Of a stretch of 41,464 nucleotides of DNA, positions 1-41,464 are shown piece by piece; positions within the stretch are counted from its first letter, which is position 1; every line of letters begins with the position of its first letter. The translations under genes were made by a program, and so were the position numbers. The notes beneath the pieces are model-generated. The model worked only from the letters and a program-made list of their open reading frames with translations. It made no database searches and had not been told where the DNA came from. The stretch spans positions 1 to 41,464 of the forward strand of contig CALCKU010000065.1 of NCBI GenBank assembly GCA_937965735.1. Reading direction: 5' to 3'. The DNA is from an uncultured Caulobacterales bacterium (GTDB lineage: Bacteria > Pseudomonadota > Alphaproteobacteria > Caulobacterales > Maricaulaceae).

Positions 1-1072
1 TGGACGCCAGAGTAAATCCTGTATCCGTATCCACCATCCAAGCCTGAATATCGCCGTTACCAAATGTGCCGAACTGGTAAATTCCTTCCCAGTTCCAATC
101 CCATAGTCCCGAGGCCCCAAAAACACGCGTTCCAATTGAATGCCGCTCCTCTTGGCCAGCGCCCTGCACATAATTACCAAAGTCGTCGCGAAAGCCTATA
201 TAGTAAATGTCTATAGAGCTTGCAGGAATAATATTGCTCCCCCCACTTGCATAGACACTCCAAAGCCAGCGCGTGTCACCGAAACTATCATCAAGAACCC
301 CTTTTTTCTGGGTGACAGGACGCGCCACAAATCCGTCAATTTTCCAATCGGGAATATCCAGTGTTAATCGGGCCACGTCGAAATTAAGGCGGTTATTTGG
401 CCCCTCCCGAACCGATAAAAGTCGACCCGAGCCCAGTGCCAACTCTTGTCGGCCTATACGCGCAGAGAGGGTCGATGCTCCCGAATCGCCAAGCGGGATT
501 GACGTTTCCACAAAAGCATTTTGAAATTCAAACAGATTTTCATCCAATGGCCCAGACCCGTTTTTACGGCCAAGTTGATATGTATGAAAACCCTCTGCAA
601 AAACTCGAAAATGGGTTCCAATTCGCAGGTCACCGTGCAAGGTCAAGCGTTGCAACCACGCACCGTCTCCGTCTTGCAGAGACTCGCCAAAGCCTTGATT
701 AGCCGTATATTCATAACGTTGCCTGACTTGTCCCCCAAGGGTCAGCTCAACACCCTCAGCCAAAGGGATATATTTCAGACGGTCTTGTATACCCCGAATA
801 CCGTCTCGTTTATCCGAACCGCGTTTACAAATCTTGTCTTCATACGGCATGAAGCCATAACGATTTTCGCAAGAGGGCTGAGCCGTATCGTTATTTTCAG
901 ACTGGCCCGCATTCGCAAAGGCCGAAACGGGACTCAAGGTCATCATTATTACAGACATAAGAGCGGCCCAATGAAACGGTCTATTGGTTTGGTTTCGATC
1001 AGCCGCGTCTTCATGCAAGGGTGTGTGCAAGGGTGTATGATCGGGTCGCTTATGTAATGGTTGTTTTTGCAA
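1..1072 (-). CDS. Alginate-export-type outer-membrane porin, N-terminal part (runs off window)
   Basis: A minus-strand frame stays open from about 1072 to the left edge (357 codons, no stop in the window). It starts with a basic stretch and a signal-peptide-like segment ending in SAFANA, followed by a Cys-containing linker and alternating amphipathic strands rich in aromatic and Gly residues (for example RIGRQELALGSGRLLSVREG), as expected for a beta-barrel. The pattern matches the alginate export (AlgE-like) family, where an outer-membrane barrel passes anionic polysaccharide or oligosaccharide. The proposed start is TTG at 1072, a few bases after an AAGGG stretch. The first in-frame ATG (958) would leave a signal peptide without positive charge, so I prefer the upstream start. 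The C-terminal half of the barrel lies outside the window. The family is inferred by eye; the substrate is unknown. Confidence 0.75.
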   Translation of the reverse strand, partial: MQKQPLHKRPDHTPLHTPLHEDAADRNQTNRPFHWAALMSVIMMTLSPVSAFANAGQSENNDTAQPSCENRYGFMPYEDKICKRGSDKRDGIRGIQDRLKYIPLAEGVELTLGGQVRQRYEYTANQGFGESLQDGDGAWLQRLTLHGDLRIGTHFRVFAEGFHTYQLGRKNGSGPLDENLFEFQNAFVETSIPLGDSGASTLSARIGRQELALGSGRLLSVREGPNNRLNFDVARLTLDIPDWKIDGFVARPVTQKKGVLDDSFGDTRWLWSVYASGGSNIIPASSIDIYYIGFRDDFGNYVQGAGQEERHSIGTRVFGASGLWDWNWEGIYQFGTFGNGDIQAWMVDTDTGFTLAS

Positions 1073-1513
1073 AATCTCTACCCTTATATCGCTTTATTCT
1101 TCTGTCTAAATTACGTCTCATAACACAGCTACAGCAAATTTGCACATATTAGGCCGTCACGAAAACGGAACACCCCCTGCAAATACACTGGGTCAAAGAG
1201 ATTGTAGGTTAAGCCTATAGCCATATGAGCGCCGTAAGGCTGTTTGGTCTTATATATCGACATTCAATATGAGACTAAACGGGTCGTCGCGCCGTCTCGG
1301 CCTGTCAAGCGAAGGCCATTTCAAAATCTTCACTGTCCCATGTTTAAACGCTTAGAATATTTCGAGCACACTAAGCATGAGACGCTGTTAAATCAGGCTC
1401 AATCGCGGGCCGATATGCTTCACCCTGTCATAGAAAGACCAACATATATTTTCTCAATTTTCTTTTAATTCAGTTACCGCTTCCTATATAGAGTAGGCAG
1501 TAAAGGAGACCGT
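1073..1513. other. Intergenic region between porin and panD
   Basis: This 441-base stretch separates two divergent genes. It must hold both promoters, but I cannot place a convincing -35/-10 pair; the AT-rich stretch just before 1500 is the likeliest panD promoter. A 74-codon plus-strand frame (1244-1468) opens with TTG, has no ribosome binding site and shows no recognisable domain, so I do not call it a gene. Confidence 0.5.
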
Positions 1514-1876
1514 ATGTTGCTCACAATGATGAAAGCTAAAATTCACCGCGCAACGGTGACGCAGGCTGATTTACACTATGAGGGGTCAATTTCAATTGAT
1601 CAGGACTTACTGGAGCTATCCGGCATTCTACCCAATGAGCAAGTTGACATCCTCAATATCAATAATGGTGAACGGTTTACGACTTATGCAATTAAAGCCC
1701 CTAGAGGCTCTAAAACCTTTGGCTTAAACGGCGCGGCAGCGCGGCGCGTTCAGATTGGCGACCGCATCATAATTATTACTTACGGCCAGATGAAGGCCAA
1801 GAAAGCGCGTGATTTCACCCCAAATGTCGTTATGCTTGACGCCGAAAATAACGTCTATACGCCAAACGAAACATAG
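1514..1876 (+). CDS. panD: Aspartate 1-decarboxylase proenzyme
   Basis: PanD makes beta-alanine from L-aspartate for pantothenate and coenzyme A synthesis in the cytoplasm. The 120-residue protein follows the family pattern closely: [17 protein letters not shown] near the N-terminus, with Gly24-Ser25 at the self-cleavage site that creates the pyruvoyl cofactor. Lys9, Tyr22 and the FTTYAI segment around Tyr58 are active-site positions in the family, and NGAAAR follows. An AGGAG sequence at 1504-1508 sits five bases before the ATG and fixes the start. The length is close to the usual 115-130 residues. Its neighbours (porin and SIMPL lipoprotein) are unrelated, so it probably forms a single-gene transcript. 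Confidence 0.95.
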
Positions 1877-1945
1877 AGCTTTCTGAAAACAGAACGCAGG
1901 TTAGGCAAGACCGCACGCATTAAAGATGTCATTCGAAAGGATGTC

Positions 1946-1985
1946 GGTTGGGACATTATAGGCCAACCCTGTTTCCTTTAATAGC
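1946..1985 (+). terminator. Possible weak terminator after panD
   Basis: GGTTGG (1946-1951) and CCAACC (1963-1968) form a 6-bp stem with an 11-base loop. A pyrimidine-rich stretch with broken T-runs follows. It lies about 70 bases after the panD stop, between convergent genes. The stem is short, so the call is tentative. Confidence 0.35.
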
Positions 1986-1987
1986 GT

Positions 1988-2704
1988 TCATTCTTTTATG
2001 GCATAAGTCATATTGACAACAATCCGCACGGAGTGCTCTCCGGCTGATATTTGTGTCTCTGCCACACTATCCATCGCCATTGACATGCGCGCCATTGGCA
2101 TGGGTTGCGGCGTGTAACCGCCACCGCCTTCACTTAAAGACTGTAATTTACCAAGCTTCACACCCGCTGCCTCTGCCATAGACTCTGCCTTAGCCTTAGC
2201 GATTTTAATCGCCTCTTCGCGGGCCGTCGCTTCAGCGGCTTCACTGTCTTTAACAGAGAACTGCACACCATAAATATTATTGACCCCCGCTTTGACGAGC
2301 GCATCTAACATCGGCCCCACCGCTGCAATATTGTCTGTTTTAACCGACACTGTATTTCTGGCTTCATACCCTTCAAGGGTTGGCGCTTGACGGTTTTGGT
2401 AATTATAGCGCGGCTTTAAGGAGAGTTGCGAGGTTTGAATATTTTTAGGCAGAATACCTGCCGATTTTAAGTGCTCAAAAACCGCCTCCATTTGATTGGC
2501 GTTCGCCTGCATCGCAGCGCCCGCGGTCTTACCTTGTGTGATAACACCCGCAGAGACAGAGGCCGTATCGGGGGCTTGGGCGCTTACGCCGGTCGCAGAA
2601 ACTGAAATCAAAGGTTTAGACAGGCTCGACCCTGTCGGTACTGTATTTCCAGAATGACAAGCCATTAATAAAAGCGCCGTTGCACCGAGTAATACATATT
2701 TCAT
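1988..2704 (-). CDS. SIMPL-domain (DUF541) lipoprotein
   Basis: This 238-residue protein starts with a lipoprotein signal peptide whose lipobox reads LLMAC (Cys16), so it is probably anchored in the envelope. The rest fits the SIMPL/DUF541 family of periplasmic proteins: an early SVSAG beta strand, a helix in which pairs of residues are counted off (ANANQMEAVFEHLKSAGI), a central LEGYEARNTVSVKT strand typical of the domain, then an A/E/K-rich helix (EEAIKIAKAKAESMAEAAGVKLGK), and a final strand SVRIVVNMTYAI. A Met/Pro-rich insert (PQPMPMARMSMAM) near the C-terminus is unusual and could contact metal, but this is speculation. The start has AGGATGGG upstream. Biochemical roles of the family are poorly defined. 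It is divergent from the carboxyltransferase gene. Confidence 0.85.
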   Translation of the reverse strand: MKYVLLGATALLLMACHSGNTVPTGSSLSKPLISVSATGVSAQAPDTASVSAGVITQGKTAGAAMQANANQMEAVFEHLKSAGILPKNIQTSQLSLKPRYNYQNRQAPTLEGYEARNTVSVKTDNIAAVGPMLDALVKAGVNNIYGVQFSVKDSEAAEATAREEAIKIAKAKAESMAEAAGVKLGKLQSLSEGGGGYTPQPMPMARMSMAMDSVAETQISAGEHSVRIVVNMTYAIKE

Positions 2705-3013
2705 AATCGCCCATCCTGCTCATAAAAGCTGTGTTTCGTCTTTGAGCAAGATATAATCTTGTCCGTAAATGTCTAGAACCCAAAACAGCTCTATCCATAA
2801 CATCAGTATCAAGTGCAGGCCTATCCCGATCAGGCCGCGTCAAGACCACTACGGACCGATGAAACGGCGGTAATATTAACCGCAATCTTATTTCCTTTTA
2901 CGGCCAATTCCTTTTTTGCCAATTCCTACCTTATTCCTATCCCCGTTCCAGTGCCCGCATGGATGCTTAAAATTAGATTTGACCCTCATATATTCCTTTC
3001 GCTACAACGGCTT
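2705..3013. other. Divergent intergenic region, SIMPL lipoprotein / carboxyltransferase
   Basis: This 309-base stretch lies between the divergent starts. The carboxyltransferase reading frame remains open back to 2813, so an N-terminal extension (alternative ATG at 2963) cannot be excluded. However, the translated extension is hydrophobic and low in complexity (IPIPVPVPAW) and is unlike any start of the family. I take the region as the promoter area for both genes and see no clear operator. Confidence 0.5.
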
Positions 3014-4582
3014 ATGACACACCCGCCTTCTGATTGGACAGCCGAGCTTGATGAACTGAAACGGCGCGAAGCTTTTTCTGAGAAAATGGGCGGAGCGGAA
3101 AAAGTTGCCCGTCAACACGCACACGGGAAAATGGATGCACGGGCCCGAATAGACAGTCTTCTGGACGATCAATCTTTTCGCGAAATTGGAAAAATTGCTG
3201 GCAAAGGCACATATGCTAAAGACGGCACACTGGAGCATGTTTCCCCGTCAAATTTTATTTTTGGACGCGGACGTATCAATGGGCGCACTTTAGCCCTAAC
3301 AGCCGATGATTTCACCGTGCGCGGCGGCGCAGCAGACGCTGCCATTTACCGTAAATTTGTCATGGCCGAACAAATGGCACATGAACTACGCCTCCCGCTT
3401 ATTCGTATGATTGACGGTACGGGCGGCGGGGGTTCGGTAAAAATGCTTGACGCCATGGGTTTTACCTATGTGCCATTTGTACCGGGTTGGGAACATGTCG
3501 TAAAAAACCTAGACACTGTACCGGTCGTTGGATTAGCCCTTGGCCCAACCGCAGGCCTCGGCGCGGCGCGAGTTGTCGCCAGTCATTACTCGGTCATGGT
3601 CAAAGGCCTCTCTCAAATCTTTACGGCGGGCCCTGCCATTGTCGGAGCTCTTGACCATAAAATGAGACCTAATGTAGATGGTAGACATGAACCCGCGCAA
3701 GCCGATTTAGATAAAGAGGCTTTAGGTGGATATGAAATCCATACTCGAAACGGCGTGATTGACGACGCAGCCGAGAGCGAAGACGATGCCTTTCGTATGG
3801 CGCGAAATTTCCTGTCATTCCTACCCGATTATGTCGGGGCGCCGCTACCGCGTACCACCAATACAGATCCCGTTTCGCGCTCGGACGAGGCCTTACTCTC
3901 GGTCGTGCCGCGTGACAAAACACAAGCCTATAATATGCGCCGTATTATCAATAGCCTTGCGGATTTGGACTCTGTTTTCGAAATGGGACGGGGTTGGGGG
4001 CGCGGCGTGATAACGGCATTTGCTCGCTTTGACGGTTGGCCTGTCGCGGTCATGGCCAATGACCCAATGTTTCTGGGCGGTTCATGGACAGCGGACAGTG
4101 CCGAAAAAGCAAAGCGCTTTATCCAACTCGCTGAAAAATTTCAGATCCCCGTGATTAATCTTGTCGATAATCCAGGGTTTATGATTGGCCTTGAGGCTGA
4201 AAAGGCCGCCACAATACGGTGCGGTGTAGACGCTATGAATGGTATTTACCGTTCCACCATGCCGTGGGCGAGTGTTATAATCCGCAAAGCTTACGGCGTT
4301 GCTGGGGCGGCAATGTCAAACCATTCAAAATTTCAATATCGCTTGGCATGGCCGTCCGGGGATTGGGGGTCATTGCCCATAGAAGGCGGGGTAGAAGTTG
4401 CCTATCAATCAGAGCTCGTAAAATCCGAGGACCCTGTTCTTGCGCTAAAGGCGATTAAAGCGCGCCTTAAAAATGTCACATCCCCGTTTCGTACGGCTGA
4501 GCAGTTTATGATCGAAGATATTATTGATCCAAGGGAGACCCGAGAAAGACTGTGTGAATTTATCAATCTTGTAACGCGGTAA
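3014..4582 (+). CDS. Acyl-CoA carboxylase carboxyltransferase (beta) subunit
   Basis: This belongs to the biotin-dependent carboxyltransferase family (propionyl-CoA/methylcrotonyl-CoA carboxylase beta type), which moves CO2 from carboxybiotin to an acyl-CoA. With the start at ATG 3014 it has 522 residues, close to the usual 510-540. The start gives a typical N-terminus (DELKRREAFSEKMGGAEKVARQHAHGK). N-terminal CT-domain hallmarks are the FTVRGGAAD segment and the glycine-rich TGGGGSVKML oxyanion region. C-terminal CT-domain hallmarks are VINLVDNPGFMIG, the ATIRCGVDAM helix and KAYGVAGAAM. No biotin carboxylase or biotin carrier gene is adjacent, so its partner must be encoded elsewhere and the acyl substrate cannot be assigned. 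It consumes bicarbonate indirectly, and an inorganic-carbon uptake block follows on the other strand. Confidence 0.85.
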   Translation: MTHPPSDWTAELDELKRREAFSEKMGGAEKVARQHAHGKMDARARIDSLLDDQSFREIGKIAGKGTYAKDGTLEHVSPSNFIFGRGRINGRTLALTADDFTVRGGAADAAIYRKFVMAEQMAHELRLPLIRMIDGTGGGGSVKMLDAMGFTYVPFVPGWEHVVKNLDTVPVVGLALGPTAGLGAARVVASHYSVMVKGLSQIFTAGPAIVGALDHKMRPNVDGRHEPAQADLDKEALGGYEIHTRNGVIDDAAESEDDAFRMARNFLSFLPDYVGAPLPRTTNTDPVSRSDEALLSVVPRDKTQAYNMRRIINSLADLDSVFEMGRGWGRGVITAFARFDGWPVAVMANDPMFLGGSWTADSAEKAKRFIQLAEKFQIPVINLVDNPGFMIGLEAEKAATIRCGVDAMNGIYRSTMPWASVIIRKAYGVAGAAMSNHSKFQYRLAWPSGDWGSLPIEGGVEVAYQSELVKSEDPVLALKAIKARLKNVTSPFRTAEQFMIEDIIDPRETRERLCEFINLVTR

Positions 4583-4644
4583 GCGCCAATCTGCGCTTAG
4601 ATTATTCTCTTTGTTTAGACCATGACTTATTGCGCTTGGGTTAT

Positions 4645-4678
4645 ATAAAAAAGCTCGGCACAATTAAGGGCCGAGCTT
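4645..4678 (-). terminator. Rho-independent terminator of the carbonic-anhydrase gene
   Basis: AAGCTCGGC (4651-4659) and GCCGAGCTT (4670-4678) form a perfect 9-bp stem with a 10-base loop. On the minus strand the stem is followed directly by a run of T (complement of the A-run 4647-4652). It lies about 40 bases after the minus-strand stop at 4720. Confidence 0.85.
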
Positions 4679-4719
4679 CCAATAATTAAAGTCTAATAAG
4701 CACGTCTTTGAAGACAAAC

Positions 4720-5580
4720 TTATTCAATCGGAGATAAAAGCTCTTGTGCCGTTACAAGTTGGCGAACGCCGTGTGACTTTGTTTCATTGAAAACATTGCC
4801 TTGCTCCGCCCAGCGGTGCAACGAGCTAATATCAACACGCGCGCAATTTGGGCGTACACTCCAAGTTACGCTTAGCGGTGAGCACGTCGATTGATCATAG
4901 CTCGGCCCTGTTGTTGAACCCCGAAATACAACAGGCGCACCTGTGTCAGACGGAATCATACCCGCTTGGTGAAAACCACTCGCAGCTTTGCCTTTATAAT
5001 CCATTGTTGTGAAATCAAGGGCATTTACGGGATCATTCACGACCAAGAAAACTTGCGCTTCAACGCGAAGAAGCGGATCTGTACACGTGTCTGATAAACA
5101 AGATCCTAAACCTTCACCTGGTTGAATGTCACAAGATGTATGCACCCAATGGACTTCGATTGTATCGCCCGGTTTGACGCCTTTATACGCGCCTTTACCC
5201 TCATAGGGATCCATCAATTCAGTTTCAGACAGAGAACTCGCATCATTACACGCATAGCCGCCAGACGCAGTGTCATTGACGAAGACGCTAAAACCTGGCC
5301 CTTTATGCTCGGCATTTGTGTGTGTATGAATATTACACAAGTTCATCTCTGTGGACGCTGGTGCCATTTTAAATTTCGTCATGTTCAAACCGGTTAAGCT
5401 TGAAATGTCACGCGGCGTTTGCGGCCCCATATCTGTACAGAGATTAGCGGTTTTAGCCGCGACCTGAACCGTTGCTTCCGAATTAGCATCCGTCACACTG
5501 CCTGTTTCTTTTACAGATGTCGGAGATGAGCAAGACACTAAAATAAGGCATGATGCCATTGCAAGTAATTTAGTTTTCAT
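4720..5580 (-). CDS. Delta-class carbonic-anhydrase-like lipoprotein
   Basis: The 286-residue protein has a lipoprotein signal (LILVSC, Cys17), which places it in the envelope. The mature part carries a His-rich metal-site motif NIHTHTNAEHKG (His85, His87, His92) followed by EVHWVHTSCD (His144, His147), and ends with PLSVTWSVRPNCARVDIS. This pattern is what I know from bacterial proteins annotated as delta-class carbonic anhydrase, the class first found in diatoms: zinc bound by His residues, reversible CO2 hydration. Several paired cysteines (Cys48, 82, 111, 150, 161, 166, 233, 246) suit a disulfide-bonded periplasmic domain. GAGGG precedes the ATG. Its position 125 bases after sbtB supports a role in bicarbonate supply. 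I rely on motif memory, so the exact class needs a profile search; an uncharacterised metal-binding lipoprotein is the alternative. Confidence 0.72.
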   Translation of the reverse strand: MKTKLLAMASCLILVSCSSPTSVKETGSVTDANSEATVQVAAKTANLCTDMGPQTPRDISSLTGLNMTKFKMAPASTEMNLCNIHTHTNAEHKGPGFSVFVNDTASGGYACNDASSLSETELMDPYEGKGAYKGVKPGDTIEVHWVHTSCDIQPGEGLGSCLSDTCTDPLLRVEAQVFLVVNDPVNALDFTTMDYKGKAASGFHQAGMIPSDTGAPVVFRGSTTGPSYDQSTCSPLSVTWSVRPNCARVDISSLHRWAEQGNVFNETKSHGVRQLVTAQELLSPIE

Positions 5581-5705
5581 AGGAACCCTCTATTGTTGTG
5601 AACAGTTGAATAACATGTTTTTGAAAACATAATAATATAATAATTGAATGCTATCTATAGATTTTATTTATATTTATTGGCTTTTTTAAAAATTTATACT
5701 TTGCA

Positions 5706-6026
5706 TTAAAATTTATCTTTGCGAATTACCTGCACATCGGAAACGCTCAAAACGCCAATATGCATACCGATCAGGACTTCAAGTTTTTGCGTGACCGCGT
5801 CTATGAGCGCAACGTCCATAATTGAAATAATCAAGACCATATCGCCACTGGCTGAAATATCTGTTCCGCGCTGCCAGCGCCGTCCATTTCCAGACTCTCC
5901 AAGACTAAAACCTGCCATGCACGGAAGGGCTGAATAGCCCGTCACCCCGCAGCCTTCCAAAATTCGACAAGCGCGTTTAAATGCAGGCTTTTCAATGATA
6001 AGTTCCAAACGTTTTTTATCAAACAT
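5706..6026 (-). CDS. sbtB: PII-like protein, SbtB type (regulator of SbtA)
   Basis: The 106-residue protein has the PII/GlnB-like ferredoxin fold pattern: strand RLELIIEKP, helix FKRACRILEGC, strand VTGYSAL, then a long T-loop (residues about 36-58, AGFSLGESGNGRRWQRGTDI) with Gly/Arg residues, strand MVLIISIMD, helix IDAVTQKLEVLI, and a last strand. It starts 12 bases after sbtA, which is the usual arrangement for SbtB. In cyanobacteria SbtB is a trimer that binds adenine nucleotides (cAMP, AMP, ADP, ATP, c-di-AMP) and plugs SbtA through its T-loop. Unlike the cyanobacterial form, this protein ends at RKDKF and lacks the C-terminal Cys-containing loop (GPEGC type), so redox and apyrase-type control tied to that loop is probably absent. 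Nucleotide binding is inferred. Confidence 0.85.
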   Translation of the reverse strand: MFDKKRLELIIEKPAFKRACRILEGCGVTGYSALPCMAGFSLGESGNGRRWQRGTDISASGDMVLIISIMDVALIDAVTQKLEVLIGMHIGVLSVSDVQVIRKDKF

Positions 6027-6038
6027 TGTCGTCCCTTT

Positions 6039-7037
6039 CTATAAGCCCGTAATCCACTGACCGAGCAAGATATAAAGCGGAATACCCAGAGTCAGATTAA
6101 ACGGAAATGTTACCCCCAAAGACAGCGTTAAATAAATTGATGGTTGCGCCTGCGGAAGCGCTAAGCGCATGGCGGCAGGTACGGCAATATATGACGCAGA
6201 AGCCGCAAGCGTAATCAGGAGCGCCGCATTGCCAGCACTAATGTTCAAAACGTAACAAAAACCGCATGCAATCATAGCCGAGATTAGGGGCATATAAACC
6301 CCAAAGCCAAGAGCCCCCACATTTAAATCTCGCCAACCTTGGCGCAGGCCGCGGCCAGCTGACAAACCCATATCCAGCAAGAAGAGGCATAAAACCCCTT
6401 GAAATGGGTCAACAAAGAAAGGCGATATTTTCTCCATACCAGCCTCACCTGTTATCCACCCAATCAAGAGCGCGCCAACAAGCACAACGACGGACGCATT
6501 GAGCATAACTTCACGCACAAGCTCGCCTCTTTCAGACCCTATTGCCCCCTCGCCAATCGCGCCTTTTTCTTTAAGACCTTTGCGGGCAAGCATGAGCGCA
6601 GACATAATCGCTGGAACTTCCATGACGGCGGCAATCGCTACCATATAGCCAGAGGTCGAAATCCCCGCCAATTGCAGGGCTTGCGTCGCGGCAACGTAAG
6701 TAACGATTGATATGGACCCGTAATGCCCCGCCGTTGCGGCAGCATTGATACGGTCCATACCACTGGTCAAGCGCAAAGCAAGATAGGCCAGAAAAGGCAA
6801 TCCGAAAGACAGAATTAAAGCAATAAGGGCCAAGAAAATAAAATCAGGCCCCAAAACGGCCTTTGACATTTCAACGCCGCCTTTAAGGCCAATCGCCATC
6901 ATTAAATAAAGCGCGAGCCCCTTGGCGAAAGCCTCTGGCACTGTCATTTGTGACCGTAAAAGCGCCGCAATAAGGCCTAAGACAAAAAACAGGACAATCG
7001 GCGATAAGAGTGTCGAGAGCGCTAAATCGAGTGACAT
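6039..7037 (-). CDS. sbtA: Sodium-dependent bicarbonate transporter, SbtA type
   Basis: This 332-residue integral membrane protein has about ten hydrophobic segments arranged as two inverted halves. It matches the Sbt_1 family: LSPIVLFFVLGLIAALLRSQ near the start, the MAIGLKGGVEMS segment (first half), ATAGHYGSISIVTYVAA (substrate/Na+ region with the conserved GHYGSIS), a cytosolic linker with LARKGLKEKG, FQGVLCLFLLDMGLSAGR, and a second-half LAASASYIAVPAAMRLALPQA. SbtA takes up HCO3- with Na+ across the inner membrane at high affinity. The coding region sits five bases after the permease gene and 12 bases before sbtB, so all three probably share an mRNA. It is slightly shorter than cyanobacterial SbtA (about 370 residues), mostly in the central linker. 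Na+ dependence here is by family. Confidence 0.93.
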   Translation of the reverse strand: MSLDLALSTLLSPIVLFFVLGLIAALLRSQMTVPEAFAKGLALYLMMAIGLKGGVEMSKAVLGPDFIFLALIALILSFGLPFLAYLALRLTSGMDRINAAATAGHYGSISIVTYVAATQALQLAGISTSGYMVAIAAVMEVPAIMSALMLARKGLKEKGAIGEGAIGSERGELVREVMLNASVVVLVGALLIGWITGEAGMEKISPFFVDPFQGVLCLFLLDMGLSAGRGLRQGWRDLNVGALGFGVYMPLISAMIACGFCYVLNISAGNAALLITLAASASYIAVPAAMRLALPQAQPSIYLTLSLGVTFPFNLTLGIPLYILLGQWITGL

Positions 7038-7042
7038 TCAGA

Positions 7043-9127
7043 CTACTTTTTATTCATGCGTTGAAGTTTCACCAAATCATCGGGTTCGCCAATAATCGCG
7101 ACCCCGTCCCCTGAACTTAAGATCGTCTCGGGTGTTGCCGCCATAACCATACCATTGCGTTCGATTAATGCAATTAAACACGAATCCGCAATTTCGACCT
7201 CTGAAATCGCTTTGCCGACTTGACACGCCAATACTGGGAATGAAGAAACAGGCCCATGCAGGAAATGATCGTCCCGCATGAGGACTTCATTCATATCTTT
7301 ATCTGTGTTTGCAGACAACCAACGGGTCTCAAAATGATCGCTTTGCACGACCTCGGCCAAATGCCCGGCGAGGCGTAAATCAAGCCCTACAGGTTTTTTC
7401 GGAGTTAATAGGAACATCAATGTGTGAGCGTTTTCCAAATTTAGAACATCTAGCTTGGCTTGCGGCCCAAAACGCAGGACAAAAAGCTCGGGCTGTTTCA
7501 CCGAATCCGCGCTCTGATAAGCAATATAAACGCCGTTATTAATGGGTCGTAATTGAAGTTTATCTTTTGAAAAACAGGTTTCAATCACATCGGATTCAAA
7601 TTGAAAATCTGCTTCTGCACGCTCTGTCATAATGCTGTGCAATTGCCCAAGATCATAGTGTCCATAGCGAAAATCCATCATAGCACTGCGTGCAATCACA
7701 GCCTCATAAGAGAGGTTCTCAGCTTGTGTACGGTCGTGAATAATGGTCATCAGTTCGCGCTCTAGCCCTTCATAACGTTGCTGACCCAAACGCTCATGCA
7801 CGTGGAAAATTGCGCCGCGGCGCTCTGTCCGCTTTGACCCGTAAAAATGATACCACAAGACACAACCAATCGTGACCATGCCTGTAAAAGCAATGGCGAG
7901 AATTCCCATTTCAATAATGAGCCAAAACGAGATCAGAATACCCGTAATCTGTAACCATGGGTAGAAAGGCGCTTTAAATCCGGGTTGATAGCTATCAATA
8001 CGGGATTCGCGCATCACAATAACCGCGACACAAATGAGACCAAAAAGAAGAAGTTGAAATGCAGATGCAAGCTTGGCCACAGATGCAACATCAAATAAGA
8101 CCAGCACAGAAATCATGGCCAAGACTGTGACAATGATAGAAGTCGTCGGCGTACCATGTTTACCGATTTCAGAGAGACGGTTTGGCACAAGTTTGTCTTT
8201 AGCCATAGCATAGGGATAACGCGAAGCCGACATAATGCCTGCATTCCCTGTTGAAGCAAAGGCGGCGATTGCGGCCACGACAATCAAAAAAACGCCGATA
8301 CCAAAAGGCCAATGCCCGAGGAAGACCCGTCCCGCATCCGCAATAGGGGTTAAACTGTCATAGAGGGCTTGAGGTTCGAGTAATTTAATTAAGATCAACG
8401 TACCGAATGTATAGATTATCGTTGCCGTAATCAGAGACAATGTCATGCCCAGCGGTATATTACGGTCAGGATTTTGAACTTCTTCTGCGACACTCGCAAC
8501 CTTAGTCAGGCCCGCATAAGAGACAAAGACCAAGCCTATCGTCGAGACAAACCCAATCAAGCCAGATTTAAAAAATTTGCCATGATCATCCTCAGGGCGG
8601 AACGCTTCGACCCAGCCAGTCTCTTTAAATCCCAATAAGCAAAAGCCGATTAAAATAATAACCAAAGTCGTGACGAGAATCCGCTGAAGCAAAGTCGTTT
8701 CTTTAGCCCCAAATATATTGATGACGCCAAAGGCTATCGTTAGTAATATCGCTGTAATCGTGAAGGGTAAGTCTAGGTAAATCCCTAAATATGCGCCCAT
8801 ACCAACAAGCGCAAATGCACTTTTAAAGACGACGGCAATCCATGAACCTAATCCGCCAATGGTTCCCATAAGCGGCCCCATGGCGCGGTCGAGGAAATAA
8901 TATGTCCCGCCCGCTTTCGGCATAGCGGTTGACAATTCGGCCATGCAATACATGGCAGGTAAAATCAAAAACCCAGCTAAAAAATAAGCGAGGTAAACAG
9001 AATTACCTGTGTAGGAGGCCGCAATACCTGGCAGAAGAAACAAGCCCGAGCTGAACATTGCCCCTGTTGACATGGCATAAACATCAAACAGGGTCAGGTT
9101 CTTTTTTAATGAATTCGTATCGCTCAT
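7043..9127 (-). CDS. APC-superfamily permease fused to EIIA-like and RCK_C (TrkA-C) domains
   Basis: The first about 425 of 694 residues form 12 membrane segments of the amino acid-polyamine-organocation (APC) type, with the family signature SSGLFLLPG in TM1, a SYAGLTKVASVAEEVQNPDR loop region, and ASTGNAGIMSASRYPYAMA. A long cytosolic tail follows. Residues about 475-600 resemble a PTS EIIA type-2 fold (NGVYIAY in place of NGIAIPH), but the phosphorylated His is Tyr537, so it cannot act as a phosphocarrier. Residues about 625-690 resemble an RCK_C/TrkA-C ligand-binding domain (SEVEIADSCLIALIERNGMVMAATPETILSSGDGVAIIG). The gene heads the sbtA-sbtB operon (five-base gap to sbtA), so it may act in or sense inorganic-carbon or Na+/osmotic state. 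The substrate is unknown; an amino-acid or cation-coupled transporter is equally possible. Confidence 0.85.
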   Translation of the reverse strand: MSDTNSLKKNLTLFDVYAMSTGAMFSSGLFLLPGIAASYTGNSVYLAYFLAGFLILPAMYCMAELSTAMPKAGGTYYFLDRAMGPLMGTIGGLGSWIAVVFKSAFALVGMGAYLGIYLDLPFTITAILLTIAFGVINIFGAKETTLLQRILVTTLVIILIGFCLLGFKETGWVEAFRPEDDHGKFFKSGLIGFVSTIGLVFVSYAGLTKVASVAEEVQNPDRNIPLGMTLSLITATIIYTFGTLILIKLLEPQALYDSLTPIADAGRVFLGHWPFGIGVFLIVVAAIAAFASTGNAGIMSASRYPYAMAKDKLVPNRLSEIGKHGTPTTSIIVTVLAMISVLVLFDVASVAKLASAFQLLLFGLICVAVIVMRESRIDSYQPGFKAPFYPWLQITGILISFWLIIEMGILAIAFTGMVTIGCVLWYHFYGSKRTERRGAIFHVHERLGQQRYEGLERELMTIIHDRTQAENLSYEAVIARSAMMDFRYGHYDLGQLHSIMTERAEADFQFESDVIETCFSKDKLQLRPINNGVYIAYQSADSVKQPELFVLRFGPQAKLDVLNLENAHTLMFLLTPKKPVGLDLRLAGHLAEVVQSDHFETRWLSANTDKDMNEVLMRDDHFLHGPVSSFPVLACQVGKAISEVEIADSCLIALIERNGMVMAATPETILSSGDGVAIIGEPDDLVKLQRMNKK

Positions 9128-9214
9128 AATAGGTCTCTTCAGGCTTTTGAGCGCAAATTAAAGATAAAACCCTAACTTAATCTCTAATTTTTCACAATGT
9201 TACTTAACCCTTTA

Positions 9215-9238
9215 TGCCCACTCGAATACCTGTGGGCA
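9215..9238 (-). terminator. Hairpin after nhaA
   Basis: TGCCCAC (9215-9221) and GTGGGCA (9232-9238) form a perfect 7-bp stem with a 10-base loop, seven bases after the nhaA stop. No T-run follows on the minus strand, so it may be a weak terminator or an mRNA 3'-end stabiliser between nhaA and the permease-sbtAB operon. Confidence 0.45.
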
Positions 9239-9245
9239 ACGATGC

Positions 9246-10481
9246 TTAGGCTTTCACGGGATCCGTATCGAGTGTTTTAGAGTCGGACTTTTGTCCAACG
9301 TGACTCTCAATATTTTTTGAACAAAAATATCTGAGCATTACAAATCCCATTACACCCGATGCAATTGACCCCATTAACACACCCAAACGAACAGAGTTGA
9401 GCATTGCGTCGCCTTCAAAGGCAAGCGTTCCGATAAAGAGACTCATCGTAAAGCCGACACCGGTTAGGCAGGCGACCCCGTAAACTTGGCACCAATTCGT
9501 GTCCTCTGGTAACTTGGCAAAGCCAAGCTTAACAGCGAGCCATGCGAGTGAGAACACACCCAATTGCTTACCTATAAACAGGCCGAGCGCAATACCGAGA
9601 GGTAGCGGCGCTAAAAGATCTGCAAGGCTAATCCCTTTGAGCGACACACCGGCATTAGCAAAGGCAAAAAGCGGCAATATAAGGAACGCAACCCATACAT
9701 GCAAACCATGTTCTGCGCGGTGCAGAGGTGAGCTTTCATGTGGGTTCTTGGCTTTCAGCGGTATCGCAAGCGCGGTTACAACACCCGCAAGCGTGGCATG
9801 AACACCTGACTTTAACACACAGGCCCAGACGAAGACTCCGATCAACGCATAGGGCGTGATGCGCATGACGCCCATACGATTGAGCGCAAACAAGGCCATG
9901 GTTCCAACACCGCCCCATCCAAGCGCAACGAGTGAGAGGTCTTGTGTGTAAAAAATGGCAATGATAATAATCGCTGCAAGATCATCAATAATTGCAACCG
10001 CAAGCAATAATATCTTGAGAGAAACTGGCACACGCGAACCGACAAGTGCCAAGACGCCGAGCGCAAACGCAATATCCGTTGCCGCTGGGATTGCCCAGCC
10101 CTGTATCGCGACCGGGTCTGTCCAATTCAGGAAGGCGTATATCCCCGCAGGTGCAAGAATACCGCCAAGCGCTGCGAATAATGGTAAGGCCGCTTTGTCA
10201 AAACTTGAAAGCTCGCCTTCGAAAACCTCATTTTTGATTTCTAACCCGACAAGGAAAAAGAAGATCGCCATTAAGCCATCATTAATCCAAAGTAAGAGCG
10301 GTTTAGCGATTTCAAAACTGCCAAATTGAATTTCAACAGGCGTCGATAAAAAGCCCGAATACAGGCCCGACAGCGGTGAATTATTGGCGATCAACGCAAA
10401 CAAGGCAACGAACATGAGCACGAAGCCCGCAGACGTTTCAAGTCTTAGAAAATCCTGAATTTTATTAACAATACGCGGCAT
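9246..10481 (-). CDS. nhaA: Na+/H+ antiporter NhaA
   Basis: NhaA exports Na+ in exchange for H+ across the inner membrane and controls pH and salt. The 411-residue protein shows the family hallmarks: RLETSAGFVLMFVALFALI in TM1, LWINDGLMAIFFFLVGLEIK, the discontinuous helix IPAATDIAFALGV with Asp136 (equivalent to Asp133 of E. coli), and the transport-site pair AVAIIDDLAA with Asp166 and Asp167 (equivalent to Asp163/Asp164). A hydrophilic C-terminal tail ends in DTDPVKA. The gene lies 118 bases upstream of the permease-sbtA-sbtB operon on the same strand. As SbtA uses inward Na+, NhaA could restore the gradient. This link is inferred from position; NhaA is also common as a stand-alone gene. 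Confidence 0.95.
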   Translation of the reverse strand: MPRIVNKIQDFLRLETSAGFVLMFVALFALIANNSPLSGLYSGFLSTPVEIQFGSFEIAKPLLLWINDGLMAIFFFLVGLEIKNEVFEGELSSFDKAALPLFAALGGILAPAGIYAFLNWTDPVAIQGWAIPAATDIAFALGVLALVGSRVPVSLKILLLAVAIIDDLAAIIIIAIFYTQDLSLVALGWGGVGTMALFALNRMGVMRITPYALIGVFVWACVLKSGVHATLAGVVTALAIPLKAKNPHESSPLHRAEHGLHVWVAFLILPLFAFANAGVSLKGISLADLLAPLPLGIALGLFIGKQLGVFSLAWLAVKLGFAKLPEDTNWCQVYGVACLTGVGFTMSLFIGTLAFEGDAMLNSVRLGVLMGSIASGVMGFVMLRYFCSKNIESHVGQKSDSKTLDTDPVKA

Positions 10482-10570
10482 TAATGTGAGTTTCCATAAA
10501 TTAGTGAACCCTGCCCTATAGACAGAGTTCCAGAGTGATAAAGATTATATAATTAAAATCGGTTAACGTA

Positions 10571-10873
10571 TTAAGACGTTGGCAACGTCATCCGCAATTT
10601 AATGAGTGACAATGCTTTAGGATGCGGTGGCATGGCCCGCCCGCCCATTGTTGTCAGACGTGCGATTGCATCATTCATGGTTTTGTGAACCAAATTATGA
10701 TCTTCGTTAAAACGCTTTACAGCGACAGTCAGTTCTTCAATTGCAGCCTCTATATTACGTTCATTTAAATACGTTTCCGCATTGCCTATGTGCCGTTCAA
10801 TATGGCTTCCAATATTTTCCATGTCCATCTTTTCGTTCTTTGAATGCTTTTCAATTGTGTGTGTTGTCATCAT
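10571..10873 (-). CDS. Small hypothetical helical protein (100 aa)
   Basis: I do not recognise this 100-residue protein. It begins with a His/Lys-rich polar segment (HTIEKHSKNEKMDMEN) and continues as a predicted helical hairpin, with a first helix around HIERHIGNAETYLNERNIEAA and a second around EELTVAVKRFNEDHNLVHKTMNDAIARL, then a Pro/Gly turn and a basic tail. Alternating charged and hydrophobic residues suggest a helical bundle or oligomerisation domain. Its ATG overlaps the TGA stop of an upstream 30-codon membrane peptide (ATGATG/TGA arrangement), which indicates translational coupling. It is the last gene of a three-gene operon divergent from the OxyR-like regulator. Function is unknown. 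Confidence 0.65.
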   Translation of the reverse strand: MMTTHTIEKHSKNEKMDMENIGSHIERHIGNAETYLNERNIEAAIEELTVAVKRFNEDHNLVHKTMNDAIARLTTMGGRAMPPHPKALSLIKLRMTLPTS

Positions 10874-10962
10874 ATTTCTGCCGTCATACCAATGGTTAGA
10901 ATGAGAAAGACCAGTGTTAGCTCGGCCTTCATTTTTTGAAAAAATTGGGTCACTTTTGTCAT
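10870..10962 (-). CDS. 30-residue single-span membrane peptide
   Basis: An unusually short frame starts at ATG 10962 and ends in TGA at 10870-10872. The peptide has an N-terminal basic amphipathic part (MTKVTQFFQKMKAE) and a hydrophobic helix (LTLVFLILTIGMTAEI), so it should sit in the inner membrane. A purine-rich AAGAGAAAG stretch lies 4-12 bases before the ATG and can serve as ribosome binding site. The TGA overlaps the next gene's ATG, giving a four-base ATGA junction typical of coupled translation. The gene is too short for usual gene callers. It could instead be a leader peptide whose translation controls the downstream gene. Confidence 0.6.
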   Translation of the reverse strand: MTKVTQFFQKMKAELTLVFLILTIGMTAEI

Positions 10963-11044
10963 AATGGTCTTTCTCTTAAAATGTTACGTGCGTTAAATTC
11001 AACGAGACTTAACGATCAAGTCGAAATTTGGATCGGGTTGCGCC

Positions 11045-11275
11045 CTAGAACCAAGTCGAGCGGGGCGTTGAACCCGACTGCATAGCCAATCGTCTGGCCC
11101 GGCGACGGCGCATAATTGCACTCGTTGAAGCCTCATTATCTTCTGATCGCTCATTTGAGAGAGTATTTTGAATATAGGCTGGCTGCGGTGCTTGGAAACC
11201 GCGGTTTAGAAATTCACGGCTCAAGAAATTTGTAAGCTTCTGTGGCACATTTTGACTTTGAGTAACGCGAAACAT
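11045..11275 (-). CDS. Small basic hypothetical protein (76 aa)
   Basis: The 76-residue protein has no domain I recognise. It starts MFRVTQSQNVPQKLTNFLSRE, has a polar middle rich in Asn/Ser/Glu and carries an Arg cluster (IMRRRRARRLAM, residues about 54-65) that could bind nucleic acid or membranes. Support for translation is strong: AAGGAG lies six bases before the ATG (plus-strand complement CTCCTT 11282-11287). It is the first gene of the operon that faces away from the OxyR-like regulator, and shares that regulator's operator region. The next gene (30-residue peptide) begins 82 bases downstream. A role in stress response is a guess from position only. Confidence 0.6.
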   Translation of the reverse strand: MFRVTQSQNVPQKLTNFLSREFLNRGFQAPQPAYIQNTLSNERSEDNEASTSAIMRRRRARRLAMQSGSTPRSTWF

Positions 11276-11332
11276 TTTTTTCTCCTTTTGTTAACGCACT
11301 CTCTCTATAGAAAATTTTATTGCATAATTAAA

Positions 11333-11369
11333 ATATAAAGATACTATCGACGTCATAGCTTTTAATTAT
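11333..11369 (+). promoter_or_regulatory. OxyR-type tandem operator upstream of the oxyR-like gene
   Basis: The bases read ATAT-N7-CTAT-N7-ATAG-N7-TTAT with exact seven-base spacing: 11333-11336, 11344-11347, 11355-11358 and 11366-11369. The E. coli OxyR consensus is ATAG-N7-CTAT-N7-ATAG-N7-CTAT, so 14 of 16 core bases match. It lies 13 bases upstream of the ATG at 11382, in the region shared with the divergent small-gene operon, which is the typical place for LysR autoregulation. Confidence 0.7.
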
Positions 11370-11381
11370 ATCAGAGTTGCC

Positions 11382-12287
11382 ATGAAACCGAGTCTACGTC
11401 AGTTACAATATCTTGTTGCCATAGCCGAAACGGGAACCATGAGTGAGGCCGCCAAGCGTACCTTTGTCAGCCAACCGAGCCTGTCTATGCAAATTAAAGA
11501 TATGGAAGCCCAGCTCGGCGCTGCCCTTGTTGAACGCGGACGTTTAGGCGCAGTATTAACGCCGCTCGGCGTAGAAGCCGTTCGGCGCGCCCGACATATT
11601 TTACGCCAAGTGGAAGATTTAAAAGTACTGGCAAGTGAAGCCAAAGGAACGCTTGCTGGCCGCGTGCGCCTTGGCGTTTTACCAACAGTCGGCCCGTATC
11701 TTTTGCCCCGCGCAACCCGCCGATTACACCAAGAATATCCCGCCTTGCGCTTAACCGTTCACGAGGAGCGCACAGTTGATCTTGAGGAACATTTATCAGA
11801 CGGTCGTTTTGACGTCATTATTTCAACACCAGAAGACCATCCTGGTACGAAGTCTCATTCGATTGTACAGGAAAATATTTATATTTGCGTTGCGCCCGAT
11901 GACCCCCTCGCGCTTGAAACAGGGCCTGTCCACATGAAAGCGCTCAAAGGCCGCGAGTTTTTAACGCTGGGGCATGGGCATAAATTTGCCATTGTCGTTA
12001 AAAACCTTGCGAGTATTGCTGGTGCGAGTACAAGCGGCACATATGAAGGCACCTCGCTTGATGCCATTCGTCAAATGGCTTCCATGGGTGAGAGCATTGC
12101 CGTGCTACCCAGTTTATACGCCATATCGGAAGCCAAGCGCGATCCGCTCTTAATTGTTCGCCCTATTCAGCATGCCAAAGCACAAAGAGAAATTGCCTTA
12201 ATGTGGCGCGATAGCTCCCCTTTAGCAGAAAAATTTGATACGATTGGCGCAGTTTTTGAAGATGTCGCAAAAGAAATTATGAAATAG
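11382..12287 (+). CDS. OxyR-like LysR regulator lacking the redox cysteines
   Basis: This is a LysR-type regulator of OxyR length (301 residues). The N-terminal winged HTH spans about residues 3-62 (TMSEAAKRTFVSQPSLSMQIKDME). The effector domain has the OxyR signature GVLPTVGPYLLPRATRRLHQEYP with Thr102. In OxyR, peroxide oxidises Cys199 to a disulfide with Cys208. An ungapped alignment by eye of GREFLTLGHGHKFAIVVKNLA to the OxyR segment (LLMLEDGHCLRDQAMGFC) puts Lys201 and Ala210 at those positions. The only cysteine is Cys169. It should therefore not sense peroxide by the disulfide mechanism, though it retains the fold and probably the DNA specificity: OxyR-type operators occur at its own promoter and at katG. 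It diverges from a three-gene small-protein operon. It may respond to another ligand or act constitutively. Confidence 0.85.
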   Translation: MKPSLRQLQYLVAIAETGTMSEAAKRTFVSQPSLSMQIKDMEAQLGAALVERGRLGAVLTPLGVEAVRRARHILRQVEDLKVLASEAKGTLAGRVRLGVLPTVGPYLLPRATRRLHQEYPALRLTVHEERTVDLEEHLSDGRFDVIISTPEDHPGTKSHSIVQENIYICVAPDDPLALETGPVHMKALKGREFLTLGHGHKFAIVVKNLASIAGASTSGTYEGTSLDAIRQMASMGESIAVLPSLYAISEAKRDPLLIVRPIQHAKAQREIALMWRDSSPLAEKFDTIGAVFEDVAKEIMK

Positions 12288-12299
12288 TAAGCGCTTACT
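12286..12299. repeat. Perfect 14-bp palindrome at convergent gene ends
   Basis: AGTAAGCGCTTACT is a perfect palindrome that begins inside the TAG stop codon of the OxyR-like gene. It is between two convergent genes. It resembles LacI/GalR-family operator cores (AAGCGCTT), and a 5-bp stem with a GCGC loop would also be possible. No T-run follows on either strand. Confidence 0.6.
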
Positions 12300-12344
12300 T
12301 ACAAAAATTATAGGCTGTATTCTATCTCTGAACCCGCATAGCTC

Positions 12345-13334
12345 TTATGGGGTCTGCAATGCCCTAGCATATAAAGCCGCCGCCCCAATTAAAGGCGCTT
12401 CTGAATTTTCCATAAGGCGAATGGGAATATGGCGCATATAATCGGATCGCGCCCCGCGATTTAAAAAAACGGTTAACGCATCGGGTGCCATTAAAAAGTC
12501 AATCATACGTTCGCTCACACCGCCCGCGAGAACAATACCGCCGCGCGCACCGCCAGCCAGTGCGAGATCACCAAGCGCCCCCATTACCGCATGTGAGCGT
12601 ATTTTGCAGACTTCAAGACAAATAGTATCACCTTGCCCAGCCTTTTCCCGAATATGGTCAGGGCTTAAAGATTTATAGCCAACCTTATGCCGTTCACAAA
12701 CGGCTTCGTGTACTTTTCCAAGACCTGAACCCGAACTCACCAATTCTAAAGACACATAACCGTAATCTCGGGCGAGAATATCACGAACGACCAATTCTTC
12801 CGGTGTGCGCGGGACATAGGCAATGTGTCCCCCCTCTGTGCTAACCACGCGCCATTGTTTTTGGCCTACGGACTCACTCGGCAAAAGATAAGCGACCCCA
12901 AAGCCTGTCCCGGGACCCGCAACAAGAACAGGTTCACGTTCATAAGCCTGCCCAGACTGCACAGACTTAAAGTCAGTCTCTGACAGCTCGGGCACAGAAC
13001 GGGCCATAGCGGCAAAGTCATTAAAAAAAAGAGCACTCTCAAGATTAAAGGCTTGTTTTAATCCCGCTTCCGACACACTCCAAGCTCTATTGGTTAAAGT
13101 AACAGTCCCGTCTACAATCGGCCCTGCAATTGCGAGCGACATATGTTTAGGCGTAACATTATATGTTTGAACATAATTCAAAATCGCATCTTCAAGCCGT
13201 CCGTAATCCGCCCCTGGATATTTTGCAAAATGCTCTATTGTCCACACGCCTTGTGCGTCTTGGCGAGCCATGCCAAATCGCACATTCGTACCGCCAATAT
13301 CCCCAACCATTAAATGTGTAAGACTGTTTACCAT
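12345..13334 (-). CDS. glk: Glucokinase
   Basis: Glk phosphorylates glucose to glucose 6-phosphate with ATP in the cytoplasm. The 329-residue protein fits the bacterial hexokinase-like glucokinase family: phosphate-1 motif VGDIGGTNVRFGMA at residues about 10-23, the LAIAGPIVDGTVTLTNRAWSVS sugar-binding part, FFNDFAAMA with the catalytic Asp, PGTGFGVAYL, TEGGHIAYVPRT, and the adenosine motif GGIVLAGGVSERM followed by PLIGAAALYA. Length is normal (about 320-340). The adjacent transcription unit on its left is the convergent OxyR-like gene; no sugar transporter or other glycolytic gene is adjacent, so it appears alone. The start ATG at 13334 is supported by the standard N-terminal spacing to the GDIGGTN motif. 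Confidence 0.95.
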   Translation of the reverse strand: MVNSLTHLMVGDIGGTNVRFGMARQDAQGVWTIEHFAKYPGADYGRLEDAILNYVQTYNVTPKHMSLAIAGPIVDGTVTLTNRAWSVSEAGLKQAFNLESALFFNDFAAMARSVPELSETDFKSVQSGQAYEREPVLVAGPGTGFGVAYLLPSESVGQKQWRVVSTEGGHIAYVPRTPEELVVRDILARDYGYVSLELVSSGSGLGKVHEAVCERHKVGYKSLSPDHIREKAGQGDTICLEVCKIRSHAVMGALGDLALAGGARGGIVLAGGVSERMIDFLMAPDALTVFLNRGARSDYMRHIPIRLMENSEAPLIGAAALYARALQTP

Positions 13335-13418
13335 ATATGTTTATTACCGCGTCTTTTCGTCTGTGCTAGTAAAAACTGTGCCTTGGGCTTGTTCTTTTCA
13401 ACCATGACGATAAAGCCC

Positions 13419-14666
13419 TTATTTCAAAATGTCAGTTTGAAACAGACGAACCTTTAAACCGCCATGGGCGATCGGTTCCGACATGGGCTTCCAAGGCAAT
13501 TGAGTGGCATGGGCCAGATTTATGTCAGACGTGATAAGTCCAACCCGCCAGCCTGAGAACTGGTCTCGCATAACCGCTCCGAAGCGACTATAGAGTCCGA
13601 ATAAATCCTTCTTTTTCCCAATACGCGCCCCGTAGGGCGGATTAACAATCACAAGCCCGCAGCCTGCCCCGATTGCCTTTGCGCTATTGCCCAAACTATT
13701 ATCGAGACGATTTTCCCCTGTGTTTTTCATGGCCTTGACCGCGCCCTCAGGGCGTTTTAGCGTTTCAATCGGCGTTGGCAAAAATTGACACACATTTGAA
13801 ACACAAGCGCGCTCTGCATTTTGATTGGCATAATCAATGACATTCACATTGCGATCAAAACCGTAAAACCTATGCTCTGTTTTTCGTATCGGCCACTCGG
13901 CTTTGAGCGCGTCAACTCTCACCGGATCATAAGTTTTAAACCGTTCAAAAGCAAATGACCGTCCGCGTCCTGCCATTAAGTTTTGCGCGATTTCTGCAGC
14001 TTCAATTAAAAATGTGCCAGAGCCACACATCGGATCCACTACAGGCTCATCGCCTGTATACCCACAAGCCTGCAAAAACAGAGCCGCCATAGTTTCGCGC
14101 ATGGGCGCTTTGCCCATAGCCTGCTTAAACCCGCGCTTATGTAAACCTGCCCCAGAGCTATCGACCGAGATCATAACATTATTATCATCGATACGGACTT
14201 TGAAAATAATATCGGCACTTTCGAGTGTCTCGGCAATCTCGGCACCGAATGTTTCATGTATCGCGCGCTCAAGACGCTCTATCGCCGCCCCTGCATGGTA
14301 GATTTTGCTTTTACGATTTGTATTCACATCGACTTTTACCGAGTATCCCCGAGTCAATATTTCGTGCCATGGGAATTTACGCGCACGCTTATCAAGTTGA
14401 GCCAAATGAAACGCACGGAAACCGCCTATTCTCACAAGAACTTTGGACGCGCCGCGTAGCGTTAAATTCGCGCGCCAAACATCGGGCCAGCCCCCCTGAA
14501 TGGTGACACCGCCGCGTATGATTTTTGGCAATTTGAACCCATTATTTTGAACTTCCGACAATAAGACAGTCTCTAAGCCCGGCGGCGTTACAATCAGGAT
14601 TTCAAAAGGCGCTTTATTGATCTCGCGATTGGAAGCGCCCGAAACCTTGGTGTCAATAATGGACAC
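13419..14666 (-). CDS. THUMP-domain class I SAM-dependent RNA methyltransferase (RlmL N-terminal/TrmN-like)
   Basis: The protein (415 residues from GTG 14666) joins an N-terminal THUMP/ferredoxin-like RNA-binding part (FEILIVTPPGLETVLLSEVQNN, then GGVTIQGG and IGGFRAFHLAQLDK) to a C-terminal Rossmann methyltransferase. Motif I is VDPMCGSGTFLIEAA and the catalytic motif IV is VIVNPPYGARIG. The family includes RlmL (YcbY), which makes m2G in 23S rRNA. Here the second methyltransferase half (RlmK) is absent, as in many bacteria. The reading frame extends further upstream inside abgT, but GTG at 14666 overlaps the abgT TAG stop by one base (TAGTG) and places the start just before the first THUMP strand. 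No clear ribosome binding site is seen, so translation is probably coupled to abgT. Confidence 0.88.
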   Translation of the reverse strand: MSIIDTKVSGASNREINKAPFEILIVTPPGLETVLLSEVQNNGFKLPKIIRGGVTIQGGWPDVWRANLTLRGASKVLVRIGGFRAFHLAQLDKRARKFPWHEILTRGYSVKVDVNTNRKSKIYHAGAAIERLERAIHETFGAEIAETLESADIIFKVRIDDNNVMISVDSSGAGLHKRGFKQAMGKAPMRETMAALFLQACGYTGDEPVVDPMCGSGTFLIEAAEIAQNLMAGRGRSFAFERFKTYDPVRVDALKAEWPIRKTEHRFYGFDRNVNVIDYANQNAERACVSNVCQFLPTPIETLKRPEGAVKAMKNTGENRLDNSLGNSAKAIGAGCGLVIVNPPYGARIGKKKDLFGLYSRFGAVMRDQFSGWRVGLITSDINLAHATQLPWKPMSEPIAHGGLKVRLFQTDILK

Positions 14667-16306
14667 TATGTCGGAAGCACATAGCCAATCGGCGCATTCG
14701 GGCCAAGCGGAACACCTAGGATAACCCAAACGATGACCAAGATCAGTCCAACGATCAACATCCAAATTGAATAAGGCAACATAAGCGCAGTCAAACTGCC
14801 AAGGCCAAAATCCTTTTTCCAACGTTGAGCAAAAACCAAGATCAATGGGAAATAAACCATTAATGGCGTTATGATATTGGTCGCGCCGTCACCCACGCGG
14901 TAAGCCGCTGTTGCTGCCTCGGGACTAAAGCCGAGTAACATCAACATCGGGACTAAAATCGGGGCGAGCAAAGCCCATTTCGCGCTGGCAGAACCCACGA
15001 ATAAATTCAATACACCTGTCAACAAAACCATGAGTGCCAAAACAAGCGGCAGAGGCAGACCCGTTGCTTGAATCCCATTCGCGCCGTGTACAGCTGAGAT
15101 AAGCCCAAGATTTGACCAACCAAACATGGCGACAAAATGCGCGGCGGCAAAAGACAAAACAAGATAATAGCCCATATCCCGCATGGCCCCGCTCATCATC
15201 TCAACAAGATCGCGGTGATCTTTGATCGTGCCTGAAACCTTTCCATAGGCCCAACCACATGCCAGAAACAGCGCCATAAATCCGCCGACAAGCGAGGTGT
15301 AAAGCGGACGCAAAGTCGTATGGATTGAACATTCCCCTGATTCAATTGTACCCGCCGCACAAGCACCTTCATCAATTAAAGGCGTACCGGGCGCAAAAGT
15401 CATTAAGACCCAAAGACCGATCACGCCGAGTGCCGCAAGTCCAGCGGCTTTCAGGCCTTTAACTTGCGCTGGCTCTAAGCCTTTCGCCGCGTCATCATTT
15501 TGAAATTGAGCCGTGAGTTCCCCGTCGCTATCTTTCCATGCGCCTAATGTTTTGTTCAAGCGGGGCTCGATAACTCTATCCGTCACATACCAAATCAACG
15601 GGAGATAAACAAAAGTCATCACCGCGATGAAATACCAATTCCCCGCAATATTCATCGTCCAACTGGGGTCAAGCCCGCTGACATTGACCGCTTCTTCGGT
15701 AATCCCAAAAAGAAGCGCATCGAGTTGCCCCGGTGAAATATTAGCCGAGAACCCACCCGATACGCCTGCAAATGCGGCAGCGATACCCGCGAGCGGGTGA
15801 CGCCCAGCGGCTGCAAATAATATCCCCGCTAGCGGAATAAGAACAACATAACCCGCATCGGCCGCATGATTGCCAAGCATAGCGACAAGGGCCACGACAG
15901 GGGTGAGTAAAAAAACGGGTGTTTTACTCACCGCAGCTTTCATGCCGCTCGCAAAAAAACCTGAACGTTCCGCCACACCCGCGCCAAGCATGACCACCAA
16001 CACATAGCCGAGCGGATGAAAATGTGTAAACGTCTTTGGCATTTGAACCCAAAGCCGTTGAATATTCTCCGCAGATAAAAGGCTCGCGGCCTTTAGGACA
16101 AAAGGCGTGCCGTCAGGATTTGTTTTAACAGGATGGTTCGCAGACAGGCCCATAAAACTTGCCGCCATTGACACCAAAACCAAAAACCCAATCAGATAGA
16201 AGAAAATGAATACGGGGTCAGGCAGTTTATTGCCCGTTCGTTCCACCCAGCTTAGAAACCCTTTTTGAGCATCTGCCTCTTTTTCAGTCTTATTCTCTTC
16301 TGACAT
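14666..16306 (-). CDS. AbgT-family transporter
   Basis: This 546-residue membrane protein belongs to the AbgT family, whose members import p-aminobenzoyl-glutamate (a folate breakdown product) or export sulfonamides with the proton-motive force. Family patterns are the cytosolic N-terminus FLSWVERTGNKLPDPVFIFFYLIGFLVL, the loop MPKTFTHFHPLGYVLVVMLGAGVAERSGFF, GNHAADAGYVVLIPLAG (hairpin 1), SANISPGQLDALLFGITEEA, a large cytosolic/periplasmic loop with paired Cys (EGACAAGTIESGECS), and hairpin 2 with VGSASAKWALLAPILVPM followed by YRVGDGATNIITPLM. Length is normal (about 510-550). It overlaps the methyltransferase start by one base, so both are probably one transcript. The direction of transport and the substrate cannot be told from sequence. 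Confidence 0.9.
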   Translation of the reverse strand: MSEENKTEKEADAQKGFLSWVERTGNKLPDPVFIFFYLIGFLVLVSMAASFMGLSANHPVKTNPDGTPFVLKAASLLSAENIQRLWVQMPKTFTHFHPLGYVLVVMLGAGVAERSGFFASGMKAAVSKTPVFLLTPVVALVAMLGNHAADAGYVVLIPLAGILFAAAGRHPLAGIAAAFAGVSGGFSANISPGQLDALLFGITEEAVNVSGLDPSWTMNIAGNWYFIAVMTFVYLPLIWYVTDRVIEPRLNKTLGAWKDSDGELTAQFQNDDAAKGLEPAQVKGLKAAGLAALGVIGLWVLMTFAPGTPLIDEGACAAGTIESGECSIHTTLRPLYTSLVGGFMALFLACGWAYGKVSGTIKDHRDLVEMMSGAMRDMGYYLVLSFAAAHFVAMFGWSNLGLISAVHGANGIQATGLPLPLVLALMVLLTGVLNLFVGSASAKWALLAPILVPMLMLLGFSPEAATAAYRVGDGATNIITPLMVYFPLILVFAQRWKKDFGLGSLTALMLPYSIWMLIVGLILVIVWVILGVPLGPNAPIGYVLPT

Positions 16307-16365
16307 TATATTTACCCTAAATTTTATTAGAGCAGTGTAATAATCAGAAACGAAAAGGTCGAGAC

Positions 16366-16395
16366 AAAAAAAGCGCCACAGTCAATCTGTGACGC
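16366..16395 (-). terminator. Rho-independent terminator of katG
   Basis: GCGCCACAG (16373-16381) pairs with CTGTGACGC (16387-16395) to give a 9-bp stem with one G-U type wobble and a 5-base loop. On the minus strand a run of seven T follows (complement of 16366-16372). It begins 45 bases after the katG stop. Confidence 0.9.
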
Positions 16396-16439
16396 CCTTG
16401 AAAGGCTAATAAGAAGCCTTAAAAGTTAATATTGAGCAT

Positions 16440-18746
<2,307 letters not shown>

Positions 18747-18856
18747 TTATAAATTTAAATAGAGTGCGCCAATGAAAGGGGCTTTAAGTGGCCCCCGTAC
18801 TTTCTTGAAAACCCACAGAGATCTGATCAACCCTAAAAAGGGAAATCATAAGACAC

Positions 18857-18872
18857 GTGCGTTTGAACGCAC
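18857..18872 (-). terminator. Possible terminator after the 235-aa lipoprotein gene
   Basis: GTGCGT (18857-18862) and ACGCAC (18867-18872) form a perfect 6-bp stem with a 4-base loop, 16 bases downstream of the minus-strand stop. Only a weak T-rich tract follows on the minus strand, so the call is tentative. Confidence 0.4.
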
Positions 18873-18888
18873 CAACTCATTTTGGTTT

Positions 18889-19596
18889 TTAAAACTTATT
18901 GTTACCCCTCAGGGGATTGGCTAAATCAAACTCAGCACGAAAATCTCGACCCTTGCGGCGTAATTGATAGGTCAGACTTTGATCCGGTTTAAGAATCAAA
19001 CTCCAAACATTCGTGTTCGAAACCTGCAAACCATTGGCCGTGAAGATTTCTCTCGTTAGCAGATCGGCAGGGAAATCCAATTTCCAAGTGACAGCCGTTT
19101 CAGACGCGTCCGCGTTCAAACTCGTTATGCGTTGGGCCTCAACAAGCATGCGCCCCCCGTAATCTGACACAGGATCGATCATGCCATTTGACAAATAATG
19201 ATGATGACGAAGCTCCCATAGCTCGCCTTTACCTGAATTTTCCTCAGTATTACGCCCTTTGAAAGGTTTGGGACGTTTCTTTGTCTCAATGCCGGACTGA
19301 ATTCTTGTTAAAACCCATGTCCGCGTTTTATTTTCACCAACCGCAAGCGGCATAAGAAAAAAATTCTCAACCCTGCAATCGACTGGCCCTAAGACCAAGG
19401 CTTTACCGCGCCAATTGGCATCTTGCGGGTCTTGGCTTATAACCGTACCCTCGTAAGATTGGCCACATAAACGTTTAAAGAGCCCTTCAACGGGCGTTGT
19501 CGTCTCTGTACACGCGCCCATCAATAAAGCGGACAGTAGCACAGTTGAGACCCCTAGCTTTTGAAACTGACGAGAAAACGTTTGAAAATACTGCAT
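18889..19596 (-). CDS. Hypothetical lipoprotein (235 aa)
   Basis: I do not recognise this protein. It has a basic N-terminus, a hydrophobic stretch and a lipobox (LLMGAC, Cys29), so it is predicted to be an envelope lipoprotein. The mature part has two more cysteines (LCGQSYEG and PVDCRVENFF) that could form a disulfide, and repeated beta-strand-like segments such as ALVLGPVDCRV, TRTWVLTRI, AVTWKLDFP and LTYQLRRKGRDFRAEFD, which suggests a beta-rich fold of the lipocalin or immunoglobulin kind. The HHHYLSNG segment (about residue 130) contains three consecutive His. It lies downstream of the cupredoxin gene on the same strand but 178 bases away, with a hairpin between, so it is likely a separate transcript. 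Confidence 0.6.
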   Translation of the reverse strand: MQYFQTFSRQFQKLGVSTVLLSALLMGACTETTTPVEGLFKRLCGQSYEGTVISQDPQDANWRGKALVLGPVDCRVENFFLMPLAVGENKTRTWVLTRIQSGIETKKRPKPFKGRNTEENSGKGELWELRHHHYLSNGMIDPVSDYGGRMLVEAQRITSLNADASETAVTWKLDFPADLLTREIFTANGLQVSNTNVWSLILKPDQSLTYQLRRKGRDFRAEFDLANPLRGNNKF

Positions 19597-19729
19597 AGCC
19601 CAACTTAGCGCGGTTCTAACAAGATAGCACGCTGTAATTCAAAGAAGACAGATTAAAACAGAGTGTCTTTAACGGTACGCCGTACATACAGCCCCATGGA
19701 AAAATATTAAAAGATGGTTTTATCAATAA

Positions 19730-19751
19730 GGCATGTCATTAAATACATGCC
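19730..19751 (-). terminator. Terminator-like hairpin after the cupredoxin gene
   Basis: GGCATGT (19730-19736) and ACATGCC (19745-19751) form a perfect 7-bp stem with an 8-base loop, starting 24 bases after the stop at 19775. An A/T-rich stretch with short T-runs follows on the minus strand. Confidence 0.55.
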
Positions 19752-19774
19752 TGTTAAAACAAAACCAAATACGG

Positions 19775-20119
19775 TTATTCTTTAACACTGACATTCAGTT
19801 TCATTTTAGGGTGTATCGCACAAAGAACTTGATACTCACCGGATTTTTCGAAAGTCAACCGAACCGAATCGCCCTCTTCCATCGAGCCTGAATCAAACTG
19901 CATTTTGTCAGATTTCACAAAAGCATGGTGTAGAAATATATCGTCATTAATGATCTTTAGGCTTTCGCCTGGCTTGAGTGTCACAGCGCCAGGGGCATAA
20001 GTGCGGTTTTTTTGAGAAATAACAGGTTCACTTCCCGCTTGCGCACTCGCAAATAGACCCAGTGGAAAGAAGACAGCACTGACACAAACGCTTTTTATAA
20101 ATAATGAACTCTTTGCCAT
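19775..20119 (-). CDS. Periplasmic cupredoxin (type-1 copper protein, plastocyanin/MauL-like)
   Basis: The 114-residue protein has a signal peptide (FFPLGLFASAQA, cleavage around residue 28) and one small cupredoxin domain. The probable type-1 copper ligands are His in LHHAF (residue 64 or 65), Cys100 and His103 in VLCAIHPKM, and Met106. Its length and motif spacing fit the plastocyanin/azurin-like proteins seen near methylamine-utilisation or envelope-stress genes. Such proteins carry single electrons in the periplasm. It begins 20 bases after the sensor-kinase gene stop on the same strand, so the two are likely cotranscribed, which is an unusual pairing. A role as electron carrier or as a ligand or partner of the kinase is possible; which one cannot be told. 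Confidence 0.85.
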   Translation of the reverse strand: MAKSSLFIKSVCVSAVFFPLGLFASAQAGSEPVISQKNRTYAPGAVTLKPGESLKIINDDIFLHHAFVKSDKMQFDSGSMEEGDSVRLTFEKSGEYQVLCAIHPKMKLNVSVKE

Positions 20120-20139
20120 AAGTCGCCTCTAAATGTGAA

Positions 20140-22026
20140 CTACGCTGCTATCTTATCCGAAACCGTTTGCGCCGCCGTCAATGTCGGGAATATCAGACTG
20201 ACACATGTGCCTTTATTGACCTTAGAGCGAATAGACAAATGGCCACTATGGATTGTCATTAACTGTTTTGCGACGGACAAGCCAAGGCCTGCACCGTCAT
20301 ATTGACGCGTAAAGCCATTATCCACTTGTACAAATGGGTCTTGGATACGGTCAATATCCGCTTCGGGAATACCAATACCATTATCGATAATATCAATCCG
20401 CACAGCATTCTTGCGTCCAAAAGAGACATTGATTTTGATAATCCCATTCTCTTTGTTAAATTTAATCGAATTCGAAAGAATATTGGCAAAAATTTGCTTT
20501 AATCCTTTAGGGTCGCCTAGGATAAAAGCACTAGGCGGAAGCGGATCATAAATCAACTTCATCCCTTGCGCCTCTATATCCGCTTTGGTTGATTCGAGGC
20601 ATTTCACTAAAAGCTCTGTGACATTGACGGCTTGCTTACCTTCTGAGGCATCGTGACCGTCTTCTCCATTTGCAATACTCAGAACATCTTTGACGATATT
20701 GAGCAAATGTTCACCGCTTTGCGAAATCAATTTTGCCATTTCAACATAGCGTGGATTCCCAAGCTTCCCCAAGGATTCAGACTGTATTATATCAGAAAAC
20801 CCAATAACCGCATTCAAGGGGGTTCGGAGCTCATGGCTCATGGCGGCGAGAAAAAGAGATTTGGCTTTATCCGCCGCTTCCGCTTGTTCTTTCGCAACAA
20901 GCAAACGCTCATTGCGTTCTTTGGCTTGCGTAATATCCGTCCAAATAATCAAACGACCATTCTCTTTCGTGTCAGACGCATTCACCCGCGCCCAACGGCC
21001 ATCCTCGAACTTTATCTCACGATCTTTGTGGAAATAGCGACATCGATCATTTTTAGGCAAACCGTATTTTTCAAAAAAATCTGTATAAATTCGACCACTC
21101 AAATCGATGGCTTTCAAGGCTGGAAACAACTCACTGACCATATTATTGGTAACAATTATGCGACCATCTTGATCGGCGAGTAAGATAGCATCTTTGGAGT
21201 TTTCCAGAGACTCTGCAAGGCGCGTTTGTGCGACTGAACGTAAATTTTGTTCTGCCGACATACGTTCGCGAATATTGTCTTGCATATGCGACATCGTCTT
21301 TAATAGTGCGCCGGTCTCATCATCTCCGCCGCTTGGAATAACGACATCAAGTTGACCCGATGAAATTTTTCGAGCCGCCGCAGCCGCAGCTTTGAGCGGG
21401 TTAATAATGGTCACTGCCACCCAGCTAGAAATAAGGATCGTTAGAAAAAACGCAAAGACACCGGCCATAACGCTGTAACGTTTGACCTTGGATATTTTGT
21501 CCAGTGACGCCTCACGCGCGCGAAAGCTTTCATTGGTCTGAAGCTCTACAACGATATCCAACTTTTCTTGTATCGCTTGAGCAAGTTCGTCAGATTCTTG
21601 CACGGCAATGGCTTCATCTTCGAACTTGAAAATAAGGCCCGTCCAGCGATCCGTTAGATTTTCAATTCCATCGAAATATTTATCTGCATTCGGTGCAATC
21701 GATCTTTGCCGGGCCACTTGAACATCAGATTTAAATTCATCAATTAGATGGTAAATCTCAGCATAGCTCGCCTCACGATTTGATTTCGGAACGAGACGCG
21801 TCTGCAACACTTTCATTTCAATTTCACTAAAGATTTGATTGGCTGAACGCGCAAAATTAATCGCCATTAAAGGACGATCATAAGTCGCTTTGACGACGTC
21901 CCCGGTGTTTGAAATTGAAACAAACGCATAGGCGCCTAAAAAAGCAATGACCATCGACATGGCGTAAAACCCAAAAAAGAGTTTGGCCCGTACCGATATT
22001 AACACTTTAAAGACATTATACAGCAT
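20140..22026 (-). CDS. Membrane sensor histidine kinase (4-helix sensor, HAMP, PAS, HisKA, HATPase_c)
   Basis: The 628-residue protein has TM1 at about residues 13-37, a periplasmic helical domain (about 38-182) and TM2 at about 185-208, then HAMP (209-260, NPLKAAAAAARKISSGQLD), a PAS domain (about 270-370, ILLADQDGRIIVTNN), a coiled-coil linker, and the dimerisation domain with the phosphorylated His398 in SHELRTPLNAVIGF. The ATPase domain shows the N box (IFANILSNSIKFN), G1 (DIIDNGIGIPEADID) and G2 (GAGLGLSVAKQL). This order fits class-I membrane kinases that phosphorylate a response regulator. No response regulator gene is within 3 kb, so it is an orphan here. The downstream cupredoxin gene follows at 20 bases. 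The signal is unknown. Confidence 0.92.
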   Translation of the reverse strand: MLYNVFKVLISVRAKLFFGFYAMSMVIAFLGAYAFVSISNTGDVVKATYDRPLMAINFARSANQIFSEIEMKVLQTRLVPKSNREASYAEIYHLIDEFKSDVQVARQRSIAPNADKYFDGIENLTDRWTGLIFKFEDEAIAVQESDELAQAIQEKLDIVVELQTNESFRAREASLDKISKVKRYSVMAGVFAFFLTILISSWVAVTIINPLKAAAAAARKISSGQLDVVIPSGGDDETGALLKTMSHMQDNIRERMSAEQNLRSVAQTRLAESLENSKDAILLADQDGRIIVTNNMVSELFPALKAIDLSGRIYTDFFEKYGLPKNDRCRYFHKDREIKFEDGRWARVNASDTKENGRLIIWTDITQAKERNERLLVAKEQAEAADKAKSLFLAAMSHELRTPLNAVIGFSDIIQSESLGKLGNPRYVEMAKLISQSGEHLLNIVKDVLSIANGEDGHDASEGKQAVNVTELLVKCLESTKADIEAQGMKLIYDPLPPSAFILGDPKGLKQIFANILSNSIKFNKENGIIKINVSFGRKNAVRIDIIDNGIGIPEADIDRIQDPFVQVDNGFTRQYDGAGLGLSVAKQLMTIHSGHLSIRSKVNKGTCVSLIFPTLTAAQTVSDKIAA

Positions 22027-22398
22027 GGTGTCTTAGGCCATGCTAAATTGAGTCGAGGGCAATTTTATACCCCCCACGAAGAAGGGGTTGAAAACCAAAC
22101 CGACCTGCATGCATGTAATCATATGTACCCAGCACAACATCAGGATGTGATAAACGGGCTAAGTTAAAAAACCCCTTATAAAGCCTTTAATATATCCAAA
22201 AAGGTCTAAATAAGTGTGTTAAGTCATTTTGCATTAAGGCGGATTTCAACACCCGAATGCTCTTAAAAGTCTGTCGGCATAACACGCGGATTTAATCGCA
22301 GATTTGTATTCAAACGAACGCAGTACAGTTTTAGTCACACTTTAATTGATACGAAGTTGAACTTAGGGTCTGTTGAGAATTAGAGCCGCCTCGATTAT
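22027..22398. other. Intergenic region upstream of the histidine kinase
   Basis: This 372-base stretch lies between the kinase start and the stop of the small membrane-protein gene on the same strand. No frame of convincing length with a ribosome binding site was seen. It most likely holds the kinase promoter. A short C/G-rich stem around 22070-22090 has no T-run and is not called as terminator. Confidence 0.5.
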
Positions 22399-22740
22399 TT
22401 AATGTCTAATCCAACCAGCCTCTCGCCACAGTCTGACAAATAGATTGAGAGCCGTCATCCCTTCTGCAAAGATAATCAAGACCAACCAAAAATTGGGAAT
22501 CGCTGTAGACCCTAAAGCCGCGATCGCTACACTTATCGCAAAAATTACAATCAAAAACACCAGATACGACACCCAACGCAAGGCATGAATGACACCCCAA
22601 GCTAGAAATGCGTACACGACACCAATCATAGCAAAAACCATAGCATTGGGGGTAAAACCTGCCACGACAAAGGTCGAAAGATGTAAAGCCGCGCTCAGGC
22701 TCATAAACAATCCAGCCATTCTATAGGTTCCAAAATACAT
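22399..22740 (-). CDS. Small multi-span membrane protein (113 aa)
   Basis: The protein consists almost entirely of membrane helices: about four segments at residues 8-28, 32-50, 55-78 and 84-104. There are few charged residues, and a basic tail (WREAGWIRH) follows. I do not recognise the family. It starts eight bases after the diheme cytochrome gene, which itself begins eight bases after the molybdenum-hydroxylase large subunit gene, so it is the last of four tightly packed genes. It might anchor or assemble the periplasmic oxidoreductase or pass electrons toward the quinone pool; this is inference from operon position. No heme or metal motif is visible. Confidence 0.75.
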   Translation of the reverse strand: MYFGTYRMAGLFMSLSAALHLSTFVVAGFTPNAMVFAMIGVVYAFLAWGVIHALRWVSYLVFLIVIFAISVAIAALGSTAIPNFWLVLIIFAEGMTALNLFVRLWREAGWIRH

Positions 22741-22748
22741 AATGCGTC

Positions 22749-23450
22749 CTACGAACCGTCAGGGCACGGCGCGCCTTGAGCGATCCATGCGTTGAAAATA
22801 TCAACGGTTTCTTTACGCCCAAAAGGCGCGGGCGTACGGCCTGGGCCCGGCGACCAGCCCCAATGCACAAGATCATCATTATTGATATGGTCTGAAACGG
22901 CCTCCAAACTTCGTCCCCCATTGCGCGCAGGATCTTTAATTTGAGCGCAAATATAGGCTGAGCTTTTGTCAAACCACTCCATTTCAACAGGGGCCAAAGC
23001 CCAAACATGCGCGCCGGGCGGGCCGTTTAATATGTCCGAATTTTCTTCTTGGTGACAGGTCATACAGGGCAAAGTTTCTGCGCCAATACGGCTCATACCG
23101 CCATTGACATTCATGCCGTGAAACTGGGCCTCACCGGGGTCCAGACCATAATCCGTCCCCATCCAACGCGGGCGATTATCGTCTCCAACATGACAAGACG
23201 CACAGCGAGGATGTGAGAAAACAGAATAAAGCTTATCCCATTCAGTTAAAGCGTTCCGCGTTATATCATCTGACGGCAAAGCGTCTAAAGACGGCGCTTG
23301 AGCAATTTTCGTAATGTTTTGAGACGAATCTTGGGGCGCACCCTCTGCACGGGACGGCATAAAAAAGACAAGCAGACACAAGACCATCACACGCATCAAA
23401 AAATCAATACGATTGACCAATATTTTTCGGGTCATAAATACGGGCTTCAT
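22749..23450 (-). CDS. Diheme c-type cytochrome of the molybdenum-hydroxylase operon
   Basis: The 233-residue protein has an N-terminal hydrophobic signal (VMVLCLLVFFMPSRAEGA) and two heme c attachment motifs, CASCH (83-87) and CMTCH (129-133), so it should be a periplasmic or secreted cytochrome. Further conserved residues are HPRC-type lead-in, PRWMGTDYG and HFGMN-type segments, and a C-terminal FNAWIAQGAPCP. Its gene starts eight bases after the large-subunit gene, whose electrons it probably accepts. Cytochromes c of this kind accompany isoquinoline-1-oxidoreductase/aldehyde-oxidase type enzymes that lack a FAD subunit. Methionine ligands for the hemes are plausible but not assigned. Confidence 0.88.
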   Translation of the reverse strand: MKPVFMTRKILVNRIDFLMRVMVLCLLVFFMPSRAEGAPQDSSQNITKIAQAPSLDALPSDDITRNALTEWDKLYSVFSHPRCASCHVGDDNRPRWMGTDYGLDPGEAQFHGMNVNGGMSRIGAETLPCMTCHQEENSDILNGPPGAHVWALAPVEMEWFDKSSAYICAQIKDPARNGGRSLEAVSDHINNDDLVHWGWSPGPGRTPAPFGRKETVDIFNAWIAQGAPCPDGS

Positions 23451-23458
23451 GCTTCCCC

Positions 23459-25666
23459 CTAGACGAAATCTATATATTTCTGAAACGGCATTTCACGCAG
23501 TCTTTGGCCCGTAGCGGCAAAGATCGCATTGGCCAGTGCGGGCGCCGCAGGTGGCACAGCCGGTTCACCGGCCCCTAAAATATGCGGACTGTTTTCCAAA
23601 ACCGTAACCTCTATTTCAGGCGTTTGATAAAGTCGCATCCCTGCATGTTCATGGTAATTGGTTTGTTGAGCCGCGTAGTTCTCATAGGTCAACTCGCAAT
23701 TAATCGCATGCCCTAACCCCCAAATCGCCCCGCCCGTAAGTTGGGCCTCCAGATTGACAGGATCTAAAATACGACCGACATCGGTAATGATATGAACTTT
23801 ATCAATTTTAATCCCTTGCATGGTTTGGGTTATGTCAATAATTTGAGCGACAGAGACGCCAAAGGATTGGGTAAGCGCCAAGCCACGCCCCCGATTGGGG
23901 CCAAGCGTACGGCTCGACCAATTCGTAACCTCTCCCGCTTTTTCTAATATTTTTCGCGTAACGGCATCTGTGCAGAGACGCAAACGCTCTTCAAGCGGAT
24001 CCGCACCTGCAAGGGCCACCAATTCATCAAATAAGCATTCATGGTAGAACCCGTTTTGCGAAGCACCAACGGAACGCCAAGAACTGATCGGGACATTTTC
24101 AGGGGCGCGGTAGCCCGTAACGCGGTAATTTTCAATCGCGTAAGGTTGATCATCTGCCCCAGTTGTGAGTGTCGGATCGGGTCCGGGCAAAGGCGAGGCC
24201 AAACGGCTCATCCCCGAATGCGTTAGAGAAGCGCCGACAATCCCCAAATCAAAATGGGTGATTTTCCCGTCCTTGACCGCGCCGCGCCCTTTGGCAATCG
24301 TGGCGGGACGCGGGTAATCATGGGTCATATCTTCTTCGCGAGACCATATCAGTTTAACGGGTACATTTGGCATAGATTGCGCGATCTCAACCGCTTGTAG
24401 AACATATGTTAATTCCAAGCGACGACCAAAGGAGCCCCCCATAGCCTGCACATGAATGTGGACATCTTTGTTTTTGAGACCCGTTTGCTTTGCCACATGA
24501 CTTTGAACAAAGCGCGGAATTTGCGTCCCTGTCCATATATCACACCGTTTATCTTGGATCATCACCACCGCATTCATCGGTTCCATCGGAGCATGGGCAA
24601 GAAAGGGCGTGCGATATTCAACCGCAAGTGAATCCGCTTTGTTTACGCCGTCTATGGTCGAAACATCCCCCGCATTCAGGCGTTGTATATTTTGAAATTC
24701 TGGCGCGATATGCGCATACATTTCCGACCAAATTGCATCGGAGTTTATAGGATAAGGCGGGACGCCCCACTCAATATTTATCGCCTCAGCCGCTTTAAAC
24801 GCACGCCACGTATTATCCGCAACAACAGCAATACCGTTCTTTACGGGCAGAATATCAAGAACGCCGCGCATATCCCTTGCGGCCTGCGCGTCATAAGATT
24901 TCACACCGCCGCCAATACCGGGATTGGCCCGAACGGTGGCATAAAACATATTGTCAAATTCAAGATCGATTCCGTAAACTTGGCGACCCGTTGATTTAGC
25001 CACAATATCGGTTCGTAAAATGTCTTTACCCAGATAGCGCCACGTCTTTGGATCGCGTAGAACACTCGCTTCCGCAGGTTTGACTTTCGCCGCTTTCGAA
25101 GCCAGTGCCGTATAGGGGATGCGACGCGCATCTGGAAGAATAACGTGGCTATCTTCTGTCGTTAGATCGGCTATGGATACGTTAAATTCTTTGGCCGCTG
25201 TGCGTTTTAGTGTTTCCCGCGCAACGGCACCTGCACGGCGTAAACGTTCATACATATCAGGCACGGTTGATGACCCGCCTGTAATTTGCAAACCCATAAG
25301 GCGCCCGATGACATGCCCCATGCCCGGCATGCCTTCATTCATAACCGTACTGTTATAATAGGTCGGGCTCGGCACACCCGGCGACAGGCGAACTTGGGTC
25401 GGATCAACATCCAACTCTTCTGCCAAAAGATACGCTTGGATCGAATAAGCCCCCTGCCCTTTATCCGCCCTAGGTGTTATCAAGGTCACACCGTTTTTAT
25501 CAATTTTGACAAAAGGCGTAAGCGCCGCCTCGCCAGCTTGCAAGCCCGTCTCAAGCGGATTTGGCAAAGGTTTTTTATAGCTATAGACCCCGAATGCGAC
25601 ACCGCCAGCAATGGCAGAGGATCCAATCAGAAAGCTGCGCCTTGCAATCGTTTTTACAGAAGCCAC
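23459..25666 (-). CDS. Molybdenum hydroxylase large subunit, isoquinoline 1-oxidoreductase beta type
   Basis: The 735-residue protein is the molybdopterin-binding subunit of a xanthine-oxidase-family enzyme. It opens with a twin-arginine signal (ARRSFLIGSSAIAGG), so the folded enzyme is exported to the periplasm. Family signatures are GQGAYSIQAYLLAEEL, the FLAHAPMEPMNAVV segment, QAMGGSFGRRLE (cofactor and substrate pocket), RSVGASQNGFYHE, and the catalytic C-terminal motif GAGEPAVPPAAPALANAI that contains the base glutamate. It is paired with the adjacent 2Fe-2S small subunit (five-base gap) and with a downstream cytochrome. Such enzymes hydroxylate N-heterocycles or oxidise aldehydes; the substrate is not predictable. 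No FAD-binding subunit gene is adjacent. Confidence 0.9.
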   Translation of the reverse strand: MASVKTIARRSFLIGSSAIAGGVAFGVYSYKKPLPNPLETGLQAGEAALTPFVKIDKNGVTLITPRADKGQGAYSIQAYLLAEELDVDPTQVRLSPGVPSPTYYNSTVMNEGMPGMGHVIGRLMGLQITGGSSTVPDMYERLRRAGAVARETLKRTAAKEFNVSIADLTTEDSHVILPDARRIPYTALASKAAKVKPAEASVLRDPKTWRYLGKDILRTDIVAKSTGRQVYGIDLEFDNMFYATVRANPGIGGGVKSYDAQAARDMRGVLDILPVKNGIAVVADNTWRAFKAAEAINIEWGVPPYPINSDAIWSEMYAHIAPEFQNIQRLNAGDVSTIDGVNKADSLAVEYRTPFLAHAPMEPMNAVVMIQDKRCDIWTGTQIPRFVQSHVAKQTGLKNKDVHIHVQAMGGSFGRRLELTYVLQAVEIAQSMPNVPVKLIWSREEDMTHDYPRPATIAKGRGAVKDGKITHFDLGIVGASLTHSGMSRLASPLPGPDPTLTTGADDQPYAIENYRVTGYRAPENVPISSWRSVGASQNGFYHECLFDELVALAGADPLEERLRLCTDAVTRKILEKAGEVTNWSSRTLGPNRGRGLALTQSFGVSVAQIIDITQTMQGIKIDKVHIITDVGRILDPVNLEAQLTGGAIWGLGHAINCELTYENYAAQQTNYHEHAGMRLYQTPEIEVTVLENSPHILGAGEPAVPPAAPALANAIFAATGQRLREMPFQKYIDFV

Positions 25667-25671
25667 GCGCT

Positions 25672-26133
25672 TTATCCTTCCCGTAATTTAGACGCTGCGA
25701 GATGAACCGCGGCGCGAATGCGCGGATAAGTACCGCACCGACAGAGGTTTGCCGAAAGCGCTTGATCAATATCTGCGTCTGTCGGGTCTGGATTCATATC
25801 AAGGAATGCACTGGCCGCCATGATGTGACCCGCTTGGCAATAGCCGCATTGCGCCACTTGTTTTTCAATCCACGCGGCCTGCACAGCGTGTAAAGCCTTC
25901 GGCGAGCCAAGCCCTTCAATTGTGGTAATCTGCGCCCCTTTCACAGACTTTACCCGTATTGAACAAGACCGCACAGCCATACCGTCCACATGCACCGTAC
26001 ACGCGCCGCATTGCGCGATACCACATCCATATTTCGGGCCTTTAATCTTTAATTCGTCTCGTAAAACCCAGAGGAGCGGCATGTCGTCTTCAACATCAAG
26101 TGTGTAACCCTGTCCATTTACAGACAATTCCAT
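25672..26133 (-). CDS. Molybdenum hydroxylase small [2Fe-2S] subunit, isoquinoline 1-oxidoreductase alpha type
   Basis: The 153-residue protein carries the two iron-sulfur domains of the xanthine-oxidase family. The plant-type ferredoxin domain has Cys-x4-Cys-x2-Cys and a distal Cys ([17 protein letters not shown] and SCSI). The second, helical domain has CGYCQAG and [11 protein letters not shown]. It passes electrons from the molybdenum site in the large subunit outward. GGGGGA lies a few bases before the ATG. It is the first gene of the operon, five bases from the large-subunit gene, and has no signal peptide of its own, so it probably travels with the large subunit through the Tat system. 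The region upstream (26134-26260) is shared with a divergent methyltransferase. Confidence 0.95.
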
Positions 26134-26260
26134 ATATCCCCCAAATCCTCAATAGGACTAGATTTTACAAAACTATAAAAACGTGTTTCCTATAAACGAA
26201 TATTTGCCTTATGGGTCAAGCACCATAATTCAACAATAATGACGGGCGAAAGTCACACCC

Positions 26261-27970
26261 ATGGAGAAAGAGCCTTTAAAACCCAGCCATCTTCTTTCTG
26301 ATTTATCGACAAAAGACGCCGCAAAGCGACTCAATGTGTCGGAGGCTTCGATTAAAAATTGGGTAAAAGCCGGTGAATTAACCCGTACGAAAACCGGATT
26401 AATAACAGCGAAATCGCTTCTTTTCTTTACAAGAAATATCGCAGGCACCTCGCGCTTGATCCAACGCGCCAATAAGTTATATCAAGCTGGAACCCCGCCG
26501 CACTCACAAGAAAAACTCATCAAATCCGAAGCACTGTCTCAGGCTTATGAAAACACCCTGAGCCCGTCTTACCGGAACCGCGAAGGCATATATTACACAC
26601 CCGCCCCTATTATCGATTCCATGCTGGCAAGCCTTCCCGAAGACGTATCAAACTTTCGTTTCTTTGATCCGTGTTGCGGCACGGGTAACTTTCTTTTAGG
26701 GGCTTTACGCCGAGGTTTTAAACCGCACAATATTTACGGTCAAGATTGTGACCCCCGCGCCCTTTCGATTGCCAAGACTCGTATGGAGCGCGAGACAGGG
26801 CATTCGTTTTCAAACCTAAATTGTGGTGATTTTTTAAGCCATGATTTTGTAAAAGAAGATACTGCAAAGCCTGAGACTTTAAAGCGTGCTTTGAGCAAAC
26901 AGACCCTATCCGCACAGCAGCCTTATGACGTTATTGCCACAAACCCGCCTTGGGGCAAAAAATATACGCGCGCCGAAAAACTTAATTTTGCTAAATATTT
27001 TGGACTCAATGCCCCTATCGGATCTGCGGCTTTGTTTAGTTTAAACGCGCTAAAACAGCTTAAACAAGGCGGCTATTGCGCGCTCTTACTGCCTGAATCT
27101 TGTTCCAATATTTCAACATTTGAGCCTTTGCGACAGCATTTTCTAACCTTAGACATTATCGCGCTTACGGACCATGGACGCCCGTTTAAAGGTTTGCTGA
27201 CACGGGCGCATTCGATTGTACTGCGTAACGCATCACCCAGCCCCGACCAAAAAATAGAGTGCACGACCCATACGCATCAAAACCAAAATAATAAATTACA
27301 AGTTTGCAAACGCACACAAAAAAGTTTCACAACACAACCAAAATTGATTTTGAACTTCCAAACCACGCCGCAAGACCAACACGTTTTAGATCACATTTAT
27401 AACCAACCGCATCTGACCTTAAAAGATAAGGGACATATAACAGATAAGGTTCAATGGGGCTTAGGCATCGTGACGGGCCAAAACAAAACATATTGCAGAG
27501 CAAAGCCCAATCCAGGAGACGTGCCGATTTTCAGAGGGGCCGATATTTTAAAAACAGGTCTAAAAGCCCCCACGCATTTTATTGATCCAGACATATCCCA
27601 ATACAGGCAAGCCGCGCCAAAAGCGCTCTATTATGCCCGCGAAAAACTCATTTACAAATTTATCAGTGACCGTTTGGTCTTTCACTATGACACAAAACAA
27701 AGCCTTATTTTGAACAGTGCCAATATGCTCATCCTCCCTGACACATTCCCGGTTACGCATTGGCAATTGGCTTTTTTGTTCAATACGGATTTAATGACAT
27801 TTTTATTTCGAAAGATGTTTGTCACCCGTAAAGTCTTACGATCAGACCTTGAAACCCTCCCAATATTTCACACATTTTTTGATCGGGAAACAGACTTAAC
27901 CGAAGAGACTTTACTCAAGCATTTAGGCCTCAAACCGCACGGGCGCTCTTATCAAATCTTAGACGCGTAA
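26261..27970 (+). CDS. N6-adenine-type DNA methyltransferase with N-terminal HTH and TaqI-like C-terminus
   Basis: The 569-residue protein begins with a helix-turn-helix of the excisionase/MerR type (STKDAAKRLNVSEASIKNWVKAGEL, about residues 16-40). The catalytic domain starts with motif X (REGIYYTP, 108-113), then motif I FDPCCGTGNFLLGAL (135-149), an acidic motif II (GQDCDPRAL), and motif IV NPPWG (228-232), the signature of N6-adenine methyltransferases. The C-terminal 200 residues (QWGLGIVTGQNKTY ... FRGADI ... KALYYAREKLIYKF) resemble the TaqI/Eco57I target-recognition domain. There is no nuclease domain and no adjacent restriction or specificity gene, so it is either a solitary methyltransferase or part of a defence system without its partner. 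Divergent from the molybdenum-hydroxylase operon. Confidence 0.85.
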   Translation: MEKEPLKPSHLLSDLSTKDAAKRLNVSEASIKNWVKAGELTRTKTGLITAKSLLFFTRNIAGTSRLIQRANKLYQAGTPPHSQEKLIKSEALSQAYENTLSPSYRNREGIYYTPAPIIDSMLASLPEDVSNFRFFDPCCGTGNFLLGALRRGFKPHNIYGQDCDPRALSIAKTRMERETGHSFSNLNCGDFLSHDFVKEDTAKPETLKRALSKQTLSAQQPYDVIATNPPWGKKYTRAEKLNFAKYFGLNAPIGSAALFSLNALKQLKQGGYCALLLPESCSNISTFEPLRQHFLTLDIIALTDHGRPFKGLLTRAHSIVLRNASPSPDQKIECTTHTHQNQNNKLQVCKRTQKSFTTQPKLILNFQTTPQDQHVLDHIYNQPHLTLKDKGHITDKVQWGLGIVTGQNKTYCRAKPNPGDVPIFRGADILKTGLKAPTHFIDPDISQYRQAAPKALYYAREKLIYKFISDRLVFHYDTKQSLILNSANMLILPDTFPVTHWQLAFLFNTDLMTFLFRKMFVTRKVLRSDLETLPIFHTFFDRETDLTEETLLKHLGLKPHGRSYQILDA

Positions 27971-28075
27971 ATTTATCCCATCAAGTCATCCTATTTCTAG
28001 CGCTTGAATAATTTTAAAAATCTGCGCATTTTAAATACCGTTACAGTTTCAGTATATTTCGCGGTGGGCCCATTT

Positions 28076-29566
28076 ATGAAATCGTCTCTTTTTTCCAAAA
28101 CCCTAATCTCTCAAACTCCGGGTTCTAAAACCCTGTTTGCTAAAGTGATGGGGTCTGTCTTGTGTTTCTGGCTTACGGCTTGCGCGAGTACATCTGTACT
28201 CGCCACACAAAAAAGCGGTAAACCCTCGGTTACAGTCCCGGGCAGTTTTGCGGATGGAAACAAGGGCCTGGCCCAAAGACTGAACGCCCGTCAAACCCCA
28301 ACAAAAGCGAAAAACGTTATTTTGTTTATCGGCGATGGTATGGGCGTCTCAACCGTTACCGCCATGCGCATCCATGCAGGACAGAAAAATGGCATGACGG
28401 GCGAAGAATATGTCTTAACAATGGACAGGTTTCCGCATCTGGCCTTGGCGAAAACCTATAATACAGATCAACAAGTCTCCGATTCCGCTGGAACAGCCTC
28501 TGCAATAATGACGGGACAGAAAACCCGCGCGGGAGTTTTAAATATTTCACCTGCGGTCAAGAAAGGCGATTGCGCCAATGCTCTTAAGGCACAGGTTCCG
28601 ACCTTGTTTGAACAAGCGAGCCAAAACGGCCTCTCAACAGGGATTGTTTCAACCGCGCGCATCACGCATGCGACCCCCGCAGCCGCTTACGCGAAATCAC
28701 CGCACAGAAACTGGGAAAGCGATAAAGACCTGCCAGAATCAGCGCGCAATGCGGGCTGCCGTTCCATTGCCGCGCAGATGCAGAATGCGATTACGTCGGG
28801 TACATTGGATTTAGTTTTAGGCGGCGGTAATGAAAAATTCCCAAAAGAGTTTATGGACACATTGCCTGGAACAAAACTCATATCTGGGGCGGATCTGTCT
28901 GCCACAGACCGCAAGACCCCGCTCCCAATTGTGGGGCTATTTTCCCAAGACCATATGGCGTATATGGCCTCCAAAAAACCCAATAATACTGAGCCAAGCT
29001 TATCCGAGATGACTCGCAAAGCCGTGTCCCGCCTTGAAAATACGCAAGGCGGATATGTGCTTATGGTCGAAGGCGGACGCATTGATCACGGGCATCATGC
29101 GGGTAAGGCGGAACTCGCATTGGAAGAGGGCATTGAATTTGACAGAGCTGTCAAAGCGGCTGTTGATTTAATCGATCCTGACGAGACTTTAATTATTGTC
29201 ACCGCCGATCACAGCCATGTCTTTACGATTGCAGGCTACCCAACGCGTGGCAATCCAATTTTAGGAACCGTAATCGGCAATGATAAAACAGGGACGCCAA
29301 AAACAAAGCCAACACTCGCGAATGACGGCTTGCCTTATACGACTTTGGGTTACCAAAACGGGATCGGCGCGACGAAAGGTGAACGCAGTCCAATGCTAAA
29401 TAGCGGTCAAGTCATAATACAAAAGGCGGCCATTCCAACAGATTATGAAACCCATGCGGGCGAAGACGTGCCCGTCTTTGCCATTGGCCCGTCATCCGAT
29501 CTGGTATCTGGTGTCATGGAGCAAAACACGATTTATCACATTATGCGACACGCGCTCGGGTTCTAA
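28076..29566 (+). CDS. Alkaline phosphatase (PhoA-type) lipoprotein
   Basis: The enzyme releases phosphate from phosphomonoesters in the envelope. From ATG 28076 it has 496 residues; a TTG 72 bases further up is in frame but has no support. A long lipoprotein signal ends in FWLTAC, so the enzyme is probably anchored. Catalytic motifs are the first Mg/Zn-binding Asp in NVILFIGDGMG, the nucleophile Ser in DSAGTASAIMTG, the metal ligands VEGGRIDHGHHAGK, and IIVTADHSH with the zinc-binding His. A final His (ETHAGEDVPVFAIGP) completes the zinc site. These are the standard positions for alkaline phosphatase. The gene is convergent with the fliJ-like gene and downstream of the methyltransferase by 105 bases. 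A PhoB box was not identified. Confidence 0.92.
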   Translation: MKSSLFSKTLISQTPGSKTLFAKVMGSVLCFWLTACASTSVLATQKSGKPSVTVPGSFADGNKGLAQRLNARQTPTKAKNVILFIGDGMGVSTVTAMRIHAGQKNGMTGEEYVLTMDRFPHLALAKTYNTDQQVSDSAGTASAIMTGQKTRAGVLNISPAVKKGDCANALKAQVPTLFEQASQNGLSTGIVSTARITHATPAAAYAKSPHRNWESDKDLPESARNAGCRSIAAQMQNAITSGTLDLVLGGGNEKFPKEFMDTLPGTKLISGADLSATDRKTPLPIVGLFSQDHMAYMASKKPNNTEPSLSEMTRKAVSRLENTQGGYVLMVEGGRIDHGHHAGKAELALEEGIEFDRAVKAAVDLIDPDETLIIVTADHSHVFTIAGYPTRGNPILGTVIGNDKTGTPKTKPTLANDGLPYTTLGYQNGIGATKGERSPMLNSGQVIIQKAAIPTDYETHAGEDVPVFAIGPSSDLVSGVMEQNTIYHIMRHALGF

Positions 29567-29595
29567 ACAAATTGGGACGCCTTATCGCTTTAGCG

Positions 29596-30072
29596 CTAAG
29601 CACGTCCAGATTTGCGTTCCGTCGTTAACCATAGATCTTGAGTGGTCTGCGCGGTTTTATCATCAAAAACCCTGCGACGTTCCGCATGGTCAGCTTTTGC
29701 TAAAGCCCTCAACGTGTCTTCACGGACAATTAAAACCTTCAGATCTGATTTTAAACGCTCTAGCTCAGGCTGTAATGTTTCTATCTTTTGGCTAATTTGC
29801 CCAGCCTTCATGCGTTGTTGTGTTTCCCAACGCTCAAAAACGCCGATATTATAGAAAAAAGCATCCTGACTTTCCGAAACTTTATCGTTTTGAAGTGAGT
29901 TGGCGGAGCCCGCTAAGAGCTTTTCATGCGCGGTAATGACACAATCCTGCACGGCCTTAATCTCGTCTTCAAGCGCGCGTATCTGGCGTAAGACTTGGTT
30001 TAACGCCCCCTCGGCATGGGTGCGTTTGAGCGTGTTAATCCGCAAAAGCGCTATGAAATCACTCCCCGCCAC
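29596..30072 (-). CDS. fliJ: FliJ-like coiled-coil protein of the flagellar export apparatus
   Basis: This 158-residue protein is almost entirely helical with heptad-like repeats: a first long helix (LNQVLRQIRALEDEIKAVQDCV), a loop, then a second (EIETLQPELERLKSDLKVLIVREDTLRAL) and a third around KADHAERR. The length and the antiparallel coiled-coil pattern fit FliJ, which stimulates the export ATPase FliI and its contact with FlhA. It starts three bases after flhB in the same operon. In most flagellar clusters fliJ follows fliI, but here fliI is on the other strand about 6 kb away. Recognition rests on shape and place, not on a strong motif, so another export-related coiled-coil protein is possible. 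Confidence 0.7.
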   Translation of the reverse strand: MAGSDFIALLRINTLKRTHAEGALNQVLRQIRALEDEIKAVQDCVITAHEKLLAGSANSLQNDKVSESQDAFFYNIGVFERWETQQRMKAGQISQKIETLQPELERLKSDLKVLIVREDTLRALAKADHAERRRVFDDKTAQTTQDLWLTTERKSGRA

Positions 30073-30075
30073 GCG

Positions 30076-31167
30076 CTAATATTCTTTTGGTTTAAGACTA
30101 TCCGCAAAATGGATAGAGGCCGCCACAGCAGCATAATGTTCAGGATTAATCGCCTCGCCAATCTCAATTGTCGCATAGAGTGAGCGCGCGCAAGGCGGAT
30201 CGGAATAAACAGGTACGTCATAGAGTTGCGCTCTTTGGCGAATACGGAGCGCCATTTCGTCAACCCCTTTGGCCACACAAATCGGAACGCCTTTATTCTT
30301 ACGGTCCCATTTCAATGCGACAGAATAATGCGTTGGATTGACGATCACAACATCAGCCCCCACAATATCTTGGAGCATTGTACTTTGCGACAGCGTCAAA
30401 GCGCGACTACGGCGCTCGCTCTTCATGTGCGGATCGCCTTCGCTTTCCTTATTTTCGTCTTTAACTTCTTTCAGTGTCATCCGTAATTTCTTCAAATGCG
30501 CAAACCGTGCATAGGGTAAATCAAACAAAGTAATGATCGCCATGGCCCCAATCATATAATAAGTAAGCGTCAAGGACATATCCCGCATTTCTGGCAATAT
30601 ATTTCCTGCGGCAATCCCGCTCATTCCCGGCAAAGTTTCAAGCAGGGACATAAAAAAGAAAATTCCAACAACGGTAACAAAGAGCAATTTAAAAAAGCGC
30701 TTGCCAAATTCAACTAAACCTTGCGGGCCATATTTCTGCTTCGCATTCGAAATGGGCGAGATACGTGAAAGTTTGGGTTTGAGCTTTTCAGGCGCAAAGA
30801 CAATGGCTTGTTGTAAAATCAAAGAGATCAAAATGAACGCAATGAAAACCCCAAACACAGGGGCAACCGCGACAATGGGTTCAAACACAAGGCCGTCAAG
30901 AATAGTCAGCGTGGCTCGACCTTCACGCAATAAAAACTGAGCCCCTATATCTTCGGGATATTCAAGCATAGACGATAAAGACGCCATCATTTTTACGGAG
31001 GCTGTATTGACAAGAAGCAAAAGCGCTATGGCAAGCCCCGCATAAAGCATAAGCGTATTGGCTTCTGTCGATTGGGGAATATCCCCTTTCTCTCTCGACT
31101 TTCGTATTTTTGCTTCAGAGGCGTCAAAACTCTTTTCTTGGCCGCCTTCATCACCTTCCTCTGCCAT
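30076..31167 (-). CDS. flhB: Flagellar export switch protein FlhB
   Basis: FlhB is the substrate-specificity switch of the flagellar type III export gate in the inner membrane. The 363-residue protein has a short cytosolic start (QEKSFDASEAKIRKSREKGDIPQSTE), four membrane helices, and a cytosolic domain with the autocleavage motif NPTH (VVIVNPTHYSVALKW) followed by the usual VCAKGVDEMALRIRQRA-type helix and the SDPPCARSLYATIEIGE segment. Cleavage between Asn and Pro switches export from rod/hook to filament subunits. It begins three bases after fliR and ends three bases before fliJ, typical of one transcript. The length matches the family. Confidence 0.96.
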   Translation of the reverse strand: MAEEGDEGGQEKSFDASEAKIRKSREKGDIPQSTEANTLMLYAGLAIALLLLVNTASVKMMASLSSMLEYPEDIGAQFLLREGRATLTILDGLVFEPIVAVAPVFGVFIAFILISLILQQAIVFAPEKLKPKLSRISPISNAKQKYGPQGLVEFGKRFFKLLFVTVVGIFFFMSLLETLPGMSGIAAGNILPEMRDMSLTLTYYMIGAMAIITLFDLPYARFAHLKKLRMTLKEVKDENKESEGDPHMKSERRSRALTLSQSTMLQDIVGADVVIVNPTHYSVALKWDRKNKGVPICVAKGVDEMALRIRQRAQLYDVPVYSDPPCARSLYATIEIGEAINPEHYAAVAASIHFADSLKPKEY

Positions 31168-31170
31168 GCT

Positions 31171-31950
31171 CTATCCAATCAACCGGTTAGAATAGTCGAT
31201 GAAATATTTCATCCAGGCCAAAAGTAAAGCGCTAGACCCCAGAGCGAGCAAAGCCAGCCCCACGCCCGTAATGGCAGGCATGCCCACAAAAGAAACCATC
31301 AATTGTGGCATGGCCCGGTTCACAAAGCCCAAGAGCAGATTATAAATAAAATTCAGCAGGATAAATGGGAAAGCGAGCGTTACACTAATCTCAAAAACCC
31401 CCATCGCTTTTTGGGTAAGCGAAAACGCGATCTTATCAAAATCCGGCGCGCTGCCGAGCGGGAAAACCTCGTAAGAGCGGTACAAAATCCGAAAGGCTTC
31501 AATATGGAAATCATAGGTCATTAACAGGGTTACACCGACCATCATTAACAGCGTACTGATTGTTGTGTTCGGTTCCGTTGTAATCCCTTGTCCGAGCGGT
31601 TGAGACAGGGACAAAGCTTGTGAAGCGATGGTTCCAAGGAGTTGCAAAACAAAGATTGTTAGCCGCAAAGCAAACCCTAAAAACGCGCCGTAAATCGCCT
31701 CTTTGACAATCAATAAAACGCCCATTGTCAGGGTGAGGCTACTATAATCAAGCGGCGGCAAAACAAGCGGAACTAAAAGCCAAGTCAGAAGAAACCCCGT
31801 GACTAAACGCATACGCGCAGAGACAGCCAGCTCTCCAATGCCAGGAATTAAAAACAAAAAAAGCGACATGCGCGCAAAGATCGCTATAATCGGAAACACT
31901 GCTGTGAGGTAAGGCGCGACATATTCCGAAAATCCGCTGAGGAATTCCAT
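31171..31950 (-). CDS. fliR: Flagellar export gate protein FliR
   Basis: FliR is part of the FliPQR core of the export gate. The 259-residue membrane protein has the family pattern: first helix with AVFPIIAIFARMSLFLFLIPGIGE, the GFLLTWLLVP segment, LIVKEAIYGAFLGFALRLTIFVLQLLGTIASQALSLSQPLGQG (FliR plug-region neighbourhood), and the C-terminal NFIYNLLLGFVNRAMPQLMV-FVGMPAITGVGLALL. It lies 25 bases after flhA and three bases before flhB. Length is normal (about 255-265). fliP and fliO are not in the window. Confidence 0.96.
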   Translation of the reverse strand: MEFLSGFSEYVAPYLTAVFPIIAIFARMSLFLFLIPGIGELAVSARMRLVTGFLLTWLLVPLVLPPLDYSSLTLTMGVLLIVKEAIYGAFLGFALRLTIFVLQLLGTIASQALSLSQPLGQGITTEPNTTISTLLMMVGVTLLMTYDFHIEAFRILYRSYEVFPLGSAPDFDKIAFSLTQKAMGVFEISVTLAFPFILLNFIYNLLLGFVNRAMPQLMVSFVGMPAITGVGLALLALGSSALLLAWMKYFIDYSNRLIG

Positions 31951-31975
31951 ACGCGCTAGACCTTAAGGCGAGGCA

Positions 31976-34129
31976 TTAGGCGACACCCATGATAGAGGGC
32001 CGTTCAGTCGTCGCAATTTCCTCGTAAGAAATTACGGGATTACGAATATTTTTGGCTTTAAGGACAGATGCAATAAAGCGCCGCCTTTTAGACGTTGTAG
32101 CAATGACCGCATAAGCCCCTTGCTGGGCTGATTTATCCACTTGCGTTCGAACCGCATTGGCCAAATTATTAAACTCGTCGGGTGGCAAGGCAATATCACG
32201 ACGACCCGACTCGTCTGACGTTTCATTCGCACGAAATTTTTGTTCCCATTCAGGCCCGATTTGTACAATGGGTAAACGCCCATTTTCATCGCGCAATTTT
32301 GGAACAAATTGATAACTTATGCGGTTGCGTACAAAATCAGCAATCTGTTCTGTTGTATTCAGCGAAGTTCGAGCCTCTGAAATTGTTTCCAAAATCAAGG
32401 GTAAGTTTCGAATGGACACGCGCTCTTCAAGCAAGAGCCGTAACACGCCTTGAAATAATTCTAGCGGGACTTTATCGGGTAGGAACTCTTCAAGGATTTT
32501 CTTATTAGACTCAGCCCGTTCAGGGTCCGATACATTTTTAAAGGTCTCCAACGTATTCCGCAAAGAACGCCGCGTTAAAAGTTTAGTGAAATTATCTTGA
32601 ATAATTTCAAGCACATGCGTGGCAAGCACTTCGATCGGGGCAATCGTCGTAGCCCCCATCAAAGTCAATTCATCTTCATGCTCTTTCTTGACCCAACGGG
32701 CTGGCGCTTGAAAAACAGGTTCTTTCGTATTCTCCCCAGGAATTTCCGAATGTTCATGCGGTTCAATAAGCGCTAAAATTTCGTCTGATTTAATTATATC
32801 AGTGGTCATAATCGCACCCTGAATTTTAATCCGGTAATGATCGCGCCTTAATTGCGCATTGTCTGTGAGACGTATAGGCGGCAAGACAAAGCCGTATTCC
32901 GTAGCGACAAATTTCCGAATTTTTTGTATTCTTTGGTCAAAGCCAAAATCTTCATGCATGATCGTCGGCACAAGATTTGGCGATAATTCAACATTAATTT
33001 CGTCAATATCCAGCGCGTCACCCAATGTCGCCTCTTTCGGTGCTTCGGGTGTGACCTCATCCGATTTTTGTGATTCAGTCTCTTCCTTAAGTTGGGTTTG
33101 ATAGGAAAAATACGCCACCGCGCCCAAAATCATCGCACCGCCCATAAAGGGTACGAATGGCAGGCCTGGGAAAAACGCAAAGATCATCATAATTCCAGAA
33201 ACCGCCGCCATGGCCGCAGGATGACGCGTAAATTGTTTGGCCAGAGCCAAATCAACTGTGCCTTCTGCTTTGCCTTTCGCGAGTAAAAGGCCCGCTGAAA
33301 TTGAAATAATGACCGCAGGGATTTGAGAAACAAGGCCATCACCCACGGTTAAAACGGAGTAATTTCGAACCGCTTCGCTAAAGGAAATCTTATGGACGCC
33401 AATCCCAATCCCAATCCCCGCGATCAAATTCAACAGCGTAATTAAAATACCCGCAACCGCATCGCCTTTCATAAATTTCGACACACCATCAAGAGAGCCA
33501 AGGAAAGCGGTTTCTTCTTGCTCTGTACGGCGGCGTAAGCTTGCCTCTGCATGGGAAATCGCACCCGCAGCCAAATCGGCATCAATCGCCATTTGCTTAC
33601 CCGGCATGGCGTCTAGGGCAAATCGTGCCCCGACCTCGGCCATACGCCCTGCACCCTTTGTGATAACCATGAAGTTGACAATCACAAGCACGGCGAAAAC
33701 AATCAGACCCATAAAAACAGACCCGCCCATAACGAACATGGCAAAGCCTTCGATTACCCCGCCTGCGGCCCCTGGCCCTGTATGGCCTTGGCCAATAATC
33801 AATTTGGTTGAAGAGACATTTAAAGAAAGACGCAAAAGTAAGGAGGCTAAAAGTACAGCGGGGAAAGAGCTGAAATCGAGCGGTTTTTCGATAAATAATG
33901 TGATGGTAAAAATCAAAATCGCAAAGGCGAATGAAGCCGACAAGCCAACATCTAAAACCCAGCTTGGGACAGGCAAAACCATCATCACGATAATCGCCAT
34001 CAAACCCATTGAGAGGAAAATAGTCGGATTCTTCAATAGCGCCAATGCGCCGCCGCCTTGCCCTATTTCCGTACCCTTAAGCCCTGCAACGGGGCTTACA
34101 GCCGTCATATTTGCGACAGTTTCATTCAT
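31976..34129 (-). CDS. flhA: Flagellar export gate protein FlhA
   Basis: FlhA is the large gate component that docks export chaperones and uses the proton-motive force. The protein, 717 residues from ATG 34129, has eight membrane segments in its first about 330 residues, including the FHIPEP-family core (LLRLSLNVSSTKLIIGQGHTGPGAAG, the GGRMAEVGARFALDAMPGKQMAIDADLAAGAI type loop, and VGDGLVSQIPAVIISISAGLLL). The cytosolic half (about 340-700) has the usual adaptor-binding subdomains. The frame continues 7 codons upstream to a TTG at 34150, but that overlaps fliQ and ATG at 34129 has the better spacing to the family start. It follows fliQ directly. Confidence 0.96.
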   Translation of the reverse strand: MNETVANMTAVSPVAGLKGTEIGQGGGALALLKNPTIFLSMGLMAIIVMMVLPVPSWVLDVGLSASFAFAILIFTITLFIEKPLDFSSFPAVLLASLLLRLSLNVSSTKLIIGQGHTGPGAAGGVIEGFAMFVMGGSVFMGLIVFAVLVIVNFMVITKGAGRMAEVGARFALDAMPGKQMAIDADLAAGAISHAEASLRRRTEQEETAFLGSLDGVSKFMKGDAVAGILITLLNLIAGIGIGIGVHKISFSEAVRNYSVLTVGDGLVSQIPAVIISISAGLLLAKGKAEGTVDLALAKQFTRHPAAMAAVSGIMMIFAFFPGLPFVPFMGGAMILGAVAYFSYQTQLKEETESQKSDEVTPEAPKEATLGDALDIDEINVELSPNLVPTIMHEDFGFDQRIQKIRKFVATEYGFVLPPIRLTDNAQLRRDHYRIKIQGAIMTTDIIKSDEILALIEPHEHSEIPGENTKEPVFQAPARWVKKEHEDELTLMGATTIAPIEVLATHVLEIIQDNFTKLLTRRSLRNTLETFKNVSDPERAESNKKILEEFLPDKVPLELFQGVLRLLLEERVSIRNLPLILETISEARTSLNTTEQIADFVRNRISYQFVPKLRDENGRLPIVQIGPEWEQKFRANETSDESGRRDIALPPDEFNNLANAVRTQVDKSAQQGAYAVIATTSKRRRFIASVLKAKNIRNPVISYEEIATTERPSIMGVA

Positions 34130-34136
34130 CTTGAAA

Positions 34137-34403
34137 TCACGGGCCTGCAATCACAGGAATGACTATATTGTCAAACAGATTGATCGCCATTCGAGCCATA
34201 AAGCCAGCCGTGATAAAAAATACAAATAACATCACGGCGAGCTTTGGCACAAAAGTTAACGTCATCTCTTGGATTGCTGTCAAAGCCTGCAAAAGACCGA
34301 CCACTAACCCCACTAAGAGCGCAGACGCCAAAAGGGGCGTTGCCATAATGGCCGCCCCCCATAGGAATTCGCGTAAAATTGAGAGAATTTCGGTCTCTGT
34401 CAT
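34137..34403 (-). CDS. fliQ: Flagellar export gate protein FliQ
   Basis: The 88-residue protein has two membrane helices, as usual for FliQ: ILREFLWGAAIMATPLLASALLVGLVVGLLQALTAIQEMTLTFVPKLAVMLFVFFITAGFMARMAINLF. FliQ joins FliP and FliR in the export gate. The ATQ(I)QE-type loop and the conserved P-x-L-x-x-A motif are clear. The gene follows fliE by 16 bases, and flhA starts eight bases after its stop. Confidence 0.94.
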   Translation of the reverse strand: MTETEILSILREFLWGAAIMATPLLASALLVGLVVGLLQALTAIQEMTLTFVPKLAVMLFVFFITAGFMARMAINLFDNIVIPVIAGP

Positions 34404-34419
34404 AGCTGTAACTCAGGCA

Positions 34420-34740
34420 TTACATCGGCATTCGCAAGAGTTCTTGATAGGCTTCGACGACACGGTTTCGGATGGTTACAGCGGTTTCCAATGCCACTTC
34501 AGCGGTCGCCAAAGCTTCGACAACCGAATGCGGATCCGCTTTACCCGTTGCCATAGCTTGGGTTGTTGTTTCTACATTTTCAAACACTTGCGCAAAAGCT
34601 TCAGCACTTTTGATAAGCGGGCTAGCCTCCGTAGGCTCTGGCGTGAGAAGCGCAGGCGGTTTTGCGGCCAAATCTGTCGGGGCCAGTGCTTGTTTCGCTT
34701 GTTGATATTGGCGTAAGGCCCCTAGTGATACAGGTTCCAT
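34420..34740 (-). CDS. fliE: Flagellar hook-basal-body protein FliE
   Basis: FliE links the MS ring to the proximal rod and is exported first. The 106-residue protein is helical with a low-complexity Ala/Pro N-terminal part. The conserved C-terminal half carries the FliE signature (DPHSVVEALATAEVALETAVTIRNRVVEAYQELLRMPM), where the -EA-x-x-x-A- and RNRVVEAYQE-LLRM residues are typical. The gene is 11 bases after flgC and 16 bases before fliQ. Length is normal (about 100-110). Confidence 0.93.
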   Translation of the reverse strand: MEPVSLGALRQYQQAKQALAPTDLAAKPPALLTPEPTEASPLIKSAEAFAQVFENVETTTQAMATGKADPHSVVEALATAEVALETAVTIRNRVVEAYQELLRMPM

Positions 34741-34751
34741 AATCCGTCTCC

Positions 34752-35156
34752 TTAATTACGCAACAGATCAATCAGGCTACGATACATTTGCGTGGCCTGT
34801 TTAAAACTTGAGAGATTGGCTTCGTAACTCCGACCCGCCTCACGCGCATCGGCCAATTCAATCATCATGTCGACATTTGACGTAATGACCATGCCTTGGT
34901 CATTCGCAAGCGGATGGGCGGGATCATAGCTCTGCTCGCCAAGGCTCGGATCCAGTGTGACGCCGTCAATTTTGACCGTCTCGACTTTTGTAAGCTTATC
35001 CATTTCTTGACCAAAGGTAATCAGCTTACGCTTATATCCATGCGTATCGGCATTAGAGAGGTTTTCACTCGCAACACGCAGGCGGAACGATTGCACATTC
35101 ATGCCGCTTGCAGCAGCGGCAATCGACTTAGAAATTGAATTGTCCATCCTAGACAT
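34752..35156 (-). CDS. flgC: Flagellar basal-body rod protein FlgC
   Basis: FlgC is a proximal rod subunit. The 134-residue protein has the rod-protein N-terminus (SISKSIAAAASGMNVQSFRLRVASENLSNADTHGYKRK), including the ANxxNAxTxGYxR-type pattern, and the matching C-terminal helix (NVDMMIELADAREAGRSYEANLSSFKQATQMYRSLIDLLRN). It lies 134 bases downstream of flgB, an unusually long gap for flgB-flgC, and 11 bases upstream of fliE. Length is normal. Confidence 0.95.
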   Translation of the reverse strand: MSRMDNSISKSIAAAASGMNVQSFRLRVASENLSNADTHGYKRKLITFGQEMDKLTKVETVKIDGVTLDPSLGEQSYDPAHPLANDQGMVITSNVDMMIELADAREAGRSYEANLSSFKQATQMYRSLIDLLRN

Positions 35157-35290
35157 CCTTATATTTTAATGCGCACGCATCCGTGCCGCACACTTCACAC
35201 ATTGCAATCACTTCAAAACGCATACTGGAAAACACAAACAGATTTATACCAACCCTTTTACAAGCGCCCCAAACACGCGCAAATTTTAGC

Positions 35291-35653
35291 CTACATATTT
35301 TTCCCTATCGCGATTTTCATCAAGCTGAGTGACTTTTTATAAATCTGCAATGACAGGTCATGTGTGTTGACCGCCTCCGCAGATTTCATCATTTCCGCTT
35401 CGAGTGACACGGAATTTCCATTGGGCGACAGCGCGTCACCTTGCTCTGAAAGAATGATTTTCGGATCGATTAAAGCGAGCGGAACCTCTTGAATTTGCGC
35501 CGATTTAAAAACATCATTAAAGCTTTCAACATCGCGCGCTTTATAATTAGGCGTGTCTGCATTCGCGATATTTTCCGCAACAACGGAATGCCTTTGCGCG
35601 GCGTGAGCAGTCATGGCAGACGCCAAATTCAAAATATTCAAATTTTTAAACAT
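35291..35653 (-). CDS. flgB: Flagellar basal-body rod protein FlgB
   Basis: FlgB is the first proximal rod subunit exported. The 120-residue protein has the rod-type N-terminus (LASAMTAHAAQRHSVVAENIANADTPNYKARDV) and a helical C-terminus (MMKSAEAVNTHDLSLQIYKKSLSLMKIAIGKNM). It opens the minus-strand export-gate and rod gene group, and shares a divergent promoter region with fliI. Two TTAACCAT boxes in that region suggest cell-cycle control of its transcription by CtrA. Confidence 0.94.
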   Translation of the reverse strand: MFKNLNILNLASAMTAHAAQRHSVVAENIANADTPNYKARDVESFNDVFKSAQIQEVPLALIDPKIILSEQGDALSPNGNSVSLEAEMMKSAEAVNTHDLSLQIYKKSLSLMKIAIGKNM

Positions 35654-35677
35654 GGCGCGACAATCCTTGTGCTTTTA

Positions 35678-35724
35678 TTAACCATAATTCAAGGTTTACC
35701 GCAGACAGTTAAAGGAATGGTTAA
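35678..35724. promoter_or_regulatory. CtrA-like TTAACCAT boxes between flgB and fliI
   Basis: TTAACCAT occurs on the plus strand at 35678-35685 and on the minus strand at 35717-35724. The first extends to TTAA-N7-TCAA, close to the TTAA-N7-TTAA CtrA consensus of Caulobacter-like bacteria. The second has TTAA-N8-TTAAC on the plus strand, one base off the normal spacing. They sit between the divergent flagellar genes, where CtrA control of class II flagellar genes would be expected. Confidence 0.5.
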
Positions 35725-35823
35725 CATCTGTTTAAACATAAGGGGGGTCTGCGTTCATCTAACGGACAGAGCCTTTATCGCCTCTGGGCAAGACTGGACT
35801 CAGATGTGCCGGACGCAAAAGTT

Positions 35824-37158
35824 ATGAACGCTTATGTCACAGAATTAGAGCGCACACTTAGCCATGCCGACTTACCGCGCGCCCGCCAGCACTATGGACG
35901 GGTTGCTGAGATTACGGCTCAATCCATTATCATTGACGGGCTAAACGCTGCATTAGGTCACGGCGACCTTATTGGCGTTGTCGGCCCCGACAAGACGATT
36001 ATTCGCGGCGAAGTTATTGGCTTGAACCCGCACAATGCGACCGCCATTATGCACACGCAATTGCGTCATGTGAAAACGGGACAAAAAGTCTTCCCACTGA
36101 TTGAGCGTCCTTTATTCCCCTCCCAAGATTGGGTGGGCCGTGTACTGGACCATGAAGGCAAAACCATTGAAGGCGAAAGCCCCAAAGAAGGCGACCGCGC
36201 GATCAATCTGGGCGCAGGGCCGCCCGCGGCGATTTTACGAAAGGCGCTCGGCCCGCGCCTTGGTACAGGTATTGCGGCTTTGGATACATTTTTGCCGCTC
36301 TGCCAAGGGCAAAGGGTCGGACTGTTTGCGGGGTCGGGTGTCGGTAAATCAACTTTACTGGGTACAATGGCACGCTCTAGCAGTGCCGAGATCAATATTA
36401 TTGCGTTAATCGGTGAACGTGGTCGTGAAGTTCGACATTTTGCTGAGAAAACACTCGGGGCAGAGGGCATGGCCAAGAGCATTGTTTTTGCGGCGACCTC
36501 TGACGCCTCGTCTGCAGTCAAACTGCGCACTGCGAAACTGGCAATCGCAACCGCTGAACATTTCAGGGATGCAGGGCAGCAGGTTTTATTTTTGTTTGAT
36601 TCGCTCACGCGCTACGCCGAGGCCCATCGCGACATTGCTTTGACCGCTGGCGAAGTCCCCGCCCTACGGGCTTTTCCGCCGTCCACTTTTCGCGCCCTTG
36701 CCGGTATATGTGAACGCGCAGGCCCGGGCCTTGACGCAAGCGGAGATATTACGGCTGTGTTTAGCGTATTGGTTGCAGGATCGGATATGGAAGAACCTGT
36801 CGCTGACATGGTTCGCGGAATTTTAGACGGGCATATCGTGCTTGACCGCGAAATTGCGGAACGTGGGCGATTTCCAGCGATCAATATACGTCAAAGTGTC
36901 TCGCGCTCTTTACCAGACGCGGCGAGTGCTGATGAAAACAAAATGCTACAAATTGCCCGAGAACATATTATGCGATTTGAAGACGCCCGTAATATTATCC
37001 AAGCAGGGCTTTACGTTAAAGGGGGCGACCCCAAACTTGATGCCGCGATACAATATTATGACGGGCTCGATCAATTTGTGAGCCTCACGGATATAGAATC
37101 AATCGATCAATCTTTCCTAAGTCTTTCAAAGGTTTTAGATATTAAATCTGAAAGCTAG
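35824..37158 (+). CDS. fliI: Flagellum-specific export ATPase FliI
   Basis: FliI is the hexameric ATPase that delivers export substrates to the gate. From ATG 35824 the protein has 444 residues, the usual length; GTG 35806 adds six codons. It has an N-terminal beta barrel (YGRVAEITAQSIIIDGLN), Walker A GLFAGSGVGKSTLLG, the Walker B region VLFLFDSLTRYAEAHRDIAL, the catalytic GERGREVRHF, and the C-terminal FPAINIRQSVSRSLPDA. Unlike the other flagellar genes in the window it is on the plus strand, divergent from flgB and convergent with the DUF1217 gene. The gene is alone in its strand group. Confidence 0.96.
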   Translation: MNAYVTELERTLSHADLPRARQHYGRVAEITAQSIIIDGLNAALGHGDLIGVVGPDKTIIRGEVIGLNPHNATAIMHTQLRHVKTGQKVFPLIERPLFPSQDWVGRVLDHEGKTIEGESPKEGDRAINLGAGPPAAILRKALGPRLGTGIAALDTFLPLCQGQRVGLFAGSGVGKSTLLGTMARSSSAEINIIALIGERGREVRHFAEKTLGAEGMAKSIVFAATSDASSAVKLRTAKLAIATAEHFRDAGQQVLFLFDSLTRYAEAHRDIALTAGEVPALRAFPPSTFRALAGICERAGPGLDASGDITAVFSVLVAGSDMEEPVADMVRGILDGHIVLDREIAERGRFPAINIRQSVSRSLPDAASADENKMLQIAREHIMRFEDARNIIQAGLYVKGGDPKLDAAIQYYDGLDQFVSLTDIESIDQSFLSLSKVLDIKSES

Positions 37159-37197
37159 GCGAGGATTTGCGCGTCTTCCTCTTAACCGCCGCCCAGA

Positions 37198-38040
37198 TTA
37201 GGTGTTTGAGAGGAGAAGGTTGAACAATCCCGAACTTCCCAGCCCCGACGTTCCGCCGCCTAAAAGCGCCAAGGCCGTCGACCCAGGCGTAGAGCCTGAC
37301 GGCCCATTTGAAATTTGTTCGCGCAATAAATATTGATTGATTGTGTCTTCAACATTGTTCGGATCTAAGAAAGCATCAATAGATTTTGTACCAAATTTCT
37401 GTTGCGCTTTATCCGTGAGAATTTCGACTTGCTTATCCACATCCAATGCCGAAAATTCAGAGGGTAAGTTGAATGCACCTTCAACAACGGTTCGCATAGG
37501 TACAGAGCCAAGAACCCGAAACCAACCCGCTTTCTCAGACACGCCCTGCCCTGCATACGCTTGTATCTCACGTTTAAAATTGAGCGAAAGCCGCAAGCTA
37601 TTGTCAATATTACCCACTTCAACCTCAAAGCGGCGCTCCTGATAAGCCTCCGAAACCAATGTCTTTAGATCATCAGAAATTGACATCTTGCCTTCACTAT
37701 CGACAGCAAAGTTTTTAGCAAAAGCCAAATAATCCGTATTACCGAGTCGGTTAGCAAAGGACGTTCGAGACTCCGTGCCTTCTTCTAGGATTTTGCGGAC
37801 GTAAGCGCCCTTATTGATTTCTTCGCCTAAACCGAATGCGCCAAGCGCTACGGTCAAAAGACGGCGATCCCCCATAAGATCATCAAGGGTTTCAACATCA
37901 CCAGCATTTTCGTTAAAATAATCGAGGTCCAGTTGAAGATCAGGCGACTTATTAAACGTCTCGACCTGTTTATCGAGCGTGGTCTGTAAAAATTTCCATC
38001 CAGCCAATCCCTGACTGGGAATAAAAGGCTGAATGGGCAT
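37198..38040 (-). CDS. DUF1217 flagellar protein
   Basis: This 280-residue protein belongs to DUF1217, found in flagellar clusters of alphaproteobacteria. It has the family N-terminus (GLAGWKFLQTTLDKQVETF), the pattern DYFNENAGDVETLDDLMGDRRLLTVALGAFGLGEEINKGAYVRKILEEG, and YLAFAKNF with EVEVGNIDNSLRLSLNFKREI. The Gly/Ser-rich C-terminus is of low complexity and probably disordered. It starts six bases after flbT and thus appears to be the last gene of the flaF-flbT-DUF1217 group. Its role is not known; some family members carry an FlgD- or secretion-like annotation without strong support. Confidence 0.85.
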   Translation of the reverse strand: MPIQPFIPSQGLAGWKFLQTTLDKQVETFNKSPDLQLDLDYFNENAGDVETLDDLMGDRRLLTVALGAFGLGEEINKGAYVRKILEEGTESRTSFANRLGNTDYLAFAKNFAVDSEGKMSISDDLKTLVSEAYQERRFEVEVGNIDNSLRLSLNFKREIQAYAGQGVSEKAGWFRVLGSVPMRTVVEGAFNLPSEFSALDVDKQVEILTDKAQQKFGTKSIDAFLDPNNVEDTINQYLLREQISNGPSGSTPGSTALALLGGGTSGLGSSGLFNLLLSNT

Positions 38041-38046
38041 AATTCA

Positions 38047-38505
38047 CTATCCTGTTTGCGCCATAGTCGGCACAGAAATGGCTGTTTTTTCAGCCTTTAT
38101 TGTATTGGCATGACGCGCGAACAAATCTTTTTCAACATCTAGAAGCGTTTTAAGCGAGCAGAGTGCCGAATAAAACCGATCTTGCAAAACGGCATTCGCC
38201 GCTTTTTCCGCATGCTTTAAATAAGGCGTTTGCTCAAAGACACGCACCAAGCCTTTGAGCCCATCGAGAACCACATCCACCGCTTCGTCTGCACTCATGT
38301 CACATGACAAAATAAGCTGTAAAGCGTAATAAACACGCTTAACAGGGGTTGTGACTTCTTCTGGATGAATTACGTCACTCAGACGTAAAACATAAACATC
38401 ATTATCTTCAACGCAGATTTGTCCGCGCTTTGGCCCATTGACCAACATTGCACCATTCACCAAAAACTTCTCATTAGGTTTTAAACTGAGTACGAGTCCC
38501 GACAT
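38047..38505 (-). CDS. flbT: Flagellin post-transcriptional regulator FlbT
   Basis: FlbT binds the 5' untranslated region of flagellin mRNA in Caulobacter-like bacteria and lowers its translation or stability until the hook is built. From ATG 38505 the protein has 152 residues; a longer frame begins 20 codons upstream inside flaF. It shows the FlbT start LVLSLKPNEKFLVNGAMLVNG with CVEDNDVYVLRLSDVIHPEEVTTPVKRVYYALQLIL and a helical end. Its ATG is one base after the flaF TAG stop (TAG-G-ATG), so translation is coupled. This is an alphaproteobacterial signature gene. Confidence 0.92.
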   Translation of the reverse strand: MSGLVLSLKPNEKFLVNGAMLVNGPKRGQICVEDNDVYVLRLSDVIHPEEVTTPVKRVYYALQLILSCDMSADEAVDVVLDGLKGLVRVFEQTPYLKHAEKAANAVLQDRFYSALCSLKTLLDVEKDLFARHANTIKAEKTAISVPTMAQTG

Positions 38506-38506
38506 C

Positions 38507-38944
38507 CTACGCGACCTCCCTATTTTGTGTTTCGGCCTGCTTAGCTTGAGCGACACGCCCTGCACTTAAAGCTGTTTTCAGACCTTTTAAAATCGCGGTA
38601 TTTATATCAATCAAGACGTCAAGCGTTCCTTCACCACGGAATACTTTTTGTGTATGAGCTTGTGTAAATTCAGCGAGTGAGACCAAGGATCTCTTGAGTG
38701 TATTCTCCAACTGATTGGCATCGCTTAAAACATCAAGCATCAGAATTTGCCATAATTTTGCATTTTCAAGCAAGTCACGGGCAAGTTCTGGTGATAGACG
38801 CGGAGCGTTTTCATCAGCGGGTTCAATATGTGTATTCAGACGGGCGGTAATTTTTGAAAAAAGTTCAATCTCAATATGTTTATCAGAAGACATTTGTCTT
38901 TTGACTTGTCCATATCCGCGTCGCGCTGAGTGCATATCCATCAT
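38507..38944 (-). CDS. flaF: Flagellin secretion/assembly factor FlaF
   Basis: FlaF acts with FlbT to couple flagellin synthesis to filament export in alphaproteobacteria. The 145-residue protein starts ARRGYGQVKRQMSSDKHIEIELFSKITARL and includes ELARDLLENAKLWQILMLDVLSDANQLENTLKRSLVSLAEFTQ, matching the FlaF pattern with a conserved RxAYxx start and the LW...D helix. Alternative Mets (second and fourth) lie close to the first, so the start is not certain. It follows flagellin by 105 bases with a strong hairpin between, and is coupled to flbT. Confidence 0.9.
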   Translation of the reverse strand: MMDMHSARRGYGQVKRQMSSDKHIEIELFSKITARLNTHIEPADENAPRLSPELARDLLENAKLWQILMLDVLSDANQLENTLKRSLVSLAEFTQAHTQKVFRGEGTLDVLIDINTAILKGLKTALSAGRVAQAKQAETQNREVA

Positions 38945-39005
38945 AATTCATTACTTCTGCCGAGGTTTCGGCCCTATATTAATCGCTCTAATTTAAATTA
39001 AAGGA

Positions 39006-39029
39006 TCGGGGCGGCGATTGCCGCCCCGA
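39006..39029 (-). terminator. Strong hairpin after flagellin gene
   Basis: TCGGGGCGGC (39006-39015) and GCCGCCCCGA (39020-39029) form a perfect 10-bp GC-rich stem with a GATT loop, 20 bases after the flagellin stop. On the minus strand a CCTTTAATTT tract follows. It is probably a terminator that separates abundant flagellin mRNA from flaF-flbT. Confidence 0.8.
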
Positions 39030-39049
39030 AAGATTTATAGTCTCGGCTC

Positions 39050-40285
39050 TTATCTGAAGAGTGAGAGAAGCTGTTGCGGACCTGAGTTCGCAATTGAGAG
39101 CGCCTGAACACCAAGCTGCTGTTGAACCTGCAAAGACTGCAAGCGAGCAGAGGCCTCTTCAAGATTGGCATCTGTTAAGGCGCCAATACCTGATTTCAAA
39201 CCATCAGAAAGTGTTGTTACAAATTCGTTTTGGTTATCAATACGAGACTGCTTAGAGCCAAAGAAAGCTGTGGCATCAATCGCTGTTTGTAGAAGCGAGT
39301 CAATTGATGTTAGAGCCGCAGCTGCGCCGTCAGTCGTTGAAATATCAAGACCTGCAAGAGCATTCAAACCACCCGCAGCTTCAGCACCAGCGACTACACT
39401 CGTTTGACCAACAGTGACATCATTCTGATTAGCCGGTGATGTCGTTGCAGCAGCCGAGTTTGTAAGGGTTACAACATTATCAGTTACCGTTGCAGTCAAT
39501 GTGTCACGGATGGGTGAACTTGCATCATCCAACGCTGTGTTGATTGCATTCGCAATACCCGCAGCAATTGTATCTTCATCTTCACCAATCGCAGCTTCAT
39601 AAACGGCCTCTGTACCGCCAATGTCATAGGTGTAAGTCGTTGCTTCAGTTGTCGTACCCGCAGCGATTGTAATCGTTGGAGCCGTACCACTGTTTTCAAC
39701 GGCTGTTGTACCCGACAAAGTTGAACCTGTTGGATCACTATTTGTGACAGCTGTACCCGCAACCGCTGCAGCTGTTGACAAGTCTTGACGTGCAACAGAA
39801 ATATTACCGGTTGTGACTGTACCATCGTCTTGACGGTTCAATGATGAAAGAACAGAAATAGATTCGCTGCCCTTTAAAAGATTTTGACCGTTAAATGAAG
39901 CCGCATCAACAATTGAACCAATTGTAGACGTAATTTCAGACAAATCTGTCTGATATTTGGCACGATCTGCATCCGTTACAGACGCATCATTTGCGCTAAC
40001 AATCGCCGTTTTTGCTTTCTTAAGCAAATCCGTCACCTGTTCAGACGCACTTTGCGCAACGCCGACAGTAGCAGAACCAAGGTTCAAGCTGTCAGAGACT
40101 TGTGAAAAGCTCTCGACGTCAGATTCCATCACTTTAGAGATAGACCAGATCGCAGCATTGTCCGTGGAAGAAGAAATCTTCTTACCAGTAGAAATTTCGC
40201 TCTGTACTTGACCGAGATTTTTATTGATACCACGGAGTGTATCGAGTGCGACCATTGCGCTGTTGTTTGTTAAAATACTAGACAT
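39050..40285 (-). CDS. Flagellin with a Thr/Ala-rich central insert
   Basis: The 411-residue protein is the flagellar filament subunit. The N-terminal D0/D1 helices (SILTNNSAMVALDTLRGINKNLGQVQSEISTGKKI, residues 3-37) and C-terminal (LTDANLEEASARLQSLQVQQQLGVQALSIANSGPQQLLSLFR) are standard for alphaproteobacterial flagellin. Caulobacter flagellins have about 270 residues; here about 130 extra residues (about 175-305) form an insert rich in Thr, Ala, Val and Asp with little Lys/Arg, which should be a surface D2-like domain. The 176-base upstream region contains TGGCT-GATT-AGCCA (40349-40362) and a GCGC repeat, candidate structures for FlbT binding. Only one flagellin gene is in the window. Confidence 0.95.
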   Translation of the reverse strand: MSSILTNNSAMVALDTLRGINKNLGQVQSEISTGKKISSSTDNAAIWSISKVMESDVESFSQVSDSLNLGSATVGVAQSASEQVTDLLKKAKTAIVSANDASVTDADRAKYQTDLSEITSTIGSIVDAASFNGQNLLKGSESISVLSSLNRQDDGTVTTGNISVARQDLSTAAAVAGTAVTNSDPTGSTLSGTTAVENSGTAPTITIAAGTTTEATTYTYDIGGTEAVYEAAIGEDEDTIAAGIANAINTALDDASSPIRDTLTATVTDNVVTLTNSAAATTSPANQNDVTVGQTSVVAGAEAAGGLNALAGLDISTTDGAAAALTSIDSLLQTAIDATAFFGSKQSRIDNQNEFVTTLSDGLKSGIGALTDANLEEASARLQSLQVQQQLGVQALSIANSGPQQLLSLFR

Positions 40286-40348
40286 AGGTTTTCCTTCGTA
40301 TGCGCGTAATTGCGCTTAATTTTGTGAGGAACTTGCGCCCTCTTGATT

Positions 40349-40362
40349 TGGCTGATTAGCCA
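40349..40362 (-). promoter_or_regulatory. Hairpin in the flagellin upstream region
   Basis: TGGCT (40349-40353) and AGCCA (40358-40362) pair with a four-base loop, 64-77 bases upstream of the flagellin ATG. This could be part of the 5' untranslated leader to which FlbT is known to bind in Caulobacter. No transcription start was identified, so this is a weak suggestion. Confidence 0.3.
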
Positions 40363-40461
40363 CCTAGGTCATCCTTGATGTCGCGTCCCCATCTCTGGTT
40401 TTTCGACCTACTCTCCTGAGTGAATTTATCTTGTATGCTGAAATTAATAATTATTCGTGAA

Positions 40462-40848
40462 TCAAAGCACTTTTATTTTCATCGCCTGTGTTTCAGACAT
40501 CTCAACCGAACGTCCACGTCGGTCATATGTCCCTGTTTGGCGCTCTTGATTGAGAATAGCGCTCACACGGTCATTCGCGCTTTTGACACCGTTTATAGCC
40601 GCAGAAAGCAAAACCGTATTAATAGAGGCATGTTTTTGCATACGCTCAAGTTCGGGGCGTAAGACCGCTTCCGCCTGCGGAGATTTTACGTCCAATAAAG
40701 CCGTTTCCAGCGCTAACATTTTTTTGGATTTTTCAGCGCTACTCGCATTAACTAATCGGTAATCACCCTGCTTGATATGTTCATTTTCTTGAACAAGGAG
40801 AGCAATAATATCCGAAATTAAACGTCTAATAACTGTATATTCTGTCAT
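40462..40848 (-). CDS. FlgN-like flagellar chaperone
   Basis: This 128-residue protein has two long helices (RRLISDIIALLVQENEHIKQGDYRLVNASSAEKSKKMLALETALLDV and AEAVLRPELERMQKHASINTVLLSAAINGVKSANDRVSAIL) and ends with a TGTYDRRGRSVEM motif, typical of FlgN-like or FlbY-type proteins. FlgN is the export chaperone for the hook-filament junction proteins FlgK and FlgL. It lies between the flagellin gene (176 bases) and a rod-binding gene (81 bases), all on the same strand. Assignment is by fold pattern and neighbourhood; a flagellum-specific regulator is the alternative. Confidence 0.75.
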   Translation of the reverse strand: MTEYTVIRRLISDIIALLVQENEHIKQGDYRLVNASSAEKSKKMLALETALLDVKSPQAEAVLRPELERMQKHASINTVLLSAAINGVKSANDRVSAILNQERQTGTYDRRGRSVEMSETQAMKIKVL

Positions 40849-40929
40849 ATTATAGGTCCTGTTTTGATGTTTCGAACGCTAATGCCGCGACTGAATTCAC
40901 TTGATTTTACTCAGCGCTCTTAGTTTTGT

Positions 40930-41334
40930 TCAGCTCTCTTGATTTTGCTGTTTTAGTTTTTTGTAGAAATTATCGGCCAAACCAAAACCGCCATTCTCCA
41001 CAATATCTTCTGCAAATTTGTCGATATAAATATCTGCAAAGGCTGCAACATCTTCGCCGCCGCTCGACGTTAGCGCCTCGGCAAGACCACTAAATTTCAG
41101 CATTTGCGCAATAAAAACCGCTTCGAAATCTTCAGCCGATTGACGCAATTCAGCATCCCGAAGGGCGTCCTCTGACTGGGCTTTAGACACATTTTGAGGG
41201 GTCTCTAACGGCAAACTTAACCCATTCATTTGTGTCATGGGTTTGTTATTTAACAGCTTCAAATCAACGGGCTTATCAACGGGCTTGGGCGTTGATATAG
41301 AGAGCGGTATTAATGAATTTGAAAAACTGTTCAT
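40930..41334 (-). CDS. FlgJ-type rod-binding protein (no muramidase domain)
   Basis: The 134-residue protein matches the N-terminal rod-binding domain of FlgJ: an extended N-terminus followed by AEDFEAVFIAQMLKFSGLAEALTSSGGEDVAAFADIYIDKFAEDIVENGGFGLADNFYKKL. It lacks the C-terminal peptidoglycan hydrolase domain of enterobacterial FlgJ, as is common in alphaproteobacteria. It caps or scaffolds the rod during assembly. The ATG at 41334 is chosen because the GTG nine bases upstream has no clear ribosome binding site. It is the first flagellar gene of the minus-strand group inside the window; its operon may start beyond the right edge. Confidence 0.88.
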   Translation of the reverse strand: MNSFSNSLIPLSISTPKPVDKPVDLKLLNNKPMTQMNGLSLPLETPQNVSKAQSEDALRDAELRQSAEDFEAVFIAQMLKFSGLAEALTSSGGEDVAAFADIYIDKFAEDIVENGGFGLADNFYKKLKQQNQES

Positions 41335-41369
41335 AAAAACCACTTACCCTTTTTATGTAAACCAATAGT

Positions 41370-41412
41370 AAAGCATTCTCGTCTATACACGACACATGCA
41401 GGATGCTTTTTT
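41370..41412 (+). terminator. Terminator-like inverted repeat near the right edge
   Basis: AAAGCAT (41370-41376) and ATGCTTT (41403-41409) form a 7-bp stem, with a smaller CGT/ACG stem inside the loop, and a run of six T follows on the plus strand (41407-41412). No plus-strand gene precedes it, so it may end an antisense transcript or be a coincidence. Confidence 0.3.
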
Positions 41413-41464
41413 ATTGACAGAACCCAGAATCCAAACCCCTAAGGCTAACGCTGAAAACGGGCTA

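Follow-up and report, generated by a model that had tools for sequence, protein, structure and literature searches.

An APC-superfamily transporter with an RCK_C domain and an EIIA-like domain that lacks the phosphorylated histidine, encoded between nhaA and sbtAB in an alphaproteobacterium

The window, by which we mean the whole stretch of DNA analysed (41,464 nucleotides from an uncultured marine bacterium of the Caulobacterales), contains on its minus strand the gene order nhaA (9246-10481), APC (7043-9127), sbtA (6039-7037) and sbtB (5706-6026). The first of these encodes, by family match, a Na+/H+ antiporter, and the second is a confirmed open reading frame of 694 codons for an APC-family transporter with a cytoplasmic EIIA-like and RCK_C tail, whose full-length orthologues are 66-86% identical. 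SbtA belongs to the Na+-dependent bicarbonate transporter family (PF05982, E = 7.4e-108; E = 1.3e-20 against the Synechocystis SbtA structure 7cye), and its gene is separated from APC by 5 bases. The nearest solved relatives of the SbtB-like PII protein are 5d4n and 5d4o, which we take to be the bicarbonate-responsive CPII of Thiomonas. A bicarbonate-sensory PII-like protein is mentioned in the accessible text of PMC5579400, with a citation of the CPII study. The initial annotation placed APC at the head of an sbtAB operon; the adjacency to sbtAB stands, but nhaA comes first and APC is the second gene. The side-by-side sbtA and sbtB are as in SbtA-SbtB uptake systems, from which the locus differs by the added nhaA and tailed APC genes and by a host genome (89% complete) in which RuBisCO had no match. 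Because of the latter, the most likely role of the bicarbonate module is in heterotrophic carboxylation or in pH balance. The genome falls in a Hellea-like group, and the nearest named relatives of the APC protein are from Robiginitomaculaceae. The cluster is also present in two culturable relatives, Hellea balneolensis DSM 19091 (L035) and Litorimonas cladophorae (L051).

At 125 bases past sbtB comes, also on the minus strand, a gene (4720-5580; PF10563, E = 6.6e-66) whose product is CA_like, of the delta carbonic anhydrase family, and this neighbour recurs in one other genome (L072). The start of the protein resembles that of a lipoprotein, with a signal reading LVSC, and the product is probably periplasmic, in a host that is probably heterotrophic. 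An acyl-CoA carboxylase-like gene (2813-4582) has no counterpart near APC in any of the other 49 loci queried. A divergent LysR regulator gene lies on the plus strand (11382-12287), with OxyR as its best NCBIfam match, below the cut-off of that model. Reading by eye suggests a hairpin, GCCCAC...GTGGGC, in the minus-strand gap that separates nhaA from APC (9200-9240); it has no run of T, and APC may be attenuated or transcribed apart from nhaA. A scan for promoters and terminators returned 22 promoter-like sites (shuffled mean, 11.5) and nothing decisive in the gaps between genes.

The transmembrane domain of the APC protein (residues 10-435; 7823-9100, minus strand) has the LeuT/APC fold, as judged from an AF2 model of the full-length protein (pLDDT 82.2) and its structural matches. 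Together with a Pfam AA_permease domain (E = 4.9e-44), this fold places the protein in the APC superfamily. The closest structure is GkApcT (6f34; Z = 42.8, rmsd 2.3 over 418 residues, 24% identity), followed by CAT1 and ApcT (Z = 39.2-42.8 for the GkApcT/ApcT/CAT group); NKCC1 (Z = 38.9) and KimA (Z = 38.3) were also matched. No NCBIfam permease model scored above its curated cut-off among the matches listed (25 of the 35 matched), the best being TIGR00909 with 187.9 bits against a cut-off of 556.8.

The tail consists of an EIIA-Ntr-like domain (residues 481-616; 7280-7687, minus strand), recognized by profile and AlphaFold model, and an RCK_C/TrkA_C domain (residues 620-690; 7058-7270, minus strand), recognized by Pfam, profile and Foldseek. 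The initial annotation had proposed both, naming structure prediction as a check, and both folds came out of a tail-only AlphaFold model (pLDDT 77.9). In the window protein alone the PTS_EIIA_2 match is sub-threshold (E = 0.081), while the tails of relatives match EIIA down to E = 1.2e-17, and a profile built from 45 family tails matches PtsN structures at E = 4e-9 (2a0j) to 2e-7. The model superposes on EIIA-Ntr 2a0j with Z = 15.5 (142 residues, rmsd 2.7; Foldseek E = 2.9e-7), and the range for EIIA-Ntr/PtsN structures (2a0j, 3urr and 4gqx) is Z = 15.1-15.5; profile and model thus agree on the type-2/PtsN fold. For the terminal domain, TrkA_C (PF02080) matches residues 637-690 with 35.5 bits against a cut-off of 27, and matches 44 of the 45 family tails at E = 0.01; the TrkA RCK_C structure 3jxo is matched by the tail profile (E = 3.3e-6) and by the model (Foldseek E = 8.4e-5).

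The next group of structural matches to the tail consists of the cytoplasmic domains of SLC4 carriers (BTR1, Z = 14.4; AE1 and AE2, 12.5 each; NDCBE, 11.1). Here too an EIIA fold is attached to a membrane carrier, but in SLC4 proteins it is N-terminal rather than C-terminal, and no sequence match to them was seen. SLC4 membrane domains have another fold than LeuT, and we take the likeness to be a parallel rather than a sign that the carriers are related. The available part of a review of SLC4 proteins describes the resemblance of the AE1 and NBCe1 domains to EIIA, as well as regulation of the K+ transporter TrkA by EIIA (PMC4664831). The carrier fold, the EIIA fold and the RCK_C domain are each known; in the literature searched we found neither a permease fused to EIIA and TrkA_C nor an amino-acid permease with sbtAB, so that the combination is one for which no paper was found.

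The window domain differs from PtsN in being fused to a transporter and in lacking the phosphorylated histidine. In place of the G-x-A-x-P-H motif, the segment GVYIAY of the window protein aligns with GVAIPH of 2a0j, which puts Tyr537 (codon at 7517-7519, minus strand) at the position of the active His, as the initial annotation had supposed. In the family alignment, which holds 45 rows, omits six truncated loci of 49 (L066, L071, L072, L077, L079 and L080) and includes L078 twice for its tandem copies, column 537 reads Tyr in 25 rows, His in 7, Thr in 4, Leu in 3, Ile in 2, Arg in 2, Phe in 1 and Met in 1, so that His is absent from 38 of 45. Six distant rows carry the canonical PH[FL]R (three from Phycisphaerae, one from BMS3Abin04 and two from SAR324), and all six fall outside a 39-row clade that contains the window protein (branch support 98, by a quick method). 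Within this clade, His is lost in 38 of 39 members; the exception, L067 from Aurantiacibacter, supplies the seventh His, with other residues around it (MHRS). A single loss of an active phospho-switch in the lineage of the window would explain this most simply, although the tree is of the "quick" kind, with some very long branches, and midpoint rooting is no proof of the direction. The genome of the window still encodes a true EIIA as a protein of its own (E = 4.7e-29). Five APC genes inside the alphaproteobacterial clade (L041, L042, L046, L058 and L059) lie on contigs labelled Bdellovibrionales, Gammaproteobacteria or Acidimicrobiales, either through lateral transfer or through mis-binning of metagenome contigs.

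Gene context was counted in 36 of the 49 related loci gathered, namely those with flanks of 1.3 kb or more on each side (13 were left out). Near APC we found nhaA in 15 loci, LysR in 14, sbtB in 12 and sbtA in 11, and nhaA was near APC in all 11 of the sbtA-linked loci. The first conserved transporter gene of the cluster nhaA - APC - sbtA - sbtB is thus nhaA and not APC. The APC-sbtA gaps are -4 to 35 bases in nine loci. In one genome (G008), beta-CA, a BicA-like SulP gene and APC follow each other on one strand in place of sbtAB (best model for the SulP protein BicA, E = 3.4e-150, yet under the model cut-off), and sbtA was not found in that genome. This arrangement reinforces what the sbtAB adjacency had led the initial annotation to propose, a place for the APC protein in a bicarbonate-uptake module. 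Elsewhere in related genomes, sbtA lies beside beta-CA, NhaA or Mrp subunits; in L111 (5991-7255) and L112 (5963-7277), sbtA-sbtB are followed by mnhE/mrpF-type Na+/H+ antiporter genes (with a Pfam check for L111 only), where another antiporter takes the part played by nhaA in the window. In L054 (9480-10040), nhaA, sbtB and APC are direct neighbours, and sbtA was found neither among them nor elsewhere in the genome; sbtB may here accompany APC without its usual partner, or, the locus being from one metagenome assembly, the assembly may be at fault.

The partnership is not obligate, because sbtA is missing from 26 of the 47 genomes with an APC family member (a count in which L072 and L079 share genomes with L071 and L066) and nhaA is not near APC in 21 of the 36 loci. 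We therefore rejected APC as an obligate partner of sbtA, which is present in 21 of 47 genomes and linked in 11 of 36 loci. The family-wide 21 of 47 is hardly more than in the relatives as a whole, where sbtA occurs in 26 of 61 genomes; an enrichment shows up only when these relatives are split by APC, with sbtA in 8 of 10 genomes that have the gene and in 18 of 51 that lack it (Fisher p = 0.012, kinship ignored). On the tree, at least eight changes are needed for sbtA linkage and at least seven for nhaA linkage, and stand-alone APC genes have no constant partner among their neighbours. APC thus joins bicarbonate modules repeatedly without requiring them. A family-alignment search through 385 genomes from the class and 398 from the phylum returned only the copy in the window at strict thresholds; with two or three candidates scored per genome, a miss in this search is weak evidence. 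The initial annotation regarded homologues far from sbtA with a known amino-acid substrate as evidence against its reading; homologues in genomes without sbtA are indeed common, but a substrate came up for none of them.

The substrate site was compared between the 45 family sequences and 21 other APC proteins of related genomes, taken one per locus (codon coordinates below are all on the minus strand). Lys102 in TM3 (8822-8824) is Lys in 45 of 45 family members and in none of the 21 others, and Lys209 in TM6 (8501-8503) in 44 of 45 and again in none. Ser26 in TM1 is invariant in the family where all 21 others have Gly, and Thr208 in TM6 (44 of 45) stands where 18 of the 21 carry Glu or Asp. 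Position 155 in TM5 (8663-8665) is Leu in all 45 family members and Lys in 18 of the 21 others, and it aligns with the TM5 Lys of GkApcT; the Lys that marks H+-coupled transporters of the ApcT/GkApcT type (presumably K158 in ApcT and K191 in GkApcT) is thus missing. The family resembles GkApcT, ApcT and CAT in its membrane fold, but differs from them in this loss, in the two lysines of TM3 and TM6 and in the added tail. The TM1 small-residue motif S-S-G and Tyr204-x-Gly206 of TM6 are kept. Judged by these alignments, the substrate site is probably unlike that of amino-acid permeases.

TM8 contains a consecutive Ser/Thr pair, Ser292-Thr293 (8249-8254; Ser292 in 44 of 45, and Thr293 in 41 of 45 plus one Ser), which is what we assume a Na2-type sodium site would have, the identity of the site being presumptive. 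The TM5 Lys of ApcT occupies the sodium site of Na+-coupled relatives, and from its loss combined with the Ser292-Thr293 pair we infer that the APC permease is Na+-coupled. It may be, as was first suggested, a second bicarbonate or Na+-coupled transporter beside SbtA.

Homologues were also found in haloarchaea (63 plasmid records at E = 1e-30 or better), from which six regions with seven proteins were compared. Five of the seven have 42-45% identity in the membrane domain and keep Lys102, Thr208 and Lys209, but their tails differ from the EIIA and RCK_C arrangement: three of the four scanned among these five have a significant USP match, so that a USP-type tail replaces both domains. This association of the same membrane part with differing tails indicates that the sensory tail is exchangeable. 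A TrkA_N-type gene directly precedes the APC homologue in two of the six regions (L125 and L127), and in L129 a divergent homologue (32% identity, without Lys102 and Lys209) lies beside TrkH and Mrp genes. The regulators in these tails and neighbourhoods belong to types that serve monovalent-cation transport. The presence of Lys102 and Lys209 in distant relatives, including five of the seven haloarchaeal proteins, implies that these residues predate the link with sbtAB, and the substrate therefore need not be bicarbonate.

The explanation that we prefer, tentatively and with rather less than even confidence, is that the protein is a secondary transporter of the APC superfamily that was recruited to a module for acquiring bicarbonate, where it would move a small anion with Na+ under a gate formed by a PtsN mimic and RCK_C. 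In this scheme NhaA would renew the Na+ gradient that SbtA would spend to import HCO3-, the PII-like SbtB would sense the state of the cell, and the APC carrier would move HCO3- or a short carboxylate together with Na+. The EIIA-like domain would act as a built-in, permanently unphosphorylated mimic of PtsN that restrains or positions RCK_C, and the carrier would be released by RCK_C or another input, perhaps SbtB. Since the fused domain cannot take a phosphate at the His site, control would no longer depend on the nitrogen PTS. The action of the tail as a gate is proposed by analogy with YcgO (CvrA), where, according to the accessible text of PMC11808508, unphosphorylated PtsN binds the tail of this K+/H+ antiporter and is proposed to block its activation by its RCK domain. 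YcgO is a CPA1 carrier and its PtsN is a separate protein, whereas the APC protein has the PtsN-like domain fused and unphosphorylatable at that site, so that the domain in cis could be a constitutive form of the YcgO regulator. A tail made of two borrowed control modules, one of them without its chemical switch, suggests a new way of gating inorganic-carbon-linked transport. The more specific version, in which the protein is a Na+-coupled HCO3- symporter of LeuT fold, acting alongside SbtA or SulP/BicA, and its dead EIIA-Ntr domain is a fixed regulator of RCK_C that converges on the EIIA-fold domain of SLC4, is improbable in our estimate.

As for the substrate itself, a small anion would be the leading candidate, with considerable doubt; a monovalent cation and an amino acid both appear unlikely, to the same degree, and any other substrate would be less likely still. 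A transporter for K+ or another monovalent cation would offset the effects on charge and pH of the HCO3-, Na+ and H+ fluxes through SbtA and NhaA. It is given the weight that it has mainly because of the haloarchaeal tails and neighbours described above (the TrkA_N-type genes, and TrkH and Mrp beside the divergent homologue), to which can be added the KimA and NKCC1 matches of the membrane fold and, in the available portions of PMC11808508 and PMC4664831, regulation of K+ transport by both RCK_C and PtsN. Near-invariant lysines in TM3 and TM6 would be unexpected at a cation site, however, as would Thr-Lys in TM6 where other APC proteins carry Glu or Asp. A possible further point is that KimA relies on the acidic residues D36 and E233 (PMC6994465, in the part available), while within the family's own alignment the conserved acidic residues of TM1, TM3 and TM6 come down to D15 at the start of TM1.

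The same replacements in TM1, TM3, TM5 and TM6 weigh against an ordinary amino-acid permease that is merely sited in the bicarbonate cluster, or co-expressed with it for carbon/nitrogen balance, as do scores below the cut-offs of all NCBIfam permease models among the matches listed and the recurrence of the gene beside two unrelated bicarbonate carriers. Such a permease would nevertheless fit the best solved relatives, which are cationic amino-acid transporters, the retained TM1 and TM6 motifs, and the many homologues that stand alone.

The remaining alternative concerns the control of the transporter. The initial annotation suggested a nucleotide-linked control shared with sbtAB; in its c-di-AMP form, RCK_C would read this second messenger, and cyanobacterial SbtB does bind c-di-AMP (PMC10117731, in the text accessible). 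Of the five genomes whose distant relatives of the APC protein keep the His, four have a DAC-domain (c-di-AMP synthase) gene, but none was found in 60 of 61 genomes searched, including that of the window and all ten with APC, nor in any of 17 others searched from the clade (this further search covered 22 of the 47 APC genomes). Moreover, the SbtB of the window ends without the CGPxGC loop motif of SbtB (PMC8352866). Because no diadenylate-cyclase gene came up in the window's genome or in the clade genomes searched, we discarded c-di-AMP as the control signal, and regard it as very unlikely.

If the carrier does move HCO3-, it would represent a new class of inorganic-carbon transporter beside those known in heterotrophs. 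Closely similar membrane domains form a natural series with a phosphorylatable EIIA (Planctomycetes and SAR324), a dead EIIA (the clade of the window) and USP-type tails (haloarchaea), which makes it testable how a PTS signalling domain turns into a fixed gate. The series also allows multiple origins of EIIA folds on bicarbonate-linked carriers to be tested. Among the members with a canonical motif, the Phycisphaerae locus L078 (7747-12136) has two tandem APC-EIIA-RCK_C genes 23 bases apart, both with PH, and one copy (7747-9966) is very divergent (tree branch 2.79). The two SAR324 copies (L075, 11225-12112; L076, 9835-10722) have an extra stretch in the EIIA-like domain that appears to contain a TGATP..RGAALPHLRL motif for a second time, which would fit a duplication of the segment around the active site.

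Follow-up and report, generated by a model that had tools for sequence, protein, structure and literature searches.

The window, the whole 41,464-nucleotide stretch of DNA analysed here, encodes a predicted 30-residue single-span membrane peptide that belongs to no described family, and comparison with related genomes indicates that its open reading frame is a genuine gene under strong purifying selection. The peptide (MTKVTQFFQKMKAELTLVFLILTIGMTAEI; 10870-10962, minus strand) is encoded in an operon with several transporters, and across genomes it tracks the operon's APC/CAT-type permease better than it tracks nhaA or sbt. We put at about even odds (probability roughly 0.5) the reading that the peptide is an MgtS-like accessory or stabilising partner of this permease.

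On one side of the peptide gene lie the gene for a 76-residue basic protein (11045-11275, minus strand) and a divergent LysR regulator gene (11382-12287, plus strand), bearing out the earlier suggestion that the peptide lies beside a regulator. On the other side, all on the minus strand, are genes for a 100-residue helical protein (10571-10873), the Na+/H+ antiporter NhaA (9246-10481; Pfam E=4e-148), an APC/CAT-type permease with a TrkA_C domain (7043-9127; Pfam, with GkApcT as its nearest bacterial relative in the PDB), an SbtA-like Na+-dependent bicarbonate transporter (6039-7037) that carries the Sbt_1 domain (Pfam E=7e-108) and matches SbtA in the PDB, and a PII-like protein (5706-6026; Pfam P-II E=1e-6). 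The PII-like gene adjoins the SbtA-like gene, and its product, a weak relative of P-II proteins in PDB entry 5d4n, is a possible SbtB outside cyanobacteria. All three small open reading frames were found on the minus strand where the sequence-only reading had placed them, as were the AAGGAG site of the basic gene (11282-11287, 6 bases before its first ATG) and the ATGA at 10870-10873 shared by the TGA of the peptide and the ATG of the helical protein. That reading had recognised no domain in the three proteins, and all of them fall below family thresholds in Pfam, NCBIfam, PHROGs and PADLOC. Between nhaA and the helical gene, a weak hairpin of terminator type (10506-10530) did not rise above shuffled sequences, and a search of the locus for known RNA elements returned none.

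A first profile, built from five peptides, matched 18 of 137 family genomes at E <= 8e-4, with the next match at only 0.05. With a profile built from 18 peptides, the 30-codon frame, on whose conservation the sequence-only reading had staked its claim, was found to be kept in 23 of the 137 genomes. A usable start codon is present in 22 of these, G115 being the exception, and the same peptide already lay between the LysR gene and nhaA in the first relatives found via the helical protein. In one genome (G126; L089, about 2339-2420) the peptide tail follows directly on the first part of the basic protein, MFRLNTALTQIELSLIGLVLFLGASA, which we read as a natural fusion by deletion. Compared with its nearest relative, in G019, the peptide has accumulated 14 synonymous changes and one non-synonymous change (pN/pS 0.02); in an 18-codon core, 15 nucleotide differences, 12 of them in third positions, alter one residue. 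When 15 random changes were simulated in this core, at least four residues were altered in all 20,000 trials. Other peptide pairs gave pN/pS values of 0.16-0.53, and shifted frames mostly gave 1 or more. We regard the gene as genuine because it recurs in 23 genomes and shows a protein-type substitution pattern, and the peptide, both conserved and selected, stands on firmer ground than had been claimed for it.

Across relatives the peptide is 28-31 residues long, with the consensus KMKAELTL followed by a hydrophobic tail. Its first half holds 3-5 basic residues, and the glutamate of the K-A-E-L motif is invariant in 18 of 18 aligned sequences. The tail measures 14 residues in most sequences and 15-16 in the rest, and the protein stops there. 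By the positive-inside rule the N-terminus would be cytoplasmic, and because the tail is short for a full bilayer span, the Lys/Glu pair may sit at the membrane surface. Beyond the family, nothing credible appeared in the rest of 398 order genomes or in 381 class genomes, and among named species the exact peptide pattern occurs in three records, two from Hellea and one from Caulobacterales. The peptide family has no match in Pfam, NCBIfam, PHROGs, PADLOC or the PDB, and we found no description of it in the literature searched.

The basic and helical proteins appear to be separate, optional parts beside the peptide. Alignment of 20 basic proteins, some from genomes that lack the peptide, gives the type MFRxxQ...RRRRxRR...[RK][ST][ST]WF, and we take this arginine-rich protein to be a second new small family, tied to the LysR gene. 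The G050 locus (L098:4295-4900) has two intact tandem copies of the basic gene and a broken third beside the LysR gene, with no transporter. The helical protein, with relatives in about 10 genomes, is predicted to form three helices (mean pLDDT 75 in single-chain structure prediction), and no match in a fold search had an E-value below 0.3. Its similarity to the Pfam family DUF4404 (E=0.002, 19.1 bits), the best family hit for any of the three small proteins, is below the gathering cut-off of 27, and its longer relatives do not match that family. About half of the peptide loci lack the helical gene (missing in G030, G012, G103, G101, G122, G116, G036 and others, with a truncated frame in G054), and at loci without it the peptide is directly upstream of nhaA. 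The small-protein cluster and its unlisted peptide are real, as had been proposed, but we rejected the three genes as a conserved unit, given that the helical gene is often missing and that G026 and G050 carry the basic gene but no peptide.

The two frames meet in different ways among the relatives. In G057, G119, G111 and G112 the helical frame has its start far upstream and encloses the peptide, which is read in another frame, an arrangement that probably also holds in G125 and G019. Loci with such nesting include L002:1486-1956, L009:1246-1836, L022 and L030, and five genomes share (Q)RWE(D/N)EGGA as the second-frame sequence. The pN/pS of the helical frame is 0.30-0.60 after the overlap compared with 0.46-1.36 before or within it, which places its strongest constraint past the overlap. 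The ATGA overlap, for which conservation had been suggested as a check, was seen only in the window and in G001, and translational coupling through it was rejected as the key feature on that ground. Both the helical protein and the ATGA overlap look incidental.

OxyR is the closest match to the LysR regulator in NCBIfam and PDB comparisons, but the redox cysteines (199 and 208 in E. coli OxyR) are absent, the aligned stretch reading LGHGHKFAIVVKNL. In the intergenic region between the LysR and basic genes lies a putative OxyR-type double operator (11320-11369, minus strand), which has the ATAG-N7-CTAT sequence of such operators and, as ATAG-N7-CTAT-N7-ATAG, is conserved across most of the 26 loci that were aligned, peptide-free ones among them. 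In G008 and G120 a relative of the LysR gene stands by genes for carbonic anhydrase and a SulP transporter. Because the regulator faces the SbtA-like and PII-like genes and has relatives near carbonic anhydrase and SulP genes, we infer that the operon serves Na+/bicarbonate homeostasis and is controlled by a non-redox OxyR relative, which may itself respond to bicarbonate or Na+.

A transporter scan of the same 137 family genomes found the permease in 28, nhaA in 33 and sbt in 54. All 23 peptide genomes hold the permease, compared with 20 that hold nhaA and 15 that hold sbt. The peptide is present in 20 of 21 genomes with both nhaA and the permease and in none of the 12 with nhaA and no permease; the Fisher p for this contrast is about 4e-8, a value that overstates the evidence, as the genomes are related and the counts non-independent. 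G026 has kept the LysR, basic and helical proteins and an NhaA that is 80% identical, while permease and peptide are both gone. Conversely, G118 and G121 have the LysR gene, the basic protein, the peptide and an adjacent permease, and nhaA is absent. Downstream of the basic and peptide genes in G032 lies an unrelated gene in convergent orientation, with the permease on a different contig; since no transporter follows the peptide gene there, its product would act in trans. The NhaA tree is consistent with a single gain and with losses in G026, G042 and G024, of which two coincide with loss of the permease, and counter-examples to the pairing are G024 and G008, which have the permease without the peptide. 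The sequence-only reading was well directed in linking the peptide to a transporter, and of the candidates it named (NhaA, SbtA or the permease) the comparative evidence favours the APC permease; SbtA makes a weak partner, with sbt in 15 of the 23 peptide genomes.

Single-span subunits of about 30 residues are familiar from other membrane complexes: KdpF and CydX are accessory subunits of KdpFABC and cytochrome bd and are encoded in the operons of those complexes. The peptide resembles them in size, predicted single span and accessory-type operon position, but its operon contains no Kdp or cytochrome bd genes, and a scan of 18 peptides against KdpF, CydX and other small subunits in Pfam found no relevant family. 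To our knowledge, a bacterial one-helix subunit on an SLC7-like transporter is known only from the crystal of MgtS with GkApcT. The best bacterial PDB matches of the permease are these GkApcT entries, 5oqt and 6f34, which include 31-residue E. coli MgtS (YneM) as a second protein. In the heterodimer the N-terminus of MgtS is cytoplasmic and the peptide packs on TM5, and GkApcT from a strain lacking MgtS had lower substrate uptake and lost its stabilisation by cholesterol hemisuccinate (PMC5803215).

Like MgtS, the peptide has about 30 residues, one hydrophobic helix, an N-terminus that would be cytoplasmic and a link to an APC/CAT permease. Unlike MgtS, it is encoded within the transporter operon, carries a KAEL motif with an invariant glutamate and, among the genomes searched, is confined to a single bacterial family. 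Sequence homology between the two was not detected (hhalign probability 15%), and the peptide profile A5 did not recover the 5oqt and 6f34 chains from the PDB at E up to 10; because no sequence relation is detectable, MgtS serves here as an argument on possible mechanism and not on membership. By such a mechanism the peptide, whose gene heads the LysR-linked operon, would insert as a single span with its N-terminus inside. Its hydrophobic tail would pack on the transport domain of the permease, as MgtS does on TM5 of GkApcT, with the basic N-terminal half and the invariant glutamate placed at the cytoplasmic face. Bound in this way, it would stabilise or tune the permease when Na+/bicarbonate conditions call the operon into use.

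Gene order could suggest a different client, since nhaA and not the permease is the transporter gene immediately downstream of the peptide in 20 of the 23 peptide genomes. We nevertheless think a role for the peptide as a regulator or small subunit of NhaA unlikely, because the 12 genomes with nhaA and no permease all lack the peptide while G118 and G121 retain it with the permease after nhaA has gone, and the same genomes weaken NhaA as an obligate partner. The permease also need not be the sole client, and the peptide could act on another membrane protein or serve as an adaptor that targets an operon transporter to FtsH or shields it from the protease. A review of peptides of 28-31 residues by which transporters are inhibited, stabilised or marked covers MgtR (30 aa) and MgtU (28 aa) of Salmonella, membrane peptides of the same size class that are made from one operon with their transporter, MgtB (PMC10710835). 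Their transporter is a P-type ATPase, unlike the permease here, and in Pfam the peptide shows no sequence relation to either, so that an adaptor role or another target seems improbable to us as well.

Two further explanations would deny the product a role. A short frame at the 5' end of an operon, overlapping the next gene in the window and nested in the helical gene in several relatives, has the look of a leader or coupling frame whose translation, rather than its product, controls the downstream genes; yet conservation is at the level of residues and not nucleotides, no known RNA element was found, and in G032 no transporter gene follows, all of which makes a leader very improbable. The frame is also so short, and so often overlapped by a larger one among its relatives, that chance might be invoked, but its presence in 23 genomes and the single residue changed among mostly third-position differences leave chance a negligible probability, and we consider it excluded by the substitution pattern.

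Partnership with the APC permease is the reading we prefer, and a broader proposal may tentatively be built on it, although we think it somewhat less probable than not: that the peptides form an undescribed family of single-helix subunits encoded together with prokaryotic APC/CAT permeases. The family would be the native equivalent of the GkApcT-MgtS pair and a bacterial analogue of the heavy subunit, likewise single-span, of human SLC7 transporters; it would have been acquired by a single bacterial lineage, and in some species its gene is nested within another in a different frame. Annotation mostly misses bacterial small membrane proteins, and the peptide offers a good evolutionary case with a specific partner candidate. 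Where its gene overlaps the helical gene, as in some species, it also gives a helpful example of a single DNA segment used in two frames. Should the peptide bind the APC permease, an SLC7-like bacterial transporter would have a native one-helix subunit, and a small-peptide control point would lie within a Na+/bicarbonate operon.
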